NCBI RefSeq assembly: GCF_000013405.1
Contig: NC_007759.1
Location: 1,365,001 to 1,429,000 of the forward strand
Source: Syntrophus aciditrophicus SB
GTDB taxonomy: Bacteria > Desulfobacterota > Syntrophia > Syntrophales > Syntrophaceae
Length of the DNA: 64,000 nt
Direction: 5' to 3'
Shown: positions 1 to 64,000 of the stretch, in pieces
Numbering within the stretch: position 1 is the stretch's first letter
Layout: every line of letters begins with the position of its first letter
Made by a program: the position numbers and the translations under genes
The notes under the pieces: generated by a model
Told to the model about the DNA's origin: nothing
What the model saw: the letters and a program-made list of their open reading frames with translations, nothing else
The model's database searches: none

Positions 1-549
1 AGGAGAAACGTCCGCTTTGAAACCTATGCTGGAATCAGAATTCGAGGCGCTGTTCTTGACGAGTTAAGGGCAAGGGATTGGGTTCCAAGAGCTGTGCGCA
101 GCAGGGATAATGAAATTACGAAGGCTATTTCGTCGTTGCAGAAGATATTGAGAAGAGCGCCGGACGATCATGAAATATCGGAATATTTGGGACTGTCTAT
201 TGAAGAGTATTTTAAATTGCTGGATGATTCCCGTTGCATTTCACTGATCAGCAGCGAAGATTTACCCGGAGATTATCTGGATCGTTATTCCTGTTCCGAT
301 GTAATCAGGGCCGTCGAACAGGGCAGTGCTCTAGATTTAATCACGGACCATGAGTTCAGAATGCAACTGAAGAAAGCCATGGAGCTGCTGCCTGACAAAG
401 AGCGCCTGGTTTTGACATTATATTATTATGAGGAACTGACGATGAAGGAAATCGGTAAAGTTCTGGATTTAACGGAGTCGAGGGTATGTCAGCTTCATTC
501 TCAGGCCATTTTCCGCCTCAGGGCGGCGGTAAAGAAAATTAACTTGTAA
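1..549 (+). CDS. fliA: Flagellar sigma factor FliA (sigma-28), 5' end outside window
   Basis: The open frame runs from base 1, in frame with the stop at 547-549, so the gene begins before the window. The first visible residues read FETYAGIRIRGAVLDELR, the hallmark region 2 of FliA/WhiG-type sigma factors. A region-3 segment follows. Region 4 has a helix-turn-helix around LTMKEIGKVLDLTESRVCQ. FliA directs RNA polymerase to late flagellar promoters, and its anti-sigma factor FlgM is encoded downstream at 9770. Sigma-28 promoter matches are visible in this window before flgM, fliD, fliC and the 27.2-kb unit. The role is certain from family knowledge; the missing N-terminus cannot be judged. Confidence 0.95.
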   Translation, partial: RRNVRFETYAGIRIRGAVLDELRARDWVPRAVRSRDNEITKAISSLQKILRRAPDDHEISEYLGLSIEEYFKLLDDSRCISLISSEDLPGDYLDRYSCSDVIRAVEQGSALDLITDHEFRMQLKKAMELLPDKERLVLTLYYYEELTMKEIGKVLDLTESRVCQLHSQAIFRLRAAVKKINL

Positions 550-657
550 GGCTTTAAGACAAACTGAAAACAGGGTGCCGGGATTGAGAGTCGGGATTAA
601 TCAGAATAAGAGATAAGCGAAGTTTTTACCACGTGGCCATTCTATTGACGAGATACT

Positions 658-1236
658 ATGAAGAAGATTAAAAAAGACATTTCGGATTTCAGTCATCATG
701 AGAACGACAATTGTGGAGAAGATTATTCCACCGGAGAGTCAAATCGATCCGACTCGCTGTCTCAAGAGAAAAATTTCGGGAGCCGTTGGAAGAAATCAAA
801 AAAAAATGCAGTCGGTTATTGTTTAGCATTTGTTGCATTTTCTTCAGGCATTGCTTTTTTCCTGGTAGATTTCCATACATTGAAATTTAACAACGCTCCG
901 GTTGAGAATATCACACCTGTTCAGCAGCCCGTAAAGTGTAAATTCGCATCGTTGCAGGATTTTATTATCAATTTTAAAGACGGCGGCGGAAAGGAAAAAA
1001 TTTTTGTTTGTGCCTTGGCGCTGGAAATAAGCCCGGATCACAAACTTGCATTCAAAGACGATCATTTTGACATCAGGAAAATGATTTATAAAAAACTTTT
1101 AACCTGCAGCCGGGAGAATACTTCTTTTCTTCAGGATAGAAACCGGTTAAGGGATTTCCTTTTCGTTGAACTTAATCAGCAACTTGGGGGAAATATCGTT
1201 ACCGGAATCTATTTCACAAAATTTATGATTTTGTAA
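658..1236 (+). CDS. FliL-like flagellar basal-body-associated membrane protein
   Basis: This 192-residue protein has a charged cytoplasmic N-terminus (about 1-47), one membrane segment (about residues 50-70, AVGYCLAFVAFSSGIAFFLV) and a periplasmic domain. The periplasmic part has the FliL-like layout: a strand-rich stretch (LQDFIINFKDGGGKEKIFVCALALEI), a central DIRKMIYKKLL helix, and a final segment predicting formation of a strand (GIYFTKFMIL). FliL sits beside the stator and affects motor output. It lies 108 bp after fliA in the same direction, which supports a flagellar role. Similarity is by pattern only, so the name stays tentative. Confidence 0.6.
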   Translation: MKKIKKDISDFSHHENDNCGEDYSTGESNRSDSLSQEKNFGSRWKKSKKNAVGYCLAFVAFSSGIAFFLVDFHTLKFNNAPVENITPVQQPVKCKFASLQDFIINFKDGGGKEKIFVCALALEISPDHKLAFKDDHFDIRKMIYKKLLTCSRENTSFLQDRNRLRDFLFVELNQQLGGNIVTGIYFTKFMIL

Positions 1237-1301
1237 TATCTTTCTGTTTTTTTAACTGAGTATATCGGCATCGCTGAAGCGTCAGAGAGAGGAATTGATT
1301 G

Positions 1302-2090
1302 ATGAAGATTGCTGTAAGAACGAAAGAGTCTGCATACAAGGCTCTGGAAAGAGAATTTGAGTCAACGCTGGTAAATGAACTCATTCCCGGTATTCTGCAT
1401 AATTTCGCCAACCCCCTCAACGGAATCATGGGGCGTTCGAAACTGTTGCAAAGACGGATGAATGAGCATTTCAATAAAATTAAGGAATGTTGTCCGGATT
1501 TTGCCAGGGAAATCGTCGATGAGCAGGATAAATTGTCAACCGATGTGATCTCTATTTGCAAAGAATCCGATCGTTTTTTCTACTTGTTTCAGGATCTGGC
1601 ATCGAAGTTTTATGTTATCTCGGATAATAGGTTTGAGCGGATTAACTTAAAGAAACTCATCGAAAATGAACTTCGTTTTTTGGAATTTTACCTGGATTTC
1701 AAGCATGAAATAAAAAAAACGATCAAACTGACCAGCGATATGCCCTGGATATATGGGACTCAATCCGGTTATTCGCTATGTTTTTCCGCACTTTTAAGAA
1801 GCAGCATGTACAGAATGAAGAAAAGTGAAACAAAAGAATTATCCATTATAACCGATTGCGATGAGAGAAATATTATGGTTGTTATTCAGGATACCGGGGC
1901 AAAGATGATCGTCAATACGGATTCTGCAACTGAAGGGGATAGCTTACTGTCCTGCAATGTTGATATGTCAAGTCTTGTGTGTGTCCAGCTTCTTTTCAAA
2001 GAATATAACGTGAAGAGTGTTTTTGAAGGCAAAACGGGGTGGAACAGGGTAACACTTCAAATTCCTGTAAATCGGGAATCATCGACCTGA
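1302..2090 (+). CDS. Sensor histidine kinase-like protein with degenerate ATPase domain
   Basis: I chose ATG 1302, preceded by GAGAGAGGA, rather than the TTG one codon upstream. There is no membrane segment, so the protein is soluble. An H-box-like stretch lies near residue 33 (ILHNFANPLNGIMGR), similar to the dimerisation helix of histidine kinases. The C-terminal half has the size of a HATPase domain and a DTGA motif resembling the G1 box. The usual N-box asparagine and a clear G2 glycine loop are not visible. It may be a degraded or divergent kinase acting with flagellar regulation, as suggested by its position between fliA and the rod genes. Its partner regulator is not adjacent. Confidence 0.55.
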   Translation: MKIAVRTKESAYKALEREFESTLVNELIPGILHNFANPLNGIMGRSKLLQRRMNEHFNKIKECCPDFAREIVDEQDKLSTDVISICKESDRFFYLFQDLASKFYVISDNRFERINLKKLIENELRFLEFYLDFKHEIKKTIKLTSDMPWIYGTQSGYSLCFSALLRSSMYRMKKSETKELSIITDCDERNIMVVIQDTGAKMIVNTDSATEGDSLLSCNVDMSSLVCVQLLFKEYNVKSVFEGKTGWNRVTLQIPVNRESST

Positions 2091-2176
2091 GATCGATAAG
2101 AGAAAAAGAACGCTTTATGGATTGTGCGGGATTTCCACCTTCTTACTTCAGATAATTTGACTGAGGGAACATTCTC

Positions 2177-2500
2177 ATGGTCAGGCCCATCGACGTCCAG
2201 CAGGTAATCCTGCAGACCAGTGCAATAGAAAAAGTTCAACAGGTACAGCAGAAACAATTCGGTGTTCAGCAGGAATATATCGGCATACAGCTCAAAGAAG
2301 AAAAAAGCCTTGCAGAAGAAAAGGTTCAGGATGCTTCCGAGACGGAAAAATCAGAAATCAGGGATAGAGAAAACGATAAAAAAAGGCAATCCACCAAGCA
2401 TGGAATGAGAAGGTCTGAGAAACCTGATGGAGAGAGAAGGGAAGTTGAGGAGAATAGCGGAGCCAATGCGATGGGGAGATTTATCGATATCAAGGTCTGA
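2177..2500 (+). CDS. Small hydrophilic protein of unknown function in flagellar operon
   Basis: The 107-residue product is rich in Gln, Glu, Lys and Arg, with a Gln-rich N-terminal third (around KVQQVQQKQFGVQQ) and a strongly charged middle likely to be disordered or helical. It ends in RFIDIKV. I recognise no domain. The gene is co-directional with the flanking flagellar genes and 20 bp upstream of the next one, so it is probably co-transcribed. A role in flagellar assembly is inferred from position only. Confidence 0.55.
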   Translation: MVRPIDVQQVILQTSAIEKVQQVQQKQFGVQQEYIGIQLKEEKSLAEEKVQDASETEKSEIRDRENDKKRQSTKHGMRRSEKPDGERREVEENSGANAMGRFIDIKV

Positions 2501-2520
2501 AATCAGGATAAAAAACAACG

Positions 2521-3003
2521 ATGAATATTAATGGTTTGTTGGTTTTTCAGATGATAACAGATGTTCTGATCTGTATTGGAATTTTATTCTTACTGATCAG
2601 GTTTCGAAAAATATTCAACCCGCTATCAGTAGAGTTCAGTGAAAAAAAGGCTCAAGAATTCTGCAGATTATTAGAGGAATCCAGGGAAGATGCCGGTAAA
2701 TTTCTGAAGAAATTGGATAAAGAGAAGAGGGAATTGAACACCCTTGCCGTTGCCCTTGATGAAAAAGAAAAAAAACTGAATGATCTGATCAGAAAATCAA
2801 ATGGTTATCCCGTTATGTCAAATTCAGATAAAGCGGTTTCGGATATTGCCGAAAGTACAGGATCCTTTTTCGGGGAAACACAGGAACATGTTTTGAGTCT
2901 GGCCCGGCAAGGTCTGGATGAAGAACAAATCGCTCATCAATCAGGACTGCCCGAAGGTGAAGTTGATCTGATTCTCAACCTCGCCCGAGAGAAAAGTTCA
3001 TGA
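2521..3003 (+). CDS. Membrane-anchored coiled-coil protein of flagellar operon
   Basis: An N-terminal membrane segment (about residues 7-26, LLVFQMITDVLICIGILFLL) is followed by a coiled-coil-like charged region (about 45-95). A C-terminal helix-turn-helix-like stretch reads VLSLARQGLDEEQIAHQSGL then PEGEVDLILNLARE. This architecture matches the DUF2802/DUF6115-type proteins seen in bacterial flagellar and pilus operons; that assignment is from memory and not tested. The stop overlaps the next gene's start by four bases (ATGA), indicating translational coupling. Confidence 0.6.
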   Translation: MNINGLLVFQMITDVLICIGILFLLIRFRKIFNPLSVEFSEKKAQEFCRLLEESREDAGKFLKKLDKEKRELNTLAVALDEKEKKLNDLIRKSNGYPVMSNSDKAVSDIAESTGSFFGETQEHVLSLARQGLDEEQIAHQSGLPEGEVDLILNLAREKSS

Positions 3004-4175
3004 TAACGTCGCATACAATGGAAATATCGCCTAATGTCCCAACTGCATTTTCCAATCCTGTTCAGGTTATCAAAAATCCTGCCGATATCTCATCCTTCCG
3101 CCTCGGGGATGTGGTGCAGGCACTGGTTCTGGAGAAGCTGAGCAGTAAAGAAGTGCTGCTCGCTGTAAAGGAATCTGAAATTGCTGCTCAATCAGCTCTT
3201 CCATTGAACGTGGGAGATCGTCTGCTTCTTCAGGTTGCAAAAACTCACCCCATGATAGTTCTTAAACTCATCATTCCGGATGATTCGGAAACGCTTGAAT
3301 TTCGAAATAATTTAGTCCTGTTTCGGTCATTCCCCGAAGGGTTGTTTAATGTGGTGAAAAATGGTCTTGAGATATTTCAGGGGAATATACAACCAGTTTA
3401 TCAATTTCTCAATCAAGCGGACATCGATGCCTTTCTTAAAATTCTCAATACTCTCATTTATTCTGAGAAAAGCCTGACGAGCCCTCTTTTTTTAAAAGAG
3501 TTTATTATGAATATCGGTTACTTGATGGAAAAAAACCTCAAGAAGTCTCTTGATCGGACACATGAAAAAGGAAATGACTTAAAGAAAGGGGTGGACAAAA
3601 ATATTAAAAGCATTTTAGCCAGGCTTTCCTGCCAACTCCATCAGATTATGGATAACGCTATGGATTCGGATTTAGATCCCATGCTGTTGAAATCATTGAA
3701 GAGCCTGTCGGATTATACGGCTGATTCATTGAAAATGATTTATAATCAGCAAGTTGTAAATGTGTTCAGCCAGGAAGAGCAGCAGGGATATTATTTCCAG
3801 CTTCCGATTAAGTTCGCTGACAACCTGAGGATGGTGGATCTCTTTATCAGGTTGAACAACGCTAATAAGAAAAAAACGGGAATGGTTAAACAATTTCAAT
3901 TTGTTTTGTTTTTTAATATGGATCCATTGGGAGATCTTATTGTGGACGTCAGATATATGAATAAAAAAATATGGGGACTTTTTAAATGTGACCGATCCGA
4001 ATCACGTGATTTTCTTTCTGATTTTATAGAGACCTTGAATGAACGCCTTATTTTGTCGGGATATGGCCCAAATTCTTTCAACATCCAACTTTCCAGGGAT
4101 CTTTCGAGAGAAAGGTCTGACTATTTGAAAGATACCGTGATCTATTCAAAAAAGATCGTTAACTGCTTTGCCTGA
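3000..4175 (+). CDS. FliK-like flagellar hook-length control protein
   Basis: The 391-residue protein starts within the stop of the preceding gene. Its N-terminal part contains a beta-rich stretch (FRLGDVVQALVLEKL then LLAVKESEIAAQSALPLNVG). The C-terminal 110 residues show the alternating strands and final helices typical of the FliK C-terminal hook domain (YYFQLPIKF, then FQFVLFFNMDPLGDLIVDVR, then FLSDFIETLNERLILSGYG). FliK-type proteins measure hook length and switch export specificity through FlhB. An FlhB C-domain homologue is encoded immediately downstream. Assignment rests on pattern and position. Confidence 0.55.
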   Translation: MITSHTMEISPNVPTAFSNPVQVIKNPADISSFRLGDVVQALVLEKLSSKEVLLAVKESEIAAQSALPLNVGDRLLLQVAKTHPMIVLKLIIPDDSETLEFRNNLVLFRSFPEGLFNVVKNGLEIFQGNIQPVYQFLNQADIDAFLKILNTLIYSEKSLTSPLFLKEFIMNIGYLMEKNLKKSLDRTHEKGNDLKKGVDKNIKSILARLSCQLHQIMDNAMDSDLDPMLLKSLKSLSDYTADSLKMIYNQQVVNVFSQEEQQGYYFQLPIKFADNLRMVDLFIRLNNANKKKTGMVKQFQFVLFFNMDPLGDLIVDVRYMNKKIWGLFKCDRSESRDFLSDFIETLNERLILSGYGPNSFNIQLSRDLSRERSDYLKDTVIYSKKIVNCFA

Positions 4176-4264
4176 ATTGGCTGATGTGGCTGTGTTGAGG
4201 GAATGACATTCAAAACGATGAATTTAAGATAGTCGTGTGAAGAAGAACGGAGTAGAAGAGTAAA

Positions 4265-4543
4265 ATGAAAAAAGTACAACTTGCCGCAGCAATAAGATAT
4301 GATGGAACCGTTGATGTTGCGCCGAAAGTGACTGCCAAAGGGTGCGGGTTTGTTGCCGAGAAGATTATAGAACTGGCTCAGAAAAACAATATTCCCGTCA
4401 GGAATGATCCCGGCCTTGTGCAGATACTCTGCAGACTGGACATTGATGAACAGATTCCGGAGGATTTGTATAAAGCCGTAGCCGAAATCCTTGCCTATGT
4501 TTATTCCATCAACTCCAAGTTGAGTCAAAAAAAAGAGGTTTGA
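4265..4543 (+). CDS. FlhB cytoplasmic-domain homologue (FlhX/YlqH-like)
   Basis: The 92-residue product matches only the C-terminal cytoplasmic domain of the export-gate protein FlhB, without membrane helices. It shows AAAIRYDGTVDVAPKVTAKG, a KIIELAQKNNIPVRNDPGLV helix-turn segment and a final IPEDLYKAVAEILAYVY helix. The NPTH autocleavage motif of true FlhB is not present, as is usual in these short homologues. They are thought to support or substitute for the cleaved FlhB tail in substrate switching. Its place after a FliK-like gene fits that role. Confidence 0.8.
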   Translation: MKKVQLAAAIRYDGTVDVAPKVTAKGCGFVAEKIIELAQKNNIPVRNDPGLVQILCRLDIDEQIPEDLYKAVAEILAYVYSINSKLSQKKEV

Positions 4544-4979
4544 CAGCAGGGGAAATATTTTCCCGGATTTCTTCAGCCCACTCAGAAATTCCTTCATTGT
4601 TTGCCTATCGATCCCTTCGACAAGAAGGGTTGGCCTTCTTTTTCTGCCTTTGTCCATCCGCAACAGCAAAATATGCTCAGTTCTTCCGCAATGATATGAA
4701 TTCATTGTATATATTCGATAATATCCTGCAGATCGACTTCTCTTTATGCATGAGTTTTTTCTTCCATTAGTCGGCTGATAATCATGCTTTCTGAAAACAG
4801 GGTCAGATCATTCTGGTCAGAACAGGGATATCCTTTTTTGAACGTCAAATTCTTCTCTATAGTCAATTATGCTGTTATTTAAAAAGAATAGAAGAATAGC
4901 GAGAACCGGAAACTTATTCTAATGCCGGTTGGTATGCAAATTGAAATATCTAAATGAAAAAACCGCTGGAGCATATGGT
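4544..4979 (+). other. Intergenic region before flgF
   Basis: About 435 bp without a convincing gene. A 76-codon frame at 4540-4770 begins with TTG on top of the previous stop, is rich in Phe, Cys and Ser, and shows no family pattern. The stretch is AT-rich and may hold the promoter for flgF-flgL, but I found no clear sigma-54 or sigma-28 match. The flgF ribosome site (GGAG, about 4967) closes the region. Confidence 0.4.
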
Positions 4980-5696
4980 ATGAGGACTTATGGTATTGCA
5001 GATGTAGGAAACGCCTGTTTGAGAACAATGGCAAAACTCGACTGTTCAGCAAATAACATTGCCAATGTCAGCACACCTGGCTTCAAGGTAGAATTTTTAA
5101 ATTATTTGATGAGAGATTCAGGCCGCTCGTCGAACGACAAGGCGCCTTCGTATGATGAGTTGTTGACCAGGGATTATTCGTCAGGCGCCCTTCAGAGAAC
5201 GGACAATCCCCTGGAAGTTGCCCTCCTGGGAGAAGGGTTTTTCATTATCCAGACAGCGAAAGGAGTTGCTTATACAAGAAGGGGGGACTTTACGTTAAAT
5301 ATGAAACGAGAACTGGTCACAAAATCGGGTGATCCGGTCCTGGGTAAGACAGGAACAATCGTTTTGAATGGTGAAGATGTTCGCATCGATGAATCAGGTA
5401 ATGTCCATATAGGTGAAAATCAGGTAGGCCAGTTGAAAATCGTCAGCTTCAAAAACCCTGAGGTGTTGACTTCTTCGGGCGAGGGAATCTTCAGAGATGA
5501 AGGAAAGGGGATATTTCAGGAAAATTTTACACCGAAGGTCGTCTATGGATCTCTTGAACTTTCCAATGTCAGTGCAATAAAGGAAATGATTCAAATGATC
5601 GACCTGCAACGAACATTTGAAACTTATCAAAAGCTTATCCATTCCATTGATGAACAGGATAAACTTTCAGCAGGTAGAATCGGGAAAGTAGGATAA
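4980..5696 (+). CDS. flgF: Flagellar proximal rod protein FlgF
   Basis: I start at ATG 4980, preceded by GGAGCATATGGT; an upstream GTG/TTG extension lacks the family N-terminus. The sequence opens with a rod/hook family signature (LDCSANNIANVSTPGFK) and ends with the matching C-terminal helix (VSAIKEMIQMIDLQRTFETYQK). The central part carries LGEGFFIIQT and YTRRGDFTLN, typical of FlgF/FlgG. It builds part of the rod crossing the periplasm. FlgF rather than FlgG is assigned because the next gene is a better FlgG and the order flgF-flgG is standard. Confidence 0.88.
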   Translation: MRTYGIADVGNACLRTMAKLDCSANNIANVSTPGFKVEFLNYLMRDSGRSSNDKAPSYDELLTRDYSSGALQRTDNPLEVALLGEGFFIIQTAKGVAYTRRGDFTLNMKRELVTKSGDPVLGKTGTIVLNGEDVRIDESGNVHIGENQVGQLKIVSFKNPEVLTSSGEGIFRDEGKGIFQENFTPKVVYGSLELSNVSAIKEMIQMIDLQRTFETYQKLIHSIDEQDKLSAGRIGKVG

Positions 5697-5718
5697 ATAA
5701 TTTGCAGGAGGAATCGTA

Positions 5719-6501
5719 ATGATCAGATCGCTTTGGACGGCAGCGACAGGAATGCAGGCTCAGCAAGTTGAGCAGGATGTGGTGGCGAACAATCTGGCTA
5801 ATGTCAATACAGTGGGGTTCAAAAAATCCAGGGCGGACTTTCAGGATCTCATGTATCAATTGTCCACAAAAGCCGGTTCGGAAACTTCATCGGGAAATCA
5901 ACTGACAGTAGGCATAGAAATTGGGATGGGGGTCAAGCCAGTCGCTACTCAAAAGATTTTTTCACAGGGTGATTATCAGCAAACCGGCAATTCCTTTGAC
6001 TGGGCGATTGAAGGTGATGGTTTTTTTCAACTGGATGACAATGGTACAACGGTTTATACACGTGCAGGGAATTTCAAGGTCAACAGAGATGGTGTGCTAT
6101 GCAATACGGATGGCCTGCAATTGATCCCGGAGGTGAGCATTCCGCAGGATGCGGTAACCTTCACCCTGGACAGCGGGGGAACCTGGACTGCTGCCGATGA
6201 AAACGGCAATACTTTAGCGACTGGAAGAATTGAACTTGCGAAATTCATTAATCCGGCTGGGTTAAGCAGTATAGGGAGAAATCTTTTTGAAAAAACAGAA
6301 GGGTCAGGCGAGCCTTTAACGGGAAACCCGGGAGAAGATGGACTGGGAACTACATCACAGCGTTTTCTTGAAATGTCCAACGTGAACGTCATTGATGAGA
6401 TGGTTAAAATGATTGTTGGTCAGCGGGCGTATGAAATCAATTCGAAATCAATCGTGACAGCAGACAATATGCTGTCGATGATTAATAATTTGAAGAAATA
6501 A
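5719..6501 (+). CDS. flgG: Flagellar distal rod protein FlgG
   Basis: At 260 residues it is the normal length for FlgG. It begins MIRSLWTAATGMQAQQ and continues with VVANNLANVNTVGFKKSRAD, the characteristic FlgG N-terminus. The middle has IEGDGFFQL and YTRAGNFKVN. The C-terminal helix reads EMSNVNVIDEMVKMIVGQRA. A strong AGGAGG site lies 7 bases upstream. FlgG forms the distal rod that passes through the P and L rings, whose proteins FlgI and FlgH are encoded just downstream. Confidence 0.96.
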   Translation: MIRSLWTAATGMQAQQVEQDVVANNLANVNTVGFKKSRADFQDLMYQLSTKAGSETSSGNQLTVGIEIGMGVKPVATQKIFSQGDYQQTGNSFDWAIEGDGFFQLDDNGTTVYTRAGNFKVNRDGVLCNTDGLQLIPEVSIPQDAVTFTLDSGGTWTAADENGNTLATGRIELAKFINPAGLSSIGRNLFEKTEGSGEPLTGNPGEDGLGTTSQRFLEMSNVNVIDEMVKMIVGQRAYEINSKSIVTADNMLSMINNLKK

Positions 6502-6505
6502 GCCA

Positions 6506-7240
6506 ATGGCAAAGTCAAGTGGGATTTCAATTTTGGTATTTCTCGCGTGTTGTTTTATTTACGCGGGTGTATCGGGTAAAGAACTGCTTGCGTTCGAAGG
6601 AAGAACACTTAATGAATCTTTGATTAAAGCCGCCATTGTCGATCATGTCGAAAAACACATGACTTGGCCCAAGGGGTCGATAAGAATAACGTTTCCCAAT
6701 GGAGTTCCTGAAGTTACCCTTTCTCGGGAAGATTTCACTCTACATGTGAAAGAGAACAAAAGCGACGAATATATCGGCAACAGATTATATCAGGTTAAAA
6801 TCCGTCAGCGAAATAATTTTCTTAAACATATTTCCGTTCCGACACGGATTGAGGTTTGCAGGGATGTCGCATTGAGTGCTCGTCCCTTAGAACGGAACAG
6901 AAACATCTCAGAACATGATATCCTTATCGTAAAAAAGTGGTTCAGCCGATTGCCTCAGGATCTCCTTGCTGATCCGGAGCGGATTATAGGTAAAAGACTT
7001 CTTCGTTCGATAAAGGAGCGGTCTACATTTACGGCGAGTATGCTTCGCGAACCTATCCTGTTCAAAAAAGGTAAGGTTGTTAAAGTCATATGTGATAACG
7101 GTGTATTAAGCATAACAACGTTGGGGCTGGCTGAAGAGGAAGGAACCTTAGGAGCCACGGTAAAAATCAAAAATATTTCTTCCAATAAAATAATCCACGC
7201 AAAAGTCATTGGAAACTCAGTTGTCAAAGTCGAAATATAA
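6506..7240 (+). CDS. flgA: Flagella basal body P-ring formation chaperone FlgA
   Basis: The 244-residue protein has an N-terminal signal-like hydrophobic segment (about 7-24) and a C-terminal SAF/FlgA domain. In that domain R-P-L-E-R-N-R-N-I-S-E-H-D matches the usual arrangement RxIxxGxxI-xxxD, followed by GKRLLRSIKERSTFTASMLR and VKVICDNGVLSITTLGLAEE. FlgA is a periplasmic chaperone for P-ring assembly by FlgI. It starts four bases after flgG ends and precedes flgH and flgI, so the context agrees. Confidence 0.9.
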   Translation: MAKSSGISILVFLACCFIYAGVSGKELLAFEGRTLNESLIKAAIVDHVEKHMTWPKGSIRITFPNGVPEVTLSREDFTLHVKENKSDEYIGNRLYQVKIRQRNNFLKHISVPTRIEVCRDVALSARPLERNRNISEHDILIVKKWFSRLPQDLLADPERIIGKRLLRSIKERSTFTASMLREPILFKKGKVVKVICDNGVLSITTLGLAEEEGTLGATVKIKNISSNKIIHAKVIGNSVVKVEI

Positions 7241-7321
7241 AAACAGATGTGATGGATTTGGTCGGGTATGATGAAATCAAGGATGAATGATTGCTGATAT
7301 TTTGTGATGAAAGAAAAGGAC

Positions 7322-8020
7322 ATGAACATTTTAATTCAAAATAGATTGATTTTTTTGTTCCTGATTTTATGGCTTTGGACGGGTTGTGCAACAAAACCGG
7401 ATTTTACAGCCGGTGAACAGCCGTTAGATTTGACGGTTCGACCCGAAGCACTTCCCGTAAGGGGATCCATCTGGCCGGGTGAGAGTGCATCAAACATGCT
7501 GTTTGCGGATAAAAAAGCAAGATATATCAATGATATTGTGACCATTCTTATTAATGAAGCTTCACAGGGAGGCAATAAGGCAACAACCAATACAAGCCGG
7601 GATTCCGACTCTGCCGCAGGTATTGATGCCTTTTGGGGACTTGATCAATCGATTTTGAGTCGGAATGTGAATATGGGATCGAAAATAAAGATTGGGGGAT
7701 CCTCTTCTTCAACCCTAAAAGGAACGGGGAATACCACACGGGGCGGTCAGCTTAAAGGCACAGTTACGGCTCGGGTTGTCAGAGTGCTTGATAACGGAAA
7801 TCTCGTTATTGAAGGTAGACGGCAACTGACCATAAATGAAGAAGATCAGTATCTTATTATTTCAGGTATTATCAGGCCTGAAGATATTACTACGGAAAAT
7901 TGCATCTTTTCACAATACATCGCCGACGCAAGAATTGTCTATGCGGGCAAGGGAATTATCAATGACAAAATGAGGCCTGGTTGGGCTACAAGAATAGTCG
8001 ACTGGGTGTGGCCTTTTTAA
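7322..8020 (+). CDS. flgH: Flagellar L-ring lipoprotein FlgH
   Basis: With the ATG at 7322 the signal peptide ends in a lipobox (LWLWTGC, lipidated Cys about residue 22). Upstream starts at 7304 or 7307 add only five or six residues and have no better ribosome site. The mature domain shows the conserved FlgH pattern: [20 protein letters not shown], then [19 protein letters not shown], then a C-terminal [20 protein letters not shown] and [20 protein letters not shown]. FlgH forms the outer-membrane L ring, so the organism has a Gram-negative envelope. Confidence 0.95.
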
Positions 8021-8044
8021 GGAAATGACCGGAAGAGAGTTTAA

Positions 8045-9256
8045 ATGTCAATATTTAAATTAGGGAAATTTATGAAATATGGAATGCTGCTTAAAAAAAT
8101 ATTTCTGACAGGGATAATTGTTTTAGACCTTGTTTTTTTTGTTTCATACGGTTTTGCAGCAAGATTGAAAGATATTGCGTCTATCAGCGGGGTGAGAGAA
8201 AATCAGCTTATAGGCTATGGTTTGGTTGTCGGCTTAGCCGGTACGGGTGATGACGTCAAAAACGGTTTTACAAGCGAATCCCTATCCAACCTGCTGAACA
8301 GACAGGGCATATCCATGAAGAATAAAACGTTGAAAGCCGATAACATTGCCGCTGTTATGGTTACCTCATCATTGCCTGCATTCGCCAAAATAGGAGCGAG
8401 GATAGACGCTACGGTTTCATCTATTGGTGATGCGAAAAGCCTGCATGGTGGAACCCTTCTCATGACACCTCTAAGAGGTGTAGATGGAGAAATTTATGCC
8501 GTTGCCCAGGGTCCTGTTACCTTGGGCGGATACGCCGTGGGAGGGGCGAACAGCAGTACAGGGAAAAATCATGCAAGTGCTGGTCGTGTTTCAAGTGGGG
8601 TGTTGGTTGAGCGGGAATTAAAATATGATTTTGACCGACTCCGTTCCTTCACGCTTAATCTTTTACAACCTGATTTTACGACTTCGGCCTGTTTAGCCGA
8701 TGTGATGAACAAAACACTTGGACAACACGTTGAGGCAAAACAGGTTGATTCCTTTTCCGTTGATGTTCGAATGAAAGAAGCTACCGGAGGGAATTTGATG
8801 AACATCATTTCCATGATGGAAAATCTCGATGTTCCTGTCGATTCCAAGTCCGTTGTGGTCATGAATGAAAAAACAGGAACGGTCGTTATGGGTGAAAATG
8901 TCCGGATTTCAACTGTCGCTGTAGCCCATGGAAATTTAAGCATACAGATCAAAGAAGACATTCGGGTTTCTCAACCTCTTCCTTTTTCGCCACTGTCGTC
9001 TAAGGGAAATCAGCCTGCTATGGATAAAAAAACAGGGACAATTGTTGCGCCTGGAGGTCAGACGGTTGTGACTCTAGATACCACGGTGGGTATCGAAGAG
9101 GAGAAAAAACAAGTGATGGTTATCTCAAAGGGGGTGACCATTCAGGAAGTTGTAAAGGCATTGAATGCCTTGGGCGTGTCGCCTCGCGATCTTATTACTA
9201 TCATGCAGACCATAAAAGCAGCCGGCGCCCTGCAGGCAGAATTAAAAATTATATAA
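8045..9256 (+). CDS. flgI: Flagellar P-ring protein FlgI
   Basis: The product is FlgI-length (403 residues). A hydrophobic signal segment leads to the mature start ARLKDIASISGVRENQLIGY, which continues GLVVGLAGTGDD, a diagnostic FlgI sequence. Near the C-terminus are GGQTVVTLDTTVGIEEEKKQ and VQEVVKALNALGVSPRDLI-type sequences. An alternative ATG at 8072, with AGGGAAATTT before it, would remove nine residues and is equally plausible. FlgI polymerises around the rod in the peptidoglycan layer. Confidence 0.96.
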   Translation: MSIFKLGKFMKYGMLLKKIFLTGIIVLDLVFFVSYGFAARLKDIASISGVRENQLIGYGLVVGLAGTGDDVKNGFTSESLSNLLNRQGISMKNKTLKADNIAAVMVTSSLPAFAKIGARIDATVSSIGDAKSLHGGTLLMTPLRGVDGEIYAVAQGPVTLGGYAVGGANSSTGKNHASAGRVSSGVLVERELKYDFDRLRSFTLNLLQPDFTTSACLADVMNKTLGQHVEAKQVDSFSVDVRMKEATGGNLMNIISMMENLDVPVDSKSVVVMNEKTGTVVMGENVRISTVAVAHGNLSIQIKEDIRVSQPLPFSPLSSKGNQPAMDKKTGTIVAPGGQTVVTLDTTVGIEEEKKQVMVISKGVTIQEVVKALNALGVSPRDLITIMQTIKAAGALQAELKII

Positions 9257-9294
9257 GATACTGTTAAACAATTGAAGAATTGAAAGGTTCGAAA

Positions 9295-9615
9295 ATGAGC
9301 GGTGATAAAGTGACAGCCACAGGTGGAACGGGTACGCGCGATGCTGCAATCCGAAATGCTGAAACTCGGCAGAGAAAGTTTGATGAACAAAAGCTTCGGA
9401 AAGCTTGTGCTGATTTTGAATCACTTTTCGTTTATCAACTATTCCGAACGATGAGAAAAACGATTCCTGCCGGAGATCCTACTCTGCGATCGTTCGGTAA
9501 AGATACCTATACAATGATGTTCGATCAGAAAATCGCCGAAGAATTGTCCGGAAAAGGAAAGGGGCTTGGCTTAAAGGCTCTTCTGTATGAGCAACTGAAG
9601 AACCCCGTCAAATGA
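9295..9615 (+). CDS. flgJ: Rod-binding protein, FlgJ N-terminal domain only
   Basis: The product of about 106 residues carries only the rod-binding half of FlgJ (CADFESLFVYQLFRTMRKTI, then DTYTMMFDQKIAEELSGKGK). The muramidase half found in enterobacterial FlgJ is absent, as is common in deltaproteobacteria. A separate SLT-type lytic transglycosylase at 29146 could supply wall cutting. I chose ATG 9295 (AAAGG upstream) over an in-frame TTG at 9280. Confidence 0.88.
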   Translation: MSGDKVTATGGTGTRDAAIRNAETRQRKFDEQKLRKACADFESLFVYQLFRTMRKTIPAGDPTLRSFGKDTYTMMFDQKIAEELSGKGKGLGLKALLYEQLKNPVK

Positions 9616-9706
9616 TGAGTAACGATTGCGTCCATAAGGTATAAGATGTTTTCCTGAGGGAAAGTGTATTATTTTCACTGTAAAGGCAGAGATAACGGAA
9701 ACCAGT

Positions 9707-9733
9707 TAAAGTTTTTTTGAAATTTGCCGATAA
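9707..9733 (+). promoter_or_regulatory. Sigma-28 (FliA) promoter for flgM operon
   Basis: TAAAGTTT at 9707-9714 and GCCGATAA at 9726-9733 are separated by exactly 11 bases. This is an exact match to the textbook FliA consensus. It lies about 36 bp before the flgM start in the 154-bp gap after flgJ, so it should drive flgM, flgN, flgK and flgL. Confidence 0.9.
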
Positions 9734-9769
9734 TCAATGTAACCGAAGAAATTAAAGGAAACATATCTC

Positions 9770-10081
9770 ATGAATATAAATAACACCAAAGGAATTTCGG
9801 CAAAGCAGATTCAACAGTATGAAAAAAATGAGTCTCTCATGATGGGTAAGATGACGCAGGATAATCGATCAGCCATTTCGATTCCTCAGGAAAAGGTTGA
9901 ACTTTCCGATGCCGTGAAAGAAATCCAGCAAATAAAAAACACTGTCGACAATATTCCTGACGTTCGGGACGATAAAGTTACCGCATTAAAGAACCAAATC
10001 GATAATAACACTTATAATGTGAATGCAGAAGAAGTTGCGGAAAAAATGGTTGCAGAATTCTTCCTGGATATTTTGGGGTGA
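9770..10081 (+). CDS. flgM: Anti-sigma-28 factor FlgM
   Basis: The 103-residue protein has the FlgM pattern: a disordered N-terminal half, then EKVELSDAVKEIQQIKNTVD and the C-terminal sigma-binding helices (DDKVTALKNQIDNNTYNVNA, then EEVAEKMVAEFFLDIL). FlgM holds FliA inactive until it is exported through the completed hook. The gene sits directly behind a perfect FliA promoter, giving the known feedback loop. Confidence 0.93.
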   Translation: MNINNTKGISAKQIQQYEKNESLMMGKMTQDNRSAISIPQEKVELSDAVKEIQQIKNTVDNIPDVRDDKVTALKNQIDNNTYNVNAEEVAEKMVAEFFLDILG

Positions 10082-10145
10082 CAGATATCCTGCTTTTGTC
10101 TTATTGCCCTATAGCGATCAGAAACTATACACTTTAGGACTCATC

Positions 10146-10697
10146 TTGAAAACTGAAGACAAATCTTCCTTTTCAGAATATTCAACCAGAGAATTTCGTT
10201 TTCTGGTTGAATACTTATTGAATAATTTGCATAAAGAAATGCATGTTTACGGAGAGTTGTTTGAACTAATCAAAAAGGAAAGGGAAATTATAAGAAAGCC
10301 CTCCATTGAAGCTTTGAATAACAGTAATACCCAAAAAAAGACTTGTTTATTTAAAGCAGCGATTTTACGGCGAAACAGAGAGGAAACGATAAAGAAATTC
10401 AAGAAAATATTATCTTTTGATAGCCGAAATGAACTCACCCTTTCACAGATTGCCAGCTATGCTGAAAAGAATTTTAAACATCAATTGCTGGGCAGTTGCG
10501 AAAAGCTTAGTTCCTTGATTCATTCCATAAAGAATTACAATGAGATGAATAAAAATCTCCTGCAGGATTCTATTTCATGCACGAGATCAACTATATCGTT
10601 CATTCAGCAACTTATATACTCTTCCATTAATTATATGCCATCGGGTGAATTGAACAGGACATTGCCGAACGGGAGATTATTAAACAAGAAAGGGTAG
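10146..10697 (+). CDS. flgN: FlgN-like export chaperone for hook-filament junction proteins
   Basis: The open frame extends upstream into flgM, but a TTG at 10146 preceded by TTTAGGACTC gives a product of about 183 residues that begins MKTEDKSSFSEYSTREFRFL. It continues with the long amphipathic helices typical of FlgN (VEYLLNNLHKEMHVYGELFE, then LIKKEREIIRK). FlgN escorts FlgK and FlgL to the export gate, and flgK begins one base after this gene ends. Sequence similarity is helical and low, so position carries much of the call. Confidence 0.75.
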   Translation: MKTEDKSSFSEYSTREFRFLVEYLLNNLHKEMHVYGELFELIKKEREIIRKPSIEALNNSNTQKKTCLFKAAILRRNREETIKKFKKILSFDSRNELTLSQIASYAEKNFKHQLLGSCEKLSSLIHSIKNYNEMNKNLLQDSISCTRSTISFIQQLIYSSINYMPSGELNRTLPNGRLLNKKG

Positions 10698-10698
10698 G

Positions 10699-12090
10699 AT
10701 GATGTCTATTATTGGAATTCTGGATACAACTAAACTTGCATTGTCAAGTTTTCAGGCGGCGATTGATATTACCGGTTCCAACATCTCGAATGTCAACACG
10801 CCCGGTTATTCACGGCAACGACCAGTGTTCAGTTCAGTGGGTTCAATTGATGTGAGAGCTGCAAAAATCAAGGTCGGTGTCGAAGTCAGTGATGTGGAAA
10901 GAATCTATAATAATTTTTTACGTGATCAGATTAACGAACGGTCCTCTGTCACTGGTTATTATGAAGCGCTTTCCACAAGTCTTGAAAGTGTGGAGATCAT
11001 CTTTGATGAAACCAGCGGCAGCGGCATCAATGGTTTGTTGAATCAATTCTGGAATGCTTGGTCTGATGTTTCAAACAATCCTGAAGGACAGGTGGAAAGA
11101 GATGCTTTGATTTCATCTGCTGAAAGTCTTTGTGCATCAATCAATGATTATGGCAATGCTCTGGAATCTGTCAGGGAAGATGCGGAAAACAATATCCAGG
11201 AGACAGTCGTCGAGATCAATAATCTCATTTCCAGTATCGCAGATGTCAATCGAAAAATCCGGGAGGCAGGTTCGGAACAGGGGAACAGCAATATTCTTCA
11301 GGATAAGCGGGATGAATATTTGAAGGAACTGTGTTCGACAATTAATGCCAATTATTTTATCGATTCGTCAGGCGCTTTGAATGTTTTTTTACCAAACGGC
11401 GAGCCTCTGGTTGAAAAAGAATTCAGTTGGCAGCTTCGACTGTCTTCGGAAACAAGCGAAACAAACCCACCTTATCATCACATTACCAAAGTCGGTTCAA
11501 GCGACAGCCTCGATGAGGTCATAACCGGAGGGAAAATCGGTGCATTGCTGGATGTCAGGGATATGATTGTGAAGAATTATCAGGATAATCTGGATTCATT
11601 TGCTGCCGGTCTGGTGACTCAGATCAACGATCAACATCATCAGGGTTATGACCAGTATAAAAATATAGGCAGTGATTTTTTCGATCCCACAGCTACTGAT
11701 TCCAAATCAATGAGAGTGAATTCCGAGTTGGCCGCAGATTTGAAGAAAATAGCCGCTTCATCTTCCATCCTTGGTGATGGGGCAAACGCGGTGCAAATCT
11801 CCGCCTTGAAGGATAACGAGGCGGCCATGAATGGAATATTTACCTTTAATAACTATGTGGCTTCACTTATTGGAAAAATTGGGCAGGATGTCGCCGATGC
11901 AAAAACAAATGTGGAACATCAAAATATTGTGATGAGTCAACTGGACCGTCAGAGAGAGGGCATTTCCGGCGTATCGATCGACGAAGAAATGATGAAACTG
12001 ATTCAATACCAGATGGGTTACAATGCAGCCGGACGGCTCTGTTCCATTATAAATGAGATGCTGGATACGTTAATCAATCTGGGAAGATAA
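10699..12090 (+). CDS. flgK: Flagellar hook-associated protein 1 FlgK
   Basis: The 463-residue product starts with the FlgK signature (LALSSFQAAIDITGSNISNV, NTPGYSRQRP). It has the SGINGLLNQFWNAWSDVSNN motif and ends with a helix of the hook/filament family (SIDEEMMKLIQYQMGYNAAG). FlgK is the first junction protein between hook and filament. Either of two adjacent ATG codons (10699 or 10702) may be used. It is followed 49 bp later by flgL. Confidence 0.96.
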   Translation: MMSIIGILDTTKLALSSFQAAIDITGSNISNVNTPGYSRQRPVFSSVGSIDVRAAKIKVGVEVSDVERIYNNFLRDQINERSSVTGYYEALSTSLESVEIIFDETSGSGINGLLNQFWNAWSDVSNNPEGQVERDALISSAESLCASINDYGNALESVREDAENNIQETVVEINNLISSIADVNRKIREAGSEQGNSNILQDKRDEYLKELCSTINANYFIDSSGALNVFLPNGEPLVEKEFSWQLRLSSETSETNPPYHHITKVGSSDSLDEVITGGKIGALLDVRDMIVKNYQDNLDSFAAGLVTQINDQHHQGYDQYKNIGSDFFDPTATDSKSMRVNSELAADLKKIAASSSILGDGANAVQISALKDNEAAMNGIFTFNNYVASLIGKIGQDVADAKTNVEHQNIVMSQLDRQREGISGVSIDEEMMKLIQYQMGYNAAGRLCSIINEMLDTLINLGR

Positions 12091-12139
12091 ATTGAAGATT
12101 ATAATTACTTGAGCTGATAGTTGATGAAGAGGTGTGCTT

Positions 12140-13345
12140 ATGGTTGTGCGGGTCACAGAAAACATGAAATATAATTCCATAATTGGAAATATCTTTACTG
12201 TTCAGAATGGATATAACTGTATTATGGAAAAAATGTCTTCACAAAAGTCGATTAACAGAACATCGGATAATCCTATGGGTATGACTCGCATTTTTGATTT
12301 TCGGAAAACAAAGTCTTTTATAGAGCAATACAATCGAAATATCGATTCTGCAGATGCGTGGCTTTCATCGTCGGAATCCAAACTTTCCGCGGCTGGCGAC
12401 CTGATATCCAAAGCAAGAGAAATAGCCGTGCGTGAGGCATCTTCCACCGCCACCGAAACCAGCAGAAAACTATCAGCAGAAAACATTCAATCCCTTATTG
12501 ATGAAATGCTTAGCCTTGCCAATTCAACCCTGAATGGGAGGTATCTCTTTTCCGGTTCTGCGACGGATACGCCTCCTTTTTCAGCTTCCGAATTGCCGGC
12601 AAGGATTGAAGCCGCCGGGGGGGCGGAAGGAAATGAATTCCAGGGCACTGTTGAGTCTCAGGGGCACTTTACAGGGACATCGAACAAGACATTTGCTGTC
12701 AGGATTGACGAAGGTGGTCCTCTGGCTGAAGTTGAATACAGCATTTCTCTGGATGGCGGGAAATCATGGTGTGCCGGTAAAGACGATCTGAGTGCTGGAA
12801 CCGTCGAACTGGGTGACGGTGTTCAGATGGCGTTTGATGATGATGGGGGGGCCAAGCCTTTGTCGAACGGAGACCTGTTTTATGTCAAATCCTATGCCGC
12901 TGGTTATTACTGTGGAAATAACGAAAAGTTGTCTGTCGATGTTCAAAGGGATTCACCGGTAACATACAACTTGACCGGTCAGGAAGTGTTTACTGGAGTG
13001 GGCAGCGATGGAGTTGATATTTTCAAGTGCCTTGCCGATTTGAAGAAAGCCATGCAGAACAGTGATCAGCAGAGCATACAGGCTCAAATCGGAAATCTTG
13101 AAAAAGCTCAGAATCAGATTACGTTAAATGTGTCGAAATGCGGTACCCGGCAAAATCGTCTGGAAATCGCCGAAAGCAATCTGGCCGATCTTGAACTTAA
13201 AGTAACGGAACTGATGTCGAATATCGAAGACGCAGACTTAACCCAACTCGTGACCCAGTTTACCATGAAAGAAGTCTCCCTGAAGGCTTGCTATGCCATC
13301 GCTTCAGAGATCGGTAATACCTCAGTTCTGGATTTCCTCAAGTAG
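12140..13345 (+). CDS. flgL: Flagellar hook-associated protein 3 FlgL
   Basis: I start at ATG 12140, seven bases after AGAGGTG; the GTG at 12146 would give the familiar MRVT start. The N-terminal helix includes MSSQKSINRTSDNPMGMTRI and the body LANSTLNGRYLFSGSATDTP, both typical of FlgL. The C-terminal helix is flagellin-like (LMSNIEDADLTQLVTQFTMK). At 403 residues it is larger than enterobacterial FlgL because of a central domain. It forms the second hook-filament junction layer. Confidence 0.94.
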   Translation: MVVRVTENMKYNSIIGNIFTVQNGYNCIMEKMSSQKSINRTSDNPMGMTRIFDFRKTKSFIEQYNRNIDSADAWLSSSESKLSAAGDLISKAREIAVREASSTATETSRKLSAENIQSLIDEMLSLANSTLNGRYLFSGSATDTPPFSASELPARIEAAGGAEGNEFQGTVESQGHFTGTSNKTFAVRIDEGGPLAEVEYSISLDGGKSWCAGKDDLSAGTVELGDGVQMAFDDDGGAKPLSNGDLFYVKSYAAGYYCGNNEKLSVDVQRDSPVTYNLTGQEVFTGVGSDGVDIFKCLADLKKAMQNSDQQSIQAQIGNLEKAQNQITLNVSKCGTRQNRLEIAESNLADLELKVTELMSNIEDADLTQLVTQFTMKEVSLKACYAIASEIGNTSVLDFLK

Positions 13346-13360
13346 AAAAAAGGTTTTTTA

Positions 13361-13600
13361 ATGCTCATCCTGACAAGGAAGTTGGGAGAATCCATCGTAA
13401 TAGGCGATCAGATACAAATTACCCTTCTGGATATTAAAGGAAAACATGTCCGTATCGGTGTCAATGCGCCTAAAGGCATTGCCGTCCATCGTGGTGAAGT
13501 ATATGAAATGATACAGGATGAAAACAAAAAGGCCTTTGAATCCGACGTTAAAAACAGTGAGATGCTGTCCGCTCTATGGGCGCAAGTGAAGATATTATAG
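13361..13600 (+). CDS. csrA: Carbon storage regulator CsrA
   Basis: [20 protein letters not shown] and [20 protein letters not shown] are the defining CsrA sequences, including the RNA-binding N-terminal strand and the conserved R/GVxAPxxIxVHR segment. The 79-residue product has a slightly extended tail. CsrA binds GGA motifs in mRNA leaders. Its place between flgL and fliW is the arrangement in which CsrA represses flagellin translation and FliW relieves this. Confidence 0.97.
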
Positions 13601-13624
13601 AAGAAAACTGACGAGGTGTGATCT

Positions 13625-14101
13625 GTGAAAATATCAACCACCAGATTTGGAATGATCGAGATCAGTGAGTCGGACATTATTTTGATGAGAAGAGGAATAT
13701 TAGGATTTGAGGAGTCAAAAAAATATGCGCTTCTTTATCAGGATGTTAAAAATCCTTTTTTGTGGTTTCAGTCGCTTGATGACGGAGCTACAGCTTTTGT
13801 AGTAATCGATCCGTTTTTACTGCAGCCTTACTATCAACCCGAATTAAATGACGATACGCTGGAAAAACTTGAAATCGACAATCCAGAAGATGTTGCCCTT
13901 ATGGTTATTGTTTCTATTCGTTCGAACCCCGTTCTCCTTACGGCAAACTTGAGAGCTCCCATTGTGATCAACGCGGCTAAAAAAAAGGCCTGCCAGGTTG
14001 TCCTTGAAGACAGTCGTTTCCCGATCCGCTATGATATTCTGAAAAACCGGGAATTCCTACTGGGTGGACATTGTTATGAGATTTCCGCGACTGCCCCTTA
14101 A
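13625..14101 (+). CDS. fliW: Flagellar assembly factor FliW
   Basis: The 158-residue product starts at GTG 13625 after GAGGTGTG. It shows the FliW pattern: an N-terminal ISTTRFGMIEISESDIILMR, a central GILGFEESKKYALL and PFLWFQSLDDGATAFVVIDP, and a C-terminal LTANLRAPIVINAAKKKACQ. FliW binds both CsrA and flagellin, coupling filament assembly to flagellin translation. It is the last + strand gene of the cluster and faces flaG, which is on the other strand. Confidence 0.95.
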   Translation: MKISTTRFGMIEISESDIILMRRGILGFEESKKYALLYQDVKNPFLWFQSLDDGATAFVVIDPFLLQPYYQPELNDDTLEKLEIDNPEDVALMVIVSIRSNPVLLTANLRAPIVINAAKKKACQVVLEDSRFPIRYDILKNREFLLGGHCYEISATAP

Positions 14102-14124
14102 AAAGTTCTGATTGAACAGGTCAG

Positions 14125-14514
14125 TCAGGCTTCTTCATTAAAAAGTATTCCCACCAGCTCATTCATTTTTTCATAAAGCTTTTGTGTGGCTTCTGGAGGA
14201 ATTTTACGAATAACTTTCCCGGATAATTTCTCTTTCACTACAATCGCGATTCTTTCGTCTTCTTCTCCGTAGGTGCAAAAATCCAGACTGATGCCAAGCT
14301 GATCTATTTTCTCCTGAATCTTGGAAATTAAATCCTTTGTAAGTTCAGAGTTCTGCATTGAATTGTTCTGACTTTTTTCAGAAAACATATTGCCTGAGAC
14401 AGCAGGCGTTGTGCCCGGTTGACCAACGTCGGGAACTTTTTCTGAATACGTTACGGATGATGAAAAATTATTGGCAACAAGTAATCTATCCTGCTCAATG
14501 GATTGAATATTCAT
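14125..14514 (-). CDS. flaG: FlaG-family flagellar protein
   Basis: The C-terminal half has the FlaG pattern (ISKIQEKIDQLGISLDFCTY-like, then VVKEKLSGKVIRKIPPEATQ and KLYEKMNELVGILFNEEA). The N-terminal third is low-complexity. I start at ATG 14514 (AGGGACAAGATC upstream); an in-frame ATG at 14529 adds five residues. FlaG family members affect filament length or assembly. It is the last gene of the - strand fliD-fliS-fliT unit. Confidence 0.82.
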   Translation of the reverse strand: MNIQSIEQDRLLVANNFSSSVTYSEKVPDVGQPGTTPAVSGNMFSEKSQNNSMQNSELTKDLISKIQEKIDQLGISLDFCTYGEEDERIAIVVKEKLSGKVIRKIPPEATQKLYEKMNELVGILFNEEA

Positions 14515-14561
14515 GATCTTGTCCCTCATCTCATAAATATGATTGGAAATTTTTTGTTACT

Positions 14562-14966
14562 TTAAATTTTAATATTGAGAAAGTTGGCTTGACCTGTCGT
14601 TTTGCGCTCCTGCTGGATAGTAAGAATCTGCTGTTGAACGGCATTTTTTGATTGATTGAATTTTCCAAGCATCTCCTCATTAATAATCAAAATCTGATTG
14701 ACTATTGTATCGATTTCGTCACGAAGGTCATCGGCTTTTGCTAACGTCATTCGGCAATTTACCGAATGACGATCAGATCGATCCACTTGAGATAGAACCC
14801 GGCCAAGCGCATCGATATCGCCCATTAGAACCTGGCGCTCATTCATTAAATTGTCTATTTTAGCCAGGTCCATCTTATCGGCGGCTTTTCGCAGTTGCTG
14901 GGTTAAAATCAATAATCGTTGCATCTTCTGTCGCTTTTGAATTAATCCTTCGCTGTAGGAATCCAT
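14562..14966 (-). CDS. FliT-like flagellar chaperone
   Basis: The 134-residue helical protein starts immediately at the fliS stop (TAAATG overlap) and is therefore translationally coupled. It consists of long amphipathic helices (LIQKRQKMQRLLILTQQLRK, then MTLAKADDLRDEIDTIVNQI) with a Q-rich tail, as in FliT/FlgN-type chaperones. FliT escorts the cap protein FliD, encoded upstream in the same transcript. The family call is based on helix pattern and gene order. Confidence 0.6.
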   Translation of the reverse strand: MDSYSEGLIQKRQKMQRLLILTQQLRKAADKMDLAKIDNLMNERQVLMGDIDALGRVLSQVDRSDRHSVNCRMTLAKADDLRDEIDTIVNQILIINEEMLGKFNQSKNAVQQQILTIQQERKTTGQANFLNIKI

Positions 14967-15440
14967 TTAGACGCTCCAGGTTCGGAGATAAGTGGAATTT
15001 TGTTGACGTGATTCCCCATTCAAAGTGGCATTGAGAATCGGGGTTGAGGATTGCAGCGGTCTTTGTCCGTTAGCGGAAATTTCTTTCCAAGCCGAATTTA
15101 ACTCTTCCAGCATCCATATGATTTCATCAAGACTGCTTAAATCCCGATTAATATCGGCTCCAACAATTTGCTTAGACATGTATTTGTATAGCATATCCAA
15201 GTTTCTGGCTATTTCTCCACCTTTTTCAAAATTCAACGCCATGTTCAGCTCAGAAATGATATCCTGTGCCTTCTGAATGGCCTTAGCTTTAGCTTCGTAT
15301 TGGCCGTTTTGATAATATTCTTTTGCGCTTTTCAGCCTTTCTATGGCTTTTTCATAACACATGATAATCAGTTTTACGGGATCAGCGGTTAAATAATTGG
15401 TCTGTTTATATGCCACTGCCCCATAAGATTGTGACCGCAT
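14967..15440 (-). CDS. fliS: Flagellin export chaperone FliS
   Basis: I start at ATG 15440, which has TAGGAGGGCTGAAACC before it; an upstream ATG gives an atypical 17-residue extension. The product has the FliS signatures YGAVAYKQTNYLTADPVKLI, IMCYEKAIERLKSAKEYYQN and LNFEKGGEIARNLDMLYKYM. FliS caps the C-terminus of flagellin before export. The gene lies between fliD and the fliT-like gene. Confidence 0.95.
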   Translation of the reverse strand: MRSQSYGAVAYKQTNYLTADPVKLIIMCYEKAIERLKSAKEYYQNGQYEAKAKAIQKAQDIISELNMALNFEKGGEIARNLDMLYKYMSKQIVGADINRDLSSLDEIIWMLEELNSAWKEISANGQRPLQSSTPILNATLNGESRQQNSTYLRTWSV

Positions 15441-15532
15441 GGTTTCAGCCCTCCTATTTAATAAATGTTGACGTGAACAAAACTCTTCCATACAAAAATT
15501 CGTAATGTTTATGTATTTTCATTTTATTAATT

Positions 15533-18500
15533 TTAACGCCATCCACTTTCGGCTGCGCTGAGCTGACCCAATAACCAATTGCTTTGGTTCTGGAACTTAC
15601 TGATCAGAGCTTCCATGGCAACAAAGCGGTTAATCATGGTTTCCTGCTTGCGCTCAAGCACTTTTCCTATTTCTTCGATTTGTGTTGTGTAATCACTGAT
15701 CGTGTTCTGCAGGGATTTCTGTTTGTAAGAGACATAACCATCTATCGAATCGGTGATATTGTATAACGTTCGGTTAAACGCTTCCGCCAATCCCAATGTG
15801 AGTTTTACCGTTCCTATCTCCCCCGTACTCGACCCTGTGTATTTAATGACGAGTCCGACATCGCTTTCTCCGTCATCTCCTGTCAAGGTCTGGCCGGAAC
15901 CTGTTGCGGCTTCGCCATTTATTGTACCTGATACATCCAGGCCGTTATCAACGGTTTGAGCTCCGGTCCATAAAAGGTCTGCTGTTTCAGAAATTGTAAA
16001 ACAGGACTGACTTCCGTAAGAATTATGCGTCAGTACTAAATGATTGGAAGAATCCATTGAAGCGGTTATGTTTATGACATAACGTCCCTGCTGTCCACCG
16101 GAATTGCTTGTGTCGACCGATCCGAAGGAAAGGCTGTGAGCCTGGCTGCAATCAAAAGAGACAGCCAACTGACTGTTTCCGGTCGTCTTGTCTGTAATTT
16201 TTAACGCTCCAGAGCTGTCAATTGAAGCGGTAACGTTATTGCTGAAAGCTTGTTCGAGCGCATTCAGAAAATCCTGGACTGTATCCTGACTGACATCGGA
16301 TATGGAATAACTTCCGGAAACTGAGGCGCCGGAGCGAGATGTGCCGGAGAAGGATATGACGTCACCATTGGCGAGATTAGCGGAAGATCCTGAGCTATCG
16401 TATATGCTGTTCCAATTTGTCGATGCTGTGATTAATGTCGTTTTAGCGGCATCGGCATAAAATACTTCCGATCCTGCCAAAGTCTGTGTGTAAACTTCAT
16501 CCAGTTCTGAATTGACGGCGTTGACAATGTCCGACAATGTCATCGAGCTGGTCATGACAATTGAAGCGGTTTTCCCCCCTTCCGTGATGGTCAGTGTTTC
16601 GTCGCTGCCAAGTATAGCCGCGACTGCGCTATTCGAAGTCGATGAACTCTGTGTCGCCGCCTGGGTTATATTAATACTGTAATTCCCGGATTCCGTATCT
16701 TTTGAACAGCCGATATACTGCAAGTTTCCGTTGCTGGTCGTTCCATTGGCGCAAAAAAGATTCCGTATATCGTTAAAATTGGTTTGAAGGTAGCCCTTCA
16801 GTACGTCGGTATCGACACACAGGTTTCCCTCGTTGTCAAGATTAATGCCCGCGAGTCCAAGGGTGGCAAATTCAGAGGAAACACCCCATACGCTCTCAAT
16901 GATCAATGAAGAAACATCCATTTTAACGGAAGAAAGTGTCCCGTCGCCAAAAAGAATGCCCCCGGTTTCCTTTGATTGGTTATCATAGGATTGCTGCTGA
17001 TAAATATAGGATGCTACCGCATTATAGCTTGAGACGAAGGCATTGATTTTTTCCATGGTCCCGTCGATGTCCTGGCCGACATCCAATGTCACTGTGGTGG
17101 CTTCGTCCGCTTTCAACAAATTTATTGTCACCCCGGCGATAACATCATCAATCGAATTGTCGGAACTGGTCACGGTTACACCATCGATTTCAATGGAAGC
17201 GTCCGCACCAGCGACAAGTTGACGCTTCATTAAAGTGCCGGCTGCGCCGAAGGTTCCAAAGTTCAGGGTGCCGTCGGCAACCGTGCTGGTTAAAGTAACG
17301 TTGAGGAAACTTTCACCCGTTGTGTTATCCACAATCTGAATGTTCCCTGTTCCAGTAATCGTTGCCGTCACATCACCTGCAGAAGCGCTGTATGCCGATT
17401 CAATGGCATCAAGCAAGTCCTGCACAGTGCTGTCGGCGGAAATATTAAATGTTCCGTTTACATCTCCAGCGGCTATGTTTTTACCAGTAAAATCGATATG
17501 ATCTCCAGCCGTGTATGCCAAGTAGCCGTCAATGTCACATAACTTTATAGTGGTCGATATAGCCATACCGCTGGAGGTCATTTCCTCGGAACCGCTGATG
17601 CCCAGGACATCACCAACGCCACTCTTAATTAATCCGAGAGCTTGAAAAATATTATTCTGATCGGAAAATGGACTCGTAGAATTAATCCCGTCGATCTGAA
17701 GTCTGTAGTAAGTGGTTCCGTCAATTTTTTCGAAAATCACGGAAGCGGAAATGTTGGCGGCTCCTTTATTATTATTTATCGCGACACAGATATCATTCAG
17801 GTCATTGGTTGCCAGGTTAATGCTTATCTCGTTTGAATTATCTCCATTGGCATCCTTGATAATAAGAGAAGTGCCCGATTCTCCGGCATTCAGTCCAAGC
17901 AGGTCCGCAATAGCCAGATTCGTACTTGTGAACCGGTCGCTTTGAGCCCCACCGGTAATGCTATTCTTTATGACTTGAGATAAGGCTGATTTTTCAGTAA
18001 ACCCCAGATTTCCCAGTATATCATTGCCTGAAGCGTTCAGCAGAGAGATGCCTGCCGCTCCTGTCGCTTTGCTTGTCAGAGTCAGCCGATAGCCGGCCAC
18101 GCCATAATTGACAATGCTTGCCGTAACGCCTGTAGCATTGTTTCCCGAGTTAAGATTATTTATCTTATCCCGGATATCGACAAGATCATCGGATTCCGAA
18201 ATAGTGACAGCCCGTCCGTTGATCAGGATGTTGCCCGAATAGGATGATCCCATTGAATCCGTGATGCTCGAAAAATAACGGGAGGCCAGTTTTTCCGCCG
18301 TCGCTTTATTTTTGACAATGATATTATAGGTTCCTGGTGAAGCTGATGATGAGGTCGTAACAGATAAGAGATCAGCGGCTTTTACCGTACTGCTGTCGGT
18401 TGTCATACTGGTAGAGAATATGGAGAAGTCATCATAATCTTTAAGATTTTCTGCGCTGGTTCTCAATGCCAGCAATTTGGCGTTAAAAGATTGCCATTCT

Positions 18501-18640
18501 GTCAGTTTATTAGAGGCTTCTGTTTTCTTACTGGTTATCCGGTCAACCCCCCTGTGTTCTATTTTCATAAACTGGTCGATCATACTCCGCCAGTCAAAAC
18601 CGCTCGCCAGTCCGGAAATCAGATTCGTGCTCGATGACAT
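15533..18640 (-). CDS. fliD: Flagellar filament cap protein FliD, unusually long
   Basis: The N-terminus (LISGLASGFDWRSMIDQFMK, then IEHRGVDRITSKK) and C-terminus (QIEEIGKVLERKQETMINRF, then VAMEALISKFQNQSNWLLGQ) are classic FliD coiled-coil ends. The 1035 residues are about twice the usual length. The centre is Ser/Thr/Gly/Asp-rich and contains repeated flagellin-IN-type modules, for example VTATITGTGNIQIVDNTTGE and VTASIDSSGALKITDKTTGN, which look like internal duplicates. FliD forms the cap under which flagellin folds. A sigma-28-like promoter precedes it. Confidence 0.93.
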   Translation of the reverse strand: MSSSTNLISGLASGFDWRSMIDQFMKIEHRGVDRITSKKTEASNKLTEWQSFNAKLLALRTSAENLKDYDDFSIFSTSMTTDSSTVKAADLLSVTTSSSASPGTYNIIVKNKATAEKLASRYFSSITDSMGSSYSGNILINGRAVTISESDDLVDIRDKINNLNSGNNATGVTASIVNYGVAGYRLTLTSKATGAAGISLLNASGNDILGNLGFTEKSALSQVIKNSITGGAQSDRFTSTNLAIADLLGLNAGESGTSLIIKDANGDNSNEISINLATNDLNDICVAINNNKGAANISASVIFEKIDGTTYYRLQIDGINSTSPFSDQNNIFQALGLIKSGVGDVLGISGSEEMTSSGMAISTTIKLCDIDGYLAYTAGDHIDFTGKNIAAGDVNGTFNISADSTVQDLLDAIESAYSASAGDVTATITGTGNIQIVDNTTGESFLNVTLTSTVADGTLNFGTFGAAGTLMKRQLVAGADASIEIDGVTVTSSDNSIDDVIAGVTINLLKADEATTVTLDVGQDIDGTMEKINAFVSSYNAVASYIYQQQSYDNQSKETGGILFGDGTLSSVKMDVSSLIIESVWGVSSEFATLGLAGINLDNEGNLCVDTDVLKGYLQTNFNDIRNLFCANGTTSNGNLQYIGCSKDTESGNYSINITQAATQSSSTSNSAVAAILGSDETLTITEGGKTASIVMTSSMTLSDIVNAVNSELDEVYTQTLAGSEVFYADAAKTTLITASTNWNSIYDSSGSSANLANGDVISFSGTSRSGASVSGSYSISDVSQDTVQDFLNALEQAFSNNVTASIDSSGALKITDKTTGNSQLAVSFDCSQAHSLSFGSVDTSNSGGQQGRYVINITASMDSSNHLVLTHNSYGSQSCFTISETADLLWTGAQTVDNGLDVSGTINGEAATGSGQTLTGDDGESDVGLVIKYTGSSTGEIGTVKLTLGLAEAFNRTLYNITDSIDGYVSYKQKSLQNTISDYTTQIEEIGKVLERKQETMINRFVAMEALISKFQNQSNWLLGQLSAAESGWR

Positions 18641-18683
18641 GTTGGTCCTTTCCAGAAAAATCCTTCGAAATGATTTATTATAA

Positions 18684-18711
18684 ATATCGGGTCGATTCTT
18701 CTAAAACTTTA
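18684..18711 (-). promoter_or_regulatory. Sigma-28-like promoter for fliD-fliS-fliT-flaG
   Basis: Read on the - strand, TAAAGTTT (18711-18704) is followed after 12 bases by CCCGATAT (18691-18684). The -35 half is perfect and the -10 half matches six of eight consensus bases, with a spacer one base longer than at flgM. It lies 44 bp before the fliD start. Confidence 0.7.
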
Positions 18712-18766
18712 AGAAACTTTTTAATTACCTCTGATTTTCCTTGGGTGTTGAATGATTACAGTTAAA

Positions 18767-18793
18767 AGACCCCGCACAGAAGATGCGGGGTCT
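18767..18793 (-). terminator. Rho-independent terminator of fliC
   Basis: A perfect 10-bp inverted repeat, AGACCCCGCA and TGCGGGGTCT with a 7-base loop, lies 26 bp after the fliC stop. On the - strand it is followed by TTTT. It should end the flagellin transcript and separate it from the fliD promoter just beyond. Confidence 0.9.
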
Positions 18794-18819
18794 TGAAATG
18801 TTAGAGTTTATTAGCGCTT

Positions 18820-19941
18820 CTATCCGAACAGCGAAAGAATCTGTTGCGGCGCCATGTTCGCCTGCGCAAGCATAGAGGTGCCCGCCTGCATGAGAATCTG
18901 GTTCTTGGTAAAGGTTGTCATTTCTGATGCCATGTCTACATCGCGTATGATGGATTCCGATGCCGTGGCGTTTTCTATGGTCGTGGCCAGAATGGCAGAT
19001 GCGTAGCTTAACTGGTTTTGCGCCGCCCCCACGCTGCTTCGACGAGTATTGAGCTTTGCGATGGCAGTGTCAATTGTTGCCAGAAAAGTCTGGGCCTCCG
19101 TGGCCGAATCGAGCTGATCCTTGGACAGATCCAATCCGTCCGCATCAATTGCCTTCACACTTCCGAGAGAAACATTGATTCTGTCGTTATTTGTGTTTTT
19201 TGCACCCACCTGGAACGCAGATTCTGATCCATTCGTCGCTATAATGCTCCCGTCAGATGTAGTCGACAAGTTGCTGTTAAAGGTGAGGGTCAGGCCCAGG
19301 GCGTCGAAACGGGCACTGTTTGTTTCTCCTGCGCTCGGGACGGAGATTCCGTAAAGGGTTTGCTCTATGGATTGTCCCCCAATCGTCGCCGATACTGAAA
19401 GCGCTAAATCAGATCCGTCTGCAACGGCACTCACGGTGTATGTCGTTGCGGATTTCAGACCCGTCGCCGTATAGAGACCCTTTGCTGATGTTAATGTTCC
19501 CGAAGAAATGCCTATGCCGAATGTGCCATCGAGAAGCTTTGATCCGGCATACTCCGTACTGCTGGCGATTCTGTCGATTTCATCGAGGAGGGCATTGCCT
19601 TCCTGGTTGATTTTCGCAAGGTTGGAGCTGGCATTGGCCGAGCTTGCCTGGGTCGCCAGTTCCTTCAAGCGAGTCAGCATGTTGGATATCTGATCCATGG
19701 CCCCTTCCGCCGTCTGTAGCAGGGAATTTGCTTCAGAGGCATTACGGCTCGCCGCCTTGTAGCTGGCGATATCAGCCCGGAACTGCGTTGAAATGGCGAG
19801 TCCCGCTGCATCATCGGCAGCTCTGTTGATGCGGTATCCGGACGATAATCTCTCCAGGGATTTGGACATCGCTGAATCTGAAATGGTTAAGTTTCTATGC
19901 GCATTTAACGCTGCAATATTGTTTTGAATTCTAAGACCCAT
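18820..19941 (-). CDS. fliC: Flagellin FliC
   Basis: The 373-residue flagellin has conserved ends: LRIQNNIAALNAHRNLTISD and LERLSSGYRINRAADDAAGL at the start, and VDMASEMTTFTKNQILMQAG then LAQANMAPQQILSLFG at the end. The central 150 residues are variable and Ser/Thr/Gly-rich, the part exposed on the filament and open to glycosylation. A strong AAGGAGG ribosome site precedes the start. The gene is monocistronic, with its own promoter and terminator, and is followed by large glycosyltransferase genes. Confidence 0.97.
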   Translation of the reverse strand: MGLRIQNNIAALNAHRNLTISDSAMSKSLERLSSGYRINRAADDAAGLAISTQFRADIASYKAASRNASEANSLLQTAEGAMDQISNMLTRLKELATQASSANASSNLAKINQEGNALLDEIDRIASSTEYAGSKLLDGTFGIGISSGTLTSAKGLYTATGLKSATTYTVSAVADGSDLALSVSATIGGQSIEQTLYGISVPSAGETNSARFDALGLTLTFNSNLSTTSDGSIIATNGSESAFQVGAKNTNNDRINVSLGSVKAIDADGLDLSKDQLDSATEAQTFLATIDTAIAKLNTRRSSVGAAQNQLSYASAILATTIENATASESIIRDVDMASEMTTFTKNQILMQAGTSMLAQANMAPQQILSLFG

Positions 19942-20090
19942 GATACGATCCTCCTTGATGTGTTTTTTTAGTTGGCTTCCTTGCCGGGATTGTCAAAATT
20001 AAAATTCATTTCGCAATAAACAAAAGGCCATAACGATACTTTTACAAAATGTGTAAATTCTCTTATTACCTCCTTTCCGCTTTTTTCTTT
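19942..20090 (-). promoter_or_regulatory. Long fliC mRNA leader with CsrA-like GGA motifs
   Basis: From the predicted start site near 20091 the flagellin mRNA would have a leader of about 150 nt. On the - strand it contains GGAAAGGAGGT near its 5' end (complement of about 20067-20077), CAAGGAAGCC in the middle, and CAAGGAGGATC overlapping the ribosome site. GGA motifs paired with one at the ribosome site are the kind of target used by CsrA. With csrA-fliW in the same cluster, translational repression is likely but not shown. Confidence 0.5.
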
Positions 20091-20098
20091 TGATTTTA

Positions 20099-20126
20099 TA
20101 ATCGGATGATGGAAGGATTTACTTTA
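20099..20126 (-). promoter_or_regulatory. Sigma-28-like promoter for fliC
   Basis: On the - strand TAAAGTAA (20126-20119) and TCCGATTA (20106-20099) are separated by 12 bases, the same spacing as at fliD. Six of eight bases in each half match the FliA consensus. The position predicts the long leader described separately. Confidence 0.68.
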
Positions 20127-20198
20127 ACAAAAAAAAGAAAGTTGATGATAAATTCAGAAAAACACTGATTTTTGGGATGTTGATTTTTGCTGATACTT

Positions 20199-23100
20199 CT
20201 ATGAGGATCGAGTTGCGGGTCTTTGTTCCGGATTTATTTGAAACATCTTGCTCACAAATTCAATTTTTTCTGTATCTGGTTCAGATTCGATCAAAAGTAA
20301 ATTCTCGATCAGTTTTTGGCTGTCAATGGACAACAAAGAAATCATTTCCGTCAACCGGTTAACGGCCTTCCGATTTTCGCGAACTGAATAAGCAATATCA
20401 GTCAGAATGATGGCGATGTCTTCAAAACAGCCAATCTCTCGTTGTATATCCAACTTAAGGATGTTAAGCAGCCTGCTGCAGACTGCCAGAAAAGAATCGA
20501 TGCGATTGCATCTCAGTTCGATTTCGCACTGACAAATAAGGGTTTCCACTGAAAGTGAACTCGAAAGAGAAAGAACCTGATTGAAAAAAGTTCGAGCTTC
20601 ATCAAAGCGATTCATCGAAAGGCATGTTTCCGCCAGATGGAACCAGGAAAGGGCAAAGCGGTCATTAATTTCAATGGATTTCATGAAAGCCTCAACCGCT
20701 TTTTCAAAAAGGGATTCTTCCTTGCAGGCAATTCCTAAGTAACAGAATGCCTGGTAATTTTCCGAGTCAGCTTCCAGCGCCACACTGGAGGCGCTTAATG
20801 CCAGACTGAAATCCCCTGCCGTTAGGCTCAATTCTGCCAGTCGATTCAGGGCGACCACATCTTTGCGACCAAGCCGGTATAATTTCTCGAGACAGTTCTT
20901 TTCTTCAGTGTAATTGCCAGTCTTGTGATTCAATTTTGCGAAGGCATACCAAATTGAAGATTCATTGGGAGCCTCGGCAACCGCCATTTTAAGATAATGC
21001 TCCGCCCTCTGGATATCTCCTGTGTGGTCAATATGAAAGGTGGCGATATTCCATAAGACCTGCCATTTGAAATCAGATATTTTCAGGGCCGCCTGATAAT
21101 GCTTATCCATCTTAGTAAAATTCTGATTGCGATGAGCGGCATGACCGAGCAGAAGATGCATATCCGGAATGTTTTTTAAGGTCGTGTGGATGACGACATC
21201 GGTCTTGTCAGGATTGTTTTCAAAATAATCTGCCAGTTTCAGGAATTTGTTCCCATGTCGTTCAACCTTGTCCCATTGATTTTTTTCTCCGTAGACAAGT
21301 GTTAAGGTGTAGTGCGAATCTAAGTGATCCGGATATTTTTTGATGGATTTTCGAGAGTAGAATTCTGCACTTTCGAGATTGCCAAACAAATAAGATGATA
21401 TGGCCGCATTATGATGGGTCCACAGATATAAAGGGTGCTGATTGTTTTGTTGATCGGCTAGTTTTATTGCCAGAATGGATTCTTTTAACGCTTCTTCATG
21501 CATCCCCCGGGAGAGATAGGAAGTTCCAAGATAATGGTGCGGCCTCGGATCATCAGGATTTTCTGCGATATCTTTTTTAAGAAGATTGGTTGTTCTTAAG
21601 AATTTTTCGTTTGCTTTCTTCTCCTCAAGATCGTAGCCATAATGCATGAGTTCGATTTTTGATGGTTTCGGATTACTGGCGCCAACCAGACGGTTGTGAA
21701 CAATGCCTTCGTAATGAATAATTCCATTATTTTTGTACAATCTCTCCAGATTATGGCGCGCCTTTTTCCTGCCTTTATCATAGGTACTTATTATATTGAC
21801 AAAAAAGGCATCAGCACCGCCTGCTTCTCTAACGGTCTGACGGAGAAGCGATCCGCAGCCATCAAGAAGTTCTTCGTCAGCATCAATACTGAACACCCAA
21901 TCACACGAGACATAGGATAAAGCTTGATTCCTCGCCTTGCTGAAGCTGTTTTCCCAAGGATGGAAAAAGATCTTGTCTGTAAATTTATTTGCAATTTCAA
22001 CCGTATTGTCCGTCGATCCGGTGTCTACGATAACAATCTCGTCGACGAAATCTTTAACACTGTTCAGACACTTTTCTAAAAAAATTTCTTCATTCTTAAC
22101 GATCATGCAACAACAGATCGTCGGCAGGGCTCTTTCTTTTTCATCCGTTTTATTGATTTTATTCAAAAGGCTTTTCGTCGTCTGATCGTGGGGATTGTGA
22201 CGCCTTGCCTTTTCGAGAAAAAAAAGCGCGTCCTGAAAATATTTCTTTTCATGACAGTAAATGCCGGCCGCCTTCCAAGCCATATAGGGTTTGGGAGCCG
22301 TGTCAGCTGCCTTTTTAAAACAACAGCGCGCCTGCTCCCTGCTTCCCAGTTCATAATAAGCAATGCCAAGAAGGATATGAATGTTCCATATTTCATTCAT
22401 TGTGTTAACGACAACGGTGCTGAAATTTTCCGGATGTTCCTTATACAAGGTGATGAGGTTCTGGTATTTTCCGCCATGGTAAATCAAAGAAGACCATTGG
22501 GATTGGTCATAGTAGATTCTTATCAGGATGAAGTGTGAATCGATATGACCATGATAGAGTTCAAGAGTCCGCAACGCCAATTTTTCGGCTTTTTTCAGTT
22601 CATTTAATTCATAATATGATCTGGCCGCATTGAAGCGGGACCACAAGAAAATCAAATCCGGATTACGATCCTTATCCGCCAGGCGAACAGCGGTAAGGCT
22701 CGCATCAAGAGCGTCCTGATACATTTCCATGCTGAGGTATGAACAACTCAGGTAGTGATAGGGAAGGGGATTACTGGGGCTGTCCTGAATATCCTTCTTT
22801 AAAAGGGGAACGGTTCGATCAAATTTTGCCTTCAATTGATCAGGGGACAGATCATAACCCTTGTGTTTTATGCGGACAGGATAAATTTTAGCGTTTTTAA
22901 AGCCAATAACTCTGTTGTGAACTCGACCTTCAAACCCTATGCTTCCATTGTTTCGAAAAATTCTTGTCTGGCTGTTGATAGACTCGCTATGTTTCTTCTG
23001 GAATTCGCTGATAATCTGAACCTGGATCGCATCAATCTCCTCATTCCGAACACCTTCCAGCAGAACTTGAGTGTCTTGTCTGACCAGCTCTTCATCAGCA

Positions 23101-23357
23101 TCGATGTAAAATATCCAGTCACCACCTGCATATTTGAGAGATTGATTCCTTGCCTTGCTGAAATCATTTTCCCAGGGATGATGGAAGATTTTATCAGTGT
23201 ATTTATTCGCCAATAATACAGTCCTGTCAGTCGATCCTGTATCAACTATAATGATCTCGTCAGCAACGCCCCTTATGCTTTTCAGGCAACGTTCAATATT
23301 TTTTTCCTCATTCTTAACGATCATGCAGATGGAAATTCCCATTATTTTCTCCGGCAT
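20199..23357 (-). CDS. Tandem family-2 glycosyltransferase/TPR protein
   Basis: The 1052-residue protein contains two homologous family-2 glycosyltransferase modules: residues about 5-230 (SICMIVKNEEKNIERCLKSI, VDTGSTDRT, and the metal-binding IDADEE) and about 412-640 (CCMIVKNEE, VDTGSTDNT, IDADEE). Each is followed by tetratricopeptide repeats, with a long TPR tail. It is cytoplasmic and lacks membrane segments. Related GT2-TPR proteins glycosylate peptides or surface structures. Lying directly behind fliC in the same direction, it may modify flagellin, but the substrate is not shown. The duplicated layout suggests internal gene duplication. The start could instead be the ATG five codons further in. 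Confidence 0.85.
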   Translation of the reverse strand: MPEKIMGISICMIVKNEEKNIERCLKSIRGVADEIIIVDTGSTDRTVLLANKYTDKIFHHPWENDFSKARNQSLKYAGGDWIFYIDADEELVRQDTQVLLEGVRNEEIDAIQVQIISEFQKKHSESINSQTRIFRNNGSIGFEGRVHNRVIGFKNAKIYPVRIKHKGYDLSPDQLKAKFDRTVPLLKKDIQDSPSNPLPYHYLSCSYLSMEMYQDALDASLTAVRLADKDRNPDLIFLWSRFNAARSYYELNELKKAEKLALRTLELYHGHIDSHFILIRIYYDQSQWSSLIYHGGKYQNLITLYKEHPENFSTVVVNTMNEIWNIHILLGIAYYELGSREQARCCFKKAADTAPKPYMAWKAAGIYCHEKKYFQDALFFLEKARRHNPHDQTTKSLLNKINKTDEKERALPTICCCMIVKNEEIFLEKCLNSVKDFVDEIVIVDTGSTDNTVEIANKFTDKIFFHPWENSFSKARNQALSYVSCDWVFSIDADEELLDGCGSLLRQTVREAGGADAFFVNIISTYDKGRKKARHNLERLYKNNGIIHYEGIVHNRLVGASNPKPSKIELMHYGYDLEEKKANEKFLRTTNLLKKDIAENPDDPRPHHYLGTSYLSRGMHEEALKESILAIKLADQQNNQHPLYLWTHHNAAISSYLFGNLESAEFYSRKSIKKYPDHLDSHYTLTLVYGEKNQWDKVERHGNKFLKLADYFENNPDKTDVVIHTTLKNIPDMHLLLGHAAHRNQNFTKMDKHYQAALKISDFKWQVLWNIATFHIDHTGDIQRAEHYLKMAVAEAPNESSIWYAFAKLNHKTGNYTEEKNCLEKLYRLGRKDVVALNRLAELSLTAGDFSLALSASSVALEADSENYQAFCYLGIACKEESLFEKAVEAFMKSIEINDRFALSWFHLAETCLSMNRFDEARTFFNQVLSLSSSLSVETLICQCEIELRCNRIDSFLAVCSRLLNILKLDIQREIGCFEDIAIILTDIAYSVRENRKAVNRLTEMISLLSIDSQKLIENLLLIESEPDTEKIEFVSKMFQINPEQRPATRSS

Positions 23358-23642
23358 TCAAGATGAATGTAGACCTCTGCCTCCAATACAGAAAAAATGG
23401 TCAATTAAGCATAAAAATTACGGATACACTATGCATGGAAGGCTTCAAGATCTGCATAGAGATGGCTATATGGAAAATGTTATAAATTATAGGTTGTGGA
23501 AACGTATCCATATAATATTAAGATATCTGCCTGAAGTTTATTTCAAGGGACGGTGCTGAGAAGTGACGACCGGAAAAATCTCAGCTACATTTACATTATC
23601 CTGTCCGATACTAATCATACAGAATGCCTGTTGCTGCATTTC

Positions 23643-26600
23643 TTAAGCGATTCCGACGACCTTAAGCATATACTTTGGTATATGGAAAGGAAGATCGTAA
23701 GGCTGCTCTTCTACATTCAGGAAACCGGCTTCTTTCATGGCATAGATCATATGTTCTGCATCCCAGAGACTGCGATGTACATTATAGGGGTTAAGATCTT
23801 TTTGTATAGAACCATAAATATACTGATTAAATAACTGGAAATTCATCTCGCCTTGCTGAAAAGAAGAAAGGATTTCCTTCATATTGGGTACCGCTACTGT
23901 AAGTTTTCCTCCTTGTCTCAAGATACGTCGCATCTCTTTGAGGATTTCCAGGACTTCTGGAATATAAAAATGTTCTAACGTACCGCAGCTTAATATTTCA
24001 TCGACACTGCGGTCAGAAAAGTTGAGTCCCTTTGTAATATCAGCTACAATATCAACATTTGGTAGAGCCCTGATATCTACATTAAGAAATCCATTTCCAT
24101 AGGGAAATTCGCCTCCACAAATATCAAGTTTGATTGGCCCTTCTGGGAAGTTCTTAAAGTTGTGACTTTTGCGTTTTTGATCTGATTCTATAGCCTTAGC
24201 ATATGTCTGTCGAACATATTGAATCGACAAGCCCTGTATATCCACAGGGCGCTGAATTTGGTGAACCTTCATGGCTATAAGTCTCATCGATGGTTCATCC
24301 TGCGCGTGATAATCTGTAGGCTCTTCTTGACAAATTTCCCGGAAACCAAATTCTTGAAGTATTTCTGCAAGATTTTGAAATGTGTAGCCAAAATGATGAT
24401 AGTCCCCGGGGTGTCTCTGAAGGCCGAAGACATTATTGATCCTGAATTTCTTTCCTTCCATGTACTCTTTGATAGTTGCATCAAAGTCCGGACATTCGAT
24501 GACTAATGTACCGCCTTCCTCGAGAACACGATTCCATTCAAAAACCGCCTCTAGAAAAACGTGGCGGGGAAGATGTTCAATCATATGATATGTTTCAATT
24601 CTGGAAACGGTTCCTGCAGGGAAAGGAAGTCGACGACTATCGCAGAGAAGATCAACGGCGGAAGAGGGGATGATGTCAATATTTAAAAAACCATCCAATC
24701 TGCGCTGACCACATCCAAGGTGAAGATTCAGTGGCTGTATTGTGGGCATTTCCTTTCTGTCGTTGCCTTCCATATATCCCGTTCCTACTACAAAATTCCA
24801 ATGTGCGGCGCTGCTGACTTCAATACCATCCGGCTCACGCATACCGCGAACTGAAAAACGAGGGAAGAAGCCAAGCAGGAGATTTCTGAAATCATCGAGC
24901 CGCCAGGCGATCTTATGATCGGGATCATTCAAGTGCATCATGGGGATACCGATAACAACTCTTTTCCGCGCCACTCGTTTTGCTTCAAGAATCAATGGTA
25001 CAGGATCGCTGAAATGTTCTATGATATGATCTAGAACAACCGTATCGAAAGATTGATCAGAAAAAGGAAGTTGCTTTGCGTCTCCCTGAACAAATCTCAA
25101 CTCAGGATGATTCTTTATCGCATCCTCGTATCCCCAATCCGTCAACTCCATGCCTGTCAAATCGAGAGACGGATTGTGTCTTTTCATGATAACGGTGGAG
25201 TCCCCGTTGGCGCACCCTACATCCAAGGTGGAGCCTATGCATTGTTCTGCGGTGACTTCTTTCAATCGTCGAATTCGATCGGTGTTCAGTTTTCCCTTCA
25301 CCGGCGCCCATACTTTTTCCATATAAAAATTCTTCACCCGCTTTTCCAGCTTGTTCTCATCGATTGAAAGAATGTGCCGGATAATCTTTTGAGCTACTTT
25401 CTTGAAAGAATATGATTCGACAACTTCAAGCCCTTGTTTTCTTATGTGTTGTCTATAAAAATTATCTTCGAAGAGACGATGAAGAATTTGGTCCAGCTCT
25501 GCCGGTGAACTGTAGGTTAGTAAGGCTTCTCCAAAAATTTTTCCTGCACCGGAAAGTGAATCCGAAATCACGACACCTCCGGAAGCCATGACATCAAGAA
25601 TTCGCGGATTGAGAAAGCCTTCGCGACGCATGTCATCATGATGGTCGTTCAGTACAACTCTCGAAGAGGCATACAAATCGGGGAGTTTTTTATTGTCAAA
25701 GTAAATGCCGCGTATACATTTCTCAGGAAGGATTCCGTCCCATCCCTCGCCCCATACTTCGAGATGATCCAACCAGTTCTTTCCAAGTGCTAAGAGATCT
25801 TGAATGATTCTTCTTCCCTTGCCTTGCTTGCCATTGGCAACAAAAACAATATCATGCGCCAGTTCCCTGACTCTCAGAGGGGGGCGTTTGGCCGTGCCGC
25901 CTATTAGAAGCTCACATTTCCGGTCCATAGTTTTGATCTTTTCAAGAAAATGCGGAGACAGACAGAAAATATGATCGTATAGGGAGAGGAATTGAGGCGT
26001 TATCATATCAGGATGACTGTGTATCCATAAAATATTGTATGTTGGCTCTTCAATATTTTTAATTGGGATGCCATGCAGATGAATCAGTATCTTGGGTTCC
26101 TTGCTTGAGATAATGGCCCCTTCTGTTGAGAGCGCTTCGGCCAATTCTTTACCAAACCAATGATCGCCCCATCTTAATTTTCTTAAAGGATCTTTTTCCA
26201 GAAGATCGGACGCAGAGAGAATAGAAATCGGCAAACGCTTGAGTTTTTCTTTTCTTACAATGAGATCATTGAGAGTTTGAAGCTCTCCATTATGAGATCT
26301 TTGCTTCAATAGGGGAATTAAAAGATCTTTCGCAACTGTTACGTTCCCTTCGTCAATATAAAATTTTATTATCTTTTCAATGGGGTATTTATCTGAATGA
26401 ATAGCATCACGAAATTCGCCAATTAATCTTTGCTGGACTTCCAGAAAATTATGGTCCTGGCCATACGCCTGTATGAACTTAACAAGATAATCCTTGGCAA
26501 GGCTGAATTCTCCACTCTGCAGATGACAATTTACAATTGAGATTAATGTTTCCGGTCTGTTATCGCCGGAGTTAAAAATTTTTTTAAAAATCTTAGCAGC

Positions 26601-26903
26601 GGTGGCATAATTTTCGTTTTTTATCAGGCAGAGGGCAAGATTATTCAATGATTCTTTATAGTCCTCGTGAATTGAAAGAGCTTTGTAAAATAAGTTTATG
26701 GCTTGTTGAAGATTATCTTGACTGAAATAAACAACCCCCAAGTTATTAATTGCTTCATGGTTACAAGGATCAGCCGCAATAATTTGCTCAAAACAATTTT
26801 TTGCCCCTAATAAGTTGTTTTGATTGAAAAAAATTTCTCCTTTTTGAAACAACCTCTTTATCTCGGTCTCGTTTGTCTGAAAATTTGTATCATTGTTCAA
26901 CAT
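23643..26903 (-). CDS. TPR-glycosyltransferase-triple methyltransferase fusion protein
   Basis: Four kinds of segment occur in 1086 residues. Residues about 1-190 are TPR repeats (NLGVVYFSQDNLQQAINLFY). Residues about 240-510 resemble a GT-B/CgeB-type glycosyltransferase (EGFLNPRILDVMASGGVVIS near 433). Three SAM-methyltransferase domains follow: one near 560 (TLDVGCANGD, then FDTVVLDHIIEHF), one near 726 (LHLGCGQRRLDGFLNIDI) and one near 924 (LDICGG, then VDEILSCGTLEHFY). The order suggests synthesis and methylation of a glycan, perhaps on flagellin given its location 285 bp beyond the other glycosyltransferase. Function is inferred from domains only. Confidence 0.82.
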   Translation of the reverse strand: MLNNDTNFQTNETEIKRLFQKGEIFFNQNNLLGAKNCFEQIIAADPCNHEAINNLGVVYFSQDNLQQAINLFYKALSIHEDYKESLNNLALCLIKNENYATAAKIFKKIFNSGDNRPETLISIVNCHLQSGEFSLAKDYLVKFIQAYGQDHNFLEVQQRLIGEFRDAIHSDKYPIEKIIKFYIDEGNVTVAKDLLIPLLKQRSHNGELQTLNDLIVRKEKLKRLPISILSASDLLEKDPLRKLRWGDHWFGKELAEALSTEGAIISSKEPKILIHLHGIPIKNIEEPTYNILWIHSHPDMITPQFLSLYDHIFCLSPHFLEKIKTMDRKCELLIGGTAKRPPLRVRELAHDIVFVANGKQGKGRRIIQDLLALGKNWLDHLEVWGEGWDGILPEKCIRGIYFDNKKLPDLYASSRVVLNDHHDDMRREGFLNPRILDVMASGGVVISDSLSGAGKIFGEALLTYSSPAELDQILHRLFEDNFYRQHIRKQGLEVVESYSFKKVAQKIIRHILSIDENKLEKRVKNFYMEKVWAPVKGKLNTDRIRRLKEVTAEQCIGSTLDVGCANGDSTVIMKRHNPSLDLTGMELTDWGYEDAIKNHPELRFVQGDAKQLPFSDQSFDTVVLDHIIEHFSDPVPLILEAKRVARKRVVIGIPMMHLNDPDHKIAWRLDDFRNLLLGFFPRFSVRGMREPDGIEVSSAAHWNFVVGTGYMEGNDRKEMPTIQPLNLHLGCGQRRLDGFLNIDIIPSSAVDLLCDSRRLPFPAGTVSRIETYHMIEHLPRHVFLEAVFEWNRVLEEGGTLVIECPDFDATIKEYMEGKKFRINNVFGLQRHPGDYHHFGYTFQNLAEILQEFGFREICQEEPTDYHAQDEPSMRLIAMKVHQIQRPVDIQGLSIQYVRQTYAKAIESDQKRKSHNFKNFPEGPIKLDICGGEFPYGNGFLNVDIRALPNVDIVADITKGLNFSDRSVDEILSCGTLEHFYIPEVLEILKEMRRILRQGGKLTVAVPNMKEILSSFQQGEMNFQLFNQYIYGSIQKDLNPYNVHRSLWDAEHMIYAMKEAGFLNVEEQPYDLPFHIPKYMLKVVGIA

Positions 26904-27038
26904 GGCATTAAATATTAACTCCCAACAATAATTTCATATGCAAGAATGGCAGGTTTATTGTCACGATCTGGCTTCAACTCAGTTTTTTTTCGTCCAGAGT
27001 CTTCCTTTTCAAGACCATCTTTAAATTTAATTTTTTTT

Positions 27039-27053
27039 TGGCACTTTTCTTGT
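27039..27053 (+). promoter_or_regulatory. Possible sigma-54 promoter
   Basis: TGGCAC, five bases, then TTGT resembles the -24/-12 consensus TGGCAC-N5-TTGC except for the final base, in which the normally invariant C is T. It lies about 180 bp before the 71-residue gene. The mismatch and the better sigma-28 site downstream make this uncertain. Confidence 0.3.
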
Positions 27054-27167
27054 GTCCACAAATGTAAACAGGATTTTTTATGCAGCCATAAAAAGCAATA
27101 AAAGATCCATTCATAAAAAAATTTATTTTTTAGTGTGAAAAAAGGGAGATGATTTGGTGAAAAAATC

Positions 27168-27194
27168 TAAAGTATTTTAGATTTTGACCGATCC
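27168..27194 (+). promoter_or_regulatory. Sigma-28 promoter for the 27.2-kb unit
   Basis: TAAAGTAT and ACCGATCC are separated by 11 bases, the same spacing as the perfect flgM promoter. The conserved TAAAG and CCGAT cores are intact. It lies about 42 bp before the start of the small gene at 27236, linking that gene and the HD-GYP gene to the late flagellar regulon. Confidence 0.7.
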
Positions 27195-27235
27195 AATTGT
27201 TGGGTTAACAGGAACTCAAGAAGAAAGGTGGCGCC

Positions 27236-27451
27236 ATGACGATATCAAGTTATAAGGTTGATAGCGTAATTAAAGCATATAACAAGCAAACTCAGACTAC
27301 CTTTAAAAATCACATTCAAAACGGTATTGGCATTAATAAATTTCATCGTGATTCTGTAGCGATCTCTTGTGCGCCTGTTGACAAGTCGGCAACCTTTGAA
27401 AAAATATCATATAATATTTGCGATCTTATTTTGAAAAGTGTGGGGTGTTGA
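27236..27451 (+). CDS. Small protein of unknown function, late flagellar regulon
   Basis: The 71-residue product begins MTISSYKVDSVIKAYNKQTQ and is hydrophilic, with one Cys near the middle and one at the very end. The beginning resembles short proteins found near flagellar genes in other deltaproteobacteria, some of which look FlgM-like; I recall this pattern but cannot verify it. AAGAAAGGTGGC precedes the ATG and a sigma-28 promoter lies upstream. It is probably co-transcribed with the response regulator 45 bp downstream. Confidence 0.6.
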   Translation: MTISSYKVDSVIKAYNKQTQTTFKNHIQNGIGINKFHRDSVAISCAPVDKSATFEKISYNICDLILKSVGC

Positions 27452-27496
27452 TCCAGGAATTTAACATGATGGGAATTATCCTGTAAGGGAAAACCA

Positions 27497-28981
27497 ATGA
27501 TGGAGCGTGCACTGAAAATCGAGAATTATTCGACCGATCAAAAAAGGATCCTGATTGTTGATGATTATCCACAACTGCGGACAGTCGTCAAAGAGGCATT
27601 GGAACGAGAAGGAAATTATGAAGTCAATGAAGCTGAAAATGGTTTAGAAGCCTTGAAACTTCTCCAGAACGCTGACTATGACATGATCATCAGTGATGTG
27701 ATGATGCCGGGGATGGGTGGAATTGATTTGTTGAAAAGTATTAAGGAGGTCCGGTCTAATGCGGTGACGATCATGATTACGGCGTATCCGGCAGTTGAAA
27801 CGACCGTTTCGGCCATTAAAAAAGGCGCCATAGACTTTATAAAAAAACCTTTCGATATCGATGAGCTGTTGTTTAAAGTGAATTTATATTTGCGTAAAAA
27901 GCAGACTGTATCCAATCGGGAATCAGAAAAGGATATAAAACACTTTTTCTTGGGAGATGAGCCTGATGAATTATTGCTTTATAATTACATTTATGACGCC
28001 ATAGAAAATTCCTTTGGTGATAATAATTTCATTTTTGAGAATGTTGTCGAGTTGGCAATGCAGATTGTCGGAGGAAAAGATTGTGCGCTTCTCCTTTATG
28101 AAGAGGATGAGCAACAGTTTCATCCCCAAATCATTTCCGGAATTGATCCTGAAACTTACAATTTAAAGATCTTGCCCCATATTTCAGATATATTTAAAGA
28201 GGTAGCGGATGCCAAGGGGGCGGTTGTTGTCCACTCCGATGAAAATCCCGGAGTATCGCCTTCTTTGATCTGTGCCCCATTAATGATCAGGAATAAGGTA
28301 TTCGGTATTTTAAGTATAAGGAAAAAAGGGCGGGGAGAGCGGTTCTCTAAGAAGGAACTGAATTATATATTAATTTTGACCAAGCGTTCTTCACTCAATG
28401 TCGAAAATAAGATCCTGTATGAAAGTCTTTACCGGAGTCTTTTGGATACGTTTAAATCATTGGTTGCGTCCATACAGGTTCGTGATTCTTATACTGAGGA
28501 ACATTCCTGTCGGGTTACGGAGTTGGCGGTGAATGTGGCAAGAAGCATGGGCTGCACATCAGAGGATATCGAGAGCATACGAATTGCAGGAATGCTGCAT
28601 GATATCGGCAAGATTGCCATTCCCGACAGGATTTTGCTCAAGCCTGATAAACTCATGGATTATGAATATCAGGTCATCAAAAGTCATCCCGGCATAGGGG
28701 AACGGATATTAAAGCCAGTCATGCTTCTGGAAAAAGAAAGAAAAATTATCCTGCACCATCATGAACGTTACGATGGGAAAGGATATCCCAATGGACTTTC
28801 GGGTGAAAATATCCCTTTTTTATCCAGGTTGCTGGCCATTGCGGATTCTTATGACGCAATGACAAACAATCGCCCATATCGATATGCCATGCCAATCGAT
28901 GATGCTATTGGTGAACTTAGGAAAAACAGCAATCAGCAATTTGACGGACATATTGTCGAATGTTTTTTACAAAACATATAA
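27497..28981 (+). CDS. Response regulator with GAF-like and HD-GYP domains
   Basis: The 494-residue protein has a receiver domain at about 15-135 (ILIVDDYPQLRTVVKEALER, phospho-acceptor Asp in MIISDVMMPG, Lys in IKKPF). A GAF-like sensor region lies at about 165-300. The HD-GYP phosphodiesterase domain at about 315-490 has HDIGKIAIPD, the IKSHPGIGERIL helix, LHHHERYDGKGYPNGL and ADSYDAMT. Such proteins degrade cyclic di-GMP. The HD and GYP motifs are complete, so it should be active. Its likely FliA promoter suggests control of motility behaviour by c-di-GMP. Confidence 0.9.
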   Translation: MMERALKIENYSTDQKRILIVDDYPQLRTVVKEALEREGNYEVNEAENGLEALKLLQNADYDMIISDVMMPGMGGIDLLKSIKEVRSNAVTIMITAYPAVETTVSAIKKGAIDFIKKPFDIDELLFKVNLYLRKKQTVSNRESEKDIKHFFLGDEPDELLLYNYIYDAIENSFGDNNFIFENVVELAMQIVGGKDCALLLYEEDEQQFHPQIISGIDPETYNLKILPHISDIFKEVADAKGAVVVHSDENPGVSPSLICAPLMIRNKVFGILSIRKKGRGERFSKKELNYILILTKRSSLNVENKILYESLYRSLLDTFKSLVASIQVRDSYTEEHSCRVTELAVNVARSMGCTSEDIESIRIAGMLHDIGKIAIPDRILLKPDKLMDYEYQVIKSHPGIGERILKPVMLLEKERKIILHHHERYDGKGYPNGLSGENIPFLSRLLAIADSYDAMTNNRPYRYAMPIDDAIGELRKNSNQQFDGHIVECFLQNI

Positions 28982-29017
28982 TCAACTGAACCAGTTTATG
29001 CATATTGTTTAGGTGAT

Positions 29018-29116
29018 GCTCATTAATGGCCTCATGAAAAATTCTCGTGTGGTGACTCCAGTTGTTTTTACTCAAGTTGAATTCCTACTCATATTTTTGT
29101 GAGGCCATTAATGAGC
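29018..29116. repeat. Long 17-bp inverted repeat around a 65-bp spacer
   Basis: GCTCATTAATGGCCTCA at 29018-29034 is exactly complementary to TGAGGCCATTAATGAGC at 29100-29116, with a 65-base AT-rich interior. It lies between the HD-GYP gene and the lytic transglycosylase gene. It could be a long-loop hairpin, a remnant of a miniature mobile element, or a processing/termination structure. No second copy was noticed in the window. Confidence 0.75.
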
Positions 29117-29145
29117 TCGAAATGAAATGATAAGTAATTTCAGAA

Positions 29146-29952
29146 ATGTCGATTATATCTTCTAAAACTGTCTCTTTTAAAAAATACCCCTATCCGTTTG
29201 AACTTCAAACAGCGTCTGGCCGATTAAATCAAAAAAATATTAAAGATTCTCGCTTCGGCGGGATATTGAAGGAAACCATGAGGTCTGGAAATACAAGACC
29301 GGTATCTACAGGAGATAGTGTTTCTTCTTCAGATCAAAAAAGGATGGAAATCCTGCTTCAACGTGTTGAGATCAGGATGGATGAACATCTGCTGAACATG
29401 ATATCGGAGAATCCGGAAACAAGTAAAAATATAATCGAATGGACGTTTGACATATTTTCCGGATATTCTTCAATCCTCGCCACAGATGAAGACGTGTCAA
29501 TATCTCTGCATAATGAACAAATAAGTGACGCTCAATTTAATAAAAATGATTACGATGCCGTCATTAAGAAGGCATCTGGCATATATAATGTGAATCCTGA
29601 CTTGATAAGAAGTGTCATTGAAGCTGAGAGCAATTTTAATTCAAACTGCACATCATCAAAAGGCGCCATGGGTTTGATGCAGTTGATGCCTGAGACAGCA
29701 AATGATCTGGGAGTCAGAAATGCCTATGATCCAGAGGAAAACATCATGGCGGGCACACGCTATCTCAAGGGACTGCTGGACCGTTACCATGGGAATGTAC
29801 GATTGGCGCTGGCAGCCTATAACTGGGGGATGGGCAACCTGGAGAAATGTCCCGGAAAAATGCCCCTGGAAACAAGAAATTATGTCGAAAGAGTGACTGC
29901 AAGCTATTTAAGTGAAGAGGAACCAAAGAGAAGCAGCTTAATGATGATCTAA
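29146..29952 (+). CDS. Lytic transglycosylase, SLT domain
   Basis: The 268-residue protein has a non-conserved N-terminal 140 residues and a C-terminal SLT domain. The domain shows the catalytic Glu in IRSVIEAESNFN, the core SSKGAMGLMQLMPETANDLG and the ending RLALAAYNWGMGNLEK. It cleaves peptidoglycan glycan strands. No signal peptide is visible, so it may leave through the flagellar export system. Because FlgJ here lacks a muramidase domain, this enzyme may open the wall for the rod; that is inference. Its stop overlaps the convergent trmFO end by four bases. Confidence 0.85.
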   Translation: MSIISSKTVSFKKYPYPFELQTASGRLNQKNIKDSRFGGILKETMRSGNTRPVSTGDSVSSSDQKRMEILLQRVEIRMDEHLLNMISENPETSKNIIEWTFDIFSGYSSILATDEDVSISLHNEQISDAQFNKNDYDAVIKKASGIYNVNPDLIRSVIEAESNFNSNCTSSKGAMGLMQLMPETANDLGVRNAYDPEENIMAGTRYLKGLLDRYHGNVRLALAAYNWGMGNLEKCPGKMPLETRNYVERVTASYLSEEEPKRSSLMMI

Positions 29953-31274
29953 TGTTCTGCTGAAGTTTCCGACTGCCATCTTGCCAGGGATTCGAGAGCG
30001 CGATGGGCATACCTTTCTCCCCGCTCTCTTTTTTTTACTTTTCCAGGTAGGGGAGAAACCAATCCCCAATTGATGTTCATGGGCTGGAACTGTTTACTGT
30101 CTGTATCCGTGATGTGATTCAAAAGCGCTCCCATAGCGGTTTCCGGGGGAGGGGGAAGGAAGGATTTTCCCTTATGAAATTCGGATACACTCAATCCTGC
30201 CATCAGTCCCATCGCTGTTGATTCAATATAGCCTTCAACGCCGGTTATCTGGCCGGCGAAAAAAATATGCTCAGCGGTTTTTAATTGCAGGGTTTTTTCC
30301 AGAAGGGCAGGGGAATTGATGAATGTATTCCGATGGATGCTTCCGTATCTGGCAAATTCGGCATTCCCGAGACCGGGGATCATTCTGAAGATTCGGCGCT
30401 GTTCCGTCCAGGTCAGCTTGGTTTGAAAGCCGACGATATTGAAAAGGGTTGCTTCCCTGTTCTCCTGACGAAGTTGTATCACCGCGTAAGGCTGCTTGCC
30501 AGTTTTAGGATCGACTATACCGACCGGTTTCATTGGACCGAAAAGCAGCGTTGAGACCCCGCGGCCTGCAATAACTTCAATGGGAAGGCACCCCTCAAAA
30601 TACTTGTAATCCTCGAAATCTCGAAGAGAAACGGTCTGCCCCTCCGTCAGAGTTTTCCAGAAAAGTTCATACTCCTCTTTTCCCATGGAGCAGTTTAAAT
30701 AGTCGCCTTGGCCGTCATCATCATATCTTGAAGCCCTGAACACTTTTTCGTAATCGATCGAATCCGCTTCAATGACGGGGGATATTGCATCGTAAAAGTA
30801 GAGATAGGAATTTCCGGTTATTCCGGCGATGCTCTGGGATAAGCTGTCGGAGGTCAGTGGACCCGTCGCGATAATCACCAGACCGTCCGCTGGAATGTCA
30901 GTTATTTCCTGATGAATAATGGTCAGTTTGGGAAATTCCTTCAGTTTTTTCTCAATGAACTTCGAGAAAGCGCGACGGTCTACAGCTAAAGCCCTTCCGG
31001 CCGGAACCGAGGTGGCATCAGCCGCACTCATTATCAGCGAGTTCATGCGGCGCATTTCCTCTTTAAGCGTGCCAGCAGCATTTTCAATGATATTAGAGCG
31101 AAGTGAATTACTGCAAACCAGTTCTGCAAGATGACTGGACCGATGGGCCGGGGAAAAATTTACCGGCTTCATCTCATAGAGGGTGACAGAATGACCCTTA
31201 TTGAGAAGCTGCCAGGCAGCCTCACAACCGGCCAGGCCGCCGCCGATAATGGCTATGGAATCATTTTTGCTCAA
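29949..31274 (-). CDS. trmFO: Methylenetetrahydrofolate-tRNA-(uracil-54) methyltransferase TrmFO
   Basis: The N-terminal FAD-binding motif reads IIGGGLAGCEAAWQLLNKGH. The TrmFO/Gid signatures follow: HRSSHLAELVCSNSLRSN, FAGQITGVEGYIESTAMGLM and the C-terminal FQPMNINWGLVSPLP. At 441 residues it has the usual length. It forms ribothymidine at position 54 of tRNA using methylenetetrahydrofolate. It lies 25 bp after topA, which is the common topA-trmFO arrangement. Confidence 0.96.
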   Translation of the reverse strand: MSKNDSIAIIGGGLAGCEAAWQLLNKGHSVTLYEMKPVNFSPAHRSSHLAELVCSNSLRSNIIENAAGTLKEEMRRMNSLIMSAADATSVPAGRALAVDRRAFSKFIEKKLKEFPKLTIIHQEITDIPADGLVIIATGPLTSDSLSQSIAGITGNSYLYFYDAISPVIEADSIDYEKVFRASRYDDDGQGDYLNCSMGKEEYELFWKTLTEGQTVSLRDFEDYKYFEGCLPIEVIAGRGVSTLLFGPMKPVGIVDPKTGKQPYAVIQLRQENREATLFNIVGFQTKLTWTEQRRIFRMIPGLGNAEFARYGSIHRNTFINSPALLEKTLQLKTAEHIFFAGQITGVEGYIESTAMGLMAGLSVSEFHKGKSFLPPPPETAMGALLNHITDTDSKQFQPMNINWGLVSPLPGKVKKRERGERYAHRALESLARWQSETSAEH

Positions 31275-31299
31275 TTAGTTCCCTTTAAAATGCAAGAAT

Positions 31300-33609
31300 T
31301 TATGACTGGTCATCCCTGTATCCACAATCCTTGTTGGGACAGGCCTTATAGCTTCCTTCTGTGCGAGAGTATTTTTCGACCAGAAACGGGGAATTGCACT
31401 GAGGACAGGGCTCCGGTATCGGCTTGTCCCAGACAGCAAAGGTGCAATTCGGGTAGTTGGAACAGCCAAAAAAACTTCTTCCCTTTTTTGTGCGCTTTTC
31501 GATTATCTCGCCGTCACATCCTTCCTGTGGACATTTCACACCAAGACTGATAGGCATCGTGTGCTTACAGTCAGGATAGCCGGAGCATCCCAGAAAACGA
31601 CCGAATCTGCCATGCTTAATGAGCATATTCTTCCCGCATTTCGGGCAAACCGTATCTGTCATTTCACCTCCCTTGGCACTTCTTTCGACACCTTCGCCCT
31701 GCTCGATATTTCTTGTATTTTTGCATGCGGGATAGTTGGAGCAGGCAATGAATTTACCGTTTTTACCCCATTTTATGACCATTGGACTCTGACATTTTTC
31801 ACATATCAGATCGGTGGGGGTCTCTTCCCGCTTGATATTTTTCATTTCGAGCCTGGCTTTGCTGAGGTCTTCCTCGAAAGGAGCATAAAATTCCTGCAAC
31901 GTTTCGATGCGTTTCTGCTTTCCCTCTTCAATCAGGTCGAGCTGGTTTTCCAAGGAAGCCGTGAAAGAAACGTCCATAACCTTGGGGAAGTTTTTTACCA
32001 GAAGTTCCGTAACGATCGTTCCCAGTTCGGTAGGATGGAACTTTCCCTGTTCAAGCCGGGCATAATTCCGGTCCTGAATGGTGCTCAGAATTGCCGCATA
32101 AGTGCTCGGCCTTCCAATGCCTTGTTCTTCGAGTTCACGAACCAGTGAGGCTTCTGAAAATCTGGGAGGGGGTTGCGTGAATTTCTGTTCCGGCGTGATT
32201 TTCAAGAGAGTAAGCCGTTCCCCTTCATTCAAGTCCGGCAGAATTTTTCCCGACTCCATTTCCTCATTCTGTTCCTTGTCTTCTTTGCCCTCGGTATACA
32301 CAATGGTATAACCGGGGAACTTGAGAATCGCCCCTTGGGCGCGGAATGTATAAAAATCCGCGGAAACTTCAACCGTTGTTTGATCATAAAGAGCCGGATT
32401 CATCTGACTTGCCACGAAGCGATTCCAGATCAACTGATAAAGACGGAATTGATCGGCACTCAGAAAGTGCTTGATTTTCTGAGGATTGTAGTTCATCGAC
32501 GAGGGACGGATGGCTTCGTGGGCATCCTGCGTTTTCCCTTTGCTTTTAAAGAAACGTGCTTTTGCAGGCAGAAATGGAGGATCGTAGTTTTCACGGATGT
32601 AAGATCGGACCTCCTTCAGAGCATCCTCGGCGATCCGCACGGAATCCGTCCTCATGTAGGTAATGAGGCCGACAGGGCCTTCTTCACCGAGTTCAATCCC
32701 TTCGTAAAGCTTCTGTGCAGTCGCCATGGTTTTTTTTGCAGAGAAACGCAGCAAACGTGAGGCTTCCTGTTGCAGCTTGCTCGTTGTGAAAGGAGGCAGG
32801 GATTCTTTCTTGACCTCTTTTTTTTCAAGTTTGCTGACAACAAACTGCGGCTGCAAATCCCGATCTTCAGATAGATTGATAGTTGGTTTTGAGCCGGATT
32901 TGACGCCTCCCGATAAGCGAGACACAATCTCGTTGGCCTGAGCTTCATTCTTTACTTTTGCCTTTTTGCCGGTGATCTTGATGAGTCTGGCTTCAAAGGG
33001 CGGGGGGGTGACGCCTTTCAACTGAACGGAAATGTTCCAGTATTCTTCGGGGATGAAGCGTTTGATCTCCTCTTCCCGGTCGCAGATCATCCGGACAGCT
33101 ACCGACTGGACGCGCCCCGCACTGAGTCCTCTTTTTACTTTTTCCCATAAGATGGGGCTGATCTGATAACCGACCAGCCGGTCAAGGATGCGTCTGGTCT
33201 GTTGCGCTTCATATTTATTGAAGTCCAGCTTACCGGGATGGTTGATTGCATCCAGTATCGTATTTTTAGTCAGATCGTTGAACAGAACACGATAAATTTC
33301 CTTGTTCTTGGCTTTGATTTCTTCCGCGATGTGCCAGGCAATTGCCTCCCCTTCACGATCCGGATCGGGTGCAAGAAAGATGCGGCTGACATTTTTCGCT
33401 GCCTTCTTTAAATCGGCAATGACCTTTTTCTTGTCATCGATGACGCTGTATGTCGGCTGAAACTCATTCTGGGGATCGATGCCCAGCGTCTTCTTGGGCA
33501 GGTCCTTGATATGTCCCTTCGAAGCCAGGACCTCATAGTCCGCACCGAGATATTTTTTTAGAGTTTTTACCTTTGTGGGAGATTCAACGATAATCAGGGA
33601 ATCCGGCAT
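31300..33609 (-). CDS. topA: DNA topoisomerase I TopA
   Basis: The 769-residue enzyme has the TOPRIM domain (LIIVESPTKVKTLKKYLG, then DPDREGEAIAWHIAEE), the active-site tyrosine region GLITYMRTDSVRI, and four C-terminal zinc-ribbon modules starting at CEKCQSPMVI, CPKCGKNMLI, CPQEGCDGEI and CPQCNSPFLV. It relaxes negatively supercoiled DNA. The start codon overlaps the end of dprA by 16 bases, and trmFO follows closely, giving a dprA-topA-trmFO operon. Confidence 0.98.
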   Translation of the reverse strand: MPDSLIIVESPTKVKTLKKYLGADYEVLASKGHIKDLPKKTLGIDPQNEFQPTYSVIDDKKKVIADLKKAAKNVSRIFLAPDPDREGEAIAWHIAEEIKAKNKEIYRVLFNDLTKNTILDAINHPGKLDFNKYEAQQTRRILDRLVGYQISPILWEKVKRGLSAGRVQSVAVRMICDREEEIKRFIPEEYWNISVQLKGVTPPPFEARLIKITGKKAKVKNEAQANEIVSRLSGGVKSGSKPTINLSEDRDLQPQFVVSKLEKKEVKKESLPPFTTSKLQQEASRLLRFSAKKTMATAQKLYEGIELGEEGPVGLITYMRTDSVRIAEDALKEVRSYIRENYDPPFLPAKARFFKSKGKTQDAHEAIRPSSMNYNPQKIKHFLSADQFRLYQLIWNRFVASQMNPALYDQTTVEVSADFYTFRAQGAILKFPGYTIVYTEGKEDKEQNEEMESGKILPDLNEGERLTLLKITPEQKFTQPPPRFSEASLVRELEEQGIGRPSTYAAILSTIQDRNYARLEQGKFHPTELGTIVTELLVKNFPKVMDVSFTASLENQLDLIEEGKQKRIETLQEFYAPFEEDLSKARLEMKNIKREETPTDLICEKCQSPMVIKWGKNGKFIACSNYPACKNTRNIEQGEGVERSAKGGEMTDTVCPKCGKNMLIKHGRFGRFLGCSGYPDCKHTMPISLGVKCPQEGCDGEIIEKRTKKGRSFFGCSNYPNCTFAVWDKPIPEPCPQCNSPFLVEKYSRTEGSYKACPNKDCGYRDDQS

Positions 33610-34778
33610 GATTGCTCCTTACGTTTATAAAGCTTTCCCGGCAACTGCAAGATCGCTTCGTACAGTTCCAGATTCAAGAGACAATTCAATGTCTCATTGA
33701 TGTTTAATCCAGACTTCTCAATAATCAAATCGATATCGACAGGTTTGTCCGTCAGGAGATTGAAAATGAGCGCTTCGTTTTCACTGAAAGAAGGAAAGAT
33801 GGAAGCAGCAGAACAGGATCTGGTTTCACAGGAGACTTTCTTCTCTGATGTTTCTGTGTTCTTTTCCTGCTCGTTCAGGAGATTATTTTCTCGCCGTCGT
33901 TCGATCTGAGGAATTATTTCTTCCAGGATGTCGCCAACATTTTCAATCAGCTTCGCTCCCTCTTTTATCAATTTGTGACTGCCCCTTGAGCCGTGGGAGT
34001 CTATATTCCCCGGAACGGCAAAGACTTCCCGCCCCTGCTCCAGGGCTATTCGCGCCGTGATTAAAGAACCGCTCCGTTCATTGGCTTCAACTATGACGAC
34101 ACCCAGGGAAAGACCGCTGATGATTCGGTTGCGCAGGGGGAAATTAGGGGCATTGGGCGGAGTCCCGAGTGCCAACTCGGAAATGACAGCGCCGTCAGCA
34201 GCAATTTTTTCATAAAGATTTTTATTTTCGGGAGGATAAACGATATCAAGACCGCATCCCAATACGGCGATTGTCCTGCCCCGACCCGCCAAAGCCCCCC
34301 TGTGCGCTGCAGAGTCGATGCCTCTGGCCATTCCGCTGACCACAGTGATTCCATTCAAGGCCAGCTCCCTGGCCAGTCTTTCTGTCGTGAAGACTCCATA
34401 AGTGCTGGCCGTTCGTGATCCAACCAGAGCGATATTCAGATCATCATTCTTCAGCATTCCTTTAACGTAGAGAATTGGAGGGTAATCATAAATAGTTTTC
34501 AGCAGTGAAGGGTAATGCCTGTCATGAAAGGTGATTACATGAATATTCAATTGTTGAAGCTTTTTCAAATCATATTCCAGCCTTCGCCACTCATGAAATG
34601 CCTTGATGCGCGATGCCGTCTTCGGACCGATTCCAGGGACTGACATCAGATCCTGATAGGAGGCGTGAAAGACATCATGGGGAAATTTAAAGGCATCCAT
34701 TAAAGATCTGAATCCCAAGTTTCCGATCCCATTGACGGATCGTAAGGCCATCCAGTATATCAGTTCATCATTTTCCAT
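33594..34778 (-). CDS. dprA: DNA-processing protein DprA
   Basis: The 394-residue protein has an N-terminal helix-hairpin-helix (LMSVPGIGPKTASRIKAF) and a Rossmann-like core with the DprA motifs GSRTASTYG, SGMARGIDSAAHRGAL, GCGLDIVYPPENK and PGNIDSHGSRGSHKLIKEGA. A C-terminal winged-helix region carries DKPVDIDLIIEKSGLN. DprA loads RecA on incoming single-stranded DNA during transformation. It heads the dprA-topA-trmFO unit. Confidence 0.96.
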   Translation of the reverse strand: MENDELIYWMALRSVNGIGNLGFRSLMDAFKFPHDVFHASYQDLMSVPGIGPKTASRIKAFHEWRRLEYDLKKLQQLNIHVITFHDRHYPSLLKTIYDYPPILYVKGMLKNDDLNIALVGSRTASTYGVFTTERLARELALNGITVVSGMARGIDSAAHRGALAGRGRTIAVLGCGLDIVYPPENKNLYEKIAADGAVISELALGTPPNAPNFPLRNRIISGLSLGVVIVEANERSGSLITARIALEQGREVFAVPGNIDSHGSRGSHKLIKEGAKLIENVGDILEEIIPQIERRRENNLLNEQEKNTETSEKKVSCETRSCSAASIFPSFSENEALIFNLLTDKPVDIDLIIEKSGLNINETLNCLLNLELYEAILQLPGKLYKRKEQSCRIP

Positions 34779-35249
34779 ATAACTTTTTTAGGCCCTGAAA
34801 TGACATGCGTTTTTTCTTTTTTCAAACGGCCTGATTTCGGGAGAAATTTTGATTTCATTGTATTACAAATAACAGACCGAAGCTGCGGCTGCATTTCAAA
34901 ATTGAAGAATAATCTTCCCAAGATCAAGGACAGACCAGCAAACTAATTGCCGATAATGAGAGGAACAAAGATAAATATTTTCCAACCATTTTCTCCTGGT
35001 GGTCAACGAAAGTGAGAACTTTATCGATTAAATTTCATGTGTCAAGCATTTTCGTAATAACTGATGATTTGCTGCAGCCTGCAGTTTTAAAAAATGTATG
35101 CATATCAATGTCGCTGGCGGTTATGAAATGAGGACGAAGATTGCGACATTACATTGAATGTTGAAACTCATGATATATTGGGCCTTGACAAAAAAATAAA
35201 AGCAGTTTAGAAACGAACCTCCCCGATAAAGGTTTGTTCTTGTCTCAAT
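34779..35249. other. Intergenic region upstream of tRNA pair
   Basis: About 470 bp without a credible gene. A candidate promoter facing the tRNAs is TTGACA at 35185-35190 with TAGAAA at 35208-35213 (17-base spacer), ending about 36 bp before the tRNA. The rest shows no repeat or family pattern. The short - strand frame over the tRNAs is a reading of the tRNA itself. Confidence 0.55.
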
Positions 35250-35326
<77 letters not shown>

Positions 35327-35334
35327 TATACTAT

Positions 35335-35412
35335 GGTGGGTGTAGCTCAAATGGTCAGAGTGCCGGGTTGTGGCCCCGGAGGTTGAGGGTTCAAGTCCCT
35401 TCACTCACCCCA
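35335..35412 (+). tRNA. tRNA-His (anticodon GUG)
   Basis: The stem GTGGGTG pairs with CACTCAC, with an extra 5' G opposite C73, the feature specific to tRNA-His. The anticodon stem CCGGG/CCCGG encloses TTGTGGC with anticodon GTG. GGTTCAAGTCC gives the T arm, and CCA is encoded. It follows tRNA-Arg by 8 bases, so the two are co-transcribed. Confidence 0.96.
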
Positions 35413-35445
35413 TAATACATTGATAGATATCAATGGGTTAAATTG

Positions 35446-35475
35446 AAAAAGGCTCCCTTAAAGAGAGCCTTTTTT
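35446..35475 (+). terminator. Rho-independent terminator after tRNA-His
   Basis: AAAAAGGCTC and GAGCCTTTTTT form a stem of ten base pairs around a short loop, ending in a run of six T. It lies 33 bp after tRNA-His and closes the tRNA transcript. Confidence 0.88.
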
Positions 35476-35703
35476 CGTTTTCCATCCATTATCAATAGGA
35501 CTCAGTGTTACAGGAATGATGGGTATTTTTAATAATATTGATAATTATAACGTTTGCTGATCTTCGATAAATGTTCCAGACATCATCAGACTCCATCCGT
35601 AAGCTCAACACAAACGATTTGCTGCAGAAATATGCTCTATGAAAAAATAAAAACAGCCGGTTGATGTTAAACATCAACTAATCGTAACATCAATGAAGTT
35701 TGG

Positions 35704-36123
35704 TTACTCATTCAATGGAATTTGGTGTAAACATGACCATATCGGAGGCAGGTACCCGCTTCGTTCCCACATCCTTGCCGCCTCCTCGATGGATATCCCC
35801 TCTGGCTTGCAATGTTCACCGTCCCGCTCTCGGGGCCGTAACATGCGGCAGCCATAAGGCCGGGCCGGCCAAGGCAGCTCGCAGCCGTTCTCCTGCTGGA
35901 AGATGCAGCCCACCTTCCGCTGAGGATCTTTGTAATGTGGCCGAACCACCCGTGCCATTATATTCCAGTCCAAAAGCAGTACGATAGTATACCTGCCGCT
36001 GACCAAGGCCTCCTTGACCGCCTCCGCTGATCCGAAATCTGGCGGCAGACAGTGACCGGGCTGCAAGCTACAGCATCTTCCTCGGCAGCGTGAGCACATC
36101 TCAGTCTCCCGGTAGCCTTCCAT
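35704..36123 (-). CDS. Cysteine-rich YkgJ-like (zinc/iron-chelating cluster) protein
   Basis: I start at ATG 36123, preceded by GGAGGGAAAT; the open frame continues 14 codons upstream without a ribosome site. Ten or so Cys residues are clustered (MCSRCRGRCCSLQPGHC near the start, then GCIFQQENGCELPWPARPYGC and a late SCL). This is the pattern of the YkgJ/CxxCxxCC family, thought to bind a metal or Fe-S cluster. No partner gene is adjacent and the role is unknown. Confidence 0.7.
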   Translation of the reverse strand: MEGYRETEMCSRCRGRCCSLQPGHCLPPDFGSAEAVKEALVSGRYTIVLLLDWNIMARVVRPHYKDPQRKVGCIFQQENGCELPWPARPYGCRMLRPRERDGEHCKPEGISIEEAARMWERSGYLPPIWSCLHQIPLNE

Positions 36124-36513
36124 ATTTCCCTCCACAGTCTTGATTAAATTATGACTCAATTCCAAAAAGCGAACTATCTTAACAAAGATAAGAAGTCAAG
36201 AATCACATAAAACGTAAAAATATCAATAAATCAACTGCTCCAATTCATTTACCATGACGGCCAAACCTTCTGCGATTATAGAACTGGTCACTCAAGTCAT
36301 CAGGTTTAAGAGATAAAGTTTTTTTGGCAAGGAAACGGAGAGGATGATGATTTTCCGTTACTGATCTCTGTATAAAACAGAAGCTGCTCTATCCGCAGTT
36401 TTCTCAAGAGATTTCAAATAATCATTGCATCTGCTTTTACATCTGTTATCTTTATGTGTTATTAATGACATAATTATACTTCCACATTTATGTGAGTTGG
36501 GTAATTCAATAAT
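36124..36513. other. Intergenic region before the decayed hydrolase gene
   Basis: About 390 bp of AT-rich sequence without a supportable gene, repeat or RNA. It must contain the promoter of the former 36.5-43.8-kb gene set if that was transcribed from here, but I see no convincing -35/-10 pair. Confidence 0.4.
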
Positions 36514-36822
36514 ATGAGTCAGCAATCATCTGCTTTGCGTCGACTTGCAGGAAGAGCACTTTACCGCCGGATGTCCGCTCTGGCTGCCAAGCGGCACTCT
36601 TGTCCTGGCAAACAAAGTCAAACTGGTCAATACAGCCCGAAGGATCGGAATTGCACTAGTGCATGTTCGTCATGTGAGCCAGAATCCAAATGCTTCAATG
36701 TTCGCACATAACAGAAAATATTTTGAATTCGTTTGTGATGTTTCGCCCCTGGACGGGGAGTATGTCGTTACAAAATCTGGACTGGGCGCTTTTTATGACA
36801 ATGATCTAGTACCACGTAACTT

Positions 36823-37443
36823 CTATAAATTCGGATAAAGACGTTTCAGCTTGATCCGAGCGTCTGAGGTAGTAAATTGCCAATCAATTATTTTGGAGCT
36901 GTTGTTTCGGTCTCTTTCCCATGCATCCACTTCGGCCTGCATGGTTTCCATGTCGGCGATCCGTCGATCAAGGCATTGACCATTCAGAACGCTGAGTTCA
37001 ATTTCTGCCATGTTGAGCCAGCTTCCATGCTTCGGCGTATAATGGATGTCAAGCCGTTCCGCCAGGCGTCTGGCCTCCTTGGGCTCAAATGTTTCATAGA
37101 GTGAGGCGATATTGTGCGTATTCAAATTGTCCATAACCAGTCGCACTTTGATTGCGTCAGGATAGCGTTCATCAAGCATCTGTTTGATCTGCAACGCCCA
37201 ATCCTTCCTGGTGCGGCGTTCCGTCACCGCCACATGTCTTTTGCCCGCCAACGGTTCCACTTCCATGAATATTTCTGCGACGCCGTTTCTGACGTATTCG
37301 TCGTCAACGCGCACCGGTTGTCCCGGTTTGCACGGTATCGGCTCACGGACTTCTCCGATCATTTGCTTGCAAGACTCGTCCATGCATACCACCGGATAAT
37401 CAGCATCATATGGCAGATGGTAGACTTCCAAAAGATCCTCCAT
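36823..37443 (-). CDS. IS630 transposase, catalytic DDE part (OrfB)
   Basis: The 206-residue frame holds the catalytic triad: Asp in VVCMDESCKQM, Asp in LVMDNLNTHN and Glu in HGSWLNMAEIELSVL. Coding continuity with OrfA runs upstream of the listed ATG through the -1 frame, so the ATG at 37443 is probably not a real start. All catalytic residues are intact. Confidence 0.85.
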   Translation of the reverse strand: MEDLLEVYHLPYDADYPVVCMDESCKQMIGEVREPIPCKPGQPVRVDDEYVRNGVAEIFMEVEPLAGKRHVAVTERRTRKDWALQIKQMLDERYPDAIKVRLVMDNLNTHNIASLYETFEPKEARRLAERLDIHYTPKHGSWLNMAEIELSVLNGQCLDRRIADMETMQAEVDAWERDRNNSSKIIDWQFTTSDARIKLKRLYPNL

Positions 37444-37448
37444 CGCGG

Positions 37449-37955
37449 CTACAAATGCTGCGCTTCCTTTCGGCGGGATTTTCCAGTACTTGCTGAGGTG
37501 AGGTCTAAGTTCGTTTTTTTTAAAATCCGCTGCACAGTCATATGCGATATGGATGGAGCGATGTTCAGCTCGACAACCTTATCGGCAAGAAGTCTGACTG
37601 TCCATCGTTGGTGTCCCTCGGGAGCCTCTGAGCAAGCCAAGGCGATCAGCCTTGCTTCAAATGCACCGTCAAACAAGATTTCTCTTGGCGGTTTTTCCCG
37701 TGGTTTGCGCTCCATCGCAGATTCAAGGCCATCCGTTACAAACCGCTTTTTTAAATGTTCAATCGTGCGGCTTGTTATTCCAAGCGCCTTTGCAATGTCG
37801 GCAACATTCCATGCCGGCCCATCAATTCCGGCGTCACAAAGCAATAAAGCCCGGGCATGTATAACTCTTCTCGCGTGTGTTTTTCCACGTCGTGTTAATG
37901 CCTCCAATTCTTTACGATCATCCTGGGTCAATGTTACTCGATATCTTGGTGACAT
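37449..37955 (-). CDS. IS630 transposase, N-terminal HTH part (OrfA)
   Basis: I start at ATG 37955 with AAGGAGG upstream. The product has the IS630 helix-turn-helix region (WNVADIAKALGITSRTIEHL, then KKRFVTDGLES) and a second one near SHMTVQRILKK. It ends soon after a run of eight A (sense strand, about 37514-37521). Slipping back one base there continues as ELRPHLSKYWKIPPKGSAAF into OrfB, giving one full transposase. The normal IS630 protein has this sequence uninterrupted, so programmed -1 frameshifting is likely. Confidence 0.85.
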   Translation of the reverse strand: MSPRYRVTLTQDDRKELEALTRRGKTHARRVIHARALLLCDAGIDGPAWNVADIAKALGITSRTIEHLKKRFVTDGLESAMERKPREKPPREILFDGAFEARLIALACSEAPEGHQRWTVRLLADKVVELNIAPSISHMTVQRILKKTNLDLTSASTGKSRRKEAQHL

Positions 37956-38293
37956 GGCGACCTCCTTTATCATGGTGTCACCAGTGTATCACACTTTATA
38001 CAAAAGCGAACTATAATATGTTACGTGGTACTAGATACGTTCTTACATTCACTCGAAGCAATACATCTTTTCCTCTGTGGTCTGCTGTCTTTCATGTGCG
38101 CTGCCACGACAGCCTGTGAGGCTTATGCACGAGGGTACAGCGTTTTATTTGTTCGTAATGCTACAGCATCGATTCCAATTAGTGGTGTGTCTGCTGAAAT
38201 GATCCATAAAGTGGTTTGTGCGATTCAGGGATGAATGTTTTCCACGATCATGAGTACTGACGATGCTATACGGCTTCTGAGAGGTGAGACAAA

Positions 38294-39419
38294 GTGATCA
38301 AACAACATTATCGTGCTATCGCTTTCTACTCCGGCGGGGTCGATTCAACGATAGCCCCGCTCCTCGCTTTGGAAGATCTCGATCTGCGCCGGGAAGACAT
38401 GCTGTTACTTTATGTCGACCTGGGAGGGGCTGTTGACAGGGTGAACAGGGCTGAGCAGCGAGCGAAAATCCTCGGAATAGATTTTATCGCCATTGATGGC
38501 CGAGCTGACTTCGCCCGTGATTACTTGTCGCAGGCTATTTTATTGAATGGGTCGTACTGGGGATACCCATTGATCACCCCCCTATCCCGAGCATTCATGG
38601 TCGAGGCGGCTGCTTCGTTACTCACTTTTGGGAACGGCGAAACACGCTACCTGGTTAACCGCTGCACTCGATACCAGAATACGCGTTACCGGCTTGAGAA
38701 GCATTGTGCTAAGTATCCTCACTTTGCGGCGCTTGCTCCATTCATGCATCGCAGCATTAGTCGTCCGGAAAAGATCGAACTTCTTCGTCGAAATGGTATA
38801 GAACCCGGGCGTGGCGCTGAAATCGCTGAGGATGAGAACCTGTGGGGATGTGCTCTGGAAGGCGCGCCTCTGAACGACCTCAGCGATATCGAGATGAAGA
38901 AGGTGTTCCGAGTTACACAGGACATTTGGCCACCGTCACACACCTCCGATCGCTTTACGCTTCATTTTGCTGATGGATTGCCAATTGCCATTGATGGTAA
39001 GTTTATGCCGCTTAACGATATCATCGAACAGTGTGGGCAATTCGGTGCAAAGCATGGGGTAGGCAGGATTGTCATTTTCGAGGATACCGTTCCGGAACTT
39101 GGATACAAGCAGCGGGGTGTTTTTGAATCACCAGCCAGTACAATTCTTTATGCCGCTCATCGATTCATCGAGGATGCAGTCCACACACACTGATCGCATG
39201 CTCAAACGAGACATTGACCAGCAATGGGCGGAAATTGTTTATCGTGGAGAGTGGTTCGATGCAAATCGCCGCGAATTGTCAGCAGTTGGCCGCAGCTTCC
39301 AGTCCTGCGTATCTGGAGATGTGGAAATCGAGGTCTTTCTCGCGCATGTCCGGATCACGAATGCGGCTATTCCTCACTGTCAGCCCCTCGGTCCGCAATC
39401 TATAACAGGCGAAGATTAA
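38294..39419 (+). pseudogene. Argininosuccinate synthase-like gene with frameshift at CA repeat
   Basis: Residues 1-299 (38294-39193) carry the P-loop-like FYSGGVDSTIAPLLALEDLD and ArgG-like segments GCALEGAPLNDLSDIEMKK, LHFADGLPIAIDGKFMPLND, HGVGRIVIFEDTVPELGYKQ and GVFESPASTILYAAHRFIED. The stop comes just after CACACACAC (39182-39190). The following frame encodes the missing ArgG C-terminus (QQWAEIVYRGEWFDANRREL, then VSGDVEIEVFLAHVRITNAA) to the stop at 39419. Adding one CA unit restores a protein of about 375 residues. Housekeeping ArgG is about 400 residues and binds Asp and citrulline; this divergent copy may have had another amide-forming role. Confidence 0.8.
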
Positions 39420-40309
39420 CCGGCTAAAGAACGCCCGCAAACATCTGGAGGCGGCCTGAAGTCATAGTTTCGTTTAGACTCATTGAAGCAGGACTGGCTT
39501 CCTCCAAATTTTAGATGAAAACATTGATTCATGAGGAGTTGATTCATGAGAAGACAGACAGAACATGCCATAAAATTACAGGATATGTATGCCAAAGAAG
39601 ATGGAAGATTGAAGGGAAAAGATAGATGGGAGAAATTTCCTTTGTTCTGGTTTCATTTGTTTCTGTCTTACAAGTGTACAAGAAGATGTGTCTATTGTTA
39701 TGCATTTAATCAGGTGGGCGATGATAATGCAATGGAAATGGATGAACACATTTTTTCAAGATTATCGGAGTGGATACCTGAAGTATGGAAAGTCAATAAC
39801 GTTAAAGTCAATTCCATTATTTTCCTTGGGGGGAACCTCTGCTGAGAACGGATAGGATCAAGAAAGTTATGGATTCTGTATATGAAAATACGGATGGCAT
39901 GCAGGCATCTCTTTATACGAATGGAGATTTAATCGATTCCGTAAACTGGGAAAATCTGGAAGATATCCAATATATGATATCGAACATCACAGATATCTCG
40001 ATTGAAGAATTAGCGAAAAGGATGAAGATCATAAGTGAAAGATCCAATGTGATCGGTCAGACAATCGTCGCTACACTGGATGATTATAACCTGGCGAGGC
40101 TTCTCGATATCTCAAAATTCGGAGTAGAAAATGGATATCCTTTAAGATACCAGAGGGATATGTACCGGGGATTGGATATGGAATACGGAAAAATGCTCTT
40201 AAAGCAATATTGATGAGCGACAATTATAACTCCCGCCGTATTGCCTCACCTGAAAAGCTTACCCAAGAGGATCGTTGCCTCATTCCAAATCTTACCGAAC
40301 ATACTTTAT

Positions 40310-41542
40310 TCAATCATCTTCCTGACATTTTTCCCAGGTTACTCTGTCCTTTATGTTGTCAATCAAAAAGCGTATGCCCTGGTTATCGGAGGGATTGAGC
40401 CACAGCATCCGTTCAAAATTCCGTGCAGCCTCGATGAAACGACCCAGACGCCAGAGGCAGATCCCATACCCGTGCATGCAGCGAAGAAATGGCCGGTTAT
40501 CAATGAACCCCCAAGGGAGTAAGCCATTAAAATCAGGCCCCAGGGAGAGCTCACCGATGCGCAGGCCCACCTCGTAATGATGTATCGCCACGTTGGGAGT
40601 ACGGTCGAATACGAAGTTTCCCAGATGCGCGAGTGCATCCAGGCAACGTAGATCTTCCTGACAGAGTCCCATCAGGATCTTGAAGGCGGCCTCAGGGTCT
40701 CCGGTATTCTTGAGATCATTGGACCTGCAGATCGGGTCGTCGCCAAAGTCGTCGGGTTTCATACCCGGCAAGACCTGCTCCATTTCGAATGCCTGCCGCG
40801 CACCGTATGCGATGATTGGTTTTGCCCATTCCTCGATCGGCTCATCTTCTTCGCCCCAGTAATGCTCTTCCGGGGTCCATGTGCCGACGTTCTCAAGCTC
40901 AAGGGGGACAAGTCCCAGTGCCGCTACATTAAGCCGTTTCGAGTCGATTTTGCCGGCAAGATAGGTGTGGCCGGCAAAGTTCCACCTCTTTCCCTGTCTG
41001 ACCGTTATGATTTCTCCAGGAATCATGTCCCAGGTTCGACCTGTGCGGAAAGTCACGATGAGATCGCTCTTCAGGAGGCGGCACCGCGCTGACTGTTGCT
41101 TGACCGAGAGCACAACGAGCTCGACGGAATCTTCCTGGCCAAGACCGGCATCTTTCTCTCTGCGGCGAGGCTCCCGGTAGGAAGAGGCAGATTCAGGAGG
41201 AAACGGGTCGAGCCCCAGCCACTTCCGGTAGCAGGCCAGGTAACGGTAACCCTTCGATTGCCTGGGAAACACGACATCTGTCGCCGCCACAATATGCCTG
41301 GTGCCATCCATACGCCGACACGTCGCGGTTAAACCACGCCGCTCATTTCCGTCATAGTCAATTTCAAGCACTGCAACTGGCTCACCGATGACGATTCCAT
41401 CGCAAGGGAAGCTGATTTCGTCTTCCATGACCTGCCTGAATGCCCAGAGTTGTTCATCATCGCCGTAAGCATCAACGGTGATTTCCTCAATAAGTTCGTC
41501 CAGGGCTGCCAAGTCTTTACCGGAGTCATCTGCTTTTTTCAT
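40310..41542 (-). CDS. Passenger protein of unknown function inside the 3.1-kb element
   Basis: The 410-residue protein is acidic and soluble. The N-terminal third contains EISFPCDGIVIGEPVAVLEI and YRYLACYRKWLGLDPFPPE. The C-terminal third looks TPR-like (GYGICLWRLGRFIEAARNFE, then RMLWLNPSDNQG). It is encoded between the element's left end and the transposase, 58 bp beyond the latter's stop and in the same direction. It has no transposase motif. I recognise no catalytic site; possible roles include regulation of the element or a cargo function. Confidence 0.65.
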   Translation of the reverse strand: MKKADDSGKDLAALDELIEEITVDAYGDDEQLWAFRQVMEDEISFPCDGIVIGEPVAVLEIDYDGNERRGLTATCRRMDGTRHIVAATDVVFPRQSKGYRYLACYRKWLGLDPFPPESASSYREPRRREKDAGLGQEDSVELVVLSVKQQSARCRLLKSDLIVTFRTGRTWDMIPGEIITVRQGKRWNFAGHTYLAGKIDSKRLNVAALGLVPLELENVGTWTPEEHYWGEEDEPIEEWAKPIIAYGARQAFEMEQVLPGMKPDDFGDDPICRSNDLKNTGDPEAAFKILMGLCQEDLRCLDALAHLGNFVFDRTPNVAIHHYEVGLRIGELSLGPDFNGLLPWGFIDNRPFLRCMHGYGICLWRLGRFIEAARNFERMLWLNPSDNQGIRFLIDNIKDRVTWEKCQEDD

Positions 41543-41600
41543 TTGTCATCCTCCGCACCCTGTTTTTGCAACGTTTAAGCTGCTGGGGTAAGAATTACGA

Positions 41601-43211
41601 TCATTTTCCAGGAAGTTCATCAATTTGTATTTTTGCTCCAAGTGGTCGTGGTAGCCCTTCTTGAAGAAGTTGTCCCTCTTCAAGCCATCGATGATCAAAG
41701 GTAAGAATCGCCTTGGCTCGCCACTCTTGAATACGCCTTTGCAAGGTTCGCAGCTGGCCATCGGAGTATTGGTCAGGATAGAGTATCTGGAGTTCACGCA
41801 AGATTGATTTTGCCGTTCGTTCCGGATTTTTTTCTAGTCGTCCACAGATCTCAGCCCATACGGATTGAAAGGGATCCTTACGTGTACGCCAGGTATGAGG
41901 AGCTCGCACAGCTTTCGTTCGATGGTATTTGCACTTCTGCGGTTCAGGATTACTTGGCACCATATCAGAAATGCTATTTCTGTCATTCTGCGCGGAATGA
42001 TTCAACTCAATTCTGTTAAATTCTATCTCAGCAAGCCGAACTGTGCTATTTATCCCCGCAGGTGGTTCTCCCGTCTGCAATACAGTATGTTTCCAAAGTG
42101 CATCCTGCAGGATTCTCAGCTGACGAAGAAGTTCTACAGGATCAAGAGCCAAGTAGATCGTATTAAGGCTTTCGGTCGCCTCGGCACCCCGTGCCGCACA
42201 TAAGCGCTGGAAGGGGGTTTTTGCCGGGCAGTAGATTTTTTGTATTCTGGCTCCACTGCGGTGCTTTTCATGAAGCTTCATCGACGGCTGGAAAAAGTTA
42301 ACATAGAGCCGCACCGCCCGGTAGAGTTCCCTCAACTGGAGAAAGGCCCCTTCTCCTTCAAATCGATCATAGCCGACCAACTGCCTTACGACCACCCCGT
42401 TTTTCTGCTCCACATAACATTGGTCGTTCTTCTTATAGGCACGCCCTCTTGTAAATGTGATTTTCTCACGCTCACAGTAAGCCAAGAGTTCCGCATTGAT
42501 AAATTCACTGCCATTGTCTGTATCCAGACCAAGAAGCGGAAAGGGCAATATCTTACGGATGTAATCAAGGCTTTCAATGACAGCATGCCGACTGCGGAAC
42601 AAAAGAGGTAGGCATTCCACCCAGCCGGTAGCAATGTCAGTTAGCACAAGGGTGTTGAGATAAGCTCCTTCGGTGCTTTGTCCACAATGGGCCACAAGAT
42701 CGGCCTGAAAAAAACCTGGCTCCGTTTCGTTCCAATCCGAAAATGTACGAACCAAAATCTGTTTTTTGAGAAGAATGCCGGATTTTGTTGTACAGGCACC
42801 TTGGGGAGCTGACTTTCTAAAAGGACGTAAAACTCGGTCAATGGTTGCCGGATTTATGGAAAGTAATTGGCTTCTGACTTTCTCCGTAACCTCCAGATGT
42901 CCATGGCGCTCCATGGCAGGCACAAGTTCTTCAAGAAACGGTGCAAGCCGCTTGGAGCCAATGAAATTGGCCGCTCCCCATAAAATCTGCAGCGCTTCCT
43001 GCACTTCAGTGCCATAACTACGCTGTCTCTGTCTCTGAATAGAAACCACAGGCGCCACGGCCGGCATGGAAAGCAACCGGATTGCATATTTCCTGGCATA
43101 GCCACTTGAGGCAATAAACTCATTTAGAATAATTGATTTCTGTTCGCGGCTGGCTTCTCTGTAGCGGGAAACCACCTGAGAAAGCAACTCTCTTCTGGAT
43201 TGAAAACTCAT
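41601..43211 (-). CDS. Integrase-core (rve/DDE) transposase of the 3.1-kb element
   Basis: With ATG 43211 the product has about 536 residues; the frame stays open 16 codons further. An N-terminal HTH-like region (IILNEFIASSGYARKYAIRL) precedes a retroviral-type integrase core with Asp in GFFQADLVAHCG, Asp in LGLDTDNGSEFINAELL and Glu in YVEQKNGVVVRQLVGYDRFE. The C-terminal part has a basic region. All three catalytic residues are intact, so the element may still be active. Confidence 0.85.
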   Translation of the reverse strand: MSFQSRRELLSQVVSRYREASREQKSIILNEFIASSGYARKYAIRLLSMPAVAPVVSIQRQRQRSYGTEVQEALQILWGAANFIGSKRLAPFLEELVPAMERHGHLEVTEKVRSQLLSINPATIDRVLRPFRKSAPQGACTTKSGILLKKQILVRTFSDWNETEPGFFQADLVAHCGQSTEGAYLNTLVLTDIATGWVECLPLLFRSRHAVIESLDYIRKILPFPLLGLDTDNGSEFINAELLAYCEREKITFTRGRAYKKNDQCYVEQKNGVVVRQLVGYDRFEGEGAFLQLRELYRAVRLYVNFFQPSMKLHEKHRSGARIQKIYCPAKTPFQRLCAARGAEATESLNTIYLALDPVELLRQLRILQDALWKHTVLQTGEPPAGINSTVRLAEIEFNRIELNHSAQNDRNSISDMVPSNPEPQKCKYHRTKAVRAPHTWRTRKDPFQSVWAEICGRLEKNPERTAKSILRELQILYPDQYSDGQLRTLQRRIQEWRAKAILTFDHRWLEEGQLLQEGLPRPLGAKIQIDELPGK

Positions 43212-43884
43212 TCTCAGCCTCACGATACCCCCCCTTTTTGCTTTTTCATGAAACAGCATGGGGACATTATGGGTTACATTTCTCGTGAGGCAACTGCTCT
43301 ATGAAAGGAAGATTTCAGGTGAGGCAATGCGAACGGGAAAAATAGTTGACGTTCATCACAATATAATGAGTTATGCGATTTATTGGAAAATTATATTATC
43401 CGAGGATATGATGTTAGAACAACTTTCCTGTTGGATTTTTTGATTCCTGAATGGGATTTTGAGCCTTCTCCCTATCTTTGTGGAAAAAGACTTGCTACGG
43501 TGCATCCTGATGGAACAGTTGCCTCATGTATTCGAGAACATTCATTTAAATCGGGAACAATTTTTGACGCAGATCCTTTAAAAGCAATACAATGCGATCT
43601 ATATCATAATGATTTCGGAGAACCGGACATTCCAGAAGAGTGCAGACGGTGTGACGTCAGAACAGCTTGTCAGGGAGGATGTCCGCAAGATAAGTTATTG
43701 CTGACCGGTACGAGGGCAGGAAAATCTGTTTTATGTGAGATACACAGAGAAATTATTCCAAAGTTAAGATACTTAAACCATCTAAAAAAAATCAGGGTTC
43801 CTCGAGACCACAATTGAGCGCTTCAAGGACTATCTTTCCCGTGGCCCTTTCCCAACGAGGAACCCCGGCAGACGATCTGTGGGC

Positions 43885-44076
43885 TCACGAGCCATAAGGA
43901 TTACGTATTACTTTAACGTTGGAGACTTTAAAATTTGATTTTGCCGAGCTGCATGTCGGGCATGTCCAGTCGGCGGGAAGATTATCAAAAGCGGTACCTG
44001 TCGGGATATTGGACTTTGGGTCTCCTTTGTCAGGATCATAAATATGCTGGCAGACTGAACACCTGTATTTTTCCAT
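43885..44076 (-). CDS. Rubredoxin
   Basis: The product, MEKYRCSVCQHIYDPDKGDP onwards, is 63 residues with two CxxC pairs (CSVC and CPTC) that bind a single iron. ATG 44076 follows GAGAGGGGAAA; an upstream ATG adds ten atypical residues. Rubredoxins carry electrons to oxygen- or peroxide-reducing enzymes in anaerobes. A second, similar rubredoxin is encoded about 470 bp upstream, suggesting duplication. Confidence 0.93.
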   Translation of the reverse strand: MEKYRCSVCQHIYDPDKGDPKSNIPTGTAFDNLPADWTCPTCSSAKSNFKVSNVKVIRNPYGS

Positions 44077-44259
44077 TTTCCCCTCTCTTTCCGTGGCACC
44101 GGCCACTCTTTTAATAAAAAAAGTTTCAGGTCCTCATCGCTTGACTATTCCCGTTTCTTCTTCTGCCACATCGATGAAAACTTCGTTGGCGGTAATTTCG
44201 ATTTTACCAGCCTCCGGTATTCCATGAGTGCAGCCCAGTCAATCGGGTAATGTAATCAC

Positions 44260-44478
44260 TTATCCCTTCATCTCGGTTTCCGCCGCCTCACAGATTTCAT
44301 CAAGTGCTGATGCAACATCAGCTCCGGCGAGCGTGATGCCTTTTTTAAAAATGAAGCCAGGTTCTATTCTGATTATCTTTCCAGATTCACACTGTATATC
44401 TGAATTTTGAACGGCAACCCAGGAACCATCTTCTTGCTTCTTGAATTCTTTAATCGAAATTTTATTAATCTTTTCCAT
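44260..44478 (-). CDS. Small conserved-looking protein of unknown function
   Basis: With ATG 44478 (AAAGGAGAGACAAA upstream) the product has 72 residues. It contains MEKINKISIKEFKKQEDGSW and IIRIEPGFIFKKGITLAGAD, with one Cys. I recognise no family. It lies between the two rubredoxin genes on the same strand, and between 44107 and 44259 a further short frame (GKIEITANEVFIDVAEEETG) may be a remnant of another small gene. Confidence 0.55.
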   Translation of the reverse strand: MEKINKISIKEFKKQEDGSWVAVQNSDIQCESGKIIRIEPGFIFKKGITLAGADVASALDEICEAAETEMKG

Positions 44479-44545
44479 TTTGTCTCTCCTTTTCAAAATA
44501 TATTTAATAATTTAGTTATATTAAATAGTTATCGATCGCAGGAGC

Positions 44546-44740
44546 TTACTTGGATGCATAAGGGTTGCGTATTTCTTTGACTCTTGAGATTTTAAACTTG
44601 GATTTTGCCGCGCCACAAGACGGGCATGTCCAGTCGATAGGGAGATCTTCAAAGGCGGTGCCTGCCGGGATGTCGCCCCTGGTGTCTCCTTTGTCAGGAT
44701 CGTAGATATATTGGCAGATTGAACACCTGTATTTTTCCAT
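44546..44740 (-). CDS. Rubredoxin, second copy
   Basis: The 64-residue product, MEKYRCSICQYIYDPDKGDT onwards, has CSIC and CPSC iron-binding pairs and ends RNPYASK. It differs from the copy at 43885 at a limited number of positions and shares start, length and C-terminus, so the two are paralogues in tandem. It is the first gene of the - strand group. Confidence 0.93.
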   Translation of the reverse strand: MEKYRCSICQYIYDPDKGDTRGDIPAGTAFEDLPIDWTCPSCGAAKSKFKISRVKEIRNPYASK

Positions 44741-45539
44741 TTCCCCTCTATTTCCTTGATACCGGCCACTGTTGGTAATCTTAATTTTTTACATTGCATT
44801 TATTATATCATTTATGACATGTCAAGCAATTAGTAAAATTAAGTCATTTAGGGCATAAATATGATTAGATAATTGAGGAAAAGGCGAAGAATGGTCATTG
44901 CACCCCTTAAGGTTATGAATAACCATTCGAAAAATTGAAGGATAGTTGATGCCCGGTCCTTTTGGGGATACAAAAAGCTTGAAGATCAGCCTGAAATACG
45001 CAATTTGTCTTGTAAAAAATAGAGAGTGTAAAGGTTCTGATCTGCTGATGGCGAAGACCATGGCCTTTTCGAACACATGAACTTGAGATACTTAAAACAG
45101 GAACCATTTTGGCTGAGCTTAATCGAGTGATCAGCTAAGTGGCAGAAAACAGGACAGTGGCAGACCTGAGGATTGGTCTGGGTTACATTGGTGACAGCCT
45201 GGATAATTGAGCCACAGGAATTGCGGCCAACTTGAGTGATGCACACCACTCACGGCTGCATTTTTCCGCAATACACCAGTGACTCATTTGGGCGGAGCGA
45301 TTTTGACAGATTCTGCGCGGGGTATGCAGATTATCTCTGAAGGTGGCGGAACACCTGTACCTCGATTTTATCAGCGGTTTATGAACGTGAGCTGGCTATA
45401 GCGCCGCATCTTTATCGTAAATTGTTGCTTTATTCTCAATTACAACTTGCCTGTTCATTTTTATAAAGCTCATTTTTCTATCCCAAGAAGTCAGGATTTT
45501 TTCATTCGTAAAGACAATTATAATCAAATCAAGAGCAAT
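44741..45539. other. Gene-poor region with probable coding remnants
   Basis: About 800 bp with only short frames. On the - strand 45410-45540 can be read as IALDLIIIVFTNEKILTSWD to a stop, ending at the ISL3 insertion point, and looks like the tail of a small protein; its continuation beyond the IS is soon stopped. Other frames here (44822-45250) have high Cys/Ser and no pattern. I see no RNA gene or repeat. Confidence 0.4.
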
Positions 45540-45547
45540 CAACTTTT

Positions 45548-46861
45548 GGTTCATCCGGTTAATGAGTACCTTGGTATTGCATAAAATCACATGGACATGG
45601 CAAGAGCCCTGTTGTTTGAGACCAATCGAACAACAAAAGGAGGCTCCAGACCATGTCCACATCGGTTCTTTATCATGCTTTCAATCTGAAGGGTATTACT
45701 TATAGAGCAACACGCTTCACGGGTGACGTCATCGAATATTTTGCAGATGTGAAAGAAGAATACATTCGCTGTCCAAAGTGCGGGCAGCGTAAATTTACCT
45801 TTAAAGGACAGAAAACACGGAGTTTTCATCTGGGACCTATGGGGCGTAAGAGGTGTTTGCTTGTACTTTCCCTTCATCGAATAAAATGCAACACTTGCGA
45901 CACCCTTTGGTGGCCCGATCTGCCTTTTATGGTGGGGAAGCATAGATTTGCCCGATCCTTTGCTCTGATTGTTCTGGATCTGCTTCGATTCGGCACGATT
46001 CGCTGGGTTGCCGATTACCTCGGCGTGGGTTGGGATATGATCAAAGAGATTCATAAGTTGAAATTGCAGCGCCTCTATCGGAACATTCCTCTTCATAAAG
46101 TTCGGTATATCGGCATTGATGAATTCAGCATCCGGAAAGGCCATGAGTACATGACCACGGTGATGGATCTCTCCGAAGGACGAATCCTTTACGCCACTGA
46201 GGGAAAGGGCAAGGAGGGGATTTTACCCTTCCTGAAAAAACTTGCACGCAAGGGGAAAAAACTGCGAGCGGTTGCAATGGACATGGGAATTTCCTTCTTC
46301 TCCGCCGTCCGGGAAGCCCTTCCCAATATCGATGTCGTCTTCGACCGTTACCATATTATGGCTCTGATGAATCAAGGCATCGAAAACTTGCGCAGAAATC
46401 ATCAGAAAGAACTTGATGATATCGGGAAGCAAACCCTCAAGGGAAACCGCTTCCTCCTTTTGCGAAATTATGATTCCCTGAAGCCGGACCATAAGGAACG
46501 TCTCGATGCCCTGATGCAGGCCAATCAGCCTCTATTCGTCATGCATTCCATGAAAGAGCAACTCAGACTCTTCTGAGAAATACCGGAGTACGCCCAGGCT
46601 GTTACCTTCCTTGACACCTGGTGTAAGGACGCCATGCTGTCCGGAATCAAAGAACTCGTCAAAGTAGCCAAAACGCTCTCCGGATACAGGACTGCGATAC
46701 TCAATTATTTCAAACATCACATTACAAATGCCGCCCTTGAGGGCACAAACAACAAAATTAAAACTTTAAAAAGGCAGGCCTATGGATTCCGGGATATGGA
46801 ATACTTCAAACTCCGCCTCTATCACCTGCATACTCAGAGGTACTCATTAACCGGATGAACC
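45548..46861 (+). mobile_element. ISL3-family insertion sequence
   Basis: Both ends carry a perfect 24-bp inverted repeat starting GGTTCATCCGGTTAATGAGT (45548-45571, and complementary at 46838-46861). CAACTTTT flanks both sides (45540-45547 and 46862-46869), the 8-bp duplication expected of ISL3. The single transposase gene has an internal stop. The 24-bp identity and intact target duplication indicate a fairly recent insertion. Confidence 0.95.
45653..46858 (+). pseudogene. ISL3 transposase with internal TGA
   Basis: AAAAGGAGGCTCCAGACC precedes ATG 45653. The first part has a zinc-finger-like CPKCGQRKFTF and CNTCDTLWW, an HTH, and catalytic Asp residues in YIGIDEFSIRKGH and VAMDMGISFFSAV. 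TGA at 46574-46576 interrupts ...MKEQLRLF; the same frame continues EIPEYAQAVTFLDTWCKDAM to LEGTNNKIKTLKRQAYGFRD with the third catalytic residue and a stop at 46858. Homologues usually have Trp at this point, so TGG to TGA is the simplest cause. The product would lack the catalytic Glu. Confidence 0.9.
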
Positions 46862-46927
46862 CAACTTTTGACTGTTCCGAGTGGGAATTTTTTAAAATGA
46901 AAATAAGCCATCCAAAACTGGATAGGA

Positions 46928-49900
46928 ATGGAAAGAAAAAGGAGTCTTATATTGTCCAATATCAGCCGATCCTGTTTGATAAAAGTAACCAATGATGCCT
47001 TGATTATTGCCAATGATGGCCAGCCGTTTTCTCGGCGCGGCATTATTTCTATCTGCGCCTCGCATCTGGGTACTAAATATGACGATTCATCAAAACAGTT
47101 GGATGTCGTGGAGATAGATGGCGATCTGTTCAATTTCATTGATAAAGTACAGGATGTCGATCTGATAGAGGCTATCCAGGACCGCCAGATACAGACATAT
47201 AAAATCAACCCTGATCTTATTCCCGAGCATGAGCGAGGGGAAAGAGAAATCGGGCTGGATTATTCCGGACGTTTCATCTGGGAATTACTTCAGAACGCCG
47301 ATGATGCAATGGCGCCTTTGGATATGCCAACGTCTCAGCTAATTGGCGCCAAAGGGCTTGGCTTTAAATCCGTCATGGAAGTCACGACTGAGCCGGAAAT
47401 ACATTCCGGGCCATTTCATCTTCATTTTTCTTTGGATAAAACTCTGGTTTTACTTAAAAAGCATGGCTTTTCCGGAATTAAACAACCACCGGTTTTCCGT
47501 ATTCCATTTAAAAAAGAACCCGATGAAGGCATCAAAGAGCTATTGGAATGTTATGCGACAGTTTTACGTCTGCCATTCGCAAATCATAAGAGAGAACAGG
47601 TATGTCAATCACTGCGGGAGCTTGATGCACACGTGCTTTTGTTCTGCCAGCATATAGAGGAACTGCGGATCATTCTTGATGAAAATTTAAAACGGATATG
47701 GACAGCAAAGCGGGAAACCGATCGTCCTTTAACGGACTGCCGCATACGGATCATGTTTGAGAATGAGCCGGAAGCTGATTTCAGCTCGACCGAATACCAG
47801 CGCTGGGCAAAAACATGGAATGTTAAAGGTCAAAGCAAGCTTCACAGTGTATCTATTTGTCTTCCCCTCGATGAAAATCGCAAACCCATTCCAATGAAAT
47901 ATCAGCAGCCATTACATGTATTTTTTCCAACAGAAGAAGAACTGCCGTTCCGGAGCATTATTCATTCATCCTTTGATTTGTCACAGAACAGAAAATTGAT
48001 TAGAAAAAGCGACTCGGACGCTTTGATCCTGAAAGAGCTTTCCCTGATTCTAAAACGAATGATCAGCGAAGGAGTGCCTGTGTCAACAATATTGAAGGCT
48101 TTCGCGCCGGCCAGTTGCCATTTGCCGGATAAAGAAAGCTGGGCGGAACGAATTTGGCTGGCGTTTAAAGATATCCTCATGTCTGAAAACTTTTTGCCCG
48201 TTATTGGAGGACATGCTGCCAGCCCGTTGAAAAGCCATACATGGGAATTCAATATAGGAAATATTCTTTCTCCGACAGCCGACGAAGTGAAAATGGCAAA
48301 CCTCGTGATACCCGAAATTCAAGATGATGCACACTGCCTTGATGCTCTTAAAAATTTAGGGACAACGCCTTTGCCATTACTGGTTTATCAGAAGTTGATC
48401 CTAAATTGTCTCAATAACACACCGGACGAATGTGAAAAAATAGTTCAGAGCCTTTATCGGATCATTGTGACCAGCGGTAAACAATTATGGGGTGAACGGC
48501 TTGAAGCATGCCTGGATCATTACCGTAAGGCAGAATGCTGGTGGAATCATGAGGGCAGGGCCAGACCCCTGGAGGGGAATCTGACACTATATAAAGAACC
48601 TCCCAGACAAATGATTCCGGAATGGCTTCCCATAGACTACCTGAATGATGATTTTTATAGTTCTTTAGAATCGATATTGCAGAATCCGAACTCGCAAAAT
48701 GAAACATGGAATGATTTTCTTAAAGATTACCTGCATGAGAGCGGTCATGGTGACGTTCTTTATTACTCCCTTGTCCCTGAACTTGAAAACCACACGGATC
48801 AGACATGGTGGGAAAATCATGGTCCGGATGTTCTTGAATTTTATAGAAAGCTGGATTTAGAGGTTGAGGAAACTGACACTTTGATTTGGGAAGATGAAAA
48901 CAGGATTCGTCTCGGTTATGCCTTGCGCCTCCCAACCGACAAGGGATGGATGCCTGCCATTTGTTGTTATGCAGGGCTCGCATGGGGGGGGCCGGAAGAA
49001 TTTGATGCATTTTTCCAGAACACTTCTGATCGTGGGGTTTTAAGTCCCCCGGATTCATGGCCTTTACAGATAGAAGAAAGTGAGTTCGAATTATTCAGTA
49101 GAGACTTACAATATGCCGGCGTATCCTGGCAAATGAAATTGATCCGGTGGCGGGAAAAAGAAAAAAGGTGGCCGATTAGAAGAAATCCTGCGAGTGGTCA
49201 TTGGATCTCTGAATCCCCCTTTGGCAAGGCTGTCAATAAGGTGCAGTGGGATGAGTATTGGATCTCTTTAGAACCGCCTCCGTACGATGATAGAACTGAA
49301 TTTGACTGGAATACAACGGTCCATGAGCAATGGGCCATTGAATATTTCCCGGATGCTTTGCCGAAAAAGGCGATAGACCGGCTGAAAGTATTAAAATCGA
49401 TTTCGATACCCATCTCCGATTCATGTCTCGAATATAAATACTCCATGCAGGGAGGGCATTTCCACAATGGTCATATAGTGCAAAAACAGGGGCGCCTGCA
49501 GTCCTTTGCATCTTGGCAGCTGCATAATTATCCCTGGATGCCATGCCGATCAAACCTTTTTTATAAGGGTACAGCGGTGCCACCTGGGGAAGCATATATC
49601 CCTGAGAGGGAATTCACGGGATTCCTTCCGGAGATCGATATCAGCTTACCTCATGGACAGGAGGGCAGGGATTTACAGACTTACATGACACGAGTCTTGC
49701 GGGTGAAGGAAAAGTTACCGCCTTCGTCAGGTAAGGAATGGAAATATTGGGCAGAAACTTTACCTGAAAAAGCCCAAACTGAACCAGATATGGAAAAAAT
49801 TAAAACGGCAGCGCGAGGAATTTATAAGTCCCTTTTCAAACTTAACGAGAAACCTGCAGGACTGTCTGCAGGGATGAAAATACCATGCATATGGCGTGGT

Positions 49901-50560
49901 CGAGACAATCAACTTCGCTGTGAGCAGGAAACGCTTGGGTTTCAACTGTCAGGTGACATGTATTGGTTGGATAAGCCTTACTTTGCTGAGCCAATAACAA
50001 GAAAGTCTGTGCTCGAACACTACAGAATTTTCCTGCTTGAATTGGATGAGGGTCGAAAGGCTGAAGAGTGGCTGGGGATTGAGCCCTTATCATCTATTAT
50101 AACTATTGAGCCTTTATGTGGGCATAAAGACGACAGGATGACAGAGATCGTCCGCTCAAGATATAAGGAACGTTATAAGATATTAGGGGCGATTGATGAA
50201 AACATCGAACTGCCGGAACCTGATGAACTGAATTTATCAGTTGTAGAGTATATAAGACTGCCAGTCCTTGCTGAAGGAATCGTTATTGCTTCGCCGAGCG
50301 TATACTCCTGGAGAGAAGACGAAACAATAATGATCGATTCGAGGGATCCATGGCGGGGTCTGGGGCTTGCTCTCGACACTCCCAATGATAGAAGACGGTC
50401 TGATACATTTGAAAACTTGTTAAAAGCAGAAGAATGGTCAGAGGTGCTGGAACGAACTCGGGAGCGCGGCATCTCTGACGCTGTTTTAAGAGATATTATA
50501 GTGACTTCTACAGACCTTCAAGTTGATGAAGCGGCCACAGGGGATAAAGGTTCGTTTTAA
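46928..50560 (+). CDS. Large sacsin-like GHKL ATPase-domain protein
   Basis: The 1210-residue protein has ATPase motifs of the sacsin/Hsp90-like type at its N-terminus. NDG near residue 29 (LIIANDGQPFSRRGIISICA) is followed by an N-box-like ELLQNADDA (119-127) and a glycine loop GAKGLGFKSVME (140-151). The order is unusual: the NDG box normally lies after the N-box. The remaining 1000 residues are unrecognised, acidic and Trp-rich. There is no membrane segment. The start is weakly supported (AGGA one base away) and the N-terminus may be truncated. Such proteins are often linked to phage defence or protein quality control. Neighbours are an ISL3 copy and unrelated genes, so context gives no direct clue. 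Confidence 0.65.
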   Translation: MERKRSLILSNISRSCLIKVTNDALIIANDGQPFSRRGIISICASHLGTKYDDSSKQLDVVEIDGDLFNFIDKVQDVDLIEAIQDRQIQTYKINPDLIPEHERGEREIGLDYSGRFIWELLQNADDAMAPLDMPTSQLIGAKGLGFKSVMEVTTEPEIHSGPFHLHFSLDKTLVLLKKHGFSGIKQPPVFRIPFKKEPDEGIKELLECYATVLRLPFANHKREQVCQSLRELDAHVLLFCQHIEELRIILDENLKRIWTAKRETDRPLTDCRIRIMFENEPEADFSSTEYQRWAKTWNVKGQSKLHSVSICLPLDENRKPIPMKYQQPLHVFFPTEEELPFRSIIHSSFDLSQNRKLIRKSDSDALILKELSLILKRMISEGVPVSTILKAFAPASCHLPDKESWAERIWLAFKDILMSENFLPVIGGHAASPLKSHTWEFNIGNILSPTADEVKMANLVIPEIQDDAHCLDALKNLGTTPLPLLVYQKLILNCLNNTPDECEKIVQSLYRIIVTSGKQLWGERLEACLDHYRKAECWWNHEGRARPLEGNLTLYKEPPRQMIPEWLPIDYLNDDFYSSLESILQNPNSQNETWNDFLKDYLHESGHGDVLYYSLVPELENHTDQTWWENHGPDVLEFYRKLDLEVEETDTLIWEDENRIRLGYALRLPTDKGWMPAICCYAGLAWGGPEEFDAFFQNTSDRGVLSPPDSWPLQIEESEFELFSRDLQYAGVSWQMKLIRWREKEKRWPIRRNPASGHWISESPFGKAVNKVQWDEYWISLEPPPYDDRTEFDWNTTVHEQWAIEYFPDALPKKAIDRLKVLKSISIPISDSCLEYKYSMQGGHFHNGHIVQKQGRLQSFASWQLHNYPWMPCRSNLFYKGTAVPPGEAYIPEREFTGFLPEIDISLPHGQEGRDLQTYMTRVLRVKEKLPPSSGKEWKYWAETLPEKAQTEPDMEKIKTAARGIYKSLFKLNEKPAGLSAGMKIPCIWRGRDNQLRCEQETLGFQLSGDMYWLDKPYFAEPITRKSVLEHYRIFLLELDEGRKAEEWLGIEPLSSIITIEPLCGHKDDRMTEIVRSRYKERYKILGAIDENIELPEPDELNLSVVEYIRLPVLAEGIVIASPSVYSWREDETIMIDSRDPWRGLGLALDTPNDRRRSDTFENLLKAEEWSEVLERTRERGISDAVLRDIIVTSTDLQVDEAATGDKGSF

Positions 50561-50595
50561 ATTCTTCCGGACTTGCACCCTGAGTTAGATGCCCT

Positions 50596-50892
50596 TTACC
50601 TGTAACAGCCAAGCACGGGGAGACGGGAGGTGATTTGAAAACCCGATCGTTTCGCAGATTCGATGAAATCAATTCTGATCGGTTTGGCTTTTTCCAGGAG
50701 TTCCTTATCAATGATGAAGGGAATACCCTGTTCCGTTACAATCAAATCATCTCCCTTTGGCTCATCCAGAATCATGGCGAGATAAGGTGTGTTGCGCTGC
50801 GACTGCAAAAGAATTCTGATTTTGCCACCCTCCTGATTGTCTTCCAAAAATTGTTTTATTTTTTCAACAGCCTTTTCTGTGGCTTCTATCAT
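50596..50892 (-). CDS. HesB/IscA-like small protein lacking the usual first Cys
   Basis: The 98-residue product has the HesB-like layout: MIEATEKAVEKIKQFLED, then ILLQSQRNTPYLAMILDEPK, then VTEQGIPFIIDKELLEKAKP and IDFIESAKRSGFQITSRL. Related anaerobe proteins have a Cys or selenocysteine where this one reads QSQRNTPYLAM, and only one Cys remains, in the tail VLGCYR. It may therefore not carry an Fe-S cluster. It follows pdxJ by about 58 bp on the same strand. Confidence 0.7.
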   Translation of the reverse strand: MIEATEKAVEKIKQFLEDNQEGGKIRILLQSQRNTPYLAMILDEPKGDDLIVTEQGIPFIIDKELLEKAKPIRIDFIESAKRSGFQITSRLPVLGCYR

Positions 50893-50950
50893 GACTTTAT
50901 CCTCTTAGATTATGTTCACCTGCGCAGTCGCACCTTATCCTGAGATAGGG

Positions 50951-51691
50951 CTATTCCAATACTTCCAGCATTTCATCAACTGCCTTGAACAGGCCGACAG
51001 TTTCAGCCCTTTCAAATATTGAACGTCCGATTATGACATCGCCCAGTAACTTTGCATTTAAGACTGGCAAAACATTCTGGTAATTCAGACCATGTCCGGC
51101 ATTGAATTGTATTCCAATTTCTGCCGCACGGTTGGCGGCTCCATATATCCGAGCGATTTCTCGATCAATTACGGCTTTGTCAACGGCGTTACAATATGTC
51201 CCGGCATGGATCTCTACGAAATCAGCATCGCAGTCTTTCGAAAGTTCAACTGTTTCCGCGTCGGGGTCAACCAGGAGAGAAACCAGTATGTCTTGATCAT
51301 GAAAGAATTTAACTGTGTCTTTGACTTTTTGTCTGTATCGTCTGACGTCAAATCCGCCGCCTTCTTTGCTTTCATGCTTCTTTTCTGGGACAATTGTAAC
51401 CTGAGTCGGTTTAATTTCTTTTGCTATACCGATGATTTCATCGGAGAGCGGTATCTCAATGTTGAATTTTCCGCGGACCACGCCTTTTAAAGCTAAGACA
51501 TCCTTATCCTGTATATGACGCCTGTCTTTCCGAAGATGGACTGTAATGCCGTCACTGCCGGCATTTTCGCAGATGACCGCACCTTCAACGAGGTCAGGAT
51601 TATTGCCCCGTGCTTCACCCAACATTGCCAGATAATCGATCTTTACACTTAAAAAATTACGCTTGAAATAAAATACTCCTCCCATTGGCAT
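50951..51691 (-). CDS. pdxJ: Pyridoxine 5'-phosphate synthase PdxJ
   Basis: The frame contains the PdxJ sequence VKIDYLAMLGEARGNNPDLV, GSDGITVHLRKDRRHIQDKD, then VSLLVDPDAETVELSKDCDA, VEIHAGTYCN and the closing FNAGHGLNYQNVLPVLN and DVIIGRSIFERA. It condenses 3-amino-2-oxopropyl phosphate with deoxyxylulose 5-phosphate in vitamin B6 synthesis. The usual start just before VKIDYLAML has no ATG or GTG here, so a start at 51691 (AAAGGAG upstream) with a short extra N-terminus is chosen; other ATGs nearby are possible. Confidence 0.95.
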   Translation of the reverse strand: MPMGGVFYFKRNFLSVKIDYLAMLGEARGNNPDLVEGAVICENAGSDGITVHLRKDRRHIQDKDVLALKGVVRGKFNIEIPLSDEIIGIAKEIKPTQVTIVPEKKHESKEGGGFDVRRYRQKVKDTVKFFHDQDILVSLLVDPDAETVELSKDCDADFVEIHAGTYCNAVDKAVIDREIARIYGAANRAAEIGIQFNAGHGLNYQNVLPVLNAKLLGDVIIGRSIFERAETVGLFKAVDEMLEVLE

Positions 51692-51839
51692 GGATAGAGC
51701 TGCTCCTTTCTCCAATGGCTAAATTGTTACATGATCTGGAATCATTGATCAGATCCGAGTTCCGTTTTTTAATTCCTAATACTGGAACTCTTTCCTTACG
51801 TTGAACGTTCATTCTTTAGTGTCAGGCAATGTTTCATAA

Positions 51840-51855
51840 TGACAGAATATTGTCA
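51840..51855. promoter_or_regulatory. Palindromic operator-like site 1
   Basis: TGACAGAATATTGTCA has TGACA and TGTCA arms around a GAATAT core. It shares its arms and ATATTGTCA half with the palindrome about 180 bp downstream, so both may bind the same repressor or activator. Confidence 0.5.
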
Positions 51856-52016
51856 ATGATTAAGTCATGAAAGACACAATATTTGAGATACTGAATGCAT
51901 GAATTCCTCTTTCTTTTAAAAGACAATTCCAATTTGTCCATGGCGATTTTTTTGTAATCGTTATTATGTCATATATGGCCTAAAAAAATCGCATAAGTTC
52001 TTATATCGAAAGAGAC

Positions 52017-52036
52017 ATATGACAATATTGTCATAT
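52017..52036. promoter_or_regulatory. Palindromic operator-like site 2
   Basis: A perfect 20-bp palindrome with core TGACAATATTGTCA flanked by ATA and TAT. It lies 87 bp before the -35 box of the bam promoter. A dimeric regulator is the natural reading; its gene is not in the window. Confidence 0.6.
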
Positions 52037-52122
52037 TAATAATTAACCATTAATTGATATTACTATATATGTTAATATCAATATAAATAATTGAAAATAT
52101 ACATGATTTAAAAATTATTTAC

Positions 52123-52150
52123 TTGACAAAAAATCTGACAGTGCTATGAC
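52123..52150 (+). promoter_or_regulatory. Sigma-70-type promoter for bam-like operon
   Basis: TTGACA (52123-52128), a 16-base spacer and TATGAC (52145-52150) give a good -35 and moderate -10. The predicted start site near 52158 leaves a leader of about 30 nt to the ATG at 52190. Confidence 0.65.
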
Positions 52151-52189
52151 ACAGATACATTGTAACCATTTTTTAAAAGGGGTAAAATT

Positions 52190-54178
52190 ATGAGGTACGC
52201 AGAGACTGGATATGATTTAGAAATTGATTTATCGACGGGCAACATAGAGCGGGTTGAAAGAGATCCGAGTTTGACCGAAACCCTTCTGGGAGGACTGGGC
52301 ATATGCGTCAAGACCATGTGGGACCGGGTACCACCTGAAACCAAGGCGTTTGATCCGGAGAATCTACTGATATTCAGTGCCCCTCTTTTGGTTGGTACGC
52401 CGGCGATGAGCTGTAACCGTACTGCCGTGGTCACCCTTTCTCCTCAGACAAACCTGTTGGCCTATCCGATGATGGGAGGATTCTGGGCGGCGGAACTGAA
52501 GTATGCCGGATACGACAGGGTCATCTTTCGCGGCAAGTCTCCCAGGCTTGTTTACATCTGGATCCACAACGACAAGGTGGAAATCCGCGATGCCGAGCAT
52601 TTGAGAGGTAAAGGCGCCGTTGAGGTTCGGGAGCTTATCAGAGAGGAATTGAAAGAGCCGAACGCCGCTGTCTGCGCCATCGGTGCAGCCGGTGAGCACC
52701 GGAACTTCCTGGCTTCCATTGAACAGGGTCGGTCGAGCTCCAGCCGTCTCGGAGGAGGCGCCGTAATGGGAGACAAGAACATCAAGGCGATTGCCGTCCG
52801 GGGAACCAAGGACATTAACCTCGCCGATGGGGCAAAATTCTGGGCGCACATGAAGGATGTCATCGATTATATCAATTACCGGAACGCCAATCCCATTCCG
52901 GACGTCATGACAATTCTGTCAGGAATCGGGTCGCCGCAGGAGATGGTCCACACGGATGAAAAATGGCACACGGAAAACTTCATGTGGGGAAATGCCCGCA
53001 CCCGGAGAAGGGGGTTCTGGGACGAAAAAATCTCCGTGGAATGGCCGAAAACGCAATTGAGCGCAATCAAACGGCTGATCAGTTGCTTCAACTGTCCACA
53101 ACATTGCGGAGCCCTGATTTCCTTCCGGGATGTTCCCCGATTCAAGCAGAAGTGCTTCACGAAGATGACTTATTGCATGGGGGCCTATGTAGACGATCTG
53201 GCCTTCAACTTCAGTATCTCACAGAAGGCAACGGAGTACGGCCTGGACGGGTTTGGAACCCCTCAATGTCTGGCAATGGCTGTCGAGCTTAGAGAAGCGG
53301 GCATTCTGACTGAAGAGGACTTTGCCGGGACGGATGAATATCCACCCTGTCCGCCCGCTGAAGATAAAGAAGGAACGTTTTACTGGCTCCTTGACCGGTT
53401 CGCACTTCGGCAGGGAATCGGAGACATAATGGCCGACGGCACTTACTGGATGGGTAAAAGGATCGGCAAAGGCGCCGAGGTATACGCCCATAATACCATC
53501 AAGAAACATGAGCAGCTTCCTCTGAAGCTGGGAACGATTGATCCCATTTACTACCTCATGTATACAACCAACGAGAAAATCAGTATTACCCAGATTGAAG
53601 GGAACTGGCCCCAGGGTGCTTTCCCCACGATGGAGCAGAGGGAAAGATTCATCAAAGATTGGCCCCAGCTTCCTGACGATCATTTCAAGCAATATCTCCT
53701 TGACTGGGAACCGCGCGGTGAAAACTCGATACCCTATTACCCGAAACCTCATATGTGCTCTGAAATCGTGGACTGGATGGAGATGCTCCACAACATCGAC
53801 GACGCTACGGGATTCTGCTGCGGTATGTCGTCATTCTGCCTGAAGCCTCCGTACCATATACACAACATTCCGAAACTGGTGTCAGCGGCAACGGGGATGG
53901 ATCTCGATGAGGCAGGGATAAAGAAAATCGTCAACCGCAGCCGTAATCTGCACAGGGCTTTTAATTTGATGAGAGGTATGACCCGAGCGGATGAAGTGCC
54001 GCCTGAAGATCACTGGAAGCGGAGAGACCACGAGTACGAAGAAAAACTCCTCGATACCTATTACCTTTACAAGGGGTGGAATCTGGACGGTGTTCCGACC
54101 CGGGAGAGACTCGAGGAGCTGGATTTGGGTTATGTGGCAGACGAATTAGAAAAGAGAGGTATATTGAAAAATGGCTAA
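52190..54178 (+). CDS. bamB: BamB-like tungsten aldehyde-oxidoreductase-family subunit (class II benzoyl-CoA reductase type)
   Basis: The 662-residue protein belongs to the aldehyde:ferredoxin oxidoreductase family. It begins MRYAETGYDLEIDLSTGNIE, has the cofactor-site stretch MMGGFWAAELKYAGYDRVIF and the cluster motif CFNCPQHC (CxxCxxxC). The segments DEKWHTENFMWGNARTRR and YAHNTIKKHEQLPLKL strongly recall BamB, the catalytic subunit that reduces benzoyl-CoA to a dienoyl-CoA in obligate anaerobes. The following genes match bamC, D, E and F in order. A paralogue acting on another cyclic acyl-CoA is possible. It carries no signal peptide, so it is cytoplasmic. Confidence 0.85.
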   Translation: MRYAETGYDLEIDLSTGNIERVERDPSLTETLLGGLGICVKTMWDRVPPETKAFDPENLLIFSAPLLVGTPAMSCNRTAVVTLSPQTNLLAYPMMGGFWAAELKYAGYDRVIFRGKSPRLVYIWIHNDKVEIRDAEHLRGKGAVEVRELIREELKEPNAAVCAIGAAGEHRNFLASIEQGRSSSSRLGGGAVMGDKNIKAIAVRGTKDINLADGAKFWAHMKDVIDYINYRNANPIPDVMTILSGIGSPQEMVHTDEKWHTENFMWGNARTRRRGFWDEKISVEWPKTQLSAIKRLISCFNCPQHCGALISFRDVPRFKQKCFTKMTYCMGAYVDDLAFNFSISQKATEYGLDGFGTPQCLAMAVELREAGILTEEDFAGTDEYPPCPPAEDKEGTFYWLLDRFALRQGIGDIMADGTYWMGKRIGKGAEVYAHNTIKKHEQLPLKLGTIDPIYYLMYTTNEKISITQIEGNWPQGAFPTMEQRERFIKDWPQLPDDHFKQYLLDWEPRGENSIPYYPKPHMCSEIVDWMEMLHNIDDATGFCCGMSSFCLKPPYHIHNIPKLVSAATGMDLDEAGIKKIVNRSRNLHRAFNLMRGMTRADEVPPEDHWKRRDHEYEEKLLDTYYLYKGWNLDGVPTRERLEELDLGYVADELEKRGILKNG

Positions 54179-54728
54179 AGTTATGAAGACAGTCAAGTCA
54201 ATCAAGGTTGATGCAGATAAGTGCAGCGGATGCCGGGCATGCGAGATAGCCTGCTCCGCCTTCCATGCAACCCCGAAGTACAGCAGCATTAATCCGGCCA
54301 GAGCACGCATCCAGATTATTCGCTACCCCCTGAGGGACATCTGGATGCCTGTCTTCGCGGGAGAGTATACACCGGCCGAATGCATGGGCAGACCCTCTTA
54401 CGTGATTGACGGCAAAGAATATCCGGAATGTGACTTCTGTAGGGCTTCCTGTCCGGCAAGGAACCGATTCAAGGAACCCGATTCCCTTCTTCCGCTGAAG
54501 TGTGACATGTGTGAAAGCGACCCGCCGGAGAAAGAGCCGCTGTGTGTGCAGTGGTGCTTAGAGGACGTCCTGACTTACGAAGAGAGAGAAGAGGAAGTCG
54601 AAGAAGGTATTGAGATAGAGGACGTGGAGGCTGGATTGTTGGCCATGGTGGACAAATATGGACTGCAGAAGATTCTGGACACTGCCACCCGAATTTCACA
54701 GAATGTTGTAACCTTTGAATCGAAATAA
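54171..54728 (+). CDS. bamC: BamC-like ferredoxin-type electron transfer subunit
   Basis: The 185-residue protein begins eight bases inside bamB's end. It has three Cys-rich groups: CSGCRACEIACSAFH, CDFCRASCPARN, and CDMC...CVQWC near the middle. It is DMSO-reductase/AOR-type iron-sulfur partner-like, with a Glu-rich tail. It should pass electrons between BamB and the Hdr-like subunits. Translational overlap supports a tight complex. Confidence 0.85.
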   Translation: MAKVMKTVKSIKVDADKCSGCRACEIACSAFHATPKYSSINPARARIQIIRYPLRDIWMPVFAGEYTPAECMGRPSYVIDGKEYPECDFCRASCPARNRFKEPDSLLPLKCDMCESDPPEKEPLCVQWCLEDVLTYEEREEEVEEGIEIEDVEAGLLAMVDKYGLQKILDTATRISQNVVTFESK

Positions 54729-54752
54729 AAAAAGGAAAAAGGAAGGAAACCG

Positions 54753-55910
54753 GTGGAGACTATAGCCCCCTTCAAGGAAATTATAGAGGAAGTTAAAGCG
54801 CACGGTGGAGACGCCTTCAAACGCTGTTTCCAATGCGGCTTGTGCGATGCCGTCTGTCCCTGGAACAAGGTGCGGCAGTTCAGCATGCGCAAGATCGTCC
54901 GTGAGGCCACGTTCGGCCTGACGGACATTGAGAGTGAAGAGATGTGGCGTTGCACCACCTGCGGAAGATGTCCCCAGCAGTGTCCGCGGGACGTAAAACA
55001 GATCGAATCCGGGGTTGCCCTGCGCAGGATTGCCACGGAGTACGGCGTATTTCCCCATTCCGTACAGCCGATCAAGAGCATCAGAGGCAGCCTTGTCGGT
55101 TCAGGGAACCCGCTGAACGAGGAGCGGGGCAAGCGAGCGGACTGGGCCAGGGGCCTGGATGTGAAGCCTTTTGCCGAGGGGATGGAGATTCTGTATTTTC
55201 CCGACTGCTATGCCTGCTATGACCCGCGGATGAAGAAGGTCGCGGTTGCCACAGCCAGGATTCTGCAGGCGGCCGGGGTGGATTTCGGCATCCTGGGCGA
55301 CAAGGAAGTCTGCTGTGGCGAGAGCATCCGCAAGGCAGGCGATGAGGAGGTGTTCCAGCGCCTGGCGAAGGAGAACATCAAGGCCTTTATCGATGCGGGT
55401 GTGAAGAAGATTCTTGTTTCGTCCCCCCATTGCTACCATACCTTCAAGAACGAGTATCCCGAATTCAGGGTGAACTTCGAGATCGTTCACATCACCCAGT
55501 ACCTGGCCGAGCTCATTGGCGAGGGACGGCTCAAGCTTGATCCGGACAAGGTGTATGAGAAGAAGGTCACCTGGCATGATCCCTGTTACCTGGGGCGGCA
55601 CAACGGCATCTACGACGAGCCCCGCAATGTTCTGCAGGCCGTACCCGGTCTGGAGTTTACGGAGCTGCCGGAACACCATGTCGCCAGTCTGTGCTGCGGC
55701 GGCGGCGGCGGTCGGATCTGGATGGAGACGATCAAGGGAGAGCGGTTCTGCGATCTGCGGATCGATCAGGCGGTCGATGTCGGGGCGGAGGTGCTGGTCA
55801 CCGCCTGTCCGTACTGCATCACCAACTTCGAGGACAGCCGGGTCACCATGGGTCTGGATGACAGGATCGAGGTTAAAGAGATCACGGAAGTGATTTCGGA
55901 ATTGATTTAG
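54753..55910 (+). CDS. bamD: BamD-like HdrB/HdrD-type (CCG domain) iron-sulfur protein
   Basis: Start GTG 54753 follows GGAAGGAAACCG. The N-terminal part has two [4Fe-4S] motifs (CFQCGLCDAVCPW and CTTCGRCPQQCPRD). The rest has two CCG-type domains of heterodisulfide reductase: PDCYACYD with VCCGESIRKAG, and HDPCYLGRHNGIYDEPRN with SLCCGGGGGRIW and ACPYC. The CCG motifs bind the noncubane clusters used in flavin-based bifurcation. It is GC-richer than the genes at the start of the operon. Confidence 0.87.
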   Translation: METIAPFKEIIEEVKAHGGDAFKRCFQCGLCDAVCPWNKVRQFSMRKIVREATFGLTDIESEEMWRCTTCGRCPQQCPRDVKQIESGVALRRIATEYGVFPHSVQPIKSIRGSLVGSGNPLNEERGKRADWARGLDVKPFAEGMEILYFPDCYACYDPRMKKVAVATARILQAAGVDFGILGDKEVCCGESIRKAGDEEVFQRLAKENIKAFIDAGVKKILVSSPHCYHTFKNEYPEFRVNFEIVHITQYLAELIGEGRLKLDPDKVYEKKVTWHDPCYLGRHNGIYDEPRNVLQAVPGLEFTELPEHHVASLCCGGGGGRIWMETIKGERFCDLRIDQAVDVGAEVLVTACPYCITNFEDSRVTMGLDDRIEVKEITEVISELI

Positions 55911-55941
55911 GAAATCATCACATCCGATGAGGTTGATATAA

Positions 55942-58900
55942 ATGGAAAAAGCAAACAGTAATTTTGGAGATGTAATGGTCGTCGGCGGCGGGATCAGCGG
56001 CATTCAAGCCTCTTTAGATCTGGCCACCGCCGGTTTCAAGGTTTACCTGGTGGAGAAGTCGCCCAGCATTGGCGGGCACATGGCCCAGCTGGACAAGACC
56101 TTCCCCACCAATGACTGCTCCATGTGAATTCTCGCACCTAAACTGGTCGAGGTCGGCCGGCATCCGAATATCGAGGTCCTGACTTACACGGAAGTGGATC
56201 GTGTAGCCGGGGAGGTGGGAGATTTCAAGGTCACACTGACGAAAAAACCCAGATACATCATCGAGGACAAGTGCTCGGGCTGTACTACCTGCGTGGAGTA
56301 CTGTCCGGTCGTCTATCCCGATGTCTACAATCAGGAGATATCAAAGAACAAGGCGGTTCATGTGTACTTCGCCCAGGCCATTCCCCTGGTGACATACATC
56401 GATGAGAGCTGCCTTTACCTGAAGGAGGACAAGTGCCGGATCTGCGAAGCCGTGTGCAAGCAGGACGCCATCGACTTCAGTCAGGTTCCCGAGCAGATGG
56501 AGGTCAATGTGGGGGCCATCATCCTGTCGGCAGGTCTTGAGCCGTTCGATCCCCGGCTGAGCAAGGAATACCATTACGGGGAGTTTGCCAACGTGGTCAC
56601 CGGCATGGACTTCGAGCGGCTGCTGTGCGCCACCGGTCCCTATGGGGGCGAGATCCTGCGCGCCTCCGACCTGAAGCATCCCCATAAAATCGCGTGGCTT
56701 TCCTGTGTCGGCTCCCGACGGGTGACCGAGGGCGAGAACAGCTACTGCTCCATGGTCTGCTGCACCTACAGTCAGAAGCATGCCATCCTGACGAAGGATC
56801 ACGACCCCGATGCGGAGTGCACGATCTTCCATAACGATGTGCGTTCCTATGGGAAGGATTTCGAGCGCTACGTCGACCGGACGGAGGCCCTTCCCGGGAT
56901 CCGGTTCATTCGCAGCTATGTGTCCATCGTTCGAGAGGACCCAGTCACGAAGAATGTTTTCGTCCGGTATTCCACGCCTGATGAAGGGGTCAAGGAAGAA
57001 GAATTCGACATGGTGGTTCTGTCGGTCGGTCTGGCTCCTCCGCTGGAGGTGAAGGCGATGGCGGAGAAGTTCGGCATCGAGTTGAACGAACATAATTTCT
57101 GCAAGGTCGATCCCCGCAATTCGTTGCAGACCAGCCGGCCCGGGATTTTTGTCAGTGGAGGCTTCCAGGGGCCGCTGGATATTCCCGAGTCGGTTTTCGG
57201 CGCCAGCGGGGCCGGCTCCCAGTGCGGCGAGCTTCTGGACTACCGGCGGGGGAACCTGTCCAGGGAAAGGGTTTATCCCGAGGAAAAGGATGTTTCCGGG
57301 GAAGAGCCGAAGATCGCCGTCTTCGTCTGCCATTGCGGCGCGAACATCGGCCGGATCGTCAACGTCCCCGAGGTCGTGGAGTACGCCCTGACGCTGCCCA
57401 ACGTGGTCTACGCGCAGGAGCAGCTCTTCTCCTGCGCGACGAACTCCGCCCAGGAGATCACCGACATGACCCGGGAGAAGGGGATCAACCGCGTGATCGT
57501 CGCCGCCTGCTCGCCGCGAACCCTGGAGAACCTGTTCCGGGATACCGTTCGCGAGGCGGGGATCAACCAGTATTATTATGAAATGCCCAACATCCGGGAG
57601 CACAACTCCTGGGTTCACGCGAAGGAAAAAGAAGAAGCGACCCAGAAGGCCAAGGATCTCCTCCGGATGTCCGTGGCTCGTGCTCGTCGTCTGCAGGCCC
57701 TGCAGGAATTTGACCTGCCGGTGAACAACAATGCGCTCATCGTCGGCGGCGGTGTTGCCGGCATGGTTTGCGCCCTTTCCATCGCCGAACAGGGTCATGA
57801 GGTCTACCTCCTGGAGAAGGAGAAGGAGTTGGGCGGAAACGCCAGAAGGATTCACACCACGCTGGAAGGGATGGATGTCCAGGCCTACCTGAAAGACCTG
57901 ATCCAGAAGGTCTACGGGAATCAGCTGATTCATGTCTACACCGGGGCCACCATCACGGAGGCGACGGGTTATATCGGCAATTTCGTCACCAGGGTGACTT
58001 CGGAAAGAGGTCCCGCGGAGATCAAACACGGGGCCGCCGTCATCGCCATCGGCGCCGAGGAATACAAGCCCACGGAATACCTTTACGGGCAGGACGAGCG
58101 GGTGATGACCCAGTTGGAGCTGGAAGAAAAGATTGCCCGGGGCGACGAAGCGGTCATCAATGGCGAGAGCCTGGTGATGATCCAGTGTGTGGGCTGCCGG
58201 AACGAAGACCGGAACTACTGTTCCCGGATCTGCTGCAGTCATGCGGTCAAGAATGCCCTGAAGCTCAAGGAGAAGAATCCCGCGAAGGATATCTACATCC
58301 TCTTCCGGGATATGAGGACTTACGGGTTTGCCGAGGATTATTACCGGCAGGCTTCGGAGAATGATGTCAAGTTTATCCGCTATGAGCCGGAGACCGCCCC
58401 CGAGGTGGAAGCCGTTGTGGAGGAAGGGAAGCCGGTGCTGCGGGTGAGTGTTCTCGATCCGATTCTGGGTCAGGGTCTTGCCCTGGATGCGGATCACCTT
58501 GTTCTGTCGGCCGCGGTGCTTCCCTCGGAAGCGACCAGGGAAGTGGCGAATCAGTTCAAGGTGACATTGAGCCTGGACGGCTTCTTCAAGGAAGCCCATG
58601 TGAAGCTGCGTCCGGTGGAATTTGCGACGGACGGTGTTTTCCTCTGTGGGCTGGCTCAATATCCCAAGCACATCAATGAGACGATCAACCAGGCGTATGG
58701 TGCGGCGGGCCGGGTCATCACCCTTCTGTCCCGCGACACGGTCACCGCCTCGGGTTCCGTCTGCGAGGTGGATGAGAAGAGGTGCATGGGCTGCGGGGCT
58801 TGCGCGTCGGTCTGTACTTACGGGGCCATCGAAATGCGCGAGACCAAGCAGGGCCGGAAAGCGACCATGAATCCCGTTCTCTGCAAGGGGGATGGTCTGT

Positions 58901-59013
58901 GCAACGCCATGTGTCCGACCGGAGCGATTTCCCTGAGGCACTATACCGAGGATGAACTCCTGGCCCAGATAGACGCGATCGTACCGGAGCAGGTGTCGGT
59001 CGAAGTCGACTGA
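55942..59013 (+). CDS. bamE: BamE-like HdrA-type flavoprotein, selenocysteine at residue 62
   Basis: The gene is read through TGA at 56125-56127 as selenocysteine (residue 62), giving 1023 residues. [19 protein letters not shown] is exactly the HdrA stretch in which other proteins have Cys. Order: FAD motif [19 protein letters not shown], ferredoxin motifs [12 protein letters not shown] and [10 protein letters not shown], a second HdrA-like FAD module near 590 ([20 protein letters not shown]), and a C-terminal ferredoxin domain ([11 protein letters not shown], then [12 protein letters not shown]). It is therefore a double HdrA. It probably carries the bifurcating FAD. A SECIS-like hairpin follows the UGA. 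Without readthrough it would appear as 61- and 939-residue fragments. Confidence 0.88.
56128..56165 (+). promoter_or_regulatory. SECIS-like hairpin in bamE mRNA
   Basis: Fifteen bases after the UGA, CTGGTCG (56143-56149) and CGGCCGG (56154-56160) form a seven-pair stem with two G-U pairs and the loop AGGT. Distance and size fit bacterial SECIS elements read by SelB, and the loop contains the GU often needed. Confidence 0.6.
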
Positions 59014-59055
59014 GAAGGAAGCAGGAACAAAGAAGAACTTAGGAAGGAGAGAAGA

Positions 59056-59895
59056 ATGGCTGATCTTAGATTTAAGCCCCGGATCATCGGTTTCGTGTGC
59101 CACTGGTGAGCATACGGCGCCGCTGACCTGGCTGGAGTTTCCAGACTGCAATATACATCAGAAATGAGGCTTGTCCGTGTCATGTGCACGGGACGGGTGG
59201 ACTTTACCCATATATTACGATCCTTTGCCGACGGATGTGACGGGGTGTTCGTAGGTGGTTGTCATCTCGGCGAGTGCAATTACATCACGAACGGGAATTA
59301 TCACGCGCAGAACATGGTGGCTCTGACAAAGAAGCTGCTGGAGCGCATCGGGCTAAACCCCGAGCGCCTGCGGATGGCTTTCATGTCCGGTGCGGAAGCG
59401 AACCTTTACACGGAACACGTGAACAGTTTTGTCAAGAAGATCAAGGAACTCGGTCCTCTTGGCGTGATGGAGGGAATCGGGAAGGAGGATCTGGACGCCC
59501 GTCTTGCCGAACTGATCAGGCAGGTCCCCTACATCAAGATCATGACGAATGAGAAGCTGGCGAAGCAGCTGACGAATCACGAGGATGTGGAGAAGCTTTT
59601 CACCACGGAGGACGTGGAGAAGTTATTCAGCGAGAAGATCTCATACTATATTGATCCGGAAAAGTGCCAGGCCTGTATGACCTGCGCGCGGAGATGCCCG
59701 ATGGATGCGATCATCAGCGCCAAGAAGGAGGTTCACATCATTGAGCAGGACAAGTGTATCCGCTGCGGGGCATGCTTTGCAGCCTGTCCGCCTCAATTCA
59801 GCGCCATCGTGAAGCTGGTCGGCCAGCCTGCTCCGCCCCCTCTGCCTGAAGGCCAGCGAGCGGTCGTCAAAAAGAGCAAGGAAGCAACTGCATAA
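59056..59895 (+). CDS. bamF: BamF-like MvhD-ferredoxin protein, selenocysteine at residue 18
   Basis: ATG 59056 follows GGAAGGAGAGAAGA. The in-frame TGA at 59107-59109 sits in GFVCHW-U-AYGAADLAGV, the MvhD [2Fe-2S] motif that has Cys in other proteins. The protein of 279 residues continues with the MvhD domain (LVRVMCTGRVDFTHILRSFA, then VFVGGCHLGECNYITNGNYH) and ends with two ferredoxin clusters (CQACMTCARRCP and CIRCGACFAACP). MvhD passes electrons to HdrA. The preceding gene is the HdrA-like one. Missing the UGA would start the gene 108 bases too late at 59164. Confidence 0.9.
59110..59148 (+). promoter_or_regulatory. SECIS-like hairpin in bamF mRNA
   Basis: Twenty-two bases after the UGA, CTGGA (59132-59136) and TCCAG (59140-59144) pair around GTT. 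The GU in the loop and the distance agree with bacterial SECIS elements. Confidence 0.6.
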
Positions 59896-59916
59896 AATGC
59901 AGAAATAGTTAATTCC

Positions 59917-59946
59917 GGGTGACGAAGGTTTGAACCTTCGTCACCC
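59917..59946 (+). terminator. Strong terminator hairpin after bamF
   Basis: GGGTGACGAAGG and CCTTCGTCACCC form a perfect 12-bp stem around TTTGAA, 21 bp after the bamF stop. A T-run appears only about 45 bases further (after a partial repeat GGGGTGAC), so it may work with that second structure. No bamG, H or I gene follows. Confidence 0.75.
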
Positions 59947-60201
59947 GATAGACTGAAATGGGATTTACCCGATAAGGGGTGACAAAATTTTTTTAATGAA
60001 GAAATAACATGCAATAAATAATGATAACCTGTTACGCATAATCGAGAGAGAATAACCGAGTGTCACAGTCCATGTACGAAATTTAAGAAGTCTCAAAACG
60101 GATGTCTCAGTAACTGCATGAGAACCGTCTCGAGATGATCCTTCAGGGGAGAAAATATCTGATCCGTATAAACTATTAAGGACTGTAATATTGTATCTGG
60201 T

Positions 60202-60696
60202 ATGAACAAAAATATCGCCGATTGTATATTTTGCAACATGATAGCAAAGAATGATTATGATATTTTTTATCGTAATGAATTGTTTGTCGCAGTGGTTGAT
60301 GTTTGTCCTAAAAACGTAGGACATTTTCTAATTCTTCCTGTAAGGCATATTGAGAGCATTTATGAGTTGACTGGTGATGAAATCTTACAATTTAACAAAG
60401 TAGCTTTGGATATAATGTCAAATAATTTTCATAAAATTGATCTTATTGGAAGGTATAAGCATTTTATTGATTCGGCATCAGAATCAGATACAAAAGCTAT
60501 TGAAAGATGCAGAAATTCAATTGATTTTATAAACATGGAGGTAAAACTTGAACCTTCGGGATTTTCCTGTGGTTTTAATGAGGGTTCGAATTCTGGAAAG
60601 GAATATGAGCATTTGCATATGCACGTAGTTCCGGCTTATAAGAACAGGCCGAATGAACGTGGTTGCAGAAGTTTAACCGTTGGCGTGGACTATTAG
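60202..60696 (+). CDS. HIT-family nucleotide-binding protein
   Basis: The 164-residue protein starts CIFCNMIAKNDYDIFYRNEL and has VCPKNVGHFLILPVRHIESI. The histidine triad is in EYEHLHMHVVPAY. An extra stretch of about 45 residues between the two halves (around LIGRYKHFIDSASESDTKAI) is longer than in typical HIT hydrolases. HIT proteins hydrolyse or transfer nucleoside monophosphates. It lies alone before the IS256 element and has no clear link to the bam operon. Confidence 0.85.
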   Translation: MNKNIADCIFCNMIAKNDYDIFYRNELFVAVVDVCPKNVGHFLILPVRHIESIYELTGDEILQFNKVALDIMSNNFHKIDLIGRYKHFIDSASESDTKAIERCRNSIDFINMEVKLEPSGFSCGFNEGSNSGKEYEHLHMHVVPAYKNRPNERGCRSLTVGVDY

Positions 60697-60888
60697 CAGA
60701 GGGAACCGTATCGAGTATTATGTATGAATGAAGCCGTTCTTGTCTAAGTGTCATGCACTGGCGCATTGGTCTGTTCATGAAATAAAAAGTTAAAGTCGCT
60801 ATAGGCTTAGTATTTCTGTAAATTATTATTGAAATATTGATTTATTGATTGAATCACATATTTGATTAATTCAAATTATTTTTCCCAG

Positions 60889-62342
60889 GCGGAAACGTTA
60901 TTTGAGATATAACCCAAAGTTGTGGACAGCATAGAAAGAAGGCGTATCCTCCAAACGTTTAAACCAAAAACGAGCCCCCTTTGGCAAGAGGGGGAGGAAA
61001 GGATACGCCCGTGGAGAATAATGACCGCGATTATTGGGAAAAGCAAGTTAAAGAAGAAGCAAAGAGCGTCCTGGAGCTGATTATCCGAGAAGGAGCCTGC
61101 CGGATGTTGCAGGCGGCGATTGAGAACGAAGTAAGCGAGTACATTGACCGCTTTAAGAATGAAAAAGACTCAAGGAACAGGCGGTTAGTTGTGAGAAACG
61201 GTTCCTTGCCTGAAAGAGAGATCGTAACAGGTATCGGCCCCTTAAAGCTAAAACAGCCCAGGATTCATGACAAAAGAGAAGATCAGCTTTTTACGAGCAA
61301 TATTCTGCCGAGATATATGCGCCGGATTCCCTCGGTTGATGCCTTAATCCCGGCACTGTATCTTAAAGGGATCTCCACGGGAGATTTCAGCAAGGTGCTG
61401 GAATCCATATTGGGGAAGAATGCATCGGGGCTTTCCGCCACCAATATCGTCCGGCTGAAGAGGCTCTGGGAGCAGGATTATAAGGAGTGGGCCGGACGGG
61501 ATCTTTCTCTCAAGAGATATGTGTATTTCTGGGCCGACGGCATTTACTTCAATGTTCGTTTGGAAGATGCCGAGAATAAGCGGCAATGCATCCTGATCAT
61601 TATGGGGACATTGGAAAACGGGAAGAAAGAACTCGTCTCCATCCTAGATGGCTATAGAGAAAGCAAACAGGCCTGGCAGGAGATGCTGGGAGACCTCAAG
61701 CATCGCGGGCTTAAAGAAGGTCCAAAATTGGCCATTGGTGATGGTGCCTTGGGATTCTGGGCGGCCCTGCGGGAGGAATTTCCAGAAACGGTTGAGCAGC
61801 GTTGCTGGGTTCATAAGACGGCCAATATTCTGGATAAGATGCCGAAAAGTGTCCAGCCGAGAGCCAAAGGACACATCCGGGACATGTACATGGCACCGAC
61901 CAAGGAGGAAGCCATAAAGGCCTACAACCACTTCATTTCTCAATACCGGGCAAAATATGAAAAGGCTTGCGACTGCTTAGAGAAGGATCAGGACCGTCTC
62001 TTTGCATTTTATGATTTTCCGGCCGAGCATTGGCGTCACATCCGCTCAACCAACCCTGTTGAATCGACCTTTGCCACGGTCAGACTTCGCACAAATCGGA
62101 CAAAGGGCTGTGGGTCAAGATTGGCAACACTGACCATGGTTTTCAAGTTGGCAATGGAAGCGGAAAAAACCTGGCAGAGAATCAGGGGCCATCAACTCAT
62201 CGGCAAGGTCATTGAAGGCATCCGATTTGTGGATGGCATAATCATGAAAGAGGCTGCTTAATTTTGGCTGGGACGGATACGCTGATAAAAGACATCATCC
62301 ACAACATTTGACAATATCTCACGTTATTTCCGTGTGCCGCCT
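60889..62342 (+). mobile_element. IS256-family insertion sequence
   Basis: A transposase gene is bounded by matching ends. GTTGTGGA at 60919-60926 is complementary to TCCACAAC at 62298-62305. GCGTATCC further in, and GAGATAT and GGCGG further out, also recur in inverted order, giving an imperfect terminal repeat of roughly 45 bp with small indels. The exact ends and an 8-bp target duplication could not be fixed, so the limits are approximate. Confidence 0.75.
61011..62261 (+). CDS. IS256-family (mutator) transposase
   Basis: From GTG 61011 (GGAGGAAAGG upstream) the product has 416 residues. It shows the mutator-type sequence: an N-terminal LIIREGACRMLQAAIENEVS, catalytic Asp in VYFWADGIYFNVR, Asp in LAIGDGALGFWAAL, Glu in TNPVESTFATVRLRT, and CWVHKTANILDKMPK between them. 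All catalytic residues are present and the frame is unbroken, so it may be active. Confidence 0.93.
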   Translation: MENNDRDYWEKQVKEEAKSVLELIIREGACRMLQAAIENEVSEYIDRFKNEKDSRNRRLVVRNGSLPEREIVTGIGPLKLKQPRIHDKREDQLFTSNILPRYMRRIPSVDALIPALYLKGISTGDFSKVLESILGKNASGLSATNIVRLKRLWEQDYKEWAGRDLSLKRYVYFWADGIYFNVRLEDAENKRQCILIIMGTLENGKKELVSILDGYRESKQAWQEMLGDLKHRGLKEGPKLAIGDGALGFWAALREEFPETVEQRCWVHKTANILDKMPKSVQPRAKGHIRDMYMAPTKEEAIKAYNHFISQYRAKYEKACDCLEKDQDRLFAFYDFPAEHWRHIRSTNPVESTFATVRLRTNRTKGCGSRLATLTMVFKLAMEAEKTWQRIRGHQLIGKVIEGIRFVDGIIMKEAA

Positions 62343-62523
62343 GAATGTTAAAACTGTTTCAGGTTAACTTTTCATCTTTCAAGGTAACTGCTGAGAAACA
62401 CCTTTTAGTAAAATCCATCTGGTCATTGCAAGTGATTCATGTTTTCTCATGCTGTGGGTAACTTTTTTAAATTCAAAACCATTGCGCCGCAGAGATGTTT
62501 CATCCGGTTTTGAAACGTGGGAA

Positions 62524-62724
62524 ATGCCCAAACATAATGTTTTCGGTTGTCTCGCGGTACTACTTGTCGATTTTCTTCCTGATTTCTTAGGTATTCCTGT
62601 TTCACTTGATTTCACATGCAATAAGCTCGGAAAAGAATTGGTATTTAATCAATATTTAGAAAATGTCATAACTACAGAAGATTGCGAATGTATTCCGACA
62701 AGCTGCAAACAGATACTGTTTTAA
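62524..62724 (+). CDS. Candidate small Cys-containing peptide upstream of radical SAM gene
   Basis: ATG 62524 gives 66 residues; the frame is open back to 62449. The C-terminal part TTEDCECIPTSCKQILF is Cys-rich, and the gene overlaps the start of the radical SAM gene by 37 bases. A precursor of a radical-SAM-modified peptide is conceivable. The first half is hydrophobic (LAVLLVDFLPDFLGIPVSL) and a competing - strand frame covers 62379-62621, so this is weakly supported. Confidence 0.3.
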   Translation: MPKHNVFGCLAVLLVDFLPDFLGIPVSLDFTCNKLGKELVFNQYLENVITTEDCECIPTSCKQILF

Positions 62725-64000
62725 AGAAATCTCCATTTCTGGTTGTGAACCAGATAGATAACAATGAAGTGCGAATTTACAGTAAATTGCATGGCAATTT
62801 ATCGTGTTTTAGCCCTGATATTAATGAAGTCTTGAAGTTCTTTGAATCTCCAGTTGCTGCAGATGAGGCTGTACATAAAATATCGAAGATTTATAAGTGC
62901 GATTCATTCGGTTTGATTAAAGAATTATACGACAAACGATTTTTAGTCGAAGAAAACAAAAATGGAAAAGATATATTTCAGGAGTATGTTGAAAAAGTAA
63001 GATCTAAGAATAAAATTCCGAATATTACAAAGGTTACATTTTTGACTTCTGCCAAATGTAATTTGGCATGCAAAGGCTGCTATCATCATTTTTATGATTT
63101 TAAAAGCAATGATATGAACAACGATTTTGCGAGTCAGTTTGTGGAGGGGCTGTTTACTTATTTGAAAAAGAGAGAAATTACCACGTTGCTGATATCATTT
63201 CTTGGTTATGAACCTTTATTGAATTTTAAAGCGCTCCGCGGGATTTATGAGAATGCAGACCGAATGAGTAAAAAATACAATATAGATACTTCATTTAAAT
63301 TGTTTACAAATGCCTTTAAATTAAACAGGAAGATATTCAATTGGATCAGGCACAATAAATCCAAGTTGGGAATAATGGTCAGTTTAGATGGAATAGAGGA
63401 AGACAATGATAAACGAAGAGTAGACTTAACTGGTCAAGGAACATATGACAGAGTTGTTGAAAATTTAAAGAGGATTCTTGCGGCTGATATAAAATGCAGG
63501 GTGATTACCGTATTAAGTAAATTAAACATCTCTAATATTGAGAAGTTTGTAGATGAAATGGCTGCAATAGGAGTTAAGGGTATTACGGCAAATATATTCT
63601 GTGGTCATTCCGAAGAAGAGCGACAGCTTGAATTGACGGAAACAGAAAAGTTTGAAGCACTGAAAAGAATGGAGCAGGCAACTGAAAAATATGACATGGA
63701 ATTTGATGGTGAATGGAAATTTGCAGTCGTGCAAATGATTACAGGGGCTTATTTTTCTTGCCCTGCGGGAATAAAACAATTGGTTTTGTCCGCAGATGGC
63801 ACCATATATCCTTGTCAACGATTTGCCGGGACAAACATGAATTTCGGGAGTTATCATGAAGATTTTTGGCAAACAATACTTGATGGCCAATGTGAAGGTT
63901 ATAATCGTTGGACTGCAGCGCTTTATGATCGAGTGGCGGATAGAATAAAGGGGGACGAAGCAGACCTTGCGGGCTGGAGTTGTCCTTTTGTTCCTTTTAT
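62688..64000 (+). CDS. Radical SAM/SPASM-type maturase, 3' end outside window
   Basis: The frame is open from ATG 62688 to the window end (437 codons). The first 100 residues look like a winged-helix, PqqD/RRE-like peptide-binding region (LVVNQIDNNEVRIYSKLHGN, then FFESPVAADEAVHKISKIYK). The radical SAM cluster motif CNLACKGC is near residue 124. ISFLGYEPLLNF replaces the usual GGEP. A SPASM-type region begins at YFSCPAGIKQ, LSADGTIYPCQRF and later GWSCPF. Such proteins modify ribosomal peptides or proteins. The start is uncertain (weak ribosome site). It is intact as far as seen, unlike the radical SAM gene at 39.5 kb. Confidence 0.82.
   Translation, partial: MYSDKLQTDTVLKKSPFLVVNQIDNNEVRIYSKLHGNLSCFSPDINEVLKFFESPVAADEAVHKISKIYKCDSFGLIKELYDKRFLVEENKNGKDIFQEYVEKVRSKNKIPNITKVTFLTSAKCNLACKGCYHHFYDFKSNDMNNDFASQFVEGLFTYLKKREITTLLISFLGYEPLLNFKALRGIYENADRMSKKYNIDTSFKLFTNAFKLNRKIFNWIRHNKSKLGIMVSLDGIEEDNDKRRVDLTGQGTYDRVVENLKRILAADIKCRVITVLSKLNISNIEKFVDEMAAIGVKGITANIFCGHSEEERQLELTETEKFEALKRMEQATEKYDMEFDGEWKFAVVQMITGAYFSCPAGIKQLVLSADGTIYPCQRFAGTNMNFGSYHEDFWQTILDGQCEGYNRWTAALYDRVADRIKGDEADLAGWSCPFVPF

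What the first reader, a model, noticed from the sequence alone, without database searches (positions are those of the whole stretch)
46928..50560. Giant sacsin-like ATPase with rearranged ATP-site motifs
Seen: NDG box at residues 29-31 precedes the N-box-like ELLQNADDA (119-127) and glycine loop GAKGLGFKSV (140-149). In Hsp90/sacsin folds the N-box comes first, so the Bergerat fold may be permuted, or a duplicated/lost N-terminus is involved. The 1000-residue remainder has no recognised domain. Proteins of this broad type often belong to defence systems; here it sits beside mobile elements.
Basis: partly seen in the sequence, partly recalled or inferred. Interest (0 to 1): 0.62.

Follow-up and report, generated by a model that had tools for sequence, protein, structure and literature searches.

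The report
ATPase fold with swapped segments
A large bacterial protein related to a family catalogued as anti-phage defence carries an ATP-binding domain whose building blocks come in a swapped order, and the same swapped order recurs in distant bacteria, so it looks like a real evolutionary rewiring of a very common enzyme fold and not a damaged gene.

Summary
The ORF is intact (46928-50560; likelier start TTG 46952), and its ATP-site motifs come in the order NDG segment (B), N-box helix (A), G-loop (C), whereas other relatives have A-B-C. It is not a truncation or assembly error: 13 proteins (window, a Mesorhizobium plasmid, 11 of 39 loci of a genome scan) share B-A-C, with one A and one B each and invariant nucleotide-site residues. 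A profile of 27 canonical relatives hits the window in three pieces in permuted order (143.9 bits best piece, 217.9 summed); restoring A-B-C gives one continuous hit of 238.1. AlphaFold2 (12 sequences) gives a good domain model (pLDDT 84.5, pTM 0.85) resembling Hsp90, GyrB, MORC and sacsin. Twelve of the 13 form a supported clade; the thirteenth is unresolved. The protein is related to TmtA (Tiamat), catalogued as anti-phage. Siblings end in a NOV_C/DUF3883 nuclease-like region that the window copy lacks, so this copy may be a nuclease-less variant or decaying. The paper searches made found no permuted GHKL/Bergerat ATPase. ATPase and defence activity are inferred, not shown.

The parts
46952..50560 (+). 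coding sequence of the permuted sacsin/TmtA-like ATPase, 1202 aa from the likely TTG start (46928 ATG is the upstream alternative, 1210 aa)
46939..46944 (+). AAGGAG, ribosome-binding-like site 7 nt before the TTG
   Evidence: sequence
46970..47089 (+). segment B: NxG beta-hairpin and following helix (canonical profile positions 58-97), here at the N-terminus
47012..47020 (+). NDG motif (N29, G31 of the 1210-aa reading; N and G invariant in 13 members)
47090..47164 (+). B-to-A linker, variable in length; low-confidence in its first part
47165..47314 (+). segment A: helices with the N-box (canonical profile positions 2-51)
47282..47308 (+). N-box ELLQNADDA (E119, N123 invariant in 13 members)
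47315..47332 (+). short A-to-C linker at the place where canonical relatives carry the NxG segment
47333..48016 (+). segment C: G-loop and rest of the GHKL/transducer region (canonical profile positions 98-330)
47345..47374 (+). G-loop GAKGLGFKSV
48017..50497 (+). large middle region, alignable to permuted siblings and TmtA models, no Pfam domain; moderate-confidence model
50498..50560 (+). C-terminal end where siblings continue into a linker and a NOV_C (DUF3883)-like region that this copy lacks
45548..46861 (+). ISL3-type insertion sequence 90 bp upstream of the TTG, with terminal inverted repeats and CAACTTTT target duplication (45540-45547 and 46862-46869)

Best explanation
The gene encodes a sacsin/TmtA-like ATPase whose GHKL (Bergerat) domain is segment-permuted: the NxG hairpin-helix element (B) sits before the N-box helix (A), and A is joined by about a dozen residues straight to the G-loop (C). 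SHOWN by computation: the order, its conservation in 13 proteins, the single copies of A and B, the conserved nucleotide-site residues and a good predicted fold. INFERRED: the permuted chain folds to a normal GHKL nucleotide site and binds ATP; because the chain enters the G-loop from B in canonical relatives but from A here, the ATP lid is rewired; ATP binding drives dimer closure as in other GHKL proteins, the large middle region senses the trigger, and the C-terminal NOV_C nuclease-like region of siblings is the effector, probably against phage or other foreign DNA, in a one-gene system. The window copy lacks that effector region, so it is either a nuclease-less variant or on the way to being lost. 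A likely origin is tandem duplication of A-B (A-B-A-B-C) followed by loss of the first A and the second B.
For: Order and family. Same order in a Mesorhizobium plasmid protein at 27% identity over a 1201-column alignment and in 11 of 39 loci of the genome scan. N-box-to-G-loop distance 19-22 residues in the 13 permuted, 55-69 in the 27 canonical relatives. Restoring A-B-C raises the best hit by 67-107 bits in all 13, and the true B scores above one shuffled B in all 13. Leave-one-out control 0 of 27 permuted; one A and one B hit in 13 of 13. N-box E and N, NxG and GxxGxG residues invariant in 13. AF2 model pLDDT 84.5, pTM 0.85, residues 11-20 of B at mean 95. VIA alignments Z 9-10 to Hsp90, GyrB, topo VI, MORC3 and sacsin SR1. 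NOV_C in siblings. Twelve of 13 in one clade, 100/99 support.
Against: No biochemical or phage data exist here. The model comes from 12 sequences, its G-loop block (residues 131-140) averages only pLDDT 65, and no coordinates could be superposed. Foldseek has only 2 hits with E <= 0.001, at TM-scores about 0.3; VIA Z of 9-10 is only modestly above the 7-8 that the tool calls typical for models without a clear match. Summed over its three pieces the native window already scores 217.9 bits, so the reordered gain over the sum is about 20 bits. The window copy lacks the putative effector. PADLOC was run on 7 neighbours at 3 of the 12 other loci: one locus has clear defence genes nearby; the rest were not scanned with it. 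L030 does not group firmly with the other 12. Eleven of 13 are from metagenome bins.
Confidence: 0.7

Rival explanations
1. Domain-swapped dimer: segment B of one chain completes the ATP site of the partner chain, tethered by the variable linker, so that the permutation makes ATP binding strictly dimer-dependent.
For: B is at the free N-terminus and is followed by a variable, low-confidence linker. N-terminal strand exchange between partners is known in GHKL dimers such as Hsp90 (recalled).
Against: The monomer prediction is already good including most of B; no dimer was modelled.
Confidence: 0.15
2. Permutation real, but this particular copy is a decaying gene: an effector-less remnant next to a multi-copy insertion sequence.
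For: The NOV_C-like region and its linker are missing, while 8 of the 9 siblings aligned reach it and the ninth (L021) is cut by its contig end. IS copy 90 bp upstream. No homologue in 3 genomes of the same genus.
Against: A 1202-codon frame is intact, the nucleotide-site residues are kept, a good ribosome-binding-like site is present and the stop falls at the boundary between the middle region and the variable linker.
Confidence: 0.35
3. Artefact: mis-assembly, mis-called start or frameshift puts the NDG segment ahead of the N-box.
For: None found; one sibling (L024) is split over two frames further downstream.
Against: The window genome is one contig; 13 proteins from separate records, including a complete plasmid, share the order and a 10-13-residue junction.
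Confidence: 0.01
4. Segment swap without nucleotide function: B is a free N-terminal appendage, and the domain works as a nucleotide-independent scaffold.
For: GHKL-like domains without ATPase activity exist (recalled).
Against: N-box E and N, NxG and G-loop residues are invariant over 13 divergent members.
Confidence: 0.1

Closest known systems
TmtA (Tiamat), PADLOC models PDLC03964-03972
   Same: Homologous from the G-loop through the middle region (E 2.9e-65, residues 136-1136 of the window protein); one model also matches the C-terminal region of a sibling (PDLC03967 on L023)
   Different: N-terminal ATP-site segments in permuted order; the window copy lacks the C-terminal region
Sacsin SR1 / NCBIfam NF047352 sacsin N-terminal ATP-binding-like domain / Pfam SACS
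   Same: N-box and G-loop motifs; NF047352 53 bits against cut-off 50; fold match to 5v47, 138 residues at 3.4 A, Z 9.1
   Different: N-box (27-43) well before the G-loop (104-127) in the sacsin crystal construct, room for the NxG element between them; Pfam SACS below cut-off for the window (22.6 against 32.8)
GHKL (Bergerat-fold) ATPases: Hsp90/TRAP1, GyrB/ParE, MutL, MORC
   Same: Predicted fold and nucleotide-site residues
   Different: Connectivity; NxG in place of the classical DxGxG (shared with the 9 canonical relatives aligned)
Canonical relative on Thiodictyon syntrophicum plasmid pTs417 (P0004)
   Same: ATPase domain, long middle region, C-terminal IEVK...IYWS region (read from the sequence)
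   Different: A-B-C order

Membership tests
GHKL / Bergerat-fold ATPase superfamily | N-box with Glu and Asn (ExxxN) | tested here: met
   E119 and N123 (1210-aa numbering) invariant in 13 members
GHKL / Bergerat-fold ATPase superfamily | G-loop GxxGxG | tested here: met
   invariant in 13 members
GHKL / Bergerat-fold ATPase superfamily | classical DxGxG box (motif recalled) | tested here: not met
   AN-x-G instead; 9 canonical relatives also have invariant N and G there, so this is a family trait
GHKL / Bergerat-fold ATPase superfamily | fold (alpha/beta sandwich plus transducer domain) | tested here: met
   AF2 model and VIA Z 9-10 to Hsp90, GyrB, topo VI, sacsin; prediction only, Z modest
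GHKL / Bergerat-fold ATPase superfamily | sequence order N-box, D/N-box, G-loop | tested here: not met
GHKL / Bergerat-fold ATPase superfamily | ATP binding and hydrolysis | not testable with these tools
   needs protein
Tiamat (TmtA) | homology to TmtA models | tested here: met
   E 2.9e-65; PADLOC's own cut-offs were not available, so a formal PADLOC call was not made
Tiamat (TmtA) | canonical N-terminal segment order | tested here: not met
   the TmtA models themselves match the window in permuted pieces
Tiamat (TmtA) | C-terminal NOV_C/DUF3883 region (seen in relatives; that it defines TmtA is not established here) | tested here: not met
   absent from the window protein; in siblings over Pfam cut-off in 3 of 6 scanned, not reported for the Mesorhizobium one
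Tiamat (TmtA) | protection against phage | not testable with these tools
   needs phage assay
Sacsin ATP-binding-like domain (NF047352) | score over curated cut-off | tested here: met
   53 against 50 bits, in three stretches, best one being segment B (16-55)

The most novel reading that the evidence does not exclude
A natural, conserved segment permutation of the GHKL ATP-binding fold, not reported before: by moving the NxG element to the N-terminus and joining the N-box helix straight to the G-loop, this subfamily has rewired the ATP lid, perhaps making ATP-site assembly dependent on a tethered or partner-supplied element, in a one-gene defence protein found under at least six named bacterial phyla.
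Probability: 0.55. Interest if true: 0.78.

Novelty: new variant of a known kind. Interest (0 to 1): 0.66.

Why it matters
GHKL ATPases (gyrase, Hsp90, histidine kinases, MutL, MORC, sacsin) are among the best-studied nucleotide switches, and their motif order is treated as fixed. A conserved natural permutation gives an independent test of which connections matter, above all how the ATP lid is coupled to the N-box helix and to dimer closure. It also has a practical side: order-dependent profile searches see the ATPase domain of such proteins only as fragments, so permuted members of this defence-related family may be under-counted.

Tried and rejected
Rejected: N-terminal truncation or duplication (one A and one B hit in 13 of 13); chance motif matches (profile test and controls); mis-assembly (13 separate records).

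Led nowhere: viral contigs gave no relative and phage records none at E 1e-3; a first genome-contig scan with the whole protein matched patterns in 9 stretches but confirmed none; phmmer against PDB sequences gave nothing. Of 60 genomes searched near the window's (its own and 3 of its genus included), only the own genome and one other matched, the other weakly (E 2.6e-5). Of 395 phylum genomes 13 matched: the own one and 12 others at E 3e-18 or worse; those of them whose order I could read were canonical. Survey with the junction profile: 2 of 398 genomes of the Sphingomonas bin's phylum and 9 of 392 of the Planctomycetota bin's phylum matched at E <= 1e-6. Three of these 11 have the permuted junction at 134-151 bits, all genomes already known from the scan; the other 8 score at most 52 bits, 5 of them are canonical by motif spacing (L068, L071-L074) and 3 (L075-L077) could not be read that way. 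The middle-region model (pLDDT 71.5, pTM 0.54) gave 0 PDB matches with E <= 0.001; that says nothing firm about its fold. Viral structure library: one match with E <= 0.001, a giant-virus Hsp90, then an RIIA protein at 1.9e-3.

Rows dropped: of the 28 non-permuted loci, 19 went into the canonical set; 9 (L043-L046, L048, L049, L056-L058) were left out as near-copies, fragments, or frames that break or were not readable. L005 and L009 were tried and yielded no usable frame; L002, L006 and L013-L018 were not put in. The second tree left out 5 long rows, L034 among them.

Literature: nothing on a permuted GHKL or Bergerat ATPase in searches; of these I saw listings, plus passages of PMC8195603, where 'permuted' concerns another domain. 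For Tiamat I saw one passage of PMC12926258 (a table row listing it with others as of unknown mechanism) and passages of PMC12629846 (genomic hotspots); the original Tiamat paper is not held and is recalled. Passages of PMC3710099 call DUF3883 a novel REase domain.
Full report
WHAT IS THERE. The likelier start is the TTG at 46952, preceded by AAGGAG at 7 nt. In the 11 siblings from the genome scan the start codon I chose lies 13-21 residues before the 'LLVANTG' strand, in 7 of 11 at 15; the TTG lies 16 before it. Several siblings also have alternative starts further upstream. The genome is one contig of 3,179,300 bases; from that size I recall Syntrophus aciditrophicus, but no tool named it.

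FAMILY. Pfam gives only a sub-threshold SACS match. NCBIfam NF047352 (sacsin N-terminal ATP-binding-like domain) passes its cut-off, 53 against 50 bits. PADLOC gives TmtA (Tiamat) at E 2.9e-65. In that search the TmtA models themselves betray the rearrangement: residues 13-54 match positions 78-119 of one model, residues 84-128 match positions 10-53 of another, and residues 136-1136 match positions 108-1070 of the best model.

THE PERMUTATION IS CONSERVED. A Mesorhizobium onobrychidis plasmid protein (WP_258124242.1, 1408 aa), 27% identical over a 1201-column alignment, has the same order. A scan of genome contigs with the 87-residue A-C junction of both proteins returned 39 loci. Eleven (L021-L030, L034) match without the insertion and carry B at the N-terminus, i.e. 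are permuted. The labels place them in Myxococcota, Planctomycetota, Nitrospinota, Nitrospirota, Pseudomonadota and Aquificota, plus one unassigned bin (L027). All eleven are metagenome bins by their titles; with the complete plasmid and the single-contig window genome there are 13 members. Of the other 28 loci, 26 show canonical order; L048 was not displayed far enough and L058 has a broken frame. A Thiodictyon plasmid relative is also canonical.

QUANTITATIVE TEST. I built a profile from 27 canonical domains (19 of the 28 loci above, L020, and 7 loci from the genome search). The window matches it in three pieces: profile 58-97 at residues 7-46 (31.2 bits), 2-51 at residues 72-121 (42.8), 98-330 at residues 128-355 (143.9; TTG numbering; 217.9 bits summed). 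Reordering to A-B-C gives one hit over 2-330 at 238.1 bits; the same with B shuffled once gives 190.9. In all 13 members the best hit rises on reordering, by 67-107 bits, and is higher with the true than with the shuffled B. In a leave-one-out control, 25 of 27 canonical sequences gave one continuous hit, 2 of 27 two hits in canonical order and 0 of 27 the permuted order; profiles of A and of B (built from the same 13) each hit once, in B-A order, in 13 of 13; the frames of L021, L024 and L034 used there are incomplete at the far end. The distance from the N-box to the G-loop is 19-22 residues in the 13 and 55-69 in the 27 canonical sequences, with no overlap.

NUCLEOTIDE SITE AND FOLD. Across the 13 members the N-box Glu and Asn, the Asn and Gly of NxG, and the G-loop glycines are invariant. 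AlphaFold2 on residues 9-415 with 12 permuted sequences gives pLDDT 84.5 and pTM 0.85. Residues 11-20, in the B hairpin, average 95; the only stretch under 50 is the B-A linker (39-58); the G-loop block 131-140 averages 65. Foldseek finds Hsp90 and TRAP1 as its two matches with E <= 0.001, followed by MORC proteins, at TM-scores near 0.3. VIA-align gives Z 9-10 to Hsp90, GyrB, topo VI and MORC3, and Z 9.1 with 138 residues at 3.4 A to sacsin SR1; the tool notes that a best Z of 7-8 is common without a clear match, so these values are supportive, not overwhelming. Sequential aligners can follow only part of a permuted chain. In sacsin SR1 the model's residues 2-252 align to chain residues 130-342; by the construct positions (N-box 27-43, G-loop 104-127) and an assumed numbering offset, 130 lies after the sacsin N-box, so B seems to align and A to be skipped. 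In TRAP1 entry 6xg6 the model's 85-385 aligns to 88-451, so A and C align and B is left out. Both spatial relations thus look canonical, though I could not superpose coordinates.

REMAINDER OF THE PROTEIN. The middle region aligns to siblings along its length. Its model is of moderate quality (pLDDT 71.5, pTM 0.54) and without significant PDB match. Six siblings were scanned with Pfam: NOV_C (PF13020, formerly DUF3883 as I recall) appears over its cut-off in 3 (L023, L025, L029), below it in 2 (L027, L030) and not in 1 (L026), which does show the ESD...EVK...YWS pattern in the alignment. The Mesorhizobium protein shows no NOV_C match at E <= 0.1, though a similar pattern can be read in its sequence. 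Eight of the 9 siblings in the alignment reach that region; the ninth, L021, is cut by its contig end. The window protein stops just after the shared middle region, and I could read nothing of the domain before the next gene at 50596. The two NOV_C proteins elsewhere in the genome look like SNF2-type helicases, not ATPases of this kind (label from reading the sequence).

TREE. On columns of A and C only (B left out, 40 rows), 12 of 13 permuted proteins form a branch with 100/99 support; L030 (Aquificota bin) lies in an unresolved fork beside it. A single permuted clade is not rejected (AU p 0.358; after dropping five long rows, L034 among them, 0.459), but it appears in only 54% and 14% of bootstrap trees. 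One origin is the simplest reading, two are possible. Since the GHKL fold at large has A-B-C (recalled), the permuted order is derived.

CONTEXT. Reading the ORF lists by eye I saw no recurring neighbour among the 12 other loci, several of which are short. PADLOC was run on 7 neighbours at 3 loci. The Sphingomonas-bin gene lies downstream of SspG and SspH genes, two ORFs away. The Mesorhizobium gene follows a nuclease-helicase whose helicase part matches MkoA (E 2.6e-46), with a DUF4258 gene between. The UvrD-type helicase before the Brocadia-bin gene matches RTasHel and GajB models (E 1.8e-131), which I take to reflect the common helicase fold. Four neighbours scanned with Pfam at L022, L025, L028 and L030 were PIN, Fic, an AAA/DUF4143 protein and a nucleotidyltransferase. 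This fits a mobile one-gene system but proves nothing. In the window an ISL3-type IS with an 8-bp target duplication sits 90 bp upstream; the genome holds 8 copies at 99-100% identity, this one included.

MECHANISM. Shown: order, conservation, single copies, site residues, predicted fold. Inferred: ATP binding, dimer closure, sensing by the middle region, NOV_C as nuclease effector, and defence. In canonical relatives the chain enters the G-loop from B; here it enters from the N-box helix, so the ATP lid must be attached differently. That is the most specific testable consequence. A tandem duplication of A-B followed by loss of the first A and the second B gives B-A-C by ordinary steps (inference).

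NOVELTY. Searches for a permuted GHKL/Bergerat/sacsin ATPase in the held open-access papers found none; most subscription papers and all bioRxiv preprints lie outside that library. I therefore call it a new variant of a known kind, not a new kind of system, and do not file the window protein as a plain Tiamat member because the canonical order was tested and not met.

Noticed in passing
45540-46869: ISL3-type insertion sequence with CAACTTTT target duplication, one of 8 copies of 99-100% identity in this genome; the transposase frame in this copy has an internal stop.
   Followed up: partly
41601-43259 (-): Second transposase-like gene (weak rve core, IS481 and IS21 family matches, all below their cut-offs) a few kb upstream.
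   Followed up: no
43383-43817 (+): Short ORF (144 aa) with a SPASM-type Fe-S domain and no other Pfam match, probably a gene fragment beside the transposase.
   Followed up: no
52190-59013 (+): From reading the ORFs: AOR-like oxidoreductase, ferredoxin-like, HdrD-like and HdrA-like genes in a row; from memory this resembles a class II benzoyl-CoA reductase (bam) cluster.
   Followed up: no
L024:4056-8245: Permuted sibling in a Nitrospirae bin split over two overlapping frames: a frameshift or a sequencing error.
   Followed up: partly
L026:618-9602: Sphingomonas-bin permuted gene downstream of SspG/SspH defence genes, with the SspH match split over two ORFs.
   Followed up: partly
own genome contig 1, 2947387-2947798 (-): Broken second pdxJ-like copy, in two pieces each with a stop; the intact one is next to the finding at 50951-51715.
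   Followed up: no
L060, L061: Two helicase-like proteins of the same genome carry the NOV_C domain that the window ATPase lacks.
   Followed up: partly
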